From Odiellus spinosus (taxonomy: Eukaryota; Arthropoda; Arachnida; Opiliones; Phalangiidae): a DNA stretch of 64,000 nt. The stretch spans positions 124,001 through 188,000 of the forward strand of contig CAWUCO010000235.1 in the NCBI GenBank assembly GCA_963920705.1, in the 5' to 3' direction. Every line of letters starts with the position of its first letter. Positions within the stretch are counted from its first letter, which is position 1. A model generated the notes under the pieces. That model was not told where the DNA came from. It saw only the letters and a program-made list of their open reading frames with translations, and did no database searches. Both the position numbers and the translations under genes were made by a program. Below are positions 1-64,000 of the stretch, piece after piece.

Positions 1-123
1 TTTATTCAGACTTAACCGTGGTTTAATCACAATTAACCGAGGTTTATTGAACTGAGAAGGCTATGTAAACTTCGGTTAAATCTGATTTAACCACGGCTAA
101 GTACGCCTCGTCTGAAGAGGGTA
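1..123. mobile_element. Miniature element family A (copy 1, cut by the window edge)
   Basis: Ends in CGTCTGAAGAGGGTA|TTA, the terminus shared with copies at 29964 and 37401. The interior alternates AACCGAGGTTTA and its complement. The left end is outside the window. Confidence 0.7.
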
Positions 124-1028
124 TTACAAAGAAATCAATAATTCCTTAAAATAAATACCAACTTAAATTATTACTAAACTTTATTACATTAAAAATGTCG
201 TTTAATACAGTCATCACGCGTAAAGTAAGGCTCCCTAAATCTTTAAGTAAACAATTCATAGAGAAAATGGCTAGCGTATAGCTTCGTACGCGCTGCCAAA
301 TAATGGTGGACTAAAGTGAAGTGATTTGGCTTTGAGTCGACAAACTGCTAGAAATTTTAGCGGACCTTCAAATGTCAATTCTCTCGAAATTTGGGCTTTG
401 CTCGAGCGGCAATGATACTCTCGGTGGACCATTTATATAATACCCTAGATCAGGGAATCTAGAAAGGAATTGTTATATTTTTCTCCTGGTGTGACGTACA
501 ATTTCTAGTTCACTGATAGCGTGTAAAGCTACTGGGGGTTAATTAAGGTATGAACTTTTCCTCGAAATACTTTTAAACGAAACTTATACTTTAAATAATA
601 AAATAAATGAAACAAAATAATTAATGAAAAGACCCGAAGTTCAAAACCATTTTCAGTGACAATGGAAGTTCCATTATTGGAATCAATTGTATTATAAATT
701 GTATTGGAGTTAATCTAGTTACACGGACTATAGCGTGACAAGATATATTACCTTAAAGGATATAATTTAGCTAAAAATACTTCCTATAATATCAAAATCG
801 CGCCCAAACTGGATAGATTAAAAAAATATATATATATAAGAATGAAAAAAAAAAATTAGAGGCCGAGATTATATTCCTGTCAAAAGTTTGAAATATTTCA
901 CTTCCCCATTTATAAATTCCACAGTAATATAAGTCTTATACACGCGATATCAATTCTTGGAATTAACTTGACACAAAACGAGATAATCCTATCATAGAAT
1001 AGAAAATGTATAGTACTGAGCTTCAACA

Positions 1029-1846
1029 ATATCAGAAGCCGATAAACCCTCCTTTGAAGTCTATTACTCCAATATTCCACGTAGAACACCTGTAGATGGG
1101 GTATTACTAGCTCGGACGGTACCTACTTCATACCCCTTCTATACGGAAAAATAGAAATTCTCTCTATTTTCTGGGGGAGGGGCTTCGAAACATGCAGGAT
1201 GCGCGTTATTTTTTCCCAGCCAATCCTATATGTAAGAAGGATCCCGAGCTCTAGCCTTCCCACGCGTACCCCTTGTTTCGAAACAAGCGGAATTTGCGTG
1301 ACTCTTTGAGTATTAAAGGTCAGGGTTTGGACAAGATATTTCGCATTATTTTATCTTTATTGAAAATGAGATTATCCAAGGGGATAATATGATAAATTCA
1401 AAGAAATCGAAATATTTGTAGTTCAACTAAGTTATTATCCAAATATTTATGGATTATTTCGTTCAAGCCCCGAGCTCTATTTAGTATAAACATAGCTTAT
1501 CCAACCGCCTCAGCTTTTTCCTTTTTTGTAAACTTCACTTGAACTTAGGAAGGCACGGCTGGTGAGACAGTGAGAACCACCTGGCGTTTCTTTACCAACC
1601 AAAAACAAATAAGAAATTCTTTGTATTCACTTTTAAAGGAATCGAATAAAATAAACCCTGGCCAAGGAACTCCACCCACAAAGATTTTTCCCAATAGGGC
1701 TACTTTTGGGGATACAGTCGAAGCTCGACTCCAACTCCGAAAATATCTACCGTTAGCTGGCGTACAAAGCTGAATTTTTGAAAATTATCCCTACAGACAC
1801 GAGTAACAGACTTCAAAGGAGGGTTTCATAGGCTTCTGTCAATATT
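1029..1846. mobile_element. Inverted-repeat element family I (copy 1, long form)
   Basis: Starts CAGAAGCCGATAAACCCTCC and ends with the complement, GGAGGGTTTCATAGGCTTCTG. The inner ACTCCAATATTCCA and CCGTTAGCTGGCGTACAA blocks match copy 2. Extra sequence inside includes a family J element near 1320-1480. Confidence 0.6.
1320..1482. mobile_element. Family J miniature element (copy 1)
   Basis: GGGTTTGGACAAGATATTTC on the left and a degraded inverse, GATTATTTCGTTCAAGCCCC, on the right. The left end is shared with the copy at 63645. Confidence 0.45.
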
Positions 1847-2444
1847 TATGTTAATTTTATCCCTTCATAGAAACTATCGAGTTCTCTATTTCCTTTTTAT
1901 TTTGGTTCTTTAATCTAGCCTCATTATAGTAGAAGAAAGTTTCGATTACGTCGAACTTTAATTGGAAACCGTTACGAGGAGTGCTGAATTTTTACTCGTA
2001 AACTTCTATATATTTCTTAACCTCTTTATTAAAGCGCTCTCTCGTTTACGGGTATACCGTGTAGGGAAGAAGACTGCGTGGCATCTAGTCTTATACAATA
2101 CAAAGGCCCTCTGGCCAAAATAATTATTAATTACCTAGATTCGGCAGCGGAAGATGTAGAGGAGAGGGGGAGCTGGGCATACAATACCGGCTAGCTTTTT
2201 CTTTTGTTCGAGGAGCCTTTTCAATAGAGCTAGGCCGGTTTCGCGCCAACCTGTCACGCGCGCGCCTCGCCTTATATACAATAAATAAATACAAGTACTT
2301 TTCCATCCAACCTCTAGCTATTTTTCTACTCTTGTAGAAAAAAATTGTTCCTTATAATCAATTTTAAATGTTAAAGTGAGAGTGAAGTGGAAGGTAATGG
2401 TGATCTTCATGGTGAAAACAAATCCTATATTTTATAAACGACTT

Positions 2445-2850
2445 GGAAAACCGGGAGAAGTCAGGGAATTTGGAAATTAGCCCACAAGGTCACGGAAAGG
2501 TCAGGGATTTTTAAAATGAGCCTAAATGGTTCGGGAAATAAAATATTTGGTACCTGTCATTTATGATTGGTTGACCAATTAATTGTAACGTAATTATTTT
2601 CAGTTATATTCTGAGTAAACTATCGACCCTTGACTGATAAACTATGTCAAATAAAAAGTGGGAATTCCCAAGAGCTCGCTTGTAAGAATAAATTCTTGTA
2701 AAATATTAAAATTGATCAGGGAAACTATTTTGAAACGGTCAGGGAAAACCTGAAAAATCAGGGGAATTAATAGAGTTGGCGCTGAAAAACTACAAAAATG
2801 AAGTGAAAATATTTCGGGAAATTGGGTCAAGTGTCAGCCGCTTCATTGTG
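2445..2850. mobile_element. Family K dispersed repeat (copy 1)
   Basis: Made of alternating motifs such as GTCAGGGAATTTGGAAATTAG, CCACAAGGTCACGGAAAGG and GAAAACCTGAAAAATCAGGG. The middle TGGTTGACCAATTAATTGTA is shared with copies at 30430 and 32450. Confidence 0.55.
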
Positions 2851-3030
2851 TTTAGTTTTAGAATGAGAAATAAGACGGTTTTCACTACGAAACCAATATT
2901 TTCCTTTAGTTTTAGCAGTAGTACTCTAATATTTTAAAAATATTGCTATAATTTCCTGTAAATCGATGGAAAATTTCCTATTGCCTATAATGTTTGGGGC
3001 TTTTTTGACATGGGTCCCCCTGTACCTTTT

Positions 3031-3340
3031 AGCAAGAATTCATTCAGGTTCCATAAGAATATGGGAGGGCTGCGATTCAATAACCATCCTCCCAAACTTT
3101 GTAGCAAAAGTTCGTCCGCTCGAATCGATTTTTCAAGTAAATCAAGTATTATTAACCCGCGCCACTAACGACCTTGACATAATATTTTGGGTAATAAAAA
3201 TGGAGCCGACCGAAAAAAGATCTAAGCGTACAAATGTTGAGAAAATTGCGGACGAACTTTTGTTACAAAGTTTGGGGGATGGTACCAGAGGCTAAAGCTG
3301 TGCTCCCATATTCTTATGGAACCTGAATGGATTCTTGCTT
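3031..3340. mobile_element. Inverted-repeat element L
   Basis: The left arm AGCAAGAATTCATTCAGGTT...CCATAAGAATATGGGAG and the right arm (its complement, ending GAATGGATTCTTGCT) frame about 310 bases. Further arm sequence TCCCAAACTTTGTAGCAAAA is also inverted near 3255-3285. TTTTAG occurs at both edges. Any ORF across it is a by-product of the arms. Confidence 0.65.
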
Positions 3341-3399
3341 TTAGCGATTCTTTTACTATACAGAAAAATATGACATTATTTGTATTAAATGGAGGGTGA

Positions 3400-3650
3400 A
3401 AAAATATTACTTCATTTTCCTCTTTACCCTCCGAAACAGTAAAATATTTTACAATTGCCATCTTCGAACTTTTTTAAAATCAAAAATCCCCCAAAATTCT
3501 AAGTAATTGCACTATGGTCGCGCGTGGCTCTTACAGAGCCTACAGTCGATTGAAGGTCGCTTTCGCGGGGTCTTTTTCGTGAAAGTCCTTAATCCAGAAA
3601 ATCAACTACCTTAAACTAAAAAATACGATGTCAGTCTCACTTTAAAGGAA
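3400..3650. mobile_element. Family D element (copy 1), right part
   Basis: Contains TTGCACTATGGTCGCGCG, GAGCCTACAGTCGATTGAAG, TTAATCCAGAAAATCAACTA and the terminus TCAGTCTCACTTTAA. The left side is interrupted by the L element at 3031. Confidence 0.5.
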
Positions 3651-3659
3651 GAAACTGGT

Positions 3660-4260
3660 AGAAATACGTGCGCCAGGTTTTTATTTAAATTTTAAAAATA
3701 AATTAATATAAACCGCGCGTTTAAATTTAAATTAAAAGGTCAAGGTTTTTATTGAAAAATTCGGATATAAAGTTATTTTTATTATTATTATTTCCTTCAA
3801 TTTTGTAATAAAGAAGTTTTTCTGTATAAAAAGGCTTCTCTAAAAACGTAACACGAAAACGCGTTGGCAATACTTGGCTTTTCCACCAACTTTCTATTTC
3901 TATCGTTCGTGACAAAGTGATGAATTTGATGAATTTCAGCGGGCAGTTTTGACGTTAGAAATATGTCCGCGCGATGGATGTGTTTTTGCGCCAAAAGCCG
4001 CTTCGCACCAAGATAGTCTACATATACGGTGTGGTGTAGTTGCGTGTAGCGCGCCATACAAGGAGGATACGCCCTTAAAGGGACAATGAAATCCAAGTAT
4101 TTCGAGTTAAAACTGGTTTTAGTCTTAAATGGACCCTACATGCTTGATCTTCCAAAAGTAATTTCCAAATCAAGGTATAGTTTTAGCCCATTTTGAAAAT
4201 AAAATAGCCAATCACCGAACGTAGTTAATCAAGTGAGGTTAACGAATATTCAAAAATGAA
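3660..4260. other. No confident gene; minus-strand open frames of uncertain origin
   Basis: Two overlapping minus-strand frames (3797-4096 and 3727-3915) have fairly even codon-like composition, as a decayed transposase 3' end might. I see no diagnostic motif, splice sites or start, so I call no gene. Confidence 0.3.
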
Positions 4261-5394
4261 AACAGTTAATTTCTTGATATTTAATTATAATATGATGGCA
4301 ATCCGAAGCGAAAAAGAGATAGCTATTACCCATAGCTCACTTCTAGACTCGGAAAAGCTCTTTCTAGTAGATTTTAAGCTAAGCCTAATTCGGGCCTAAT
4401 TCTGTATGAAAGTAAATAACGTTGTCACGAGCGTTTCTTACGTTTACACTCTAGTGGTGTGGTTTATCTGTGATTTACCATTAAATTACTTTCAAATTTA
4501 AATAGTTTTGAGGTATATTTTTATTAGTTTTGTGTCGTAAATATTGATATTTCGAAGTAACATATATTTAGAGATTCGTCTCAAATGATCGGGTCTGACT
4601 AAATAAAAAATAATTAGCAATTTTGAAACAGGATTCCTGGTCTCTTTATTATCCTGTCTATCTCTATGCTTAGAATCCTTAAGATTTGTTCCTCAAGGTC
4701 GGCGCTCTATGCCCCTCCCCTTAAGAAAGGTAGGCATTTGCTTCTTCTAGTACGCCATGTTAAACGAGCAATAACAAGTGTTTTATGCCCGCCTCGATAT
4801 AAAAAGTCAATCCGAATGAGTTATGGGCCATGACCATCATTCAGTCCGTCGTAGCCACCGTATTACACCCTAGAAGGGGTCCTAACTCGCTGTAAAAAAA
4901 TCAGGTTTTCTACGAGAAATCGAGTCCTTTCAAAATTGCAACTGAATATAATATACAAAACCATATTCGGCTCCCCAAATAAATAAAAATATAAGAATAC
5001 CGCACGCAGTTCCATTTTCCGTATATATCCCGCGGCCATTTATGCCCCTCTCGCTCTCATTCGACCTTTAAAAGGTAATATTTACGCGTTTGTTCCATAT
5101 AGATTAATAATGATACCAGTATAAAGGATTACGTTTAATTGTTAATACATTTTCAACTGAATAAACTAGCCTTATACACGCGATCCATGTTGCAGACTAT
5201 ATTACTTAATGTTCCGAATTAAATTAAGATGTGTGTGTTACATTACTGCTATTTATTATATTGTTTTAAAATTTTATACATTTAGAGTTATTTAGAAACT
5301 TATCAGAAACTTCAATTACCCATATCATTAATTTTTTAAATAATCATTAAAAGTTTCTTTATCCCTCCAAACTTTGTAATTTATTTTTCCCATA
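4260..5394. other. No gene seen; AT-rich DNA
   Basis: Nothing with coding character or clear inverted-repeat structure. Short GC-richer patches at 4680-4870 have no open frame of note. Confidence 0.5.
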
Positions 5395-6300
5395 GCTTTC
5401 TAAATTCTATACCCCTAACTTTCCAATTTCTTTATCCCAAACTTCCTAATTCCTTTATCACAAACTTCCTAATTCCTTTATCCCAAACTTCCTAATTCCT
5501 TTATCCCAAAGTTCCTAATTCCTTTATCCCAAAGTTATTAATTCCTTTATCCCAAACTTACTAATTCCTTTATCCCAAACTTCCTAATTCCTTTATCCCA
5601 AACTTCCTAATTCCTTTATCCCAAACTTCCTAATTTCTTTATCACAAACTTCCTAATTCCTTTATCCCAAACTTCCTAATTCATTTATCCCAAACTTCCT
5701 AATTCCTTTATCACAAACTTCCTAATTCTTTTATCCCAAACTTCCTAATTCTTTTATCCCAAACTTCCTAATTCTTTTATCCCAAACTTCCTAATTCCTT
5801 TATCCCAAAGTTCCTAATTCCTTTATCCCAAACTTCCTAATTCCTTTATCCCAAACTTCCTAATTCCTTTATCCCAAACTTCCTAATTCCTTTATCCCAA
5901 ACTTCCTAATTTCTTTATCACAAACTTCCTAATTCCTTTATCCCAAACTTCCTAATTCATTTATCCCAAACTTCCTAATTCCTTTATCACAAACTTCCTA
6001 ATTCTTTTATCCCAAACTTCCTAATTCTTTTATCCCAAACTTCCTAATTCTTTTATCCCAAACTTCCTAATTCTTTTATCCCAAAATTCCTAATTCTTTT
6101 ATCCCAAACTTCCTAATTCTTTTATCCCAAACTTCCTAATTTCTTTATCCCAAACTTCCTAATTCCTTTGTCCCAAACTTCCTAATTTCTTTATCCCGAA
6201 CTTCCTAATTTCTTTATCCCGAACTTCCTAATTTCTTTATCCCGAACTTCCTAATCTCTTTATCCCTCCAAACTTCCTAATCTCTTTATCCCTCCAAACT
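5395..6300. repeat. 23-base minisatellite, about 36 copies
   Basis: Unit CTTTATCCCAAACTTCCTAA plus TTC, with scattered A/C, C/T and G/C variants. Some variants recur in blocks (TTTATCACAAACTTCC about every 300 bases), showing that groups of units were duplicated together. The array decays into diverged units on both sides. No coding role. Confidence 0.9.
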
Positions 6301-6399
6301 TAATAATTCCTAATTTCTTTATCCCTCCTAGCTTTCTAATTAATAATTTCTTTATCCCTTAAAACTTTCTAATTAATAATTTCTTCATCCATAACTTTC

Positions 6400-6990
6400 G
6401 AAGTTCGTTTACCGTTAGTTTCCGATTTCGTTGACCATTAATTTCTGAAAGAGGAGCTTTCGGGGCGGAACCTACTCTAATTTCTGTCCCTTTACAAGTT
6501 TGATCCGAATTAAATGCGATACTTTAGAAGCACGAATTTTTTTTTTTTAAATAATATCTGTCCCTTTTAAGAAAATAAAGTATCTTCGGTTAATAGTTAC
6601 GATATAAGCGGATTAATTGTCCCGACAGATAAAGGCAAATAGAAAGATCCTCAAGGCCGACTATAGATGTTTTTAAAAACAGTTTAACAGCTAGGTATAA
6701 AAACCAGGCGGCCTCTGCACACGAGAAGCAATTTATTATAAACATTCAAAGATAAAATCATATTTCTAATCGCGCAACAGTCAACGACCAAGAATGGTAA
6801 TACATTATAATTTCCCACGGTCTTATTCTAAAACTATCACGTTTTAAATACCCCTATTTACAAAAGCCATCAAAACATTGAACACTATTTCTCTATGCTA
6901 ATTTGGCTATGCCGAAAAATTAAGGTACAGGATCGACGTTGTTAATTTTATGGACTTTTGATTTTATAGCTCTTTGTATAAATAAAAAAC
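6400..6990. other. No gene seen between the 23-base array and family B copy 1
   Basis: AT-rich single-copy-looking sequence, with an A/T run at 6535-6550. No splice-compatible open frame found by eye. Confidence 0.4.
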
Positions 6991-6997
6991 GTTATTT

Positions 6998-7338
6998 TTA
7001 AAGGTAGAATGCAACAAGTGATTTTTTTATCGATTCCTTATCGTTTAAATAGGCCTAATCCAACAATAAATTAAAATTACAAAGAAATTTTAAACTAGTT
7101 GGAAAGTAGGCTTTGCTAGATTCGTGGAAATCCTGCATTCCCCATATAAGGAGCATCGACCAATGAAAGTGCAGGATATCTCCATGAATCCAGCTAAACC
7201 TAATTTGATGGTAAGTTTTAAATTTATTTCTAGTTTAATATTTGTTTGTAATTTTAATTTACTGTTGGATTAGGCTTATTTAAACGATAAGGAATCGATA
7301 AAAAAATCAATTGTTGTTAGGTTGAATTCTCTCTTTAA
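6998..7338. mobile_element. Family B miniature element (copy 1), TTAA-flanked
   Basis: TTAA precedes AGGTAGAATGCAAC on the left and follows the complement of that terminus on the right. The shared inner block is TCGATTCCTTATCGTTTAAA then TAGGCCTAATCCAA, with its inverse at the other end. TTAA duplications are typical of piggyBac-type elements. Confidence 0.7.
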
Positions 7339-8471
7339 AAAAATCGGGGCAAATGATATGAACGGCGTATTTAAAAATGAAATTAAAACAGGTTCTTATA
7401 AGCGAGAACACGCAATTCACATTATCATTCATCGTTCGCCGTAACTGTTTGAAAAGAGAGCGAATGTGAAGAAGAAAAAGAAAAAAATTCCAACCGAATG
7501 AAGATTCACATTTTTAAAAATCTGTTAAACATCTTTTAGATATTACCTAAAAGGCTAGCAACATTTCCTATAGGGGTTAATTATTATAATACGTCATAAA
7601 TATACGTTTTTTTTTTTTTTTAATTAACCGTAATTAAAAACTTAAAAGCGAGACTTCGAGCTTAAGTACGCGGCCTATTAAAACGTCTAACCTCAAAAAC
7701 TATTAAAAAAAAAAAATACATAACGCGTTCAAAATAAGTTTGCAAAATGGATTACGTTAAGGCGGATTTAGAAACAACGTTAGTTTCGAAAGGCAAAAAT
7801 CTACTCGCGTAATATACTTATCTACAACCTGGATTTTCAACAGAATCATTTAGTAAGCTTTGGTATTTCTCGCGAGAGTCGTCAATAGAGACATAGGGAC
7901 GTTTTTAGGCTTTAAAACTACAGAAATTGGGATCGAATCGTAAAGATATATATTTAATAAATGTAAGGGGTGTATCTAAGGTGTGGTCCCCGTTTTAATT
8001 AAAATATGGTTAAAATTGCGGGAAGAACCCGATCTTGAAAATATATAACGCTAAAACTTAATCTACCCTATATCTTATAAAAATAACGCCGAGAGCCATG
8101 GAAGAGGCAGGCTTTTTTTTCCTTTTAAGAGATAAGTACCTCCGGCTAACAGTAACTCTTAACAAGTTTTCAAACCAAGAAACGAACCATAGAAGTCAGG
8201 TTCACACTATATTCAGAAACCTTTTTTATTTTATTTTTTTTTTTTCTTCAAACTGATAAATTCATTGTGTAGGGAAAAGAAATTTGGAAAATGAATTGGT
8301 TATGGTGTATATTTGAACTATCCTATGTGGTATATTAGGGAAAACAATTAAAATATCATGAAAATGTAGAAAATGTTGAGAATATTATGGAAAATGGAGA
8401 AAATGCTGATAATACTTTGAAGTATATAGAAAATGTTGAGATTATCATGAAAAATGTAGGAAATGTTGAAA

Positions 8472-8868
8472 ATATGAAAAATATTGAGAATATCATGAAA
8501 ATGGTTGAGAATATCATGAAAATGGTTGAGAATATCATGAAAATGGTTGAGAATATCATGAAAATGGTTGAGAATATCATGAAAATGGTTGAGAATATCA
8601 TGAAAATGGTTGAGAATATCATGAAAATGGTTGAGAATATCATGAAAATGGTTGAGAATATCATGAAAATGGTTGAGAATATCATGAAAATGGTTGAGAA
8701 TATCATGAAAATGGTTGAGAATATCATGAAAATGGTTGAGAATATCATGAAAATGGTTGAGAATATCATGAAAATGGTTGAGAATATCATGGAAATGGTG
8801 GAGAATATCTTGAAAATGGTTGAGAATATCATGAAAATGGTTGAGAATATCATGAAAATAGTCAAGAT
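8472..8868. repeat. 21-base minisatellite, about 18 copies
   Basis: Unit ATGGTTGAGAATATCATGAA plus A, almost identical across the core, with diverged units from 8350 and to 9010. Because 21 is a multiple of three, long ORFs run through it on both strands. I do not regard them as genes. Confidence 0.9.
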
Positions 8869-9759
8869 ATTGTTGAGAATATCATGAAAAATATAGAAAA
8901 TGTTGAGAATATAATGAAAAGTTTAGAAATTTTGAGTATATCATGAATAATATAGAAAATGTTGAGATTACCATGAAATATGTTGAGAATAATATGATAT
9001 ATGTTCAGAAAAGGATAAGAAACATTAGGGAAGACGTTATTTAAACGATTTAATTTATATTTTTTAATCTAACGGTTGATATCTGAATATATTTCAGTAG
9101 ATTTATCCCATTAATAAAGGTATTAAAGGTATTTAAACCAATTTTTAATTGAACAAAACTCTATTTTTTGGGAAAAATTAAGAACCCTATAGTGTGAACG
9201 ATGATTTTGAGCTGAATAAAAAGAGGGAGGTTGTATTAGCCCCACTTATACCTAAGGGTATTCTTATAATATTGCAGGATCAGTCACAATTGTAAATGTG
9301 AGCAGACTAACGTGTGATTAATTTAACCGCCGCGACCATACCTTATCGCTTTGTTACGAGCGAGAGAGAGAGAGAGAAAAGTTGCTCTACCATACCTTGA
9401 AAGGCAAACATACAAAATAGGAGGGGGGGGGGGGAATCGGGGCTTTTTTATTCGCTCATATTTTAGTCTGGACCCAAATATGTAATTATGTAAAAACAAT
9501 GTGTAGTACTGGATACGCTACCCTTATTAAATTTTATGACCCTACTCTCTCTCCTACATCCTTGGTAAGGGTACAGGAATATTAAAATATATATTCACGT
9601 AGTCTTTACAGGTTTTTTCATTCTAAAAGTGCAAGATGAAATTAGAATCACGTCTCTGCGAGCTAACAGCTAATACATGTACATTTTTTTATTACTTTCG
9701 TAGAAACTAACTTTCATTTAAAGTGAGGCTATCAAAGGTTTTTCAAATAAAAATAACAC

Positions 9760-10660
9760 GAAAAGTATAGGAAAATCTAGGATAAATAACAGGGAAATTA
9801 TAGGAAAATCTAGGATAAATAACAGGGAGATTGTAGGAAAATATAGGCTAAGTAACAGGGAAATTATAGGAAAATTTTGAATAAATAACAGGGAAATTAT
9901 GGGAAAATCTAAGATAAATAACAGGGAAATTATGGGAAAATCTAAGATAAATAACAGGGAAATTATGGGAAAATCTAAGATAAATAACAGGGAAATTATG
10001 GGAAAATCTAAGATAAATAACAGGGAAATTATGGGAAAATCTAAGATAAATAACAGGGAAATTATAGGAAAATCTAGGATAAATAACAGGGAGATTGTAG
10101 GAAAATATAGGCTATAAGTAACAGGGAAATTATAGGAAAATTTTGAATAAATAACAGGGAAATTATGGGAAAATCTAAGATAAAAAGCAGGGAAATTATG
10201 GGAAATTCTAAGATAAATAACAGTGAAATTATGGGAAAATCTAGGATAAATAACAGGGAAATTATAGCAAAATCTTGGATGAATAACAGGGAGATTATAG
10301 GAAAATATACGCTAAGTAACAAGGAAATTATAGGAAAATACACGATAAATAACACAAATTATATAAAAATCTAGGATAACAGGGAAATTATTGGAAAATA
10401 TTGCATAAATAACAGGGAAATTATTGGAAAATATTGCATAAATAACAGGGAAATTATTGGAAAATATTGCATAAATAACAGGGAAATTATTGGATAAATA
10501 ACAGGGAAATTATTGGATAAATAACAGGGAAATTATTGGATAAATAACAGGGAAATTATTGGATAAATAACAGGGAAATTATTGGATAAATAACAGGGAA
10601 ATTATTGGATAAATAACAGGGAAATTATTGGATAAATAACAGGGAAATTATAGGAAATAT
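9760..10660. repeat. Compound minisatellite: 33-base unit giving way to a 23-base unit
   Basis: The first zone has 33-base units (AAATCTAAGATAAATAACAG then GGAAATTATGGGA). Near 10380-10490 the unit reads GGAAAATATTGCATAAATAA then CAGGGAAATTATT. From 10490 it becomes 23 bases (GGATAAATAACAGGGAAATT plus ATT), repeated about seven times. The ORF through the first zone is an artefact of the period. Confidence 0.88.
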
Positions 10661-10679
10661 AGGAGAAATTTGGAAAACA

Positions 10680-11640
10680 TAAGATAAATAATTTAAAAAA
10701 GTAGAGCATCATTAATTATGCCTTTTAGATATAATGTACGTTTCAAGATTGTAGCATGTCAATGCAGCCTAAGGTCCTTAGTGAAAGTGTAGCAGACAAC
10801 GTAAGATATAAAATGACTAAGAAGGCATATTTATGTTTGTTTGCAGGTAAACTAAAGCCTACAACAAAACCACAAGCTTTTTCAACTCAAGCTGGTAGTG
10901 CCACCTTCTGAACCGCGACTTTTTGTTAGAACAATAATTATTCTTCGATTATTTTAATTTATTTGAACGCTTTGCAAAAATACGAAAAAATTAGAAGACC
11001 GTGCTACTATTAATTTGGAAGTGAGCGGTTAATTAAATTGTGTTTTCGTAAACTTGTTACGGAAAAACAAAACTCCGCAAAAATAAACAATTTTTCAATA
11101 ATTAAATCTAGAATAATAGAGGTTTTTAATGAGTTAGTTGTCTAATAGAAACGGGATTTATTTTGCCGCGTATCCCTCTTTAAATATCTGGAATCGAAAG
11201 AAAATGAGAAATATCTAACGATTCAAAGAGGGGTGTTACGTTAAAATATATAAACCAACATTGGATAAACCCATTTAGTTGAAATTTGGAAGCTAGAGCT
11301 ATTATATAAGAACAAAAAAAAATAACCTTGAAATAAGCGTTAATTTAATTCATAAGTTATAACGTAGGTGCGGCTAATACGCGAACCGTAAAGCGAATGT
11401 GGGCACCCGTTATATAGTTTTTTTTTTCTTTTCTTTTTTCTCCATTCATTCAACTAATTTGAAAGCGAATTATAAAGATATATAGCCTTGGCACCCCCTG
11501 GAAAGTTAGGATAATTCCTAACACTTTTAAAACCGTTTAAGTGACATCCCACTATTTTTAGTGATTTTTTCCTTAATTAAAATTAAGTTTATAGGTGTGT
11601 TTCCTTTTCAAGTTCGAATTAAATGAATAATACCGAGTAA
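10680..11640. other. No gene seen; AT-rich spacer
   Basis: Follows the 23-base array and precedes a family D element. A pyrimidine run lies at 11419-11441. No credible exon found. Confidence 0.45.
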
Positions 11641-11657
11641 ATTTGAGCGCGTTCTAT

Positions 11658-12143
11658 TTAAAGTGAAGCTGTCACGGATTTTTTATGAACTTCCCCCAAA
11701 TGAAAATTGACTAGCATTTTCGGATGGATCGTTAAAAAATGATTCAAAATATATATATATTTGATAGAAAAAAATTGCCGTGACGGTAAATATAAAAATT
11801 TTATAATTGCCTTTTTCAAAATTTTTACAATTAAAATTTCTAGCAAAATTACGTCATCGCTATGGTCGCTTAGTCTTTTTGTAGAGCCTACAGTTGATTC
11901 TCGCAAGTTCAAGAACGAGTGATATAAGGTCTTTTTTGTAAAAGTACTTAATCTAGAAAGGCGTTTACCTTTCGTACGAAAATTATCCTTAATTACGTTC
12001 CAGAAACGTCACATATCGGAAAAATATTTTCCTGCATAATTTTGACATTTTCATTTTGAAGTTTCTTAAGAACGCGTCACCTCAGATGTATAAATTTTTG
12101 AATCCCTAGGCATTCGAAAAAAATGGTGAGAGCCTCACTTTAA
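11658..12143. mobile_element. Family D miniature element (copy 2), complete
   Basis: TTAA|AGTGAAGCTGTCACGG on the left and GAGAGCCTCACT|TTAA on the right. The interior shares TTATAATTGCC, ACTACGTCATCGCAC-type and TAGAGCCTACAGTTGATTCT blocks with copies 1, 3, 4 and 5. Confidence 0.65.
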
Positions 12144-12255
12144 TTGGAAACACTTCGTTTATCAAGAAAATATATCGTTTTCCCACAAACGTCCCATTTT
12201 TTCGCCATTCTAATTGATTTTATAAATTACAAACGGAAAATATTTTATGTCCCCC

Positions 12256-12628
12256 TTAAAGGGAGTATGTAACTTAACAAAAACTGATTTTTTATCGATT
12301 CCTTATCGTTTAAATAGGCCTAATCCAACAGTAAACAAAAATTACAAACAAATATTAAACTAAAAATAAATTCAAAACTTAACATGAAAATAGGCTTAGC
12401 TAGAGTAAGGGAGATCCTGAGCTCCCTATAAGGATCAGCGACAAATGGCATTGGTCGCTAGGCCTTATATGCATATTTTGATGATAAGTTTGAAATTAAT
12501 TTCTAGTTTAATTTATAGACTATTCGTTTATATTATTTTCACTAGTGGATTAGGCCTATTTAAACAATAAGGAATTGATGAAAAAAAAAAAAAAAATCAC
12601 TGGTTGTTAGGCTGCACTCTCCTTTTTC
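12256..12628. mobile_element. Family B miniature element (copy 2)
   Basis: Left TTAA|AGGGAGTATGTAAC and right inverse TTAGGCTGCACTCTCC, with the CCTTATCGTTTAAATAGGCC block and its inverse. The right TTAA is degraded. Confidence 0.65.
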
Positions 12629-12735
12629 AAAATTGACTTTGGGGCCTTTTTCTCACTAAAAATAAAATCAAGGAAGGTCTATAGATATTAATTCCTTGAC
12701 AAAAAAACACGTACGGTATATTCCCTTTGGTATAT

Positions 12736-14050
12736 CTAAAATTGCATTATCCTTTTCTCAACTGGGGTTGGATTCGTGATATGATGATGTACGGCAGTAG
12801 CATTCCTTAGTAATGTTTTCCTAGAAGTTTCTAAAGCCTTTTGGCATTTTCCTAAACCCTTGTCTTTTTCACTTCCCCGTAAATACGATTTCGCAACGGA
12901 GCCAATCGCCACGCGCGTGAAGGGACCGAAGGGTATGTTCATCTCTCGGGATCAATTAAGGAAAAAAGTCTCAAGATGCTGGCGAAATTCGAGGAAAAAC
13001 GATGAAAACGAGAGCTTTTATAAGACTACCTTTACTCCTAATTTCTATTCTCCGAAGGAAGTTATAGGGTTCAATTTCATCGACTAATTCAATAACATCT
13101 TGGATATCACATTGGCTTTTAAGTTAAAACAGAACTCGTTACATTATGGTTCGATGAGCGCGTACAAAAGCGCATTTTTAGATGAAGTTATATCATAGAA
13201 TATATAGTAATGTAGAACAGTAAATTAACAGCTATTATTCTAAAGTAAATACGTCAGTACCGTAATTAAACACGTCAGTACCGTAATAAACACGTCAGCA
13301 CCGTAATAAACACGTCAGTACCGTAATAAACACGTCAGTACCGTAATAAACACGTCAGTACCGTAATAAACACGTCAGTACCGTTATAAACACGTCAGTA
13401 CCGTAATAAACACGTCAGTACCGTAATAAACACGTCAGTACCGTAATAAACACGTCAGCACCGTAATAAACACGTCAGCACCTTAATAAATACGTCTACC
13501 CATACTGCGAAGTTAGCAGCAATAATTCTAAAGTAAACACGTCAGGACTAAATACGTCTAGCCATACTGTAAAGTTAACAGCGATAATTCTAAAGTAAAC
13601 ACGTCAGAACCGTAATAAATACGTCTACCCATACTGCGAAGCTAGCAGCACCGTAATAAACACTTCTAGCCATATTGTAAAGTTAATCAGCAATAATTCT
13701 AAAGTAACCGTAAGAAATACGTCTAGCCAAACTATAAAGTTAATTAAAACGTCTAACACATAAAATAAGTCTAATCTAACTTAACAGCAATAATTCTAAA
13801 ATTAATTTCTATTCCTATTCCTATATTAAGCTTAGAGTATTAAATACGCAGCAGTGATGATGAAATTAACGGCAGATATTACAGTATAAAAAAAACCGGC
13901 ATTTCTAGCAATAAAATAAACAGTATTCTAAGCGGAATAAAAATGAGAAATTAAATAGACTCACCCTCGATCATTCGCGTATTCGCAAGATACAAATCGG
14001 GAATGTTATTCGCTGAATACGCTCTCCAGTCGATTACTCTTACGATCAAT
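12736..14050 (-). CDS. Minus-strand gene, three C-terminal exons, unknown protein
   Basis: Exons in order: 14050-13965, 13083-13036 and 12944-12736. The first follows TCTTTTTAG| and encodes LIVRVIDWRAYSANNIPDLY then LANTRMIE, with donor GAGG|GTGAGT. The second encodes DEIEPYNFLRRIEIR, with donor GTAAAG. The third encodes KMNIPFGPFTRVAIGSVAKS and onward to ...EKRIMQF and a TAG stop. All junctions are phase 1 and agree. The introns are 881 and 91 bases, and the larger one contains a 20-base minisatellite. The first exon needs an upstream partner ending in phase 2. I do not recognise the family. The third exon is also open on the plus strand, which lowers certainty there. Confidence 0.42.
13248..13500. 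repeat. 20-base minisatellite, about 12 copies
   Basis: Unit CACGTCAGTACCGTAATAAA with few variants. A looser, higher-order repeat with AATTCTAAAGTAAACACGTC and TACGTCTAGCCATACTGTAA continues to about 13800. It lies in the intron of the minus-strand gene model. Confidence 0.88.
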
Positions 14051-15051
14051 CTAAAAAGAAATAAAATTAAAATTTTGTAATTAATTTATATAAATAATTA
14101 AAAATATCTACAATTTGTGATTCGATAAAAATCTATCTTATTCAAAGTTCAAATTAGTGTTGTTAATCTTCCGCTATGAAGATGTTTCCGCTATACAATT
14201 TAAAACACGGTAAACTTTTAAATATTTTTACCATATCAAACCGTAAATTTTCATTGAACGCGCAGGGTAAATTACAAATTTCGAACTTTATACACTTGAT
14301 TCATCTACTTGAATCCGTTCCAATCAAAAGTAACCTTTGCGTGAGGTTTAATGAAGAGGTTTTTTTTTATACTACCGCGTAGCTTCACTCAACCTTTAAG
14401 AGATATCAGTAAAAAAGGATGGCCATCCATAAATGATGTGAAAATGGCTATCTTATTGGAACTATATAAAGAATGTAATAGTAGGCTTATAGGCTACACT
14501 CCCAAAATGAAAGTAAGCCAATCTTTTCGGGCAGGACACCCGGACGTATTATATCGAATCGATTCTAGAATCTTGGGGTTGGTTGGTTAATAAACGACGG
14601 ATCTTCTGTTCTTTTTCCCACGATATTGGCATTTCTATAAAGGGACGGGTCGCCGTATGGTCACACGCTTATAGCTATAAATCGAAGATAAAATTAACGG
14701 TCGAAAAAAAGGAGAGTCGCGTTTCATAGTTCCGAATCTTGAAAGGAATCCCAAATTTCATTCGGAAAACAGGTTTTTCTCCGGGAATAAAGGTCATTTT
14801 CAAGGTGGTATGTATAGATATATATATATAATAGAAATTATAAGAGGCGCTTCTCCGTTTAATAGCGCTGGGTCCTTCGATATCACGATAGGGGGCCTCC
14901 GTCACAAGTTTAATAGGAAGAAGGAAGACTTAACTTAGGTGATCTTAAGTATACATTCTTCAAAGCTAGCCTGGACAAGTGCCTTAATAGCAACGAAGAT
15001 CAAAAGAGGTTAGAGTTTAAACTATAGGTGCAGTAAAAAAAATACAAGCTC

Positions 15052-15410
15052 TTAAAGGGAGAATGCACCTGATTTTTTATCGATTCCTTGTTATTTAAAT
15101 AGGCCTAATCCACTAGTGAAAAAATTTACGAACATATATTAAACTAGAAATAAATTCAAAATTTACCCGGAAAATAGGCTTAGCGGGATTCGGGGTGATA
15201 CTGATTTCATCGCGTATTGTAAGTCTCGTGGAGATCTCGCGTGAACGACGGGCCTTGGCTCATTGGTCGCTAGACCTTACACGGAGGCAAATCACGATCT
15301 CCATGAATCCATTTAAGACTATTTTCCGGGTAAGTTTTAAATTTATTTCTAGTTTAATAGATGGATTAGGCCTATTTAAACGATTAGGAATCGTTTAAAT
15401 AGTCACTTTG
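15052..15410. mobile_element. Family B miniature element (copy 3), right end degraded
   Basis: Left TTAA|AGGGAGAATGCACC. The CGATTCCTTGTTATTTAAAT block is present, and its inverse near 15360-15400 ends without the usual terminus. Confidence 0.6.
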
Positions 15411-15866
15411 CCTGATCAATGCAAAGTCAAAATGGTCAAGTGTACCATTAAAAACATTGCGTTTTTGGAGTTGTTTAGTCATGAGTAAGATATTTGTATC
15501 TTTTGAGAAAACAAAATACAAATAATTTTGTAAATTCAGTGAGACGGTAAATTACCGCGTAATTTACCAATTTCCATAATTACGGTAATTTTGGAACTGT
15601 AGCCCCTGGGTATTCTATTATAAAGTAGGGCAGCGATTTGTGAATTCTTTCAAAACAGTTTCAACGTGTCTTTTTCCAATAAAACGACTAGCTTAATTAC
15701 CGCGAAACCTTGGAATAAGCCACAAGTTCCGTAGAAAAGTGTTTTTTCCTACGAAACATTGGATTCCTTTTAAGGTTGTACCGAGGTAAAGGTTCTCGGT
15801 TTTCCAATCTCTTTTAAACGTACTAATCCCTTAAGAAGCGGCAGAAGCTTGAGGATGATGGGATAC

Positions 15867-16002
15867 CTTCTTTCTTCTCCGGAAGGAAACGCTTTTACAC
15901 GCTCTTTTATAATCCGGAGCCATCGTGTTTTCGCGAACTTTTTAATATCACGGATGATGACGGGGATTTCCTTCGGGCTGGGCTTTATCGACGCAAAATA
16001 GG
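15867..16002 (-). CDS. Possible upstream exon of the minus-strand gene at 12.7-14 kb
   Basis: After GCTCGTAG| the frame reads YFASIKPSPKEIPVIIRDIK then KFAKTRWLRIIKERVKAFPS and GEER. It ends AG|GTATCC in phase 2, exactly the phase needed by the exon at 14050. The composition is basic and protein-like. The donor is weak, and the same frame stays open to 15770, so this could instead be one exon of another gene or a chance ORF. Confidence 0.25.
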
Positions 16003-16639
16003 CTACGAGCAATACGTGTTCTTTAACTTACTACTAGCCGTCAAAACGATCATCCTTTTCTTGTTTGCGAAAATCTCTCCGAAGAGCTGGCATCTTTTTT
16101 TAATGTTGTATTTTTTATTCTCTCAAACCCGTTGCAAATTGGTTTAGAGTGAGATTCTGCTTCTCGCGGCGCACTTCGAAATAAATTGACGCAATATATT
16201 TTGTATTGCTCCGGGAGCAGTTAAAGTGGTCCAAAGAAAAACGCCATTGCTATAAATAATCGAGTTCTGATACGTTATACCGTAACTGAATTACTGAACG
16301 GAAAACGAGTAATCTATTGGTAAATTGGTGTAACGTATAACGAGTATTCTTACGTAAAAAGACCAAGAAATTTGTTTTGAAAATGGCTAAAACTTCATTA
16401 TTTGTTATACCGCGTGTCATTTCAAGGCAGTCTCCAAATTTATATTACTGGTTCGAAATATCAATAATAAAACCAATTCAAAATTAATAAAAAGAAATCT
16501 CGATATTACGCCTTCTTTATGAGATGTGCGACACTCCTACAAATCTTGTATAGTCTAATGTTTGAAATTTTCAAATCGTTCAAATCCTCACGCGGCAAAC
16601 CATTCAAATTCCTAGTAAATCGTGAAATCCTGGTATATC

Positions 16640-17100
16640 TTCCAAATACCTACCAAATATCTACCAAAACCCTTCCAAATATCTTCCAAAACCCAACCAA
16701 ATATCTTTCAAAAGCCTTCCAAATATCTTTCAAAAGCCTTCCAAATATCTTTCAAAAGCCTTCCAAATATCTTTCAAAAGCCTTCCAAATATCTTTCAAA
16801 AGCCTTCCAAATACCTTTCAAAAGCCTTCCAAATATCTTTCAAAAGCCTTCCAAATATCTTTCAAAAGCCTTCCAAATATCTTTCAAAAGCCTTCCAAAT
16901 ATCTTTCAAAAGCCTTCCAAATATCTTTCAAAAGTCTTCCAAATATCTTTCAAAAGCCTTCCAAATATCTTTCAAAAGCCTTCCAAATATCTTTCAAAAG
17001 CCTTCCAAATATCTTTCAAAGCCTTCCAAATATCTTTCAAAAGCCTTCCAAATATCTTTCAAAAGCCTTCCAAATATCTTCCAAAATCCTTAAATATCTA
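16640..17100. repeat. 22-base minisatellite, first type
   Basis: Unit CCTTCCAAATATCTTTCAAA plus AG, about 20 copies. ORFs of 167-244 codons across it come from period and composition alone. Confidence 0.88.
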
Positions 17101-17289
17101 CCAAATATCCTCCAAAACCCTTTAAAATATCCTCCCAAACCCTTCCAAATATCCTCCAAAACCCTAACCCAATCTGCCAAAACCCTTCTAAATATATTTC
17201 AAAAGCCTTCCAAATATCTTCCAAAATCGTTAAATATCTTCCAAAATCCTTAAATATCTACCAAAATCCTTAAATATCTACCAAAATCC

Positions 17290-17950
17290 TTAAATATCTA
17301 CCAAATATCCTCCCAAACTATTCCAAATATCCTCCCAAACCCTTCCAAATATCCTCCCAAACCCTTCCAAATATCATCACAAACCCTTCCAAATATCCTC
17401 ATAAACCCTTCCAAATATCCTCACAAACCCTTCCAAATATCCTCACAAACCCTTCCAAATATCCTCACAAACCCTTCCAAATATCCTCACAAACCCTTCC
17501 AATTAAATATCCTCACAAACCCTTCCAAATATCCTCACAAACCCTTCCAAATATCCTCACAAACCCTTCCAAATATCCTCACAAACCCTTCCAAATATCC
17601 TCACAAACCCTGCAAATATCCTCACAAACCCTTCCAAATATCCTCACAAACCCTTCCAAATACCCTCACAAACCCTTCCAAATATCCTCACAAACCCTTC
17701 CAAATATCCTCACAAACCCTTCCAAATATCCTCACAAACCCTTCCAAATATCCTCACAAACCCTTCCAAATATCCTCCCAAACCCTTCCAAATATCCTCC
17801 CAAACCCTTCCAAATATCCTCAAAAACCCTTCCAAATATCCTCCCAAACCCTTCCAAATATCCTCACAAACCCTTCCAAATATCCTCACAAACCCTTCCA
17901 AATCTTCCCAAACCCTTCCAAATATCCTCCCAAATCCTTCCAAATATCCT
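17290..17950. repeat. 22-base minisatellite, second type
   Basis: Unit CCCTTCCAAATATCCTCACA plus AA, about 29 copies. It shares the CCTTCCAAATATC core with the preceding array, from which it is separated by mixed units (17100-17290). Confidence 0.88.
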
Positions 17951-18170
17951 CCAAAACCCTTCCAAATCTTCCAAAACCCTTCTAAATCATTCAAAACCCT
18001 TTCAAATCTTCCAAAACCCTTTCAAATCTTCCAAAACCCTTTCAAATCTTCCAAAACCCTTTCAAATCTTCCAAAACCCTTTCAAATATTGAAAAACCCT
18101 TTCAAATCTTCCAAAACCATTTCAAATATTGAAAAACCCTTTCAAATCTTCCAAAACCCTTTCAAATCCT
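17950..18170. repeat. 20-base minisatellite, third type of the same lineage
   Basis: Unit AACCCTTTCAAATCTTCCAA, about 10 copies, a shortened derivative of the 22-base units with TATC lost. Confidence 0.85.
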
Positions 18171-18456
18171 TAAGAAATTTTAAAAGATATCAAATCTCGT
18201 ATACCCATTAACTATGAGTTTAACCCTTATCAATATTATAGTATTCGAATTATATTTAAAACTGGTTTAGATAAAAAAAACTTGAAACTTGTATTCTAAA
18301 GAAGATAATATTAGGGTTGATTTGGCGAATGATAAAGAGTTATGGATTAAAAAAAATGATAGAAAGAAGAAATGTCTTTTAATCGTTTTTCGAGACGAAT
18401 TCATCCGACGTAACCCGCGAGAAAGCCATTTATAGAAAAAAGGTTTTAGAGGGATC

Positions 18457-18487
<31 letters not shown>

Positions 18488-18689
18488 AGAATGCCGCAAA
18501 TCGTTTTTCAGCGGTTTTTTCCAGGCGTTTTCGTGGAAGGATTTAAAATCGTCCAACGAAGAGTAAACGTTCCCCGAAAAGGAGAGAAAAGATTAAGGGA
18601 ATCTTCCTCTCTCGTACCCAGGGTTTTGTCGCGTCCCATTCCTAATCTTCAAAGGGAGGGCCAAAAAACTAACAAATCTTTCCTTAAAT

Positions 18690-18860
18690 AATTGCGATAC
18701 GAAATGTAGAACTTTCTGGATTAAGTACTTTTACGAAAATGACAACACGAAAGCGATCTTATCACTTGTACCAGAATGCGCGAGAATCAACTGTAGGCTC
18801 TACAATAGCCACGCTACCACAATAATATGTCGTAGTATTGGGGGAATATTAATTTTAAAA
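18690..18860. mobile_element. Family D fragment (copy 5)
   Basis: Inverted fragment with TCTGGATTAAGTACTTTTAC, GCGAGAATCAACTGTAGGCTC and GCTACCACAATAATATG-type blocks. Both termini are missing. Confidence 0.45.
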
Positions 18861-19479
18861 ATAAGCCCCAGATTTTCCTCTTTTTATCTATAGACACGCG
18901 ACCATAATGTTGACGCTGTATTGCGGGGAATGTTGGGATTTAACTTCAAGTTGATAGTAGTATTATTTTTCATATTTATAAACAATTTATGTTCGAATTG
19001 TTCTCATTAATATAAATTTCTCATTGAGTTCTACTCAGCAAAGAAATTGTAATTTAATAATGAAAATATGGACATTTGCTTTCTCAGCCTCTCTTTAATA
19101 ATCCCGTCTCGATCCAATTTCTTTTTTTTTTTTTTTAACACTATACTGCGGGGTGAGAAACAAAACCCTCGATATGAAATTAACAATCTATATATCACGA
19201 TGCCTAGAAAATGGAGGTCGAAATATAATAGATTTTTATATTTATAGGCTCTGAAAAAGGCGAATGTTAGGGTTTAAACACGTCCTTATCCAATTACACG
19301 ATTACGTAACTGATTTCAGTCTTTGGAAATTCTAAATACGTAATCATTTTAGTACCTAATTACTTTAGTACCGTCAAAGCTACAAGTTTTTACACTGATC
19401 ATGTGGAGTGCTCGGGATGCCTGCGTAATAGCATTTTCACGATTACCGCTCTTGTAAAATATGTTGCAACGAATATAGG

Positions 19480-19762
19480 ACGCGAGGCGGGTACGTCGCG
19501 AGGAAGGTACGTCGCGAAGATGGTACGTCGCGAAGAATGGACGTCGCGAAGATGGTACGTCGCGAAGATGGTACGTCGCGAAGATGGTACGTCGCGAAGA
19601 AGGGACGTCGCGATGAAGGGACGTCGCGATGAAGGGACGTCGCGAAGAAGGGACGTCGCGAAGAAGGGACGTCGCGAAGAAGGTACCTCGCGAAGAAGCT
19701 ACCTCGCGAAGAAGGTACCTCGCGAAGAAGGTACAAAGCGAAGAAGGTACAACGCGAATAAG
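19480..19762. repeat. 15-base CpG-rich minisatellite, about 18 copies
   Basis: Unit GGACGTCGCGAAGAA with G/T and GAT variants. Each unit carries three CpG dinucleotides in an otherwise AT-rich region. Frames are open on both strands because 15 is a multiple of three. Confidence 0.88.
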
Positions 19763-22124
19763 ATATGTTGTAATGATAATCTATTGTAATGATAATGCAA
19801 TCATATGTGGTCTAATATAATTATAAAAAACGAGCGTGGGCGCGAACTAGATCTCAGCGGTATGATATCGAGAAACAGCTATTTTCAGGCACCACAGTTT
19901 AAAGAAACCGCTCTTTTCAGCTGAAACCCGCGATTGTTGTTTCAGGAAAAAGCTGTTACGCAGTACTGGGTGATCAGCCCATACCAAGTTCTTTTTCTCT
20001 TGTCGGGGTTCAAGAAGATAAATATATATAGAACGACACTAGAGAATTTGTCCCAAATAGAAAAATTCTTTCTCTTTTAGTCGGGCTATATACGAACTAG
20101 ATAGCGCTGTTGAGCTACTCGACCATATAGCTATAGCGATAGTAGGGTAAGTTAAGAGTACTTTTTAATTAAATTTGCATACAGAAAGGATTAGTTTCGC
20201 GACGAACCGCCCACTAACGCCTAGGAAAAGAACGAACAAACGTCTTTCTATTCGACTTGACGAGACCATTAAGAAAAGCAATCTACGGTTAAAAGAGAAA
20301 CAACGAGGAAAAAACCTCCCACTCTTATACGCCCATTTTAAACGCCATATAGACGACTCAATGGTTTAGCTAAACACCTAAGGGAATTAAAACCGAATAG
20401 ACTCGTGTTCGAGGGTAGTTGGTAATTAGTACTTTGGTTCCAGTATAAGGAATTCCTTTCCAGTCAACTTTCTCGCATCTAGACAACTCTCTGTTAACTG
20501 TTTCAATTTTATTCATGATCGGATTAATTAAAATAATTACACACCCATACTGAGTGTGTTTGAAGTTATAAAACCAAAAATGAAAGCTTATATCCAATAG
20601 GCGATTCTAACAAAAAGGCTTATTGAATAATTAAATAATATTCAAATTTTATGGGAATTAAATGAGATTCCATTATTTTCATAGTCCGACTTATTAGCAG
20701 AGTAGTTAAAATCCAAATTAACACTCGTGTAGGAATATTACAAGTCTAATATCAAAACCTTCCTTGCGAGCAATATCAAGTAAAATATTATTATTAAAAA
20801 ATAGATGAGCAAAGTCTAGGAATAGACAGATATAATTATGACTAGCAATAGATTCATTTTACAACTCGGAATGCTGTACAGACCTTTAGAACTCTTTACA
20901 ATACATGTAAACATTTTACAAATAATTCTGAACATGACCTAATACCTGATAGTTTTATGAAAACTATAGCATAAAGCTTAGTTTTAATGCATAGGGTTAG
21001 CCCGCTATTTATTTTATCACGTGAAAAATAATTTTGCAAATGTCCGACCTTTCGATTATGATACGAAGAACAGATACGCAACTTAATTATTTTAGGAAAA
21101 TTGGTCCGTGGGTTTGGTGCATATATATGTATATCAGTAGGCTTTGCGTCTGTCAGTCGACAGAAATTAGATTATCTTAACTTTGCCCGCTACGTCGTAA
21201 TTCGAGATGGAATAGAGGGTACGTATACCTTTAATTTTAAAATTCTTATAGGTCTTCTTTCGAACTTAAATATTATCACGAAGTTATTTTTGGTTTCTCG
21301 AGTCCTTTCAGTAGCTCTCAACCCGAGAGTTAGAAGAATTGGAAGGATGTAGGAGGTGCACTTTGTAGAAAATGGTTGTAGAGGTTCGGGGGTGAGTTTG
21401 GACAACGAGAGTTGGAAGGGAATCTTTCGCGTGAAGTCAAACGTAAAAAGAACGATATTTTTTCCTAGCGGAGGAGAGAGTGAGTAAGAGAGCCAGAGAA
21501 GGTTTCTTTCTATTTGGTTGAATTCGGGGCATCTCAATTTATCGAAGTTGTCTCGAATAAAAAAAAACTTGTACGTACAAAAGAACTAACAACGAAAATA
21601 GTAGAAAGAAAAAAAATCGAAAGAAAACGTATATATAGTCTCGTTAAAACTTAAAAAGGGAGTTTCTAGCTTTCTCCATTTCTATTTTTCACTCTCCACA
21701 AAAACATTCCCTGGAGAAACTATTGTTTCGACGCGCGCTTCGATCTCCTGGTAGAACGAATCTTATAGGGAGGGTGAAAAGGACAATCGACTATATTTTA
21801 ACGATTCTAAAAAGGACCCTTTAAACTAAACACGCAACGTGACTCGATTAGGGCCAAATAGCGCCAAGATCGTCAATTTAATTTTCCATAGAATATAGAA
21901 AGAAATCAGCTCAAAAATGAGAAATCATCCAATTGGAACAATTAATGGTCCAATTTCAAAAATTAATCCAATAGAATTTGACCAAAGAGATCAAACGAAA
22001 TAACCAGAATCCAGCAAAAATGGTAAACAAACGCCGAATCCTTGTTATTTCATTAGGGATATAATAAGTGATTTTAATAAATCACTTTATTTTCATTTTA
22101 ACCTTCAATTTAAAGCAGCCTTAT

Positions 22125-22440
22125 AACAAGGGATTTTTTTCGATTCCTTATCGTTTAAACAATTTACAAACCAATTTTAAACCAGATATAAATTAAAAAT
22201 TACTGGATCGCGTATAAGGTGCCATCGACCAATGAGCAAAGGTCCGTCGTTAATTGGAGACTTACAATAACATTCGATTGGTCGATGACCCTTCAATGCG
22301 AAGAAAATCAGGATCTCTATAAATTTTCAGCTAAGCTTATTTTTCCGGGTAAGTTTTAATTTTATTTCTAGTTTAATATGTGTTTGTAAATTTAATCGAT
22401 TATAATAGGAAGGTTGCATTCTCCCTTTAACGTTATTTTA
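22125..22440. mobile_element. Family B miniature element (copy 4), left end truncated
   Basis: Right terminus AGGTTGCATTCTCCCT|TTAA. The left side starts within the CGATTCCTTATCGTTTAAAC block. It lies about 115 bases before the PLDLS exon. Confidence 0.6.
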
Positions 22441-22553
22441 AAAGCTGTACTACTTATATATTGGTCTCGGTCGTTCGTTTTTTCGCGTGTACTTGTCGTA
22501 TTATCGCTCGATTTTTTTTAGTACTTAATTTGATTCGTCTCTTTTTTTCATAG

Positions 22554-22768
22554 CCACGCCGTTAGATTTGTCGCAACCCTTATTGAACGGCAAAGTGAAA
22601 GTGCCAAACATCGTCGCCGCCTCCGAGTATCAACGGGCGAGAGTTTCAACCACCCCAACATTTTCATCGCCTTTCATCCGCAGCGATTCAACGAGTCCCA
22701 TAGTTAACGCGACCGATGACCGTCTGCCCATGACGATCGTCAACAAGTTCAAGAAAGAAACAACGCGG
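22554..22768 (+). CDS. Zinc-finger gene, exon with CtBP-binding PLDLS motif
   Basis: The acceptor is a T-rich tract ending in CATAG. The donor is CGG|GTAAGT after a complete codon (phase 0). The exon encodes about 71 residues beginning x-TPLDLSQPLLNGKVKVPN and ending NKFKKETTR, rich in S, T and P and without a finger. PLDLS (22559-22573) matches the PxDLS motif that recruits the corepressor CtBP in proteins such as Knirps and Snail, so transcriptional repression is likely. Two bases at the exon start complete a codon from an unidentified upstream exon. A GAACTC-rich repeat begins about 100 bases after the donor. Confidence 0.88.
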
Positions 22769-22859
22769 GTAAGTCGATAAAAAGGATAAAAGTGGAGTTG
22801 GCAAAATAAAACCAACAATAAATAGAGGGGGGCGGAGTAGTTAGCACCGAGGGGGCTGA

Positions 22860-23240
22860 CACTCGAGGAACTCGGTGTACAAGTGGAAATGAATTCGCTC
22901 GAATTCGTCAGAACTCCGCGAACTCTCGAGAACTTTTGGAAAGTTACGAGAACTCTCATAAATTTTATGAGAATCTCGCAAATTTTCCAGAACTCTGGCG
23001 AATTCTTGGGAACTCTTCCGAACTCTTCTGAACTCTCGAGAACTCCCACGAACTCAACTCGCGAGAACTCTCTCGAATTCAGAAGAATTCGCGAGAACTC
23101 GCGCGAACTCTTTCAATTCGTGAGAACTCTTAGAAATTTGGAAGAACCGAAAGCAAACTGGAACGAATTTGAGAAACTCTAGTGAACTCAAGGAATTCAC
23201 GTGAACTCTGAAAAATTCGAAATCAGGTGTACACAAAAAA
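22860..23240. repeat. GAACTC-rich degenerate repeat, possibly inside an inverted-repeat element P
   Basis: Dozens of GAACTC/CGAGAACTC/GAATTC motifs at irregular 10-20 base spacing, framed by GGTGTACAAGTGG on the left and AGGTGTACAC on the right. A related short piece with AGAGTTCGAACTCTTGCGAA and GTACACCAGAGTTC lies at 54340-54480. Long ORFs across it are artefacts. Confidence 0.5.
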
Positions 23241-24247
23241 AGAAGCGTCTACCCCTCTGTTAGCACTCTTGCTACGCAAAATAGTGTTCGGTTTCGATCA
23301 CAGAAGTCGAGGAAAACCACGAAATTTGGAGCATTTGTTGTTGAACTCAACGTGCAGTCAAAGATGAACTCGGCCGTACATTCAATTCGAGTGACGCCCC
23401 CCTCCATCGTGACGTCATCCACATAATTAATAACAAATAATAATTAAAAACTAAATCATTTTTAAAAATTATGACAAAATTTGCGAAAAAATAGAGTCCC
23501 AAGATATAAAGTCATATCTGATTATCCGCGACCCCGGGGCAAATCACTAGCTATAGGGTCTCGTGGCCCTAACTTCGGTCAAGTCTATAAGATAACGCAG
23601 CTACGGGTATTAAAGCTTTTCATCAAAACATCTTAAACCATTAAATTTTTTTCTCCTCTCTTTCGAGAGTTCTTTTCTTTCCCCGCTTCTTCGAAGATGT
23701 TTCTGCTCTCGAGATTACGGAGCTCAGTCGCGTTCTTCCTTTTCGCTCCTGAACCTCAAGAAAAATTTCTTCTCAAGAGACAAATCTCTCGGATTAGACG
23801 CTTCGAAAAACAAAGTCGCTCGTGGCCCGGTTATTTTCCAAAAACAGTAGAGAAAGGTCTCCCTTTATCATAGATAGCAGAGCCGCAGTTTCGCGCTCCA
23901 TAAAGACTCGAGTGGGTAGAACTTTCGGGCCAGAAAGTCGAGTATAAAAATTTATACCGATCGATTTTTTCGGGGTTTCTTTCTAGTAAATATAATTTGT
24001 CATTTTTCTTTAATATATATATATATATATATATCTTTCAAAGTTTATTTCGTAACATCTCGCGATGTCAACTCGAAATCCCGTTTGGGCGGAAAGAGCT
24101 CGACTTAAATTAAAACGGACGAGCCAGGATTAAATGTCAGAACGAGGAGCAAAATTAAATTAAATTCATACACCTTGGCGTCCGAGCTCTCAAACCCCCC
24201 ACGAAATTAGAACCATCTATTCACTTTACCGTACCCGATCAATAATA

Positions 24248-24566
24248 TTAAAGGGAAACTTGGAGCTAAAAATTGAACAGCTTTTAAAATTGCCAAAAAA
24301 AAAAAAAAAAAAAAACGTATTCGAGTATTTTCAAACAATTTTAAAACTCTTTTTTGGTGTTTAAATTAATTTCTAAAGTTTGGTAAAGTTTGAATAAAGG
24401 TAAATATAAAATCCAACCAATCATATTACGGCAGCCCTCAACAATGTCTCAACATTAAAAGAATAAGCTGGAAATGACCAACGCCTTCATATTATTTTAA
24501 TGTTAGGACATTACAAGCGCCGTTTAAGGCTGAAATAATATGATTGGCCCGAATTTATACTTCACT
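24248..24566. mobile_element. Family C miniature element (copy 1), right end missing
   Basis: Starts TTAA|AGGGAAACTTGGAGCT and contains the CCAATCATATTACGGCAGCC and AACATTAAAAGAATAAGC blocks seen in copy 2. The right arm is lost where family E begins. A 22-base A run lies at 24295-24316. Confidence 0.6.
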
Positions 24567-24567
24567 T

Positions 24568-24744
24568 AAGCTACGTTCACACTACAGACTTTGAAACCGT
24601 TTTGGAAAGGTCAAATGATAAAATTTTGGGGTCACCCTTGTAGGTCTTTGATCAAGAAACAAAATTAAAATCTTAAAAAGTCGATTTGAACATTCGAAAT
24701 GGTTTGAAAATGGTTCCAAAGTGTCAAGTGTGAACGTAGCTTTA
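24568..24744. mobile_element. Miniature element family E (copy 1)
   Basis: Inverted ends AAGCTACGTTCACACTACAG and AAGTGTGAACGTAGCTTTA, about 177 bases. The interior holds GAAACCGTTTTGGAAAGGTC. It directly abuts the truncated family C copy to its left. Confidence 0.7.
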
Positions 24745-25131
24745 GATATAACCCGACTCTGATAAAAACGTTATCAATTTCGCAACAAGGGCTTCGTTAT
24801 TGGGAGTTAATTATCAAAGTAGCGAAAGCTAAGGGCAATCTTTGAAAAGGTGTTTGAATCCAACGAAATGTTTGTTAGAAATAGGGCGCACTTTTTGGCC
24901 ATTTCTAGTCCCATGGCATAATCCATGATTAAGTTTAAAAAAATTACAAATAAATATTAAGTTAGAAATAACTTTTAACTTAAATACTTTTAAAATCATC
25001 CATGGAGAGTTTGATATAAATATATATATATTAAAGAATCTCCGGCGAATCATGGCAGAAGAGTTGGCTTTGTTTTGACAGTAAAAGTGTTTCAAACTAG
25101 TCATGATATCAAATTCTACGTAGATATTCTT

Positions 25132-25486
25132 TAGAGGGATAATTCAACCTACTAACACGGACTTTTTTATCGATTCTTTATCGTTTATATAGGCATAATC
25201 CAGCGGTAAAGAAATTTACAAGCATATATTAAACTAGAAATAAATTTAAAACTTACCATCAAAATAGGCTTAGCTGGATTCAAGGAGATCCTGCATATTC
25301 GACCAATGACATCAATTGGTCAATGGTCCATATATGGGGAATTCAGGATCGCCATGAATTAAAGTTTAAAATTTATTTCTAGTTTAATATTAATTTGCAA
25401 TTTTTTTTTATTGGTGGATAAGGCATATTTAAACGATAAGGAATCAATTAATAATCAGTTGTTGTTAGGTTGCATTCTCCCTTTAA
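25132..25486. mobile_element. Family B miniature element (copy 5)
   Basis: Right terminus GGTTGCATTCTCCCT|TTAA; left terminus divergent, AGAGGGATAATTCAACCT. Inner blocks as in the other copies. It sits immediately upstream of the finger-1 exon. Confidence 0.65.
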
Positions 25487-25573
25487 GCCAACTTTCCATG
25501 ATAAAAAAAAATTCTTGGAATGTTTTATCTTAAACGTCTCTCTTATCCTTCTACCTTTTTTTTAATTATTCAG

Positions 25574-25709
25574 CGCAATTACACGGAAATATCGACGTGC
25601 TTAACCCAACAGAAACGAGGCAAAGAAAGAACCCTTTTGCCGTGCGAAGTTTGTGGCAAGGCCTTCGACAGGCCATCGTTATTGAGGAGACATATGAGAA
25701 CTCACACGG
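25574..25709 (+). CDS. Zinc-finger gene, exon with finger 1
   Basis: The acceptor is TTATTCAG| in phase 0, matching the preceding exon. The donor ACGG|GTAAGT splits a Gly codon after its first base. The exon encodes 45 residues starting RNYTEISTCLTQQKRGKERT, a basic segment that could serve as a nuclear localisation signal. It continues into a complete C2H2 finger, CEVCGKAFDRPSLLRRHMRT plus final H, with C-x2-C, 12 residues and H-x3-H. The linker begins HTG and is completed by EKPH from the next exon. A TTAA-flanked miniature element (25132-25486) ends only 88 bases before the exon. Confidence 0.95.
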
Positions 25710-26212
25710 GTAAGTAATTAAAGACTAAAAAAAAACTCATACATATAGATCCTCCTCCTCTAAATCAGAACGGTTCTTCATTATCCATCCTCTTTGAATT
25801 CCCTCATCCTCATCCCGGGCATCCTCGAGACTCGATCCACGCGTAGCGTGTAAACAAAAGATTGTCCCAGCGCTGTTAATGAGTCCTCTTCCCTTCTGGT
25901 TAAACTAGCTATATACCAGAGAAGTAAAAATCCACCACCCCTACTCGTAAAAAATACAAGTTTCTATAAGTTTCGCTGCTCCAACCTAGGACTATTAACT
26001 ACTGGACATCTATCTTAATAGATAAAGAGGAATATCTGGCGCTCATAAACGCCCTAACGGCAAACTAACTAAAAAACCACGCGCTCTTCTGCCTATCCTT
26101 AGGTAACCTTAATTACAATTACGCAGTTCCTCTTTGCTCTCGCGCAGTTTTTCGTTTCCGCAGTTTTCCATTTACGCAGATTTCATTTAGGTTAGGGCCG
26201 ACGAATAAATTA

Positions 26213-26535
26213 ATGGTAAACGTGAAACTGCGCAAATGGAAAACTGTGCAAATGGAAAACTGCGCAAATGGGAAACTGCGCAAATGGGAAACTGCGCAAA
26301 TGGGAAACTGCGCAAATGGGAAACTGCGCAAATGGGAAACTGCGCAAATGGGAAACTGCGCAAATGGGAAACTGCGCAAATGGGAAACTGCGCAAATGGG
26401 AAACTGCGCAAATGGGAAACTGCGCAAATGGGAAACTGCGCAAATGGGAAACTGCGCAAATGGGAAACTGCGGAAATGGGAAATTGCGCAAATGGGAAAC
26501 TGCGCAAATGGGAAACTGCGGAAATGGGAAACTGC
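26213..26535. repeat. 16-base minisatellite, about 20 copies
   Basis: Unit TGGGAAACTGCGCAAA, very uniform, at the point where a family D element should have its left arm. Diverged reversed units (CGCAGTTTTCCATTTACGCA) lie just before it, at 26120-26185. ORFs of about 110 codons on both strands are artefacts. Confidence 0.9.
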
Positions 26536-26540
26536 AGCAT

Positions 26541-26892
26541 AGAAAATATTACAGCAACACTAAAAATAAGTATTCTATAATCGCCATGTTCGAATTTTTT
26601 AAAATAAATATTCCCCCAACACTACGTCATATTACTGTGGTAGCGTGGATATTGTAGATTCTATAGTTGATTCTCGTGCGTTCGGCACAAGTGATAAGGA
26701 TAAAATTATCCTTAATTACTTCTCAGAAATAAACTATGTCATATATCAGAAAACTATGATTTATATATTTTTGACATTTTCATTTTGAAGTCAATCCAGA
26801 GATATAAAATTTTGAATATGGCGTTTTAATAGTATGATAAAACTAAAAATATAATTCAGAGTCATTAAAACTTGGTGACAGCTTCTCTTTAA
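26541..26892. mobile_element. Family D element (copy 4), left end replaced by a minisatellite
   Basis: Contains TATAATCGCCATGTTCGAAT, ACACTACGTCATATTACTGT and the right terminus GGTGACAGCTTCTCT|TTAA. Where its left arm should be there is a 16-base tandem array (26213-26535). Confidence 0.55.
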
Positions 26893-26999
26893 GAAGGGTG
26901 GTGAGTTTTAACTACTCCTATAAATAATTAGAACGAGAAAAAAGAGAGCGAAATTGTTACGAGGCTTTCAAATAAATGAAAAACAATCAACTGGAATCA

Positions 27000-28040
27000 G
27001 GTTTCAATATCAGCGCACGCGAGGTTATACGTTACATCTTAATTATATCTAAGAGCATGGCGATTTAAGAAAAAGAACCGTGTTGAAATACTTATCTCAT
27101 TCTGAATGTAGAATATTATATAATAATTGAAAACCTTTCAAATTACGATTGAAGTCGTGCTTATTTTGAGAAAATGTATAATAACATTAAAATAATTTAC
27201 CAGACTGCTACTGCATGGTTAAGAAAACTATGTTTCCTTAACCATTGCACTAGCATTATCGTAAATTATTTTAATATTAATTAAATCACCATTTTTAATT
27301 AATTTCGGGTAAAGAATCCAAACTATATTACGATCTGTGAAAACAATTTCAGACTATTATTTTCCGAAAATGCTACTCAATTTCCATTTGGAGTTCATGA
27401 AAAATCCGTGATATATTCAAAAATAAACTTCCTGCCTCTTTCACAGTTAAAATGAATTGTAGACTTTTAAACAGGTGTTCGGGAAATATTTTGTTTTACT
27501 TTACTAACATTCGGCTGATAATCTCCTAATATTGATTTTAAAAGTTTATTGAACTCCACCCTCATCTCCACGAGCTTATTCCCCAAATTAGCTCAACAAG
27601 AACTCGATAGTTCCGTTTTCAAAAGAGGCATTCAAAACTCCCGGCGCGTCTTTTTTAACAAAAAGAAAGAAAGAAAAAAACTAGAGCTTTTAAATGGCAT
27701 CGAGAAATTGAAAACATTTTCTTCGCTTTTCCATCATCTTAAAAGTCCAAAGGAAAACTTTTAAGAATAGGAGTCGTACATTTAAATAAACATTGAGAAA
27801 GGGATTGGATTTGGAAAAAAAAAAAACAGAGCTGCAAGAGCTATTTCTTTACGCTTTGTTTGAGACGCGAAAACGCGATAAATGGAACATCCAATTCGGT
27901 TAGCCATTGTGCCCCCCTACTTCAAGAACCATTCGCGTTATTCGAGTAAATTCTAAAATAACAAAGCCGAAGGTGAATCTTGCAACACAGACTCGAGTCG
28001 CAGTCAGTTTGAAAATGCAGCACATAGCGGATCAAATTCT
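27000..28040. other. Intron 2 sequence without a recognisable feature
   Basis: An imperfect inverted pair, ATAATTTACCAGACTGCTAC and its surroundings at 27185-27270, is the only structure. The frame at 27549-27764 is Lys-rich low complexity. Confidence 0.4.
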
Positions 28041-28600
28041 CCTAGGAAATTCTAAGCGATTTTTTTAGTGATTTGGCCGGCTATTTCGTAGCTTCTTGAT
28101 TTCGTTCATTACGTCAATAATTTTGTGATTTTGTCGGAGATTTCTTGATTTCGGCAACGCTTGATTTTGTGATTTCGTCTGTGATTTCAATGATTTCGGA
28201 ATTTCGACAACGATTTCGTGATTTTCCACCACGATTTCGTGATTTTATGTAATGATTTCGTGTTTTCGTCAATGATATCTTTACTTCGTCCGAGTTTATA
28301 TTTGGTTTTCGATTTAAGATTACGTGATTTTGCCAATACTAATAATTTCGTAAAGTCTTCGGCAAGAATTTCGTGATTTCTCTAAATATTTCAGGATTAC
28401 TCCAATGTTTTCGTGATTTCATCCATGGTTTCGTGTATCCGTAAGTGATTTCTTGAATCTGTGATTTCACATATTATTTGATGATTTCCTCAAAAATTTG
28501 TCAATTTATTCATTTTGCCAATGATTGATTAATCCAATTTTTACGATTTCGTTATTTCGCCATTGTATTCCTGATTTCGCCAACATTTTCCAGATTTCGG
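28040..28600. repeat. Degenerate GATTTCGTGATTT repeat
   Basis: Loose repeats of GATTTCGTGATTTTGTC-like units of 16-20 bases over about 550 bases, much more diverged than the other arrays, so probably older. Confidence 0.6.
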
Positions 28601-28965
28601 AAGTTAATTTCACTGACTTTTCCAGGTTACGTCTGACCGGTTCTTAATAATTTCCAGGACCAATTTTAATCTTTTTTCGTGAATTTATTCTTATGGGCGA
28701 GCTCTTGGCAATCCCCACTTTTTAATTGATATAGTTTATTAATAAGGGCCGATGTTTTCTCAGAATATGAGAAAAAAACATTTTTAGGCAAATTTCCAGT
28801 TCTCGGACCATTTGACTCATTTTCAAATTCTCTGGCATTTCCCTGACCTTTATGGGCAATATTTCAAATTCCCTGACTTTTCCTTGACCTTCTGGGCCAA
28901 TTTTAAAATTTCTTGACTTTTCCAGGTCGTGCGTGAATCCTCTCTTGTATCTAGGCTTCAACCCA
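28600..28965. mobile_element. Family K dispersed repeat (copy 2)
   Basis: Reverse orientation of copy 1: CTGACTTTTCCAGGTTACGT, TTCTCTGGCATTTCCCTGAC and TTTTCCAGGTCGTGCGTGAA. Confidence 0.55.
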
Positions 28966-29697
28966 ATCTTCGCGCATTAATGCCAAAGAAAAATATAGCA
29001 AACTCTATAACTTAACATTGAAATTTCATCCTGATTCAAACCAGCCTTTTCTCTAAAATTCCCGCCATATCACTTCGTTGATTCGGATAAGACGAACGCT
29101 GAATATATTTCCATTCACTGACTTACAGACAATAGAGGCCAAGAAGAAATAAATAATTTTACAATGATTGTTTGCGCCATATATCTTTTATCTCTCCGAC
29201 TTTCATCGTATTGCTCCCTAACGCGTCATCAGGCCGATGACGAACTTTGGAGAAAAGGAGATGGAGTTCTTCTCCCGGGGCGCGACTCTGAAGCGAAAAG
29301 ATCCGAGCGCGCGCGAAAAAAAGTGAAGAAAAGAAGCCAAATCAAATGGGAACAAAAAGGGGTAAAGAAAAAACCATATAAAAATAGTGGGAGGGATGTG
29401 AGAAATAAAAAGAAAATCACACCCAAAACACGTAACAGCTTGAGGGAAACAAACGCTGGCCAAATGTATATCTATCCACATACCGGGAACGGGAGAGAGA
29501 GAAAGTGGGTAGGATGCAAAGTCATAAATCCTTTCCTTTCGAAATAACTCAATCTGGCACCCTCTATCCCAATACGAGCACCAACCATGCTTTCTTAGAC
29601 TCCCATCACCACATGGCCGAATAATACTCGTGTCAAAGAAGCACAGCTTATAAAATATTCGCGAACGACAATTATCATCGCGCCGCCCTGCTGGTCG

Positions 29698-29865
29698 TCG
29701 TTAAAGGCCTAGGATTTCTTCTGCCTGTAACCTGCCTGTTTCGCTGGAAGTGGGCTCACCTTCTGAGCTTCCCTTGTGGGTAGCAAGGCAAGAGAAAGCC
29801 TGGAGGGTGAGTTTGTTTCCAGGGTGACAGGTAGAAGTAATCCTAGGCCTTTAAAGACCTAAGGT
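29698..29865. mobile_element. Inverted-repeat element family H (copy 1)
   Basis: Ends AAAGGCCTAGGATTTCTTCT and its inverse AGTAATCCTAGGCCTTTAAA. The interior includes CACCTTCTGAGCTTCCC and AGCCTGGAGGGTGAGTTTG. It is GC-rich relative to its surroundings. Confidence 0.65.
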
Positions 29866-29921
29866 GTTGAGATGCAGACGATGAAAGCATCAGAAACGCA
29901 GCGGCAGTGCATGTCCACATA

Positions 29922-30345
29922 AGCTGTGGTCACACTAGGCCCTAGAATCGATTCAAACCGTTATACCCTCTTCAGACGAGGCGTATCTAGTCAGTTTAAT
30001 CAGATTTAATCGAGGCTTAATCACAGTTAACCGAGGTTTATTGAACTGAGAAGGCTATGTAAACCTCGGTTAAATCTAACTAAACCACGGCTAGTTACGT
30101 CTCGTCTGAAAAAGGTATTAACGAACGTTTTGCACAAGACACCATCTTTTCTCGAATCGATTTGAATCAGTTTTTCGAAACTGATTTGGGAGCCAGTTTC
30201 AAACCGATTCGCCTTCAACAACAGACAGATGATAAAGTATTAAATCGGTTTATGGAGGCGATGTGTGAATAGATGGCGATTAAAACGATTCAGGGCTATT
30301 TTAATGTCGGTTTAATTTTACCGTTTAAATTCGCTATGGATACAC
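29922..30345. mobile_element. Miniature element family F (copy 1) interrupted by family A
   Basis: Begins GCTGTGGTCACACTAGGCCC, followed by AATCGATTCAAACCG. After the family A insertion it continues with TCGAATCGATTTGAATCAG and ends in a TTTAATTTTACCGTTTAAAT block like copies 2 and 3. The right boundary is approximate. Confidence 0.6.
29964..30117. mobile_element. Miniature element family A (copy 2), nested in family F
   Basis: The left end is TACCCTCTTCAGACGAGGCG, and the right end is its near complement ending in AGGTA. TTA lies on both sides, fitting the 3-base TTA/TWA target duplications of PIF/Harbinger elements. It splits a family F element, so it is the younger of the two. Confidence 0.75.
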
Positions 30346-30429
30346 AAGCTCTAGATTCGTGTAGGTTGCTAATAGAAAAATAAATAGATGCTTGAACATT
30401 GCCCCTACAATTAGCGGAAGGGGTAGCAA

Positions 30430-30645
30430 ATATTTTCAGTTTATAAAAATTGGTCAACCAACCATAAACAGTTCATCGACAAGTACCAAAATATTTAATT
30501 TCTTTGACCATTTTGGCTCATTTTCACATTTCCTGACATTTCCCTGACTTTTGGGGCCCTTTTCCAAATTATCTACTTTTCCTAGACCTTTTGGGTAAAT
30601 TTCCAAATTCCATGACTTTTCCAGGGAATGTACGAACCCTATTAT
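30430..30645. mobile_element. Family K dispersed repeat (copy 3)
   Basis: Contains TTGGTCAACCAACCATAAAC, CATTTCCCTGACTTTTGGGG and TTTTCCAGGGAATGTACGAA. Confidence 0.5.
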
Positions 30646-31259
30646 AAAGAGTATATATTTTTGATATTATAAAATTATTGATAAAATCAATAGGTTAATT
30701 TGTACGAGAATGTTTGTATTACCTTCTTCAGAAGCCGGGACTCGTTAAAAGCTAATGGTGGTGGGTTTCTTTCGTCTACTCTACTACCAAAGATAGCGAA
30801 CAAAAATTTCGCTTTGATTCAAATATTGGCTTTGTATAATACGCCCATGATTCTAGACGGAGTCTCTCTCTTTCTCTCTCGCTCCCTGAGGATGCGGAAA
30901 TAGATGGAATAACGGAATAGGGTGTAACAACGTCACGCCGCGTGTGATTCTCCTTGGGATGTAGAGCGGGAAGCTCAAGAGTAAAGGTGTGGGAGGAAAA
31001 CGATGGGGGGGAATGCTTTAGAAAAGACTTCTGGCAATCCATATTTTATTCAAACGTTTCGAGGTATCAGGTATCAGATTTGGAAATGAACATCTACCAC
31101 TTAACGTTGATTAGGTTTTAGAATAGTATATCAATAAAAATAATCTTTCTCGAAGAGAATTATGGCCCAGTATAAGGTAAAGCCCAGTTTGCAATCAATG
31201 TTTTATAACTTTTCAAGGGAAGCTTATGTCAAATCCATTTAGATATCCGCTTCTCTGTC

Positions 31260-31378
31260 ACTCGAAACCTGATAACATTTATTCCTAGTTTAATATTTGT
31301 TTTGTAAACTTTTTATGGGTGGATTAAACCTATTTAAACGATAAGGAATCGTTGCTAGGTTGCATTCTCCCTTTAAGG
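31260..31378. mobile_element. Family B fragment (copy 6)
   Basis: Only the right third remains: TATTCCTAGTTTAATATTTG, then ATTTAAACGATAAGGAATCG and GGTTGCATTCTCCCT|TTAA. Confidence 0.55.
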
Positions 31379-32449
31379 ACAATAGAAAGTCATCGGATCC
31401 CCGAACAAACCCACGCAATTTTCGATCTCCATACATCATCATCAACGCATGAATCAATCCCACTGTTTATTGATTCATTTTTCCGAATCGTCAATGGTCA
31501 ATTTCTCCGTCTTTAATTAAGTCTCGAAACTAAAAGCGTATTATATTCTACTCCAGGAATAATATTGTAGAAAGGAGGATTATAGGTAAATATAAATTAG
31601 GTACCAGGGGGAATTTTACTATCTAAAGCGACCTTTCAACCTTTTGTTCGTAATATTTTGTCAAGAATCTTGGCGAAATCGGATTTTCTCAGACCGAAAT
31701 AGATTTCAATTAAGGACTTCGTAGAATACGTACGCTGTTTAATTTACTCGCGGGTAATATACAGATTGCCAATTACAAAAGCCAGACTTAAATTTAAATT
31801 ATTATTAATTTAGAAGCTAGGTAGCGTTACGTTTAAAAGTAAACAAGAAACTTAATTGATCTTGCGCCAAATTAATCTTTAGAAATTGGGAACAAAATCC
31901 CGAGGCAATTTTTACTAATTTAGTATGTGACGTCGGTTTTATTTTTATTTTAAAATAAAGAAAGAAAATGGCTAACACGATGAAGAAAAATCTTATAAGT
32001 TGGTTAAAAAATGGTTCAAATTCTAAATTCCACCAGAATTTGGACCCAAATAGACCAAATGAAAAAAAAAAAAAAAAAAGAAAATTCAAAAATTAGAATA
32101 CATGGTAAAGGAATATTTTTAAAAAAATTTATGAAAGAAAGAAACGCATGAAGAAGACGGAGTAAAGTTTTTAAACCAAAGGCATTTTCCATAGTGGTCA
32201 ACTTCTGTTCAATTCCGTTTTTTTCATTTGCAAATATTTGCATATGATAATATTACCCGAGGGAAATACGGTTTCTTATAAAAAAAAGTTGTCGACTAGT
32301 TATTTAAACAGCTGATGATACTCCAAATGTAAAAGGATTTCAGCATTTTCAAAAAACTTTTAGAAAATTTTAAAGAGAAGTTAAAATGTTTTTATAGTTA
32401 TCTGTTAATTTTATTGCTGGTGAGAAGCTTAAAATTCCTTCAGTTTGTT

Positions 32450-33540
32450 CCAAATTTAGAGCTCTTAAAAAATTCTGGAAGTTAATTTCCCTGACATCTC
32501 CAGGTTTTCCCTGACCATTTCGAAATAATTTCCCTGACCAATTTTAATATTTTATACGAATTTATTCTTACGAGCAAGGTCTTTTGCAATTCTTACTTTT
32601 TACGCGTCATAGTTATCAATCATGGTCGATAGTTTACTCAGAATACGAGAAAAAAATTATCTTCAGGAAAATATTTTCTGTTTAAAATAATTACGTTACA
32701 ATTGGTCAACCAAACAATCTCTTGACATGTACCAAAATAATTCATTTGTCTAACCGTTTGGGCTCATTTTCAAATTCCCTGACTTTCCCCTTACCTTTTG
32801 GGTCAATTTACAATTCTCCTAACCTTTTGGGTCAATTTCCAATTCGCCTAACCTTTTGGGTCCATTTCCAATTCGCCTAACCTTTTGGGTCCATTTCCAA
32901 TTCGCCTAACCTTTTGGGTCAATTTCCAATTCGCCTAACCTTTTGGGTCAATTTCCAATTCGCCTAACCTTTTGGGTCAATTTCCAATTCGCCTAACCTT
33001 TTGTGTCCATTTCCAATTCGCCTAACCTTTTGGGTCAATTTGCAATTCCCCTAACCTTTTGGGTCCATTTCCAATTCCCCTAACCTTTTGGGTCCATTTC
33101 CAATTTCCCTAACCTTTTGGGTCCATTTCCAATTTCCCTAACCTTTTGGGTCCATTTCCAATTTCCCTAACCTTTTGGGTCCATTTCCAATTTCCCTAAC
33201 CTTTTGGGTCCATTTCCAATTTCCCTAACCTTTTGGGTCAATTTCCAATTTCCCTAACCTTTTTGGTCAATTTCCAATTTCCCTAACCCATTGGGTCAAT
33301 TTCCAATTTCCCTAACCTTTTGGGTCAATTTCCAATTTCCCTAACCTTTTGGGTCAATTTCCAATTTCCCTAACCTTTTGGGTCAATTTCCAATTTCCCT
33401 AACCTTTTGGGTCAATTTCCAATTTCCCTAACCTTTTGGGTCAATTTCCAATTTCCCTAACCTTTTGGGTCAATTTCCAATTCCCCTAACCTCTTGGGTC
33501 AATTTCCAGGTTTTCCAGGTCGTGTACGAACCCCATTAAC
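32450..33540. mobile_element. Family K dispersed repeat (copy 4), swollen by an internal minisatellite
   Basis: Left part CCCTGACATCTCCAGGTTTT and TTGGTCAACCAAACAATCTC; right end TTCCAGGTCGTGTACGAACC. Between them the CCTAACCTTTTGGGTCAATT segment of the element is repeated about 25 times (32790-33510). Other copies have this segment once or twice. Confidence 0.65.
32790..33510. repeat. 29-base minisatellite inside a family K element
   Basis: Unit CCCTAACCTTTTGGGTCAAT plus TTCCAATTT, about 25 copies. Two sub-zones are seen, one with TTCGCCTAACC and one with TTTCCCTAACC. It ends 119 bases before the fingers 2-3 exon. Confidence 0.9.
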
Positions 33541-33628
33541 TATTAACTAAAATTGATAAATTGATTGTAATTTACTGTCCCTTGAAAGACAGAATATGTA
33601 AAGTATGTATTTTTTTTTTCATCTACAG

Positions 33629-33798
33629 GAGAAAAGCCCCACGTTTGCGACGTCTGCGGTAAGGGTTTCAGCACGTCGAGTTCTTTGAACACGCACCGAA
33701 GAATCCATTCCGGAGAAAAACCGCACCAGTGCCACGTTTGCGGGAAAAGGTTCACTGCCAGTTCAAACCTGTACTACCACAGAATGACGCATAGCAAG
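33629..33798 (+). CDS. Zinc-finger gene, exon with fingers 2 and 3
   Basis: The acceptor is ATCTACAG|. The exon starts with GA, completing the Gly of the previous linker (G-EKPH). It encodes two full fingers: [21 protein letters not shown] and [21 protein letters not shown], both with the C-x2-C-x12-H-x3-H pattern. The linker is SGEKPH. The exon ends ...HSK, with donor AAG|GTTAGC in phase 0. That donor is weaker than the GTAAGT donors elsewhere in the gene. A 29-base minisatellite (32790-33510) ends about 120 bases before the exon. Confidence 0.95.
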
Positions 33799-34011
33799 GT
33801 TAGCCTCCTTTTATTACTATTTTCTATATTTTTTTTATCGCGGAAACTCCATGCTCTAAAAGAGAGTACTACTTTTATTTCGAAGTTGATAACATATTGC
33901 GTATCATTCCGCCTTCCAATGTCTCTTAACAAACAGGGTGACACAGTACCCTACACGTGAAACCGAGAGGATGGGGTACTCCATGGTACTGGTCAGATGA
34001 GTCCTACGAAC

Positions 34012-34405
34012 TAAAGCTACGTTCACACCAGAGACTTTAGCCGCGTTCATAATAGGCCTTGGAATCGATATAATCCGTTTCAAAACCTTTCGCGTGAAAG
34101 GAAACCGTCTTATCTCGAATCGATTTATTGTTCCGATTCGGTTTGAACTACAACTACAATAAATCGATTTATAACGATAATGCGTAAACACATGACGCTT
34201 AAAACTATTCCTGGCTAATTGAATATATCGGTTTAATTTAACCGTTTCAAATCGATTAAGACCGTAGCATTTGAATCATTGTTTTCAAAACGTTTTCAAG
34301 ATAATAATTATATATTTTGCGAAATGATTTATACATGCAGTTGCCTCAAAATGATACAATTTGACCTTTCCAGAATGGTTAAAAATGGTTCAAAAGTCTC
34401 TAGCG
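34012..34405. mobile_element. Miniature element family E (copy 2) with a family F insertion
   Basis: The left end AAGCTACGTTCACACCAGAG and the right part GGTTCAAAAGTCTCTAGCGTG match the termini of E copies at 24568 and 58305. A family F copy (about 34050-34268, GGCCTTGGAATCGATATAAT to ACCGTTTCAAATCGATTAAG) interrupts it. Confidence 0.55.
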
Positions 34406-35081
34406 TGACGTTTCGGAGAATTGGTCGCGCGTTTAGGCAGTATAATTTTGAAATACAAACTATAACACACAAAAACGAGATCATTTATAATATCAGGAAG
34501 AAAGAAGGGAGAAGCAGGAGGACCCAGCAAACACGAAATATCCCCATGACATTCAGGAAATATCCATGTAGGATATTGGAAACGTCCTCATGATATCCAA
34601 ATAATCAAGAATGTCCAACCTTGGATGTTCTGAGGGTAACCAAATGTCACAGTTATCTATATTCCTATAACGTTCCAACAATATCCTTAAAGAGATTCGT
34701 CGAATATTCCATAGATATACTCATTATGTTCCAAACGTCTTAATTTGATTCACGTAATATTCCATGAACATCCGTTCAAGGTAATTGAAAATATTCTAAG
34801 AACATCCTAGAAACATTCTGGGTAGAGCCAAATGATATTCACACGAGATGCTTAGAATGATGTTCGTATATCATGCACTAGCTGCTAATTAAAGGTATAC
34901 ATTCAAATTTGTGTACGTACGTACACAATTTTAAACATAGCCCTTCCGCTTAATTTTTAAATTTAGTCCAATAAGGCTGGTATTGCAATTAAATAGTTTT
35001 AATAACCTTAAGTTTTTACAAAACTAAGTTAATTAAGAGAGAAAAAAATTGTTCCTAAATTTAAAATCATATAGACGCCCG

Positions 35082-35786
35082 TCATATTTTCTGTTTCTTA
35101 GCCGCAGTCAATTCTTTTGATTTTATTCTATCAGAAGCATGAGTGAACCAGGACTTGATATTTTTTTCAATATCAGCTATAGTTGATTCTTTAAAGCTCT
35201 TCAAGCCTCTGACAGATTCTGTTTTGATTGTTAGAAAGAAAGCAATTAAACAACAAATAAAATCTAAAGTTGCCTATAAATATTGGGAAACAGAAATTAA
35301 ATTTAAAAGTTACTATTAACTTGCCAATTATTATTTTCATAAGTCTTAGGTTGCTTAAAGGCCTTCCCAACTGTATTCTCTTGCCAAATTATATTGCGGT
35401 CTATTAAAACGAGTAAAAAGTAAAATTAAATTTTTAGCCAATTGGCAAACGTAAATTAAATTTTAAAACTATAATACGTACATTCGCTGATGGAAATTGT
35501 TCCCATTACATTTTTGTTTGTAGCTTCACCTAAATTTACAATTTCATTATATTAAGTTCTAGATTTAATTTCATTTGGTGCTCATGCAGCTCAAACTCAG
35601 TGGAAAATTTTTAATATAAGAATGAAATTAATATTACTTACTTTGGGTAGTCGAAGGCAATTTTGTCAGATAATTATTGTTTTGAGTTAAACGACTATTC
35701 AAATTCCGTGAGATATTTAGAGAGCTTGATAAAATTGTGGTACCAATAGGCTTATTTGATGTATCTCTTTCCCTTGAAGAGACCAT
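35082..35786 (-). CDS. Small four-exon antisense gene of unknown function, 138 residues
   Basis: Coding exons in transcription order: 35786-35642, 35529-35482, 35400-35314 and 35218-35082. The donors are GTAAGT, GTACGT and GTAACT, and every acceptor ends in AG. Three successive phase-1 junctions keep one frame of 138 codons to a TGA. The start used is the in-frame ATG of the second transcribed exon (MVSSRERDTSNKPIG). The N-terminal half is Ser/Thr/Asn-rich. The C-terminal half is Lys-rich and likely helical (ADIEKNIKSWFTHASDRIKS), ending KKQKI. The introns are 81-112 bases. ATTAAA lies about 80 bases past the stop. I recognise no family. The gene sits in intron 3 of the zinc-finger gene, on the opposite strand, inside an inverted-repeat element, so it may be transposon cargo or a captured host gene. 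Confidence 0.65.
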
Positions 35787-35941
35787 ACTCTTGTTTTTGT
35801 CAGCATTAGAAGATATTTTCGCATTATGTAGGTCTAAAAGTATAAATTTAATTTTAGCTTAAATTTCAAACTAAAAAATTAAAATTTATGACTTTTGAAT
35901 TAGGTAGCGCGATTAAAAATGAATAATAAAAAATGTTTTAC

Positions 35942-35995
35942 CTGAATTTCCTTATTCATGGATTCCAATTAACCTTAACGTGAAGATCCAAACAC
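35942..35995 (-). other. Probable 5' non-coding exon of the small antisense gene
   Basis: Reading the minus strand, AATTCAG|GTAAAA provides a donor 108 bases before the acceptor of the first coding exon. The exon contains an ATG (MNKEIQ), but after splicing that frame ends early, so I treat it as leader with a short upstream ORF. The upper boundary is arbitrary. The CG-richer stretch at 36050-36230 is the likely promoter area. Confidence 0.35.
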
Positions 35996-36949
35996 GTTAA
36001 GAACCGATAATTTAATACCGTTACCGTAGCCGATTTGAGAAATTATCTAATAAGAACGCGTTTTAAAAGATGGCGTCGAATAAAGAAACGTGCATTTACA
36101 AAAGCAAGATCAAGACTGCTAGTAGCTAGCTCGGGAAGACGACTAAGAGAGACTGAGCGTCTGGAGACAGCGTTGCCAGATAAGAAAATGAAAACTAAGA
36201 GCCAGGGCTGAACATGACTGCGAGCATTTCGAAATTGGGCTTTGGATAAAATTCGAAAATTATTGAAATATAGTACAGCCTTACATATATATTGTAATTT
36301 CATTAAAATATAGCACATGACAAAAGCTATTAACAAAATTCCGTCTTCGAAAGTTTTCAGAGAGAGAAAATGGCCCACTAGCGCCATTCTTTTTCTTGAC
36401 GTGTATATAATATATATATATAAATATATAATAATATATTTATCCGCGCCCGGCCGTTTAAAAAAATTTAAAAAACAAAACGATTTTTGGATATCAAATG
36501 GACATCTCCGGTACATTACATTTTGGATGTTAGAAGTGCCGAATAGGATGGATTTTTTGGGTATTCCAGAGATATTCCAGTAATATCCACTCTGTACCGG
36601 ATTATGTAGGGAGGTTTGGGCTAGAATGGAATATCTCTGGGATGTTTAGTGTTTGCTGGGGAGGTATTGAGAGTTTGGGCCTTTGACTGTACTAAAGCGA
36701 TTACACACTTATCTTTAAAATTCCTGCTTTGGCCATTGCTAAAATAATTACGCGTAATCCGTAATTGGTGCACAGTGAATCCGAGAGTGATTAGCTCTTC
36801 GTCCGCAACTGCCCATTGCATTCCATAACTGCGCATAATACAAAGTGCATGTGTCTTTCTCTGTATTACGCGACACATAGTACAATTAAGCAAGAACTCC
36901 ACGCCTCAACACCTATCAATTATTTATAAATATCTTATTGGCCCCGATC

Positions 36950-37356
36950 TTAAAGGGAAACTTGGAGCAAAAAATGGAACAGCCTAAAAACGTATTTGAG
37001 AGTTTTCAAACAATTATTGGGCACGTTTTTGGTGTTTAAAATTAATTTCTAAAGTTTGGTAAAATTTGAATGAAGTGAATATAAATTCTGGCCAATCACA
37101 TTATTTCAGCCTTCAACAGCGCTTGTAATGTCCTAACATTAAAAGAATAGGCCGGCGTTTCATGGCCAAGCTCTTGGGCATCAAACGTTGGCCTATATTT
37201 ATATTTACTTTCATAGAAATTTTAAGAAATTTTTGAAATTAATTTAAACACCAAAAACGTGTCGAAAAATTGTTTTGAAAATTCTCGAATACATTTTTTG
37301 ATTCCTAAAATAAATTTAAAAAGCTGTTCCATTCTAAGCTCCAAGTTTCCCTTTAA
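36950..37356. mobile_element. Family C miniature element (copy 2), complete
   Basis: TTAA|AGGGAAACTTGGAGC on the left and AGCTCCAAGTTTCCCT|TTAA on the right, with inverted arms of about 130 bases each containing CACCAAAAACGTGTC and its inverse. This is the best-preserved copy of the family, with exact TTAA flanks. Confidence 0.75.
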
Positions 37357-37400
37357 ACTTACATTGCCGACTAGAGTGCGAAAAAATACATATTTGATAA

Positions 37401-37534
37401 TACCCTCTTCAGACGATGCGTAATTAGCATGTTTAATCCGATTTAACCGAGGTTTATATAAGCTTTTCAGTTCAATAAACCCAAGGTTAAATCGGATTCA
37501 ACCTCGGTTAAATACGCCTCGTCTGAAGAGGGTA
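37401..37534. mobile_element. Miniature element family A (copy 3)
   Basis: Inverted ends TACCCTCTTCAGACGATGCG and CGCCTCGTCTGAAGAGGGTA, about 134 bases, flanked by TAA/TTA. The interior is rich in TTAACCGAGG motifs. Confidence 0.75.
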
Positions 37535-37997
37535 TTACCTAGGGTACGAACCGGCTGTGCTTAAAGAAAACAAGACTCGTCTCCTCTTTCCTTAATCCCT
37601 CCCATGGAAACTGGCGCGCACTCACAAAAAACAGACAAATATTATTCCTTCATTCCTGACTTTAAATAGTTTAAAATGAAACAAAAAAGGTGCTCAAAAT
37701 CATAATACGGCGCTATCCCTTTAGTCTCCAATAAAAGTGGAGTAAAAAAATCCTTTTCGGTACCAGAAACGAAGAACAAGAACTCGAAAGATAAAGCTTT
37801 AAAACGACACGGGTCCCGACAAGTCTGCGAGTATATCTCCAAAGACATATATACCATTTCTTTAAAAAAAATGTTCGAAACCCAAGATATCAGGGGTCAT
37901 GGGGATATTTCGGGTTCGTAGTGCCATTTTTCATAGAACTCTATGAATCGATAACAAAAAAAATGCCTCAAATTTGTGGACTAACTTCATTATCTAT

Positions 37998-38527
37998 TTA
38001 AAGGGAGAATGCAACCTAACAACAAGTGATTTTTATCGATTCCTAATCGTTTAAATAGGCCTAACCCAACAACAAATAAACTAGAAATACATTTAAAACT
38101 TACCATCAAAATAGGCTTAGCTGGATTCCTGGTGATCCTGAATTCCTCATATAAGTGTGCGCGACCAATGACATTAATCATGGAGATCGTGCATTCTCCA
38201 TATAAGAGCTATCGATCAATGTCATTGGGAAGTTGAGGGGATTTCCATGAATCCAACTAAGCCTATTTTCCGGGTAATAAATTTAAAACTTTAATTCATG
38301 GCGATATCCTGAACTTCCCAATAAAGAGTCGTCGATCAATGTCATTGGTGGGGAGTTCAGGTGATCTCCATGAATACAGCTAAGCTAGCCTATTTCCCAT
38401 GTAAGTTTTCAATTAATTTCTTCTTAATATTTGTTTTTAAATTATTTTACCGTTGGACTAGGCCTATTTAAACTCTTAGGAATTGATAAAAAAAATCAGT
38501 AGATTTTAAGTTGCATTCTCACTTTAA
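37998..38527. mobile_element. Family B miniature element (copy 7), enlarged
   Basis: TTAA|AGGGAGAATGCAACCTAA on the left and the inverse terminus plus TTAA on the right. At about 530 bases it is longer than the 340-390 of other copies, because the central CATATAAG/ATCGATCAATGTCATTGG segment is duplicated. Confidence 0.65.
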
Positions 38528-38570
38528 AGGGAGGCATTTTGTAGTGAAGTAATTGCGTCTACAAAATTAT

Positions 38571-39030
38571 TTAAATGAGGTTGTTACGGATTTCTCATGA
38601 ACTATACATATTGGGTAAGATCGTTTAAAACGATTACTATTAAAAAAATTACCGCGACAGTAATAAAAATACATATTTTATAATCGCCATTTTTGAAATT
38701 TTTAAAATAATTCCCGGCGACACTACGTCATCGCACTAGGGTCGTGTGGATATTGTAGAGCCAACAGTTGACTCTCTCGCGTAATGGCACAAGTGAGAAG
38801 GTCGCTTTCGCGCCGTCTTTCTCTTTAAAGTTCTTAATCCAGAATGTCAACTATCTTTCGTAAGAAAATTATCGGGAAAAATTATCATTATATTTTTGTC
38901 ATTTTCATTTTGTTTTTTAAGATTGCGTCATCCCAGAGGTATTACGTTTTGAACATGGCGCTTTAATAGTATGATAAAACAAAAATATAATCCATAGGTA
39001 TTCAAAAAAATGGTTACAGCATCACTTTAA
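38571..39030. mobile_element. Family D miniature element (copy 3), complete
   Basis: TTAA|ATGAGGTTGTTACGG on the left and GGTTACAGCATCACT|TTAA on the right, with CACTACGTCATCGCACTAGG and the TTAATCCAGAATGTCAACTA block inside. Confidence 0.65.
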
Positions 39031-39326
39031 TTATACTAAAATATTAACCTATGTTTTTAAGGGTGTAAGGATATTGATTTTTAGTTTTCGTACGGGTAAT
39101 CAATCTTTTTCTAATCGGGTGTCGGGGCGCGGGTAATAACGAATGCTTTCAAAGTTTCGAGTACTCGCGGGTAATTAGTCTTATCCAAATGGTACAATTA
39201 TAATAATGTCGATCACGTATCAGTGAGGAAGAAAAAATTATGATAAGCTCTTAAAATGTACTAAATACTAAAGTAAATAAATACAAAAAAAAAAATTGTT
39301 TAAATTTAAAAATAATAGTAAGACAA

Positions 39327-40267
39327 TCATTTTTCTATAGTTTGGTAGGCTATGGTTTTGATTTTAGTTTCACTAGGGAAAAAAATACTTTCCACAGCAG
39401 GGCTCTCAATTGATCACTATTTTCACAAATATGCATCATTTTATTCTAGGGTCACTAAACCAAACCACCTTAAAACTACAGTCTGGTCACTAAATTGACA
39501 TAATTAGATGATATATTCCCATAAAAGAATAGTGAAAAATTATTCTCATCAGTTGTAAAATATTTACACTAGCTAAGGTAAAAAAGTTTAAAATTCGTAA
39601 AAATTAACTACACGATTTTAAATTATCAAAAACTTGAAAACAAACTTTCGAGCACCTACGCTTCTTTTCAAATAGTTAAATTAATCGAATTGAATCATAA
39701 TGAACACATATAAACTTAAATTGGTTTCAAGTAACGATAAAATAGCCCAATATCACGAAATATTACACTCTTTCCTGGTACGATTTCAATCCTATTAACC
39801 CAGACGTCATTTTTACCAACGATCAACTCTTGAGCCTAATCTAGGAAGATATAAGGGTGAACCAGAGTTGAGGGACTGCCTGTTTTCAAATTCAACCGCG
39901 TAACACGTTCCCCCGCCCCTTGTTTTCCTCTCGTCACGTGATGCGCGTAGCCAAGGCAACTAGATGCGCGCGCGCGCCTCCCAGACAGAAACTTCAAATC
40001 TAATAATAAGCAGTCCAACTCTCCTTCACCTCTATATCCCGGGCCTAAGCCTAATGGCCGCTTGTACCACATTCAAAAGTTAAGCCTAACGTTCCATTTT
40101 CAAAATCATCATTATAAATAAACTTACGTTAATACTTCCGTCTCAAATCGTTCTAATTCTTTCCGCGCATATTCTAGACGTTGTTCGATCACAAATTTCA
40201 CCCTTTTAATCCAAAATGTCACAGTTCTATCACGACTTTGAACATTACCGAACAATTCGCGGCCGGC
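39327..40267 (-). CDS. Antisense gene, two C-terminal exons, coiled-coil-like small protein
   Basis: Exon 40267-40128 begins after AAAAATAG| and encodes 46 residues (AGRELFGNVQSRDRTVTFWI, then KRVKFVIEQRLEYARKELER, then FETEVL). Its donor is AC|GTAAGT. Exon 39372-39327 follows a TTTTTTCCCTAG| acceptor, completes Thr, and adds ETKIKTIAYQTIEK and a TGA. Phase is kept across the 755-base intron. The charged heptad-like stretch RLEYARKELERFETEV suggests a coiled coil. A possible first exon, 40378-40355 (MAQDAPKT), would give a 69-residue protein, but its donor GTTGCG is weak. The model lies inside intron 3 of the zinc-finger gene on the opposite strand. I do not recognise the protein. Confidence 0.5.
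39947..39960 (+). promoter_or_regulatory. X-box-like RFX site GTAGCCAAGGCAAC
   Basis: Matches GTNRCC-N2-RGYAAC, the imperfect palindrome bound by RFX/DAF-19 factors upstream of ciliary genes in animals. It lies in a CG-rich patch (39900-40070) that also holds CACGTGA and CGCGCGCGCG. It falls within the intron of the antisense model, or just downstream of its GC-rich start, so its target is uncertain. A chance match is possible. Confidence 0.35.
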
Positions 40268-40354
40268 CTATTTTTAGTCAACACGTATACTGACGCCCCG
40301 GGCCTGTCGGCGTAGGAGTCTGGGCGTGGAAGAAGGGGGAAAGAGAAACGCAAC

Positions 40355-40378
40355 CGTTTTAGGAGCGTCTTGGGCCAT
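40355..40378 (-). CDS. Possible first coding exon of the antisense small gene
   Basis: ATG followed by seven codons (MAQDAPKT) ends in phase 0, 87 bases before the phase-0 acceptor of the 46-codon exon. The 5' area is GC-rich relative to the window. The donor GTTGCG is non-standard, so the true start could be elsewhere. Confidence 0.22.
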
Positions 40379-40844
40379 AATGTAATAACTCCAATATTTT
40401 GGTGTAACTGTATTTTATTACTGAATTTCCGATTTTAAGTGTTTTGATCGTAAAATTTAATTTCCGCTACTAAAATAAACTTAATATTGCCCTGGCAATA
40501 TGGGTAAAATTTCGTATTTCGGTTATTTTCGAAAATCATCCACTCATTGTAGAGTTACGACGTTATGGTGTGAATATTTGAATGACAAATGAAAGAGTTA
40601 GAAGGGCGAGTCAAATAAAATTCAAAAATGCCTTAACTACTTAGTGAGATTATTATACCCGTTGAGGGGTTAAATGAGGTACTAAAATATAATTAAAGCA
40701 ATAAAGCGTACATTTAATTTGAGAACTATGGGAAAAATAATTCTTAGTATTTCGCTGTGACCCAATTTTAAATCTCGCTTAATTAATGAGAGTCCCTAAA
40801 TTATTCCGAAATATGATCTTGGTCATTAAACGCGAGACTATTTT

Positions 40845-41015
40845 CTTAATGTTGGGATATTAATAGCGCAGTTGAAGGCTGATATATTATTCGATTGATC
40901 GGAATTTATATCTACCTTTATTCAAACTTTACCAAACTTTCGAAATGACATTAAACACCAAAAACGTGTCTAATAATTGTTTAGAAAATTCTCGAATACT
41001 TTTTCCTTTCCAAAT
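40845..41015. mobile_element. Family C fragment (copy 3)
   Basis: Right-arm sequence only: TTTACCAAACTTTCGAAATG then CACCAAAAACGTGTCTAATA. It ends about 130 bases before the fingers 4-5 exon. Confidence 0.5.
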
Positions 41016-41143
41016 TCAACTCGCGTTCAGTCTATCATTTTAATAACGTAGACACTACTACTTACAGTTTGAAAATTTAAGATTGTTTAGAAAATGTTGT
41101 TTTTTCTTAATATTTAAATTCTATTTCAATTACTATCTTGCAG

Positions 41144-41309
41144 GAAAAACCGCATAAATGCAGTTTGTGTTCCAAATCGTTTCCCACACCGGGAGATCTT
41201 AAAAGTCACATGTACGTTCACAACGGCTCTTGGCCATTCAAATGTCATATTTGCAGTCGGGGATTCAGCAAACAAACCAATTTGAAAAATCATCTATTTC
41301 TACATACAG
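41144..41309 (+). CDS. Zinc-finger gene, exon with fingers 4 and 5
   Basis: The acceptor is ATCTTGCAG| in phase 0. The donor CAG|GTAATG follows the first base of a Gly codon. The exon begins EKPHKC, so the linker from finger 3 reads SKEKPH. It encodes CSLCSKSFPTPGDLKSHMYV-H and CHICSRGFSKQTNLKNHLFL-H, both regular C2H2 fingers. The linker between them, HNGSWPFKC, departs from TGEKP by replacing EK with SW, which in this family often changes how adjacent fingers pack on DNA. This is the middle of the array. Confidence 0.95.
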
Positions 41310-42159
41310 GTAATGACTGTTTAATCTTCTTAGTATTTTAAAAGTTACCCCATGTAATTCAAAGGATTTGGAGGGGCCATACTCAATTAACCAGATAAAA
41401 CGGGCATTAATGGGTTCATTACTTTTCCGAGGAAAGCTTTGGGGAGACGAGAGTAGTTAGGTAACTCGTGTAACTACAGGGCAACAAAGTCATTCAGTGT
41501 CCCGTCCTCAAACGATGGATGAAAGCAGTTTCTTAAAGTAGATATTGTAACCCTCGATTCGATTCGAGCCAATTGCCAAATTGATCTCGCACCAAGCTCT
41601 CGTTAATTTCAACACAATAAATGGACCAAAATTATATTATTACAGACGCGTGATGATGGTTTTACTTTTTATAACAATGTGCCCCCATAGAATAACGAAA
41701 GAAATCGGCCTACCCAATGATAGGTAAAAAGTCTTCTAATAAAGTCAAAAATGGTCCGAATTGGAAAATTCCCACAGATTTCGTCCAAATAAAACAAAAA
41801 CAAAAAAATTCCATTTTTGTTAATTCGGTTATTTCATTTGGTCTTCCATAATTACATATCAAAGAAGCCCTTTACGAAGTTTTTTAATCGCTATAGGGTC
41901 ATCAATCGGTTAAGCCAAAATATTTGGATTCATCAATTTATTTCTAGCTCGAAAAGAGATACGATACAAAGACAATTTAAAATATTTAAATTCTTAAAAC
42001 TTTCCTAGCTAAAGGCAATGAAATACTGATCGATTGATAAACGATAAATTCGTTTCGCTTTAAAGAGAGGGTGAAACTGAAAGGGAAACTCATCAAAAAA
42101 CATTTACGAATTCGAAATTGAACTTTATAGGGTCAGCCTCCATTGTTGCACACTCTTTA

Positions 42160-42465
42160 CGGGTCTACCCCCATTTCGCCCAATTTATTTTCGCCCAATT
42201 TCATTTCGCCCAATTCCCATTTCGCCCAGTTTCTTTTCGCACAATTTCATTTCGCCCAATTCCCATTTCGCCCAATTTCTTTTCGCCCAAATCCCATTTG
42301 GCCCAATTTCTTTTCGCCCAATTTCTTTTCGCCCAATTCCCGTTGGCCCAATTCCCATTTGGCCCAATTCCCATTTGGCCTAATGTCTTCTCGCCCAATC
42401 TCGTTTCGCCCAATTGTGATTTGGACCAATCTCATTTTGCCCAAGTCACATTTTTCCACTTTTTT
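42160..42465. repeat. 15-16-base array TTTCGCCCAATTCCCA, left arm of an inverted pair
   Basis: Alternating units CCCAATTTCTTTTCG and CCCAATTCCCATTTCG, about 19 copies. The complement (GGGCGAAATGGGAATAGATA) appears at 42590-42860, so the two arrays can pair. Confidence 0.8.
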
Positions 42466-42470
42466 CCCCC

Positions 42471-42518
42471 CAACCTAACCTAACCTAACCTAACCTAACC
42501 TAACTTAACCTAACCTAA
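42471..42518. repeat. Interstitial telomeric repeat (CCTAA)n
   Basis: About nine uninterrupted CCTAA units with one CTTAA variant. TTAGG is the ancestral telomere repeat of arthropods. The tract sits exactly between the two inverted arrays. Confidence 0.75.
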
Positions 42519-42584
42519 ATTAAATAAAAGTCACTTTTTTGGCCTACTAAGACTTTAAATTTTAAAAGATTTAAGCTTTAATCG

Positions 42585-42865
42585 TTTTAGGCGAAAAGGG
42601 AAGAGAAATTTTTGGGTTGGGCGAAATGGGAATAGATAATTCTAGGCTAACTGATAAAACGATTGGGCAAATTGGGATTGGGCGAATTGAGAAAAGGAAT
42701 TTTTAGTTTGGGCAAAATGGGAAGAGATAATTTAGGGCCAAATGATAAAGCGATTGGGCAAAGTAGGATTGGGCGAAATGGGAATAGATAATTTTGGGCA
42801 AAAAATGCCTTGGGCGAAATGGGAATAGATCATTTTGGGCGAAATGGGGACATACCTCTTTACGC
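42585..42865. repeat. GGGCGAAATGGGAATAGATA array, right arm of an inverted pair
   Basis: Five or six units of about 30-45 bases containing TTGGGCGAAATGGGAATAGA or relatives. Their reverse complements make up the array at 42160. It is more diverged than the left arm. Confidence 0.65.
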
Positions 42866-43105
42866 GCCGATCTGTTAAGAGATGCCGCTATCGTAGTTCC
42901 GATTCTGACCCTATTCTGATTGGCTAAGCTATGACAAGAGAGACAAACTAGGCGGTAACCTCTCCCCTCGCGCTTCGAGACTCGACGAGTTTCACATAGC
43001 AACGGGTGTAGTAGTAGTATTGCGGGAAATTTTTTTAAAAATATTGAAAATGGTGATTATAAAACATGTACTTTTACTGTTACGGAATTGTTTTATTTGA
43101 CATAA

Positions 43106-43400
43106 GCTACGGTCACACTAGAATTTCTTAATCGATTTGAAACGGTTTAATCAAACCGATATTCAAATCGCCAGGAATCGTTTTAAGCATCACGTGTTCA
43201 CGCAATATCTTTATAAATCGATTTATCGTAGCTTCATCTATCGGTTGTTGAAACCGAATCAGTACGAAACTGCTTCCCGAAGCAGTTTCGAGAAATCGAG
43301 TCAAATCGATTCGAGAAAAGACGGTTTCCCGTTCACACGACTCTAGCGAATCGTTTTGAAATGCTTTAAATCGATTCCAAGGCCTAGTATGAAGCGTCTA
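43106..43400. mobile_element. Miniature element family F (copy 3)
   Basis: Starts AAGCTACGGTCACACTAGAA and ends GATTCCAAGGCCTAGTATGA. The centre contains CTGCTTCCCGAAGCAG and repeated AATCGATT motifs in both orientations. It is complete and uninterrupted, about 295 bases. Confidence 0.6.
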
Positions 43401-44149
43401 ATAAAAAATACGTGACAGCCTCCCTTCAATAAAAAAAAAAAAGATTTAAATATATTTTTTAAAGATATCCAAACATAAACATTAAAATCGGACGAGGTAT
43501 ATAGGGGGGAAAACAATAATAAACGTTATAGAAAAATCTTCACGCTATTAGAAAGCGTGAGAAGAAGTCAATCTAATGGCGGGCGCCACGGCCAGTGAGG
43601 TAATAAAAAAAGGTTGATGTTTTTAAGACGATGCAAAATCTTAAACTTAAAATAAAGATAGGGTTGCCACGGGGGAACACTCGGGCAACGGAGGAGGGGA
43701 ATGTTTTTATTATCGATGCCTAGAAGTTCATATATTTTCTTTCTGTACCGTAAGTTAAGAACAGTACCTACACCCCGATCCCAAAATGCATAGGACTTCA
43801 AAGGGAGAATCAAGTTCGACAACAACTCCTATTTTTTTTGAAGATTTTATAATCTTCCTTGAAACTGAATTGTTAATGAAGCCCCGACAGGGTGACCACA
43901 ACTGAACATAGAACGTCAATGTCAATTAATTACATCAACTCACAAACGATTCAACACACCCATTTCTTATTCGAGTTAACGAATCCGAATATAAGGCAAA
44001 CGTTTTATTTATACTCATTGTCAAAGGAAATTGATACGTTATACTACGTTATTTCAAAAACTCGAGATTCTTCGCGGATTTTAGCACGAATTAAGATCTT
44101 GAAGCTAGAATTTAGTAATTTAGTCGGTATTCCTTTCAATTTAGATTAA

Positions 44150-45330
44150 AATATAATTATTAGATTTCGAGAAACGTCGTATTTTATCTTGGCACTATCC
44201 GTTTGAATAAAAGCGTAATTTTGATTATTAATCGAGCTTAAAATTTTATCTCCGGATAATTCGTATCCATTTGATAAGCGTCTGTTTATATAATTTGTGG
44301 TTTTATATTAACTACCAATTTATCCGAAATTAAAATATCTGAAAAAAGGCTACTTATCAATGGATATCCTAAGTTATTTATTATCCGATCAGAAAAGCTA
44401 TCACTATAGTTATTGGACTTGTTTCTCCCTTTAAAAAAAATTAATGAGTTCGATAGCAACGCGCTCTTCGGTAGCGGACTCGTACAATAAAAGTTTTAAG
44501 AATGAAAAAAAACTTGTTATTTTATTCTAGCTCTATCTTATCACAATTTCTTTTTTTAAAGCCGTGAGTCGTTAAACGATGAACTATATCATACACCAGA
44601 ATAAGAATGAAAGATAGTTACCTTTAAAAAAAATACAGTTTAAAGTTTCGGTATGAGAATTCTACAAGTAGAAACCTAAGCTATCACCGCAAAGATATCT
44701 TCTGGATAGAACCTACCTAGCTTAAATCTTCCAGTATAGGCAAATGGAATCTTAAATTGTTTCCAACTACAACTAAAATGTATATAGTTTTCCATAATAG
44801 GTAGACACGAAAAGGCATTTAGTCAGAAGCTAGTGCGTAATTTACTTGCCTCCTCATCGGGGACGGGGATCAAAAAAAAAAAAAAAAAAAATAAAAAAAA
44901 AAAAGTTTGAGATGGGTAATAAAATGCAACGCGTACGAAGCTATAGGATCATTTATAATTCAATGGAGAGTTAAGGTCTTAACTGAAAGGCATCTATCTA
45001 AAGTTAACTGTCCGGCGTCCATATTCAACCAAAATAATATAATTTTAAAGGTTTAGTAACGTAAGTTTATTTAAAATCGTAAATGGGATGAATCAAGAGA
45101 TTGTTGAGTAGGATTACAGCCAATAGTAGATATTATAAAAAAGGGAGGGGATTAACTGTAAAATGACAGCCATAGCTCGCAAAATTGAGATCTTGCTTTT
45201 GTGTCGCTTTCCACGCTAAAATTCTCATCTTTAACGAAAAACTTTAAATTCGGCGTGCTATAGTGGAGTCACGCGATTTCGTGATGACAAAGAAACATTT
45301 AAAAAAACATTTTATTTTATAATAGTTTTT
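44150..45330. other. Intron 4 sequence without a recognisable gene
   Basis: AT-rich, with long A runs at 44872-44905 and a CTAACTCACAGC-free background. No credible exon or inverted repeat until element M. Confidence 0.4.
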
Positions 45331-45333
45331 ATT

Positions 45334-45512
45334 GCCACGTGACTGTTCGGATTCATGGCTTGATTTCCAGAGCGCGGTCATTTTAATTGCAAGCGCCAGG
45401 AGAATTATGATATGTCGTGATTAATATGACTGTCATCTAACTGCAGTTGTCGGTAGAATTTAAAATGGACGCGCTCTGGAAATCAAGCCAGGATTCCAAA
45501 CAGTCACGTGGC
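45334..45512. mobile_element. Inverted-repeat element M
   Basis: GCCACGTGACTGTTCGGATT then CATGGCTTGATTTCCAGAGC is mirrored by the right arm ending CAGTCACGTGGC. The total is about 179 bases with arms of about 55. Single copy in this window. Confidence 0.65.
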
Positions 45513-46537
45513 TAATTGTCAGAGTCTGCTTAACCTATCTCTTAACTAACCTTGAGATGGATATAGGATTGTTTTGTGGAAATTATGCGCGGTTATCTCG
45601 TCAGAAGTTAATTGGAGTGATTAAATGGGCTCTGCGCGTGCTCGCATTTACCGATACCTGACGCGATACAAAAACGACCCAGGGGTCCAATTTTGCAAGT
45701 TTTCTATCGATATCGATCTCGACAATCCTTTACTCGTCAAAAACAACTTCGATAAATCATTCTGATAGACATCTTTATCTCGCTTAGAAATAAGTCTAAA
45801 AGTCAAAAACCCTTGTAATAATTGCTTGGACCAGTTTTTTAATTCAAAAAGTGAGGTTCACTGGTCCTAGGCTATAGTTTATTTACTAGTTTTTATGAGA
45901 TATATTAAAGGGGACTACTAATCGGACCAGTTTATTTATTCAAAACACCACGAGTCACTGGTCCGGAAGAATACTAGTGGATAAACTGCATGATTTCGAT
46001 CGAAAACTGCTTATCGAAGTGCTTAGAGAATAGTCCCCTGGTGAGAGTAGCGACAGGTAAAAACGTAGGTATAGCGCAAAATTTCGATTAATTTGTTAAT
46101 AAAAAATGGTTCTTATGGAAAAAAACTGATATTTTAAGAAATATTATTAAACAATCACTTACGATAGAGTTATTTACAAAGTTATATCAATAACTATACC
46201 ACCAAAATATAGTTTTCATCTAGTATTCTTACAATACCCGCGCCACGGTCCTGAATTTGGCAGAGATAGATTTTATTGACCCCTTAAAATTACTCGGTTC
46301 GAGTATGCGCGTTTTAATAGCCTTACCACAAAAATCAAGCGTAACTATCACTTGAAGCAATTTTAAGTGGCTCTTTTCGCCGATCATATACTACTTATAC
46401 AAGTACTATACATCGCCACGAAAACATCCATTCAGGCTTAAACTCTATTAAACGTTAAGAGCATATATTTTTTGTAGAGGAGAGAGCCAATCATCTCTTA
46501 TCTTATAAGCTTCTTTTTTCTTTAAATTATTTCGCAG

Positions 46538-46621
46538 GAGACAAGCCTCACGTTTGTAGCTACTGCCAGAAGAGGTTCGCCTTAGCCTGCAACTTGAGGG
46601 CTCATCTCAAGACCCACGAGG
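46538..46621 (+). CDS. Zinc-finger gene, exon with finger 6
   Basis: The acceptor is TTTCGCAG|. The exon starts with GA, completing Gly, then encodes DKPHVC and one finger, CSYCQKRFALACNLRAHLKT-H, followed by EG. The donor is GAGG|GTAAGT, leaving one base (phase 1). At 84 bases this is the shortest exon of the gene. Its phases agree with both neighbours. A chain of TTTATACGG-type and CTCTCTATAAAG-type tandem repeats (46835-48160) follows in the intron. Confidence 0.94.
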
Positions 46622-46834
46622 GTAAGTCACGAATCGCCTCCAGCACTCGAAACGCGTAATCATTCCGCGGGAAAGACTAATCTTAAATACATTGTGGAAA
46701 GACGAGATACATAGATCCCCCCCTCAACGAAAATTACAACCCGCCCCACTTTAAAGCACCGTTCAAACTAGCCTTTTCGTTACACGCTCATGCTGAATAA
46801 CCTTTTTTTTTTTGTTTCCTTGTTAATTGACAGT

Positions 46835-47085
46835 TAATTTATACGGTTATTATTGCTAGTTAATTTATAAGGTTTATTATTGCTAGTTAATTTATACGGT
46901 TTATTATTGCTAGTTACCTTATACGGTTGTTAATTGTTAAAGTATAAGGTTGTTAATTGTTAGTTAATTTATACGGTTGATTATTGTTAGTTAGTTTATA
47001 CGGTTGATTATTTTTGGTTAATTTATACGGTTGATTATTATTAGTTAGTTTATACGGTTGATTATTGTTTGTTAATTTATTTTAT
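46835..47085. repeat. 24-26-base minisatellite TTTATACGGTTGATTATTG
   Basis: About ten units of TAGTTAATTTATACGGTTGA plus TTATTG with drift in length. It grades into a second array. Confidence 0.75.
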
Positions 47086-47329
47086 GGCTATATAGTAGTA
47101 GTTATTTTTTCTCGTTAGATAATTTATTTGGTTGATATAATAGTACTTTATGTTCTCGTACGTTACATCATTTTTTATTTCGCTAGTTCATTTATTTTTT
47201 TCCATTAAACAATTAATTTATTTTCTCTCTACCAAGAATTCATTTATTTTCTCTCTACCTAGCATTCATTTTTTCTAGCCTAGCATTCATTTATTTTCTC
47301 TCTATGACGAATTAATTTTTGCTATTTTC

Positions 47330-48160
47330 TCTCTAGAAAGAATTGATTTAGGCTTTATCTCTCTAGAAAGAATTAATTTAGGCTTTATCTCTCTAGAAAG
47401 AATTAATTTAGGCTTTATCTCTCTATCAAAGATTAGTTCACTCTTCTCTGTACCAAGAATTATTTTGCTCTCTATCAAGAATTAATAAAGACTATTTTCT
47501 CTCTATAAAGAATTAATTTAGGCTATTTTCTCTCTATAAAGAATTAATTTAGGCTATTTTCTCTCTATAAAGAATTAATAAAGGCTATTTTCTCTCTATA
47601 AAGAATTAATTTAGGCTATTTTCTCTCTATAAAGAATTAATTTAGGCTATTTTCTCTCTATAAAGAATTATTTTAGGCTATTTTCTCTCTATAAAGAATT
47701 AATTTAGGCTATTTTCTCTCTATAAAGAATTAATTTAGGATAATTTCTCTCTATAAATAATTAATTTGGGCTATTTTCTCTCTATAAAGAATTAATTTAG
47801 GCTATTTTCTCTCTATAAAGAATTAATTTAGGCTATTTTATCTCTATAAATAATTAATTTAGGCTATTTTCTCTCTATAAATAATTAATTTAGGCTATTT
47901 TCTCTCTATAAATAATTAATTTTGGCTATTTTCTCTCTATAAATAATTAATTTAGGCTATTTTCTCTCTATAAATAATTAATTTTGGCTATTTTCTCTCT
48001 ATAAATAATTAATTTTGGCTATTTTCTCTCTATAAATAATTAATTTTGGCTATTTTCTCTCTATAAATAATTAATTTTGGCTATTTTCTCTCTAAATAAT
48101 TAATTTAGGCCATTTTCTCTCTAAATAATTAATTTAGGCCATTTTCTCTCTATCAAAAAT
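47330..48160. repeat. 31-base minisatellite, about 26 copies
   Basis: Unit GGCTATTTTCTCTCTATAAA plus GAATTAATTTA. The 3' half shows a block of units with AAATAATTAATTTTGGC instead of AAAGAATTAATTTAGGC, so the variants spread locally. Confidence 0.88.
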
Positions 48161-48189
48161 TCGTTCACTCTTCTCTCTACCAAGAATTA

Positions 48190-49190
48190 ATTTATCTTCG
48201 TAAGAATAGCGCGAGGAACGAAGATGATATCTCCATCATTCTTAAGGGTGAAGGAGCCTTTGGTTCACCTGCCCCTCTCTAGAATCGCGGGTCCAAAGTC
48301 GGGAGTTAACAATTTTTAAACATTATGATTACAGTCCGCGACGAAGTTTTTTTTATACTAAATCATGTCGGGACATTTGGCGATTATTCTTACCCCCTCT
48401 CTTTTTTATGTAGAAACGTCAATTAGTGGCCTCGGGGCGAAACATTGGACGCGCTATTAGTTATTAGAGACAATAAGTCGCTTTCTTAGCTCCGCGAGTG
48501 AACTCTTAAGCGAATCGGCCGGGGGAAGCGGCTATTGGGGAGGGAATACGTAATATATAATAACTCATCTTGACAAAAAATGTAGAACCCGCCGCTTTTT
48601 AAGTATTCATTGGTCGTGTTTTTCAAATTTGAGGCAAAAATGGTATACGGACGAAATTATTTTAATAGTTTTTTGGAAAACTATTACGATTAATTCCGTG
48701 AAAGATGATAGGACGCCAAGATATTTTTGTCGTGACATAAAATCGGCTACCGTTTGAATTGAGGGTTATTCGTAATTTCGAAATCGTTTACAAAATAAGG
48801 GGTTTTATTACTTGAAAACATTTTTCCGAAGAAATAAAATTCGTTCAATTTGGGGAATAAAACTTTTAGTTAAAAATATTTAATCGCCATGATAAATAAA
48901 TTTTATGTTGGAGAATATATATTTGTAAGGTTTTGTTCCAGCTGATTGGCGCGTGCTTATTCGATCGGCTGCCTTTCATTGATCTTAAAGAGCTTGATGT
49001 AATAAGTCTTTTCTAAGTAGAAATCTTAGGGAAGGGGTGGCTACTGAATTCAAAGTACAAAGTACCAGCCACGAACAAACATTGCCAGGAGCAGTTTAAT
49101 CAGTTGATACCTTATGAAGCCTAACTCGGAATACTGACTGATTTAGAAATATTAAACACTGTGATCCAACCTAAAAGTATAGTGTATTGT
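48190..49190. other. Intron 5 sequence without a recognisable gene
   Basis: GC-richer patches at 48195-48300 and 48470-48545 but no splice-compatible open frame found. Confidence 0.4.
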
Positions 49191-49199
49191 GATCAAATC

Positions 49200-49960
49200 A
49201 GAAAGTATATGCATTGTGTATTGTGATCATATCAGAAATTATAAGGTTTTGTGTAATATTTTGATGAATTCAGAGAGTGAGTGAATTATAATCAGAAGAT
49301 AAAAAGCATTGTACATCGTGATCAGAAAGTATAATCCCTTGTGTATATGATCATAACATATAGTATAAAGGCATTGTTTAAGGTGATTAAAAGTTATTAG
49401 GCATTACATATTGTGATCAGACGTTATATGGCATGGTTCATTGTGATTGGAAGGTGTTAGGCATTGCATGTTGTGCAAGGAAGGTATAAGACATGCTTCA
49501 TTGTGATCAGAAGGTATAAAGCATGCTTCATTGTAATCAGAAGGTATAAGGCATGCTTCATTGTAATCAGAAGGTATAAGGCATGCTTCATTGTAATCAG
49601 AAGGTATAAGATATGGTTATGGTGATCGGAAGGTATGAGTGCTTGTATATTATGATCAGAAGGTATAAGACTTTGTATATTATGATCAGAATATATAAGA
49701 CTTTGTATATTATGATCAGAATATATAAGACTTTGTATATTATGATCAGAATATATAAGACTTTGTATATTATGATCAGAATATATAAGACTTTGTATAT
49801 TATGATCAGAATATATAAGACTTTGTATATTATGATCAGAATATATAAGACTTTGTATATTATGATCAGAATATATAAGACTTTGTATATTATGATCAGA
49901 ATATATAAGACTTTGTATATTATGATCAGAATATATAAGACTGTATATTATGATCAGAAG
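49200..49960. repeat. 30-base minisatellite with diverged leading units
   Basis: The core 49640-49950 has ten nearly identical units of GACTTTGTATATTATGATCA plus GAATATATAA. The leading part (49200-49640) has older relatives such as GCATGCTTCATTGTAATCAG plus AAGGTATAAG. ORFs here are period artefacts. Confidence 0.87.
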
Positions 49961-50706
49961 GTGTAAGGCAATATTATAATCAATAAAAGCAATTTATTAT
50001 TGTAATAAAAAGGTATAAGGATAAAGCATTGTAAATTATGATCAGAAGGTATTTATGGTTATCAAGAAAGATATCGGAGTGTATTATGATCAGAAGGTAT
50101 AAGGTATAAGTTACGTGTACAGTTTTCACATTTTGAATTATGATCGAGAGAGAAAATAATCTTGACTAAAACTTGGGTAAATTTCGATAACATTTTCCGG
50201 AGGACAGAAGACACACCCATATTTTAAGATAATCTTTTTCATTCTCATGATTCTTTCTAGACAATGAAACGGTAAAACACTAAGAGAAATTCAAGGTTGT
50301 TAAAAACTGAATATCGCGTCTTTAAAAAGATATAGAGAGTTTGAAGTATGAGAAAAATCCGAAACGTACGTGGCATTCCATTTCAGCGCGCAACGAAGCC
50401 TAACCAATTAGGATATTTTTAACGCTTAAAATTTTATTATTTTAAAATGATCGTGAAAAAATGTCTTAAATTATTTGATAAAGTATTTTTTGCGAAGTAT
50501 TAGGTCTTTAGAAAATGACAAGCTTAAAAATCCAAAAACGGAGATTTTACGCTTGGGAAAAATCGAACATACTTTAAGTACCTTTAAAACCCGGACCCGT
50601 TTTCTACCCGCGGGGGGAAGGGGTTATTTCTAGAATACCCTCGAAGTGGCACCACCTTATGGGGGAAAAAAACGTAACTATCGCAAAAATCGGTGCACTT
50701 TCGTAC

Positions 50707-50810
50707 ATTGATGAGCGTGCTTCACGAAGTTTGGTACAGTGGAAGGTTTGCGAAGCGCTTCGCTAGCCTTCCACTGTACTTAGCTCTGTGAAGCATGCCC
50801 ATCAATGCTT
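50707..50810. mobile_element. Hairpin element family G (copy 1)
   Basis: A nearly perfect palindrome of about 100 bases. Arms CATTGATGAGCGTGCTTCAC and TACAGTGGAAGGTTTGCGAA meet at GCGCTTCGC in the centre. A second copy at 55630 has the same arms. Confidence 0.7.
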
Positions 50811-51057
50811 TCGTAAATAGAATGAAATCAAGATTGACGCGTAAAATTACCGTACAACTACCGTAATATGCGAATTACGCGGTCTTGTAATTTCCCGGTA
50901 TTCACAAAATTATTTGTATTTGAATTTCTGTTATGTTAAATACGGAATTCGTCTCTTAAACGCTTCAAAATTCTTATTTTTGATTAAAGAACCATTTGTA
51001 CACTGGTTTTCATGATAGACTTAGGGCAAAGACATGAATTGCATTCATTAACAAAAT

Positions 51058-51216
51058 CTTAAAGGCCTAAGATTACTTCTGCCTGTCGCCCTGGAAACAA
51101 ACTCATCCTCCAGGCTTTCTCTTGCCTTTCTACCCAAAAGGGAAGCCCAGAAGGTGAGCCCACTTCCAGTGAAACAGGCAGGTTACAGGCAGAAGAAATC
51201 CTAGGCCTTTAACGAT
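51058..51216. mobile_element. Inverted-repeat element family H (copy 2), opposite orientation
   Basis: The same element as at 29698, inserted reversed: AAAGGCCTAAGATTACTTCT to AAATCCTAGGCCTTTAA. Identity is high along the full 155 bases. Confidence 0.65.
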
Positions 51217-52429
51217 GCCAAACACGACTAAATATTGAAAATTAGACGATATACATCGTTAATCTTTAACCTTTTTTAGCATTTTTTTTTTTTTTTTTCA
51301 AAAAGTTTTGAACTATAAAATACCATTTGATAAATTTACCAGAGCAAATTGCCATTAGGGGAGAATGCAACCTAATCTATAGTTTTATTTCTCTGCTATT
51401 TCCTAATATACCATGGGGGGGTTCCTTAGAGATATTTTCTCTGTAAAATGCAGGCTATAAATTGCCAATATATGAATATGTCGCGTAAGGACAATGTATT
51501 AACGTAGAAAATTCTATATGGTAAAATATCAATATGATTATTTTTTCCCCCCCATAGAATTATTTTTTTACTGTTCCATATAGATATACAATATCTTTCC
51601 AAGGTCCTCGAATCTACAATTACCAGCCTCCGGGCTTCTTTCCCTTCAACCTCCTCGACTTCACATCCTCCGATTCTCTTCATTTTGGTATATGGAACCT
51701 TCGTTCTTCATCTGCCTTTCTCCTGATTCTTATCTTGAAAAATTCAGCGTATCATAAGAGCGCGACCGACTAACTTTCCCATACCTTCGCGTTAGTCTCG
51801 AGTAAGATTGGCATTATTGACCTCGCGGTATAGGCCCGCGTATTTCTCGCTATAATCCGTAGAATGCCTGGAGTGTATTGGATATGGATATGCCTCGATT
51901 AGCGTGGGTCAAAATCGGGCGTGCGTAACCGCGCTGTAATAGGCTTATATAACAGAAATAATAACAACCGAGCCGCTACGGTATTAGTATTAAGGGCTGC
52001 ACTCTATTCTCCAAAGTACTATAACTCACGCGTGAATTTCATATTGTCTACTATTACCTTTTTTAGGTTTCGTAATAAAAAACTAATAAAACCAGAGATT
52101 ATGAAAAACACGAATATTGGCTTTTATTACCTTTTTTTTTAAAAAAAGGTTTCGTAATAAGTTTAGATTACGAAAAATACGAAAGAGTATGCGAAGCTGC
52201 TACATTGCATTGTTTGATTTCGTGATGAAATTAGTTATATTAATGGGACAGGTCACTGGAAACGAGCCTGAACACAAAGTATTAGGCTCCACAGACAGTG
52301 TATAGGCCTCAATTCGTGAGATTTTTGATGATTTTTTTTTTCAACTAAACAATTGGGAAAATGTGTTTCCATATACCCATTTAAAGTTTATTTTACATAC
52401 CCTTACGCGCAAGTTATTCAGAATCTGAC

Positions 52430-52750
52430 GAATCATATTGCTAGCCCTAATTAATCTGGGAAATTAAATTCCTCGTTGTTAATTTATCTAGGTAATCAAA
52501 TTGATTGCTCTTAATTAATCTGAAGAATCATATTCATTGCTATGAATTAATTTGAAGAATCATATCCATTGCTATTAATTAATCTGAAGAATTATTCATT
52601 GCCATTAATTAACATGGAAAATAAATTTCTTTCCATTAATTAATACGGAAAATCAAACTAATTGAAACTGGGGAATCAAATTGCTCGCTCTTAATTTTTC
52701 TTATTCCTTGCCATTATAATTAATCTGGAAAAACAAATATTCCCTGCAAT
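52430..52750. repeat. Diverged repeat TTAATTAATCTGAAGAATCA
   Basis: About nine units of 30-36 bases with consensus ATTGCTATTAATTAATCTGA plus AGAATCATATTC, strongly diverged, ending shortly before the last zinc-finger exon. Confidence 0.65.
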
Positions 52751-52769
52751 AAATAATTAGCCCCTGACT

Positions 52770-52845
52770 TTACATGGGTCCTTCTTTAAATCCCCTGAAT
52801 TTCCACGCTTTTCAGATTCTAGAGGTCTCGTACGAACCCTGAATA
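52770..52845. mobile_element. Family K fragment (copy 5)
   Basis: CCCCTGAATTTCCACGCTTT and AGAGGTCTCGTACGAACCCT resemble the family's right end. It lies about 130 bases before the last zinc-finger exon. Confidence 0.4.
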
Positions 52846-52978
52846 TGATTCATTTTATCTCTATTTTGTCCAAATTTTCGGACGAAAAAAAATCTTTTTC
52901 CACTATGTTATTTGTACTAATATTTTGGACTCGACCATTATGTTGATTATGTTATTTTTTATTTTCCGTTATAAATAG

Positions 52979-53625
52979 GAGAGCAACTGGAACGATGTAC
53001 AAAATGCTTCAAATCCTTTCCCATCGCTTCTGGCATATTAGTCCACGGATATTGTCACTCGTGCTACCACCAGAATAGCTCGGACGGAATTTCTCCGCCC
53101 GGTGGACTTCCGGCGAATGTCAAGCGCGAAGAAAATCTACGACTTCACGTTCACGGTCACCGAGAGGACGAAAGAATCTCTAGAAAAGAGTCGGTCGGGG
53201 CCTTAGCGCAAACCGAACATCTTCGCCATCGTAAAATATCCGATTCTTTCTTCACGAACCAAAAAATAAACGGCGTTGGAATGGGCGGTGGGACCCGACT
53301 CGGACTTTCGGCCGAAGAAAGCGATAGTAGTCCTTCTCCTTCTAGACAACTTCGCGTCAGCAAGGATGACGAAACGGAAGTCGAAGAGGATGGGGATGGT
53401 GAAGAAGAAGAAGACGAAGAAGAAGAGGAGGAAGAAGAGGAGGACGCGGCGGTCGAGTTGGAAGAGGAAACGAGACGTCAGTTCGTTCTAGGGGTTTTGG
53501 ACCAAGTCATGCTACGATACGAACAAGCGGGGGCGCTTATTGCCAAGTCTTTGGAACTAAATCGTAGTTCGGAAGGAGCCGGAGGAGGGGCTTCTTTAGA
53601 ACACGGGGTCGCTACGAGCGGCTGA
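52979..53625 (+). CDS. Zinc-finger gene, terminal exon with degenerate finger 7 and acidic tail
   Basis: The acceptor is ATAAATAG|, and the exon starts with GA to complete Gly. It encodes 214 residues and a TGA stop. A seventh finger, CTKCFKSFPIASGILVHGYC-H, keeps the C2H2 spacing but is preceded by the non-canonical linker EGEQLE, so it may not bind DNA. VKRE (53118-53129) fits the sumoylation consensus. An uninterrupted run of Asp and Glu (about 53370-53470) could act as a regulatory or activation surface. The end (RRQFVLGVLDQVMLRYEQAG and onward) is predicted to be helical. The reverse strand is also open here, but only because of base composition. Confidence 0.93.
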
Positions 53626-53800
53626 CCTTACGGAACAAATATACGATACGCGCTTTCATCACCCGACACCCCGGTTATTTTTAGACATTTTTCTCTCGAG
53701 GATAGACTAGCGAAATATATCAAAAATATAAAAAAAACAAGAAAGATAAGGAGAATATATACCGCGAAAGAATAAAGTGAACGAGACAAGATGAAAAGAC
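53626..53800 (+). other. 3' UTR of the zinc-finger gene (minimal extent)
   Basis: AT-rich sequence after the TGA stop with no open frame. The first AATAAA lies at 53771-53776, so the shortest transcript would end near 53790-53800. A longer form could use the second AATAAA. Confidence 0.6.
53771..53776 (+). terminator. Polyadenylation signal AATAAA
   Basis: Canonical hexamer 146 bases after the stop codon of the zinc-finger gene, the first one downstream. A GAACGAGACAAG stretch follows. Confidence 0.55.
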
Positions 53801-53954
53801 GAAATTTGCGGTCGCGACGGTGCGGTTTATATAGGTATACACTTACGCTATAAGAAAAACCTTTTTTTCCGCGACATTTATTTCGTTATAAATCGTAGAA
53901 AAATATATAAAATATTTTCATCGCTATACTGCGGGAGACGGCTTCAAATGCTCA

Positions 53955-53960
53955 AATAAA
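53955..53960 (+). terminator. Alternative polyadenylation signal AATAAA
   Basis: Second canonical hexamer downstream of the zinc-finger stop, suggesting a longer alternative 3' end. Confidence 0.35.
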
Positions 53961-54334
53961 TATCAGTGGCCAAATATTTTCTATAGAGATATATATATAT
54001 CTGTAAGGAGAATTATATATAAAAACAAGAAACAATTTTGTCTAGTCCGTCGTATTTTTAGGATGTCTGACCAGTGACCATGTTATAACTAGGAAACATT
54101 TTAATTTAACACGATTGATTTTTTTATCTCTGACGAGAAAAATATCGAGAGAGATTAAGTTAATCATAATATTTCAAGTGAATCTAGGGGTTGACCACTC
54201 TAAATAATCGGTGTAGAATTAAGCCTATTGCTTTGACTGTATTAATGTGATTAGTGCTTGGAGTTTGTATAACTTATATTATATAATTATACTGAATTAT
54301 ATATTCAGATATCAAGGGGGAAGTCACTCTTGAT

Positions 54335-54485
54335 TTTGTTGTACACCTGAGTTCACGTTATTCAGATTTGACTGCGCAAAGAGTTCGAACTCTTGCGAAC
54401 TCCGAGTCCAGCTTTGGCAGGGCTAAGAGTTCAAACTTTTTGTACACCAGAGTTCTCAAGTGTCTGATCCCACGTCAGATATTAT
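54335..54485. repeat. Short relative of the GAACTC element P
   Basis: TTGTACACCTGAGTTCACG on the left and TTGTACACCAGAGTTCTC on the right, with AAGAGTTCGAACTCTTGCGA between, the same vocabulary as 22860-23240. Confidence 0.4.
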
Positions 54486-55120
54486 CCACTTGCTTAAATA
54501 TAGATTATTAATCATCCCAGTTAACTTATCCGATGATAAAATACAAATTAATCTGTTAATTATCTGTTAATGACAATTTAAATTATCCGATTTCGGCTAA
54601 AAACAATTTCAAAATCGACTTCCATCAAAAATTAAACCCTAAAGAGTTTTGGTTTTTTTGTTTTATTTATTTTCTTCGAATTGTGAGTGAATTTAAATTT
54701 TATTTTACTCGAATTCTAATGGGAATAATAATGTTATACGTTTCAATACGAGTACCTCGTAAATAGATAAATTTTGAAAAGTTTGTCTTCGTATAAAACC
54801 TATCAATTTATAACGGTTATTTGAATTTACAAATTGCGTTTTTTAAGTCACAAACAGTCCGTAAAATCAAAAGTCTCTCACCTTATTCCATAGAAATAAA
54901 CAACGCCCCGTAGCTAAATACTATCAGAAAAGGTTCAGTTTTACGTCATAGCCCAGCACTTAAAATTGACAAAAAAAGTCGTCACCCCTGTCTAGCTCGA
55001 GCGATTTGGACTCTTCCTCGATATTTTGATTCGAGAGAAGGAGATGGATTGAATTTAGGTGGGCCGCGCTTGGCTATATTGTCTTCTTCCAACTGCGGAA
55101 TTTCTCCAAAGAGTGGCGCT

Positions 55121-55582
55121 TACAAGGAGACTACCCGAGGTGTTTATCGCCAATTTTGTCCAAAGTCTGCTATAATGTAGACCTATATAAGATATGAAAA
55201 TCCCCAAAAGGAGACGACGCACTACCCATTAGTTTGGCCATAGCAACCGAAAACGTTTTTGCCCATTAAGCACCTTCCTCCAAAAAAAGAAATTTCTTTT
55301 CCTGATTTTACCCCAACAAAGTCCCAATTTACCCAAACTTGATGAATTTTACCTAGATATGTAGCATATTACCCATTTGACAATTTCAAACCAATTTGAA
55401 AATTTGGTAAGGTTTCACAGGTAGCCGGCCCCCTGTGAAACCGAGATTTTTCGGTTGAAATGGCCAAACTAATGAGTAATGCGGCGGTTTCTTTTTGTGG
55501 ATTTTCATATCTTATATAGGTCTACATTATAGCAGACTTTGGACAAAATCGGCGATAAACACCTCGGGTAGTCTCCTTGTTA
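55121..55582. mobile_element. Inverted-repeat element N with about 130-base arms
   Basis: The left arm AACAAGGAG-like TACAAGGAGACTACCCGAGG then TGTTTATCGCCAATTTTGTC runs to AGTTTGGCC. The right arm is its near-exact complement, ending CTCCTTGTTAG. The centre (55270-55440) is unrelated to other repeats here. Confidence 0.7.
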
Positions 55583-55627
55583 GTACGTTCACTATTTACA
55601 CTGACTGCGGCAACTAGAGTGTCTCGA

Positions 55628-55732
55628 ACATTGATGGGCGTGCATCACAGAGTTTAGTACAGTGGAAGGCTAGCGAAGCGCTTCGCAAGCCTTCCACTGT
55701 ATTAAACTCCGTGAAGTATGCCCATCACTGGT
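55628..55732. mobile_element. Hairpin element family G (copy 2)
   Basis: Arms CATTGATGGGCGTGCATCAC and TACAGTGGAAGGCTAGCGAA around GCGCTTCGC, complement on the other side. It is about 90% identical to copy 1 and lies 45 bases after the N element. Confidence 0.7.
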
Positions 55733-56387
55733 CTCGAATCAGAATCTGCCGGTACATTTTCCCTGGACCTTTGCTGATGGTACTAAGCTACGGGGTGATG
55801 TTTACTTTTAAGGAATAAAGTGATAAACCTTTGGTAAATTAAAATATTTGAAAAAAAGTATCAATAAATTGAATAATCATGGTTATCAAATTCCGAGCAC
55901 TAAAAATATTTACATTTAATTGACTACGCGTATTTAGAATTACCAAAAGTAGGCTGTTACGTCATCCATGTGTAGGTTTTACGGAAATGATAATAACCCC
56001 CTGGAATTGAACTTGAATGAAATGAAATTCGGGATGTAAATAGTATTTGAGTGTGTCTTTCCCCAATCACAGAAGTTTCAATTGTAAATATATTAGTTGC
56101 CAATATACGATTAATTATTCTCCGGGGGCCAATTTTCTTAAATATTAAAAAAAAAAATGAATATTTTTGTATAACTTATTTTTCCACGATATGATCGACA
56201 ATCAAATCGCGAACAAACTCAAAGGGATCTAAGCGTACAAATCATCCCCTTATTATCTCCAAAAACTAAGCCAATTAAAGCAATACCGGTAATAATAATA
56301 TTAACGTGGAGGTAACCTACGTTTTGTGTAATAAATACAAAACATTAATAAATAATTACGTTGACGCAAATGTTTTCAAATTTATAA

Positions 56388-56530
56388 TTGAAGTGAGGCT
56401 GACACTATTTTTTTCGAATGCCTATGCATTATAGTTTTAGTTAAAATGTCACATTCAAAATTTTATACCTCTGGGTTGAGAGTTAGAAAGAAACTTCAAT
56501 ATGAAAATGTCAAAAAAATATAGATAATTG
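56388..56530. mobile_element. Family D fragment (copy 6)
   Basis: AATTGAAGTGAGGCTGACAC resembles the family terminus, followed by the inner TTTCGAATGCCTATGCATTA block. It is interrupted by a family K element. Confidence 0.45.
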
Positions 56531-56539
56531 TTTTGGCCA

Positions 56540-56895
56540 GGATTGCCACAGTTTTTTAAGATTCAAATTCCCTGACTTTTCCAGGTTTTTCCCTGACCTC
56601 TTCCAACATTTTCCCTGACCGTTTCAGCTAATACTACCCAATTTTTAACATTTTATTTGTTATATAATTGCGTTCGCCAAACTTTTTGCACGCGTATCTT
56701 TGTTCTAATCTATACAACTGAATACGGTCAGCTTTAAATCTTATCTGCAGATATCGATTGTAATTTCCTGGCTTCTTGAAAGATCTTTAAATTCCCTGAC
56801 TTTTTAAAATATCTTAAAATTCCCCGACTTTTTTGGTTCATTTTCAAATTCCCTGACTTTTCCCTGTTTTCCCTGATCTGTGGCAACACTGATGA
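56540..56895. mobile_element. Family K dispersed repeat (copy 6), with GTTGCCACA-like ends
   Basis: Starts AGGATTGCCACAGTTTTTTA and ends TGATCTGTGGCAACACTGATG, with CCCTGACTTTTCCAGG tracts between. The CAGTGTTGCCACAG-type ends suggest a hAT-like miniature element. Confidence 0.55.
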
Positions 56896-56967
56896 CGTAG
56901 TAATTAACGATCATAGTTGACTTTCTGGGTTAAGTACATTTAATAACAAGGCCGAAAATAAACTCAA

Positions 56968-57002
56968 AAGCTGTTCCATTTTTAGCTTCAAGTTTCCCTT
57001 TT
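56968..57002. mobile_element. Family C terminal fragment (copy 4)
   Basis: Only the last 35 bases remain, reading AAGCTGTTCCATTTTTAGCT then TCAAGTTTCCCTTTT. Confidence 0.4.
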
Positions 57003-57611
57003 ATTTAAAGCGCAGCAAAAAAGATGTTTTTTTTTTTTTTGTTTTTTAGACCTTATTCACTGTAATACAACGAGGGATTTATCGAAGAAGGTAATTATTA
57101 GTGGCGGGCATTGGCGAAAGATAGGACTCGATATTATCTTTATGAACTATGTGTTCGAGTGATAATTTGCCAGAAGTTTGGAGGCCAGCGTAAACCTGCC
57201 GTAAGATCGACGAAGAGAAAAAAGAAAAAAAAAAAAAAAAAACTTAAGGTCTACCCTGCACTGAGTAACAAATAACAGTATTGAAGATAGCGTTCCAATC
57301 ACTCTCGTAAAGTCGTAAGAAGGAAATTCCAACGCTATCACCCGCTCGAATAGATGGAAGTGGGAGAAAGAAAACCGCAAAATGTAAGGTTAATTAGAGA
57401 TCCCGAAATAGCCCGGGACAGACAGACGTTTCTAAGGGCCTCTGTTTAATATGTATGTCTCTCTATATACTTCCAAATTATCGCTAAGCCTAAATCCCAC
57501 GAATCAGTTTGAGATTGCAACGAAAAATTGCTAAAATATATATTGAACTATAGAATATTATCTAAAGAACAAAACTCGCGTATAATTCCAATAAAACACT
57601 TCCTATATTAT

Positions 57612-58002
57612 CCTGTAAGGGATAATGCAACCTATCAACAAGTGATTTTTAATCGATTCCTTATCGTTTAAATATGCCTAATCTATCAGTAAAATTTACA
57701 AACAAATATTAATTTAGAAATAAATTTAGAACTTACCCAGAAAATAGCCTTAGCTGGATTCATGGAGACCATGATTTCCTCGTGTATAAGGGCTAGTGAC
57801 CAATGAGCAAAGGCCTGTCCAATAACATTCGATTATACACAAGGAATTTAGAATCTCCATGAATCCAGCTAAGCCTATTTTCTGGTTACGTTTTAAATTT
57901 ATTTCTAGTTTAATATTTGTTCGTAATTTTTTTACTGTTGGATTAGGACTATTTAAACGATAAGGAATCGATTAAAAATGTTCGGTTGCTTTCTCCCTTT
58001 AA
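57612..58002. mobile_element. Family B miniature element (copy 8)
   Basis: Left AAGGGATAATGCAACCTATC, right GGTTGCTTTCTCCCT|TTAA, with both inner inverted blocks present. Confidence 0.65.
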
Positions 58003-58304
58003 AATTTTCAATAAACTCTTATAATTCTGATCGAATCTTTCAATTTAAACCATTTATGATCAAATTAGATGAGTTTTCTTCATTGTGATAGCCTATTTCT
58101 TTGGTTATTCTATGGGAGCATATTGAAATGTAAAGTAAAACCGACGTCACAGGTATGTAAACACAGCCTGCGGAATTTTTTCCATTTCTTCTGATTAAAT
58201 TTGCGAGATTGGCGCGAGATCAATTTTGACCGACAAGGCCCGAATCGAGTCAGCTAGATTGGGTGTCTACTTTAATTGTTTAATTAATTCGGCGTGCATC
58301 TCTA

Positions 58305-58480
58305 AAGCTGTGTTCACACTACAGACTTTGAAACCGAAAGTTTTCAACCGTTTTGGAAAGGTCAAAGATCAACAGTAAAGATCATTTGTCAAAGAATGGA
58401 ATTATTTGCTTGAAAAGTCAATTTTATCATTCGAAACGGTTCGAAAACGATTTCAAAGTTGCTAGTGTGAACGTAGCTTA
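58305..58480. mobile_element. Miniature element family E (copy 3)
   Basis: Ends AAGCTGTGTTCACACTACAG and CTAGTGTGAACGTAGCTTAA. It contains the same GACTTTGAAACCG and TTTTGGAAAGGTCAAAG segments as copy 1. Confidence 0.7.
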
Positions 58481-58989
58481 ATTAATTTAAATTTTGACTA
58501 TAACCCGGCGAGACTTGCCCTTAGAAAACGAGATGGAAATCTTCGGTATAGTTTCTAGTCCGCTGATATTTCAGACTGAATCGTTCCGTAAATTTCGATA
58601 TTCGTTTGATGGAAAGGTAAGGGGAGGGTGAAAAATCAAAGGGAATGGGGGTTGAAGAGATTTCTAGGTGGCCAAAATGTACGCAACCCCGCCCTTATCT
58701 GTTCCAGAAGAGGAAAACAACACGTCGACTTTTCTCCTTTTTGGTTTTCGGGCCAGATGTGGCAGCTCTCTCGATATGTCTAGCTATATCGCGTTCGCGA
58801 TGTCCTTTCGGAAAAATTTCTGGGAGCTACGGATATATAGCTTGAAGTTAAATGCCTCGCCTCGGGCAACGGGACTTTATCAGAAAACTTCACCGGAATG
58901 ACTCGGATTTCTTGACGGTTCGAGGCAACTTCGGAGGGGGGAAGGATATGGGGCTTGAAAAATATCAAACGGATCGAGAAAAAAGATGA

Positions 58990-59840
58990 TGGAGGCAAAC
59001 GGAATTATTTAATAACTCAAACTAAGCTGTTTTCAAAATATTTTTCGTCTTAGAATCTCAGATCAATAATAATAATAATAATAATATACGCGTTATTGTT
59101 ACGTTCGTTTTAAGAAGGAGAAAAGGCGCGTTAATTCAGTTAAATTCGGCAAATAACATGATTATGGTAATTTACGGTTAGAGCTCGGAATTCGTATAAT
59201 TTTTATTAATTGGATAAAAAAATCTACTAAATTCTGACGTATATTATCTGTTTGATTAAAACATAATCCAATTAAAAAACATAATCCATATCCATTTTTA
59301 TTCAAAAATGGCCTTATCTTAGAATATCATCCGTGTTTTACGTTCGGATAAAAAAATTCAAAATTTAGGATATTTTCGTGAAAAATAAAAATAAAAGTAA
59401 AAAGGTGATTTAAAATCTTACGTTGGTTGTTTTATTCATATTCTTCAAATTAAAAGTCAATTTGAAATATTTTTCTTATATTTTAGACTAATTCTGGAAA
59501 CGTGAATTTCTTATCCATCGTTATACGTTTGAATACGAGTAATTTGTTGGTAGATAAAGCGCCAAACCTTATATAAGGGTAAACCTTATACATTTAACAA
59601 TTATACGAATATTCAATTTAATTTTTTAGTTACAAACAATTTATCCGAAAATAAAATATCGGAAAGTATAGGAATATCAGAAGATAATTGATTTATGCAA
59701 TTCCGAGCTCTATTTACGGTTGCTCTGGTAAACGTACCAAAAAAAAACTTTTTGGATTAAAAGTGAACAAATTTCTAAGATAGGTCAAAGTTCATCGTTT
59801 TAAATCGTCTACGAATCTAATTTCCAATATTTATTCGTGT
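58990..59840. other. Intergenic AT-rich DNA
   Basis: Includes an (AAT)6-like microsatellite near 59067-59085. No gene signal. Confidence 0.45.
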
Positions 59841-59844
59841 TTAC

Positions 59845-60180
59845 AGAAGCCGATGAAACCCTCCTTTGAAGTCTACTACTCCAATGTTCCATATAGCGCG
59901 CCTCTCTGTATGGGTAAAATTCCCAATTTTACGAGTTAGAAGGGGTCCTACTTCATCCCCCTGTCTACGGAAAATTGGAAATTCTCTCTCTCCACAAACG
60001 ACGACGTTTTTTGGACGAACTCCAAGGCTGCTAGAGATATTCGCTCGACGAGCTCCCGCTCCGAAAACATCTACCGTTAGGAGGCGTACGAATCGCGCCT
60101 TTAGAGAATAACCCATACAGAGAGGGGTAGACAAGACCCGGGAGTAATAGACTTCAAAGGAGGGTTTCATCGGCTTCTGG
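59845..60180. mobile_element. Inverted-repeat element family I (copy 2, short form)
   Basis: Ends CAGAAGCCGATGAAACCCTC and its complement, about 335 bases, with TGAAGTCTACTACTCCAATG inside. It is GC-rich enough to produce long chance ORFs on both strands, and I do not read these as genes. Confidence 0.7.
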
Positions 60181-61039
60181 TGTTTAGCGTCGTTAAAAAC
60201 ATGTTAATGACATTTTTTATGTCCGAGTTAGGTTAGTAGAGAGACAGATTACGACGTCGATCTACAAAATCACCTGACCTTTCGACATACAACGCCCAGA
60301 ATTGACTACCCCAAGTGACAACTATAGCGTTTTAGTACTAGAAGATTTGGCTGTTACGTCACGCAGCTTAATTATTTAGCAGGAATTTCGAAAAGGTGAT
60401 AGGTGAAAATATATTAGTCAACAGACTGCGTGATTATTTGAACAATTATATTGGTATTTGTTTATAAATGTCAATTTCAAATTAAATATTCTTAATTTGA
60501 TGTCACAAATTCAAATACAAATGTGGAAATACCGTCAAATTACTGTTTACACGGTAAATTACCACGCAATTTAAAAATTATTAAATTAGTTTCTACGTAA
60601 AAAATGCTCCGTTATAACGGAATAAAGCAATCGTATAAATTAACACTCGATTCCTAATCCTCCTAGCTCATATTGTAAAGGAAATAAAAAACATAGCCGA
60701 TGGGGTAGTATAATTACCATTCTGATTAAAATGTCTAATTACAGCGGTATCAAATGATACAAAGGACTATTTTGCAATCGTTTCAAAATAGCTCCGGGCT
60801 AAAATAAAACAAAAAAAAACTTTACCGGCAAAAAATGCGTTTGTTTCTCAAAAAGCTATTTAAAAGGTAATTTAGGAACGGAACTGACGATTCTAATTAA
60901 TATAATATAATTAAAAAGAAACGTTAAGCGGTTTCTTATTTTTAGTTACGCAAAACTAAGTATTTCGTAGATTATGTGTTCATACAAACTTGGTCCACCA
61001 CTGTCAAAGACAGTTAACAGGATAAGCTGTCGTTTGTCG

Positions 61040-61720
61040 TTAAATACGCTTTTGTTGGAAACACAACGTGCTAATTCTATGGTCCCACCATGTTGGCTTT
61101 TTGGTGTGTTTATCCCTGTTAGTTCTTGTCCGTCCCAACTAGATTTTTCTAACTCTATGACTCTATGGCCCCACCATGATGGCTTTTTGGTGTGTTTATC
61201 TCTATTAGTTTTTCTCCATTCCAACTAGATTTTATAATTATGTGGCCCAACCATGTTGGATTTCGTGAGTTCGTCCATTCCCTTAATAGATCTTATTCAT
61301 CCCTACTAGATTTTGTCCATCCCTGCTAGATTTTGTCCATCCCTGCTAGATTTTGTCCATCCCTGCTAGATTTTGTCCATCCCTGCTAGATTTTGTCCAT
61401 CCCTGCTAGATTTTGTCCATCCCTGCTAGATTTTGTCCATCCCTGCTAGATTTTGTCCATCCCTGCTAGATTTTGTCCATCCCTGCTAGATTTTGTCCAT
61501 CCCTGCTAGATTTTGTCCATCCCTGCTAGATTTTGTCCATCCCTGCTAGATTTTGTCCATCCCTGCTAGATTTTGTCCATCCCTGCTAGATTTTGTCCAT
61601 TCTAACTCTATGACCCCACCATGTTAACTTTTCAAGTGTTTATCTCTAATTGTTTTTGTTAGTCCCTAGTATATTTTATAACTCTATGACCACACCATGT
61701 TGACTTCTCACGTGCTTATC
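61040..61720. repeat. Two-level tandem repeat: 85-base units and a 20-base array
   Basis: Longer units start CCACCATGTTGGCTTTTTGG and end TCCCAACTAGATTTT; they occur about four times. Between them, 61300-61600, is a perfect 20-base array CCCTGCTAGATTTTGTCCAT with about 14 copies, derived from the end of the longer unit. Confidence 0.87.
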
Positions 61721-61929
61721 CGTACTAGATTTTTGTTCATCCCCTTATTAGATAGTTTTCTTTTTAAAACACAGCGTGCTAACCAGACTTTTAGATACAA
61801 ATTGGCCACCGTTTTAAATGAGCACGCTGCTTACGCGAAAAATTTGCTTAACGCAAAAAAATTACATAACTTGGAAAACTTAACGCGACAACCACTCAAC
61901 GCGAAAAAACTTCGACCGCGGTTTTAATT

Positions 61930-63640
61930 ATCCACGTAACTTCGGCCGCAAATCTATTCACACGTTGCGGAACTATAGTGACCCGAACACCCATCTTGTT
62001 TTTTTTTCTTTTTTTTTTTTTGGTATATAGAATTAGTCTCAGGGGGTTTCGCTAAGGGTGGGCCCGCCTATACGGAGACAATATGGTAAAAATTAATCCG
62101 GGGAATAGTATATAATTAAGAAGTTAACTTTCTGAGAATTATCGCGTCCCTTCATTCCACCGTTTCATGATTGAATGAGAACTATGTCGCGAGTATAAAT
62201 TATATCTGAGAGTGGGAAACTTTTGTTTTCAATGACGATATATGAAAAGTAATTAAAAGTGACTAATTTAACTGATAATTTACTGCGAAACGTAACAGAA
62301 AGAGCCCCGCATCAGATATGATTGAGAAACTCGCCCCGGGGTATAACATACGCGGAAAGAAAGAGAGAGAAAAAAAAAAAACAATTTGGTCAAAGGGAAG
62401 AACTTAAAAATTGCGCTCAGTGGTGACGCCAGGGGCAGGCTATAGCCTACGTGTAAATTTCAAGGAGGTTATAAATTTTTAAGGGCCCCCAAGGGGCTGA
62501 CCACTTCACGTAATCGGTGTACACGCCCTTTAGCTTGGATTTTACTAAGGTGATTACGTAATCGCGAAACCGGTGTACATATTTTAGGGAAGTAGTTAGC
62601 CCTTCATGGGCTCTTAAATTGATTAAATAGCCTAGGTACTATAGCCCCCCCCCCCCAGGTTTAGCCTAACTGGAAAAAAATCTTGGAGCCTCCACTGATC
62701 ACGCTTTCTTCGATTGAATTAAATGAAAGCCCTTTCGAGTAGAAATCATTTTCGCACTTGATTGCTTAAATGATTAGGGCTAAATAAATACTCAGTTAAG
62801 AACTCACTCAGAGATGCAGGCGTACACAGATTATTACGTGGGGTGATCCGCCTTCCTCGGGCCCCGGGAGCAAACTGCCTTATTAGGATTAAGACCAATT
62901 TCGAAGGGAGAATGGGTCGAATTAATGGGCCCCCAAATTACAGTGATTGGTTATCGCTCAATGAAAGACTAAATTGGGCTCCCGTTATGGCTCTTCGGAC
63001 TTTTAATAATGGACACCTACTCTAATAGATATAGATGAATACTTTTGTCCGCACTGTTCGTTCCGTTGGAGGACGCTTATGAACGCCACCAGGTTTTGTT
63101 ATTCATCTTTATCGTAATTATTAAGATACGTGCCCAGTGTTAATAGCCATAGATACCTCAAATTACCGTTATTTTGCAAATTGGTAAATCAAGCCACGAA
63201 TTACCGCGTAATTTAAATTTTCACGGTAATTTACTGGTATTAATAAAATAATTTGTATTTTAATTTCTGCAGAATTCCTCTTTCAAACGCTTCAAAACTC
63301 TTATTTCTGACTAAACAACCTCTAAATTCGTGAAAAATGCAATGTGTTTCATGATACGCTCTATCATTTGAGTTTGCATTGATAGAGCAAAGTGACTCAG
63401 ACATGAAAAATTCCATTAATATGCCGTTAACGACGCCTAGCACGAATAACTATCGAGAAGTAGACTTATAAATAGTTTAACTTTGATCTCTTTTAGCATT
63501 TTTTTCATATTTAAAGTCCAAATACTTTAAATTAAAATTGTACGGTAATTTTCCAGAGCAAACCGTAAATTACCGTGGTAATTTACCGCGTAAATTACTA
63601 ATTTAGACCTCTAATTAAAACGAGGGAGCATATATTTAGT
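61930..63640. other. Intergenic DNA with no confident gene
   Basis: Contains T and A runs (62000-62025, 62370-62383) and a C run at 62646-62657. The GC-richer stretch at 62830-63010 is open on both strands but shows no family motif. Confidence 0.4.
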
Positions 63641-63644
63641 GGTG

Positions 63645-63810
63645 GGGGTTTGGACAAGATAATCCATATATATTTGGTTAATCAGTTAATTATGAATAAT
63701 AATCAATTAAATATTCGCGATTACATTGCATTTATCACAGACTTCCCGTGGATAATTTGAAATTATGAATAAAACAAACAAAAATTATCTTCTCCAAACG
63801 CCGACCTCTA
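63645..63810. mobile_element. Family J miniature element (copy 2)
   Basis: GGGGGTTTGGACAAGATAAT on the left and the inverse ATTATCTTCTCCAAACGCCG on the right, about 165 bases, AT-rich inside. Confidence 0.5.
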
Positions 63811-63839
63811 CATATATTCTGACATGTTTGCCATTTTTT

Positions 63840-64000
63840 CCAGACTCAAATTCCTGACTTTTCCAGGTTTTTCCGTGACGTTTTCCAACGATTTTCCCTG
63901 ATCGTTTCAGCTTATGCTACCCAATTTTTAACCTTTTATTTTTTATATAATCGCGTTCGCCAAACGTTTTGCACGCGTATCTTGGTTATATATCTATACA
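63840..64000. mobile_element. Family K copy 7, cut by the window edge
   Basis: CTGACTTTTCCAGGTTTTTC, TTCCCTGATCGTTTCAGCTT and CGCCAAACGTTTTGCACGCG match copy 6 base for base over long stretches. Confidence 0.55.

Follow-up and report, generated by a model that had tools for sequence, protein, structure and literature searches.

Positions 34523-36660 of the window (the whole 64,000-nucleotide stretch of Odiellus spinosus DNA analysed here) are occupied by a 2138-bp element which, with a probability of roughly 0.92, is a non-autonomous TRC-type (animal CACTA/EnSpm) transposon, an internal-deletion derivative of a two-gene element like that at locus L042, moved by a transposase from elsewhere in the genome. 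The spliced minus-strand gene that a first-pass annotation had placed in its interior is most likely a decaying, broken remnant of the second gene of the transposon itself, as judged by comparison with its relatives. This remnant, the disruption of the frame in all ten copies outside the near-identical group and the outcome of the shuffle control argue for a non-autonomous TRC element mobilized in trans. On its own the window element is an ordinary defective transposon, which shows that a CACTA-type family of animals has spread recently.

Structure of the element

The termini CCCAGCAAACAC and GTGTTTGCTGGG lie exactly at positions 34523 and 36660, as the first-pass annotation had it, and the 22-base terminal inverted repeats at 34523-34544 (plus strand) and 36639-36660 (minus strand, read from the sequence and from the comparison of the arms) match at 20 of 22 bases, the first 12 being perfect. 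Arms of 32 bases (34523-34554 and 36629-36660) are 81 % complementary. The dinucleotide GA flanks the element on the left (34521-34522) and on the right (36661-36662). At no more than one mismatch the 11-base terminus was found in two places of the window only, both of them element ends; since 14 of 100 shuffles contained as many occurrences, the terminus by itself is little proof, and the proof is provided by the copies elsewhere.

The subterminal arrays of GATATTCC/GGAATATC-type motifs described earlier were confirmed: with one mismatch allowed, six motifs were counted in the left 330 bp (34523-34852) and four in the right 180 bp (36481-36660), and neither count was reached in any of 500 dinucleotide shuffles. 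The middle 1628 bp contained no such motif at the same stringency. No transposase was seen inside the window copy, again in agreement with the earlier description. C2H2 fingers are encoded on the plus strand both upstream (33646-33792) and downstream (41159-41305) of the element, which makes its location in an intron of a zinc-finger gene plausible.

Copies and target sites

The 2138-bp element was used as the query in a search of its own genome (443,074,358 bases, 443 Mb, in 286 contigs). At least seven full-length places at about 100 % identity were found, including the window copy, each 2138 bp long and with 0-5 differences. Ten further two-ended copies of 2216-2582 bp (2.2-2.6 kb) were collected. 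Seven of them form a group of 2567-2582 bp with 0-2 differences from each other and a nested 345-bp inverted-repeat insertion; the remaining three measure 2216, 2234 and 2394 bp. The two large groups are approximately 2 % apart, and the near-identity within each of them indicates that an active source existed recently. Each end of the window copy carries the terminus CCCAGCAAACAC, as do the ends of the 16 other full-length copies if one mismatch is allowed. All copy numbers are lower bounds because the genome search scores the best candidates only, and the set of 17 omits L025 (one end missing), L026-L028, the places on C107, C33, C264 and C231, C11:9420701 and short matches.

An identical dinucleotide stands on both sides of all 17 full-length copies: TA in seven, AC in three, AT in two, and GA, TC, TT, CT and AA in one each. 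The flanks of each copy were joined minus one dinucleotide and the resulting 20-mer was sought in the surrounding tandem array, where an empty site survives for seven of the 17 copies. Since the empty sites are recreated in the tandem arrays, the 2-bp duplication is direct evidence of insertion. Termini and interior are common to 17 full-length copies at different sites, which bears out the proposal of a non-autonomous transposon made from the window sequence, together with the multi-locus check suggested for it. Seven of the 17 insertions are located within tandem arrays as against 15.9 % tandem repeat in the window, which is perhaps unrepresentative of the genome (binomial p 0.012); a preference for satellite arrays is possible.

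Relatives encoding a transposase

The 11-base terminus was found in the genome 69 times in forward and 75 times in reverse orientation, compared with 42 and 30 for the control. Opposed pairs of the terminus, among the matches listed, delimit L042 (7747 bp), L041 (6981 bp) and four other loci. L042 has the same 12-bp termini as the window element, a 2-bp duplication AA and a stop-free frame of 718 codons, which gave no Pfam match at E 1. The frame matches 64 places of the genome among the matches listed, and two of these, C16:14651996 (E 5e-31) and C118:193273, overlap places that score above the Transposase_21 cut-off. L058, also matched by the L042 frame, reaches 27.1 bits for DUF4218 (cut-off 27); in all, two more distant relatives match this domain, one just above and one just below the cut-off. 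DUF4218 accompanies CACTA transposases. Through these intermediates the L042 transposase may be assigned, indirectly, to the Transposase_21 type. The only stop-free match above 60 % identity among those listed is L042 itself, the query; open frames are also present in several transposase lineages at 35-41 % identity to it. L044, one of the six further CCCAGCAAACA-ended elements, lacks a matching 2-bp duplication. L043-L046 form another family, about 3.1 kb long (L046: 5.9 kb), with subterminal repeats of the GATATC type and an identical 11-base terminus; no transposase frame was seen in these elements.

The genome searches revealed no complete element with ends as near to those of the window copy as the ends of its sisters. 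Two candidates for the direct parent were discarded: C11:9420701 has only the first 61 bases in common and no right end within 3 kb, and L060 shares the terminus but has a stop in the transposase frame and a right end that matches few places. Five places (L026, L027 and L028 on C282 and C134, as well as places on C107 and C33) contain the left 563 bases only, at 90-91 % identity, and end at the position of the stop of the second gene. No transposase or second-gene match was detected in L026-L028 (best E 0.64); these three have the flank ...TTTACATG in common, which suggests a single insertion that was multiplied when its region was duplicated.

The second gene of the relatives

Downstream of the transposase L042 carries a second gene, predicted to comprise nine exons with eight GT-AG introns (joined by eye) and to encode a protein of 459 amino acids, residues 331-410 of which match DUF4806 (E 5.3e-8; 33.5 bits with a cut-off of 25). 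A second-gene match at E ≤ 1 was obtained for 7 of 14 loci, equivalent to 6 of 12 different places, the match-free places including five with only 1.5 kb of flank covered. In five of the six places the match lies downstream of the transposase match, L041 being the exception. At C9:509631 and C1:8829486 it follows the transposase match in the same orientation at a distance of about 4 kb, so the arrangement is seen in seven places when these two are added to the five. The DUF4806 profile, run directly against the genome, gave nothing at E 0.01 and was silent on the control genomes too; the domain spans two exons. In the literature covered, with Repbase and subscription journals outside it, no report tying DUF4806 to TRC/EnSpm elements was found.

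The product of the DUF4806 gene is a specific candidate for a protein that recognises the subterminal repeats. It is decidedly unlikely, as a more far-reaching proposal, that the DUF4806 protein plays the part of TnpA in animal TRC elements, binding the GATATTCC arrays and working with the transposase, and that the burst of seven copies arose partly because a C-terminal fragment of the trimmed frame interfered with or biased the mobilisation of related elements. We know of no homology between TnpA and DUF4806 proteins. The second gene is also a possible reason for the many DUF4806 genes in some genomes, as in the Hydra counts in the accessible part of PMC7642931.

The spliced frame in the interior

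The first-pass annotation described a four-exon gene of 138 codons on the minus strand. Such a frame can be written, the closest four-exon GT-AG model having its exons at 35786-35642, 35529-35482, 35400-35314 and 35218-35082, but its length is within the range of shuffled sequence and it is supported by homology, in its own frame, in the last exon only (stop-free stretch 35082-35273). In this exon 35088-35219 shares 70 % identity, in frame, with residues 412-455 of the protein predicted from the second gene of L042 (tblastn). Residues 399-411 are matched in a different frame and weakly (E 0.11), more clearly in sister copies, where the pieces were scored jointly, and residues 1-398 gave no convincing tblastn match in the window copy. 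The stretch 35321-35400 is what is left of the 3' portion of the exon that encodes DUF4806 (L042 exon 8), with the homologous residues split over two frames; the third exon of the model reads it in the third frame and fits neither homologous piece. The 48-base exon-like stretch at 35482-35529, between an acceptor and a donor, has the length and phase of L042 exon 6, to which it was matched by eye, the tblastn value being E 2.3 only and in the sister copy L008. For the first exon (35642-35786, MVSSRERD...) no homologue was found by sequence.

Over the last two exons of the second gene the DNA of L042 and L008 is about 74-76 % identical. According to the alignment the window copy has lost more coding bases in the DUF4806-coding exon than its sisters, and L024 retains more of the second gene, namely part of the preceding exon and more of the DUF4806-coding exon. 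An intact DUF4806 domain in one frame is absent from the window remnant, which is frame-split with most of the domain gone; the last exon alone did not match DUF4806.

Four-exon GT-AG models ending on the stop of the 138-codon model yield 851 different proteins. When the element was shuffled by dinucleotides and three introns at most were allowed, 50 of 60 shuffles contained a spliced frame of 138 codons or more (median 168). The longest spliced frame of the real minus strand runs to 303 codons, a length reached by none of the 60 shuffles (maximum 239); its start, close to minus-strand base 145, falls within the stop-free region 36043-36645 and not at the start of the model, to which this frame is therefore irrelevant. 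That region, a 200-codon stop-free stretch on the minus strand at the right end, is interrupted or shifted in L008 and L016.

When the model exons were projected on the 17 copies, the frame was open in the seven near-identical ones and carried 10-21 stops or was lost in all ten others. The last exon, intact in the seven, contains a stop in L008 and L018. Groups with a broken frame have spread no less than the open group, and mobility therefore does not depend on the frame. In four comparisons the model exons were less divergent than the rest of the element, although not significantly (p 0.21-0.46); for L008, for instance, there were 4/465 differences in the model exons and 27/1624 elsewhere (p 0.28). 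An AT-rich block (element bases 1880-1925) was left out of these counts, and its inclusion strengthened the contrast, e.g. to 4/465 against 38/1670. The lower divergence points weakly to constraint. A working gene was rejected as the default reading of the 138-codon frame on the frame comparison, the lesions in ten of ten sister copies and the shuffle control.

The first-pass annotation had offered two origins for this gene. As to an accessory protein of the transposon family itself, the ancestral element did have a spliced accessory gene, but the window copy has it in a truncated and frame-broken form, and the 138-codon model does not read the homologous exon in its frame. A shortened accessory protein could nonetheless still be produced by the element from its minus strand, out of what remains of the last exon of the second gene, acting for example as a competitor or repressor of transposition, for which the KP product of P elements is a precedent. 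The frame is open in all seven near-identical copies, with the last exon intact in them and stopped in L008 and L018, and truncated copies of SmTRC1 are transcribed and spliced into short messages without the transposase domain, as stated in the accessible part of PMC1636069. These seven copies, however, are nearly identical and so count as a single event, and the ten others multiplied with the frame broken; most of the DUF4806 coding sequence is gone and the preceding exon is frame-broken, the 138 codons are inside the shuffle range, and the constraint is not significant. Continued production of such a protein is thus unlikely.

Capture of a host gene fragment, the second origin, is hardly tenable. 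Introns are present in the interior, and plant CACTA elements capture gene fragments, both of which count in favour of capture; the interior nevertheless is homologous to the second gene of transposons that share these termini, the two agreeing in orientation and in the end of the element at which they lie, and in seven places the second-gene match lies downstream of a transposase match in the same orientation. The interior is what remains of the second gene found in related 7-kb transposons. A genome search with the exon proteins returned only these copies, transposon relatives and weak matches, some near transposase matches, and among them was no single-copy host gene that came closer than the second gene of L042 to the exons of the window.

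Affiliation and proposed origin of the element

The CCC-type terminal repeat, the 2-bp duplication, the subterminal arrays and the two-gene 7-kb relatives agree with those of TRC elements. An origin in another superfamily with similar-looking ends (P, hAT, piggyBac, Tc1/mariner) is very improbable, since TA, as in Tc1/mariner, is duplicated at 7 of 17 sites but the remaining ten duplicate GA, AC, TC, TT, AT, CT or AA, the duplication has a length of 2 and not of 8 or TTAA, and a frame related to Transposase_21 is present in relatives that share the termini.

Although the first-pass annotation knew of no described system matching the element, it is a non-autonomous TRC-type element, a known kind of system, and fits the animal CACTA/EnSpm elements as presented in the accessible parts of PMC1636069 and PMC4298943. 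TRC elements are known from Schistosoma, Aedes and Tribolium (DeMarco et al. 2006, PMC1636069) and from Hydra (PMC4298943), and the hallmarks given in these texts are a CCC core, a 2-bp duplication and Transposase_21. CCC-core terminal inverted repeats and the 2-bp duplication were found here; the window copy, like any non-autonomous derivative, lacks the Transposase_21-type transposase, which was found indirectly in relatives with the same termini, from the L042 frame to C16:14651996.

In the accessible part of PMC1636069, SmTRC1 and other TRC elements resemble the present family in the CCC core of the terminal repeat (Aedes CCCAGTCAAC), the 2-bp duplication, a Transposase_21-type transposase in full-length members, spliced second products and truncated copies, of 2.3 kb there. 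The terminal repeat, in contrast, is 54 there and 12 perfect bases (32 at 81 %) here, the window copy is without a transposase, and no conserved second protein domain appears in that part of PMC1636069, whereas the second gene of the relative contains DUF4806. The spliced short products of TRC elements were likened to TnpA by its authors. Spongebob of Hydra was assigned to TRC (PMC4298943, accessible part); Spongebob/EnSpm-4N1_HM (Hydra, insects) has the terminus CCCAGCCAACATTGAC, similar to CCCAGCAAACAC in a comparison of the ends only, and likewise a 2-bp duplication and non-autonomous copies in insects. The exact 11-base terminus, searched jointly with other terms, was absent among the literature matches listed. 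Plant CACTA elements differ from the window element in having a CACTA core and a 3-bp duplication. Maize En/Spm, with its TnpA and TnpD, with which a comparison is drawn in the accessible part of PMC1636069, is similar in the two-product architecture, the subterminal repeats and the end-keeping (dSpm-like) deletion derivatives.

The derivation of the window element from a two-gene L042-like ancestor would have involved an internal deletion in which the transposase gene and most of the DUF4806 second gene were lost and the ends, i.e. terminal repeats and subterminal motif arrays, were retained. A TRC-type transposase from another element would recognise and bind these ends, excise the element and insert it again, with hardly any restriction as to the site and with duplication of 2 bp, and recent rounds of such cut and paste could have generated the near-identical copies. 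We infer from the above that the transposase acts in trans and that the subterminal motifs are protein-binding sites, presumably of the transposase or of the DUF4806 protein.

Other repeats nested in and near the element

The 345-bp inverted-repeat element nested in the 2578-bp subfamily (L018 2252-2596, equivalent to element bases 1252-1596) has the ends CATGGGCCAAGAAACGTGATACCAGGACAT, identical in the first 30 bases, and a 7-bp duplication TTTGATG. It was found in at least 40 places of at least 300 bases at 88-100 % identity, 33 of them outside the 2578-bp subfamily, and is a recently spread MITE. Just downstream of the window element two inverted repeats, at 36950-37356 (arms of 34 nt, 91 %) and 37398-37537 (29 nt, 93 %), resemble MITE-like or foldback elements. 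The window also contains many other minisatellites and, at 16635-18167, a C-rich tandem array of about 1.5 kb with 22/44-bp units, which accounts for the GC skew of -0.65 at 16001-18000.
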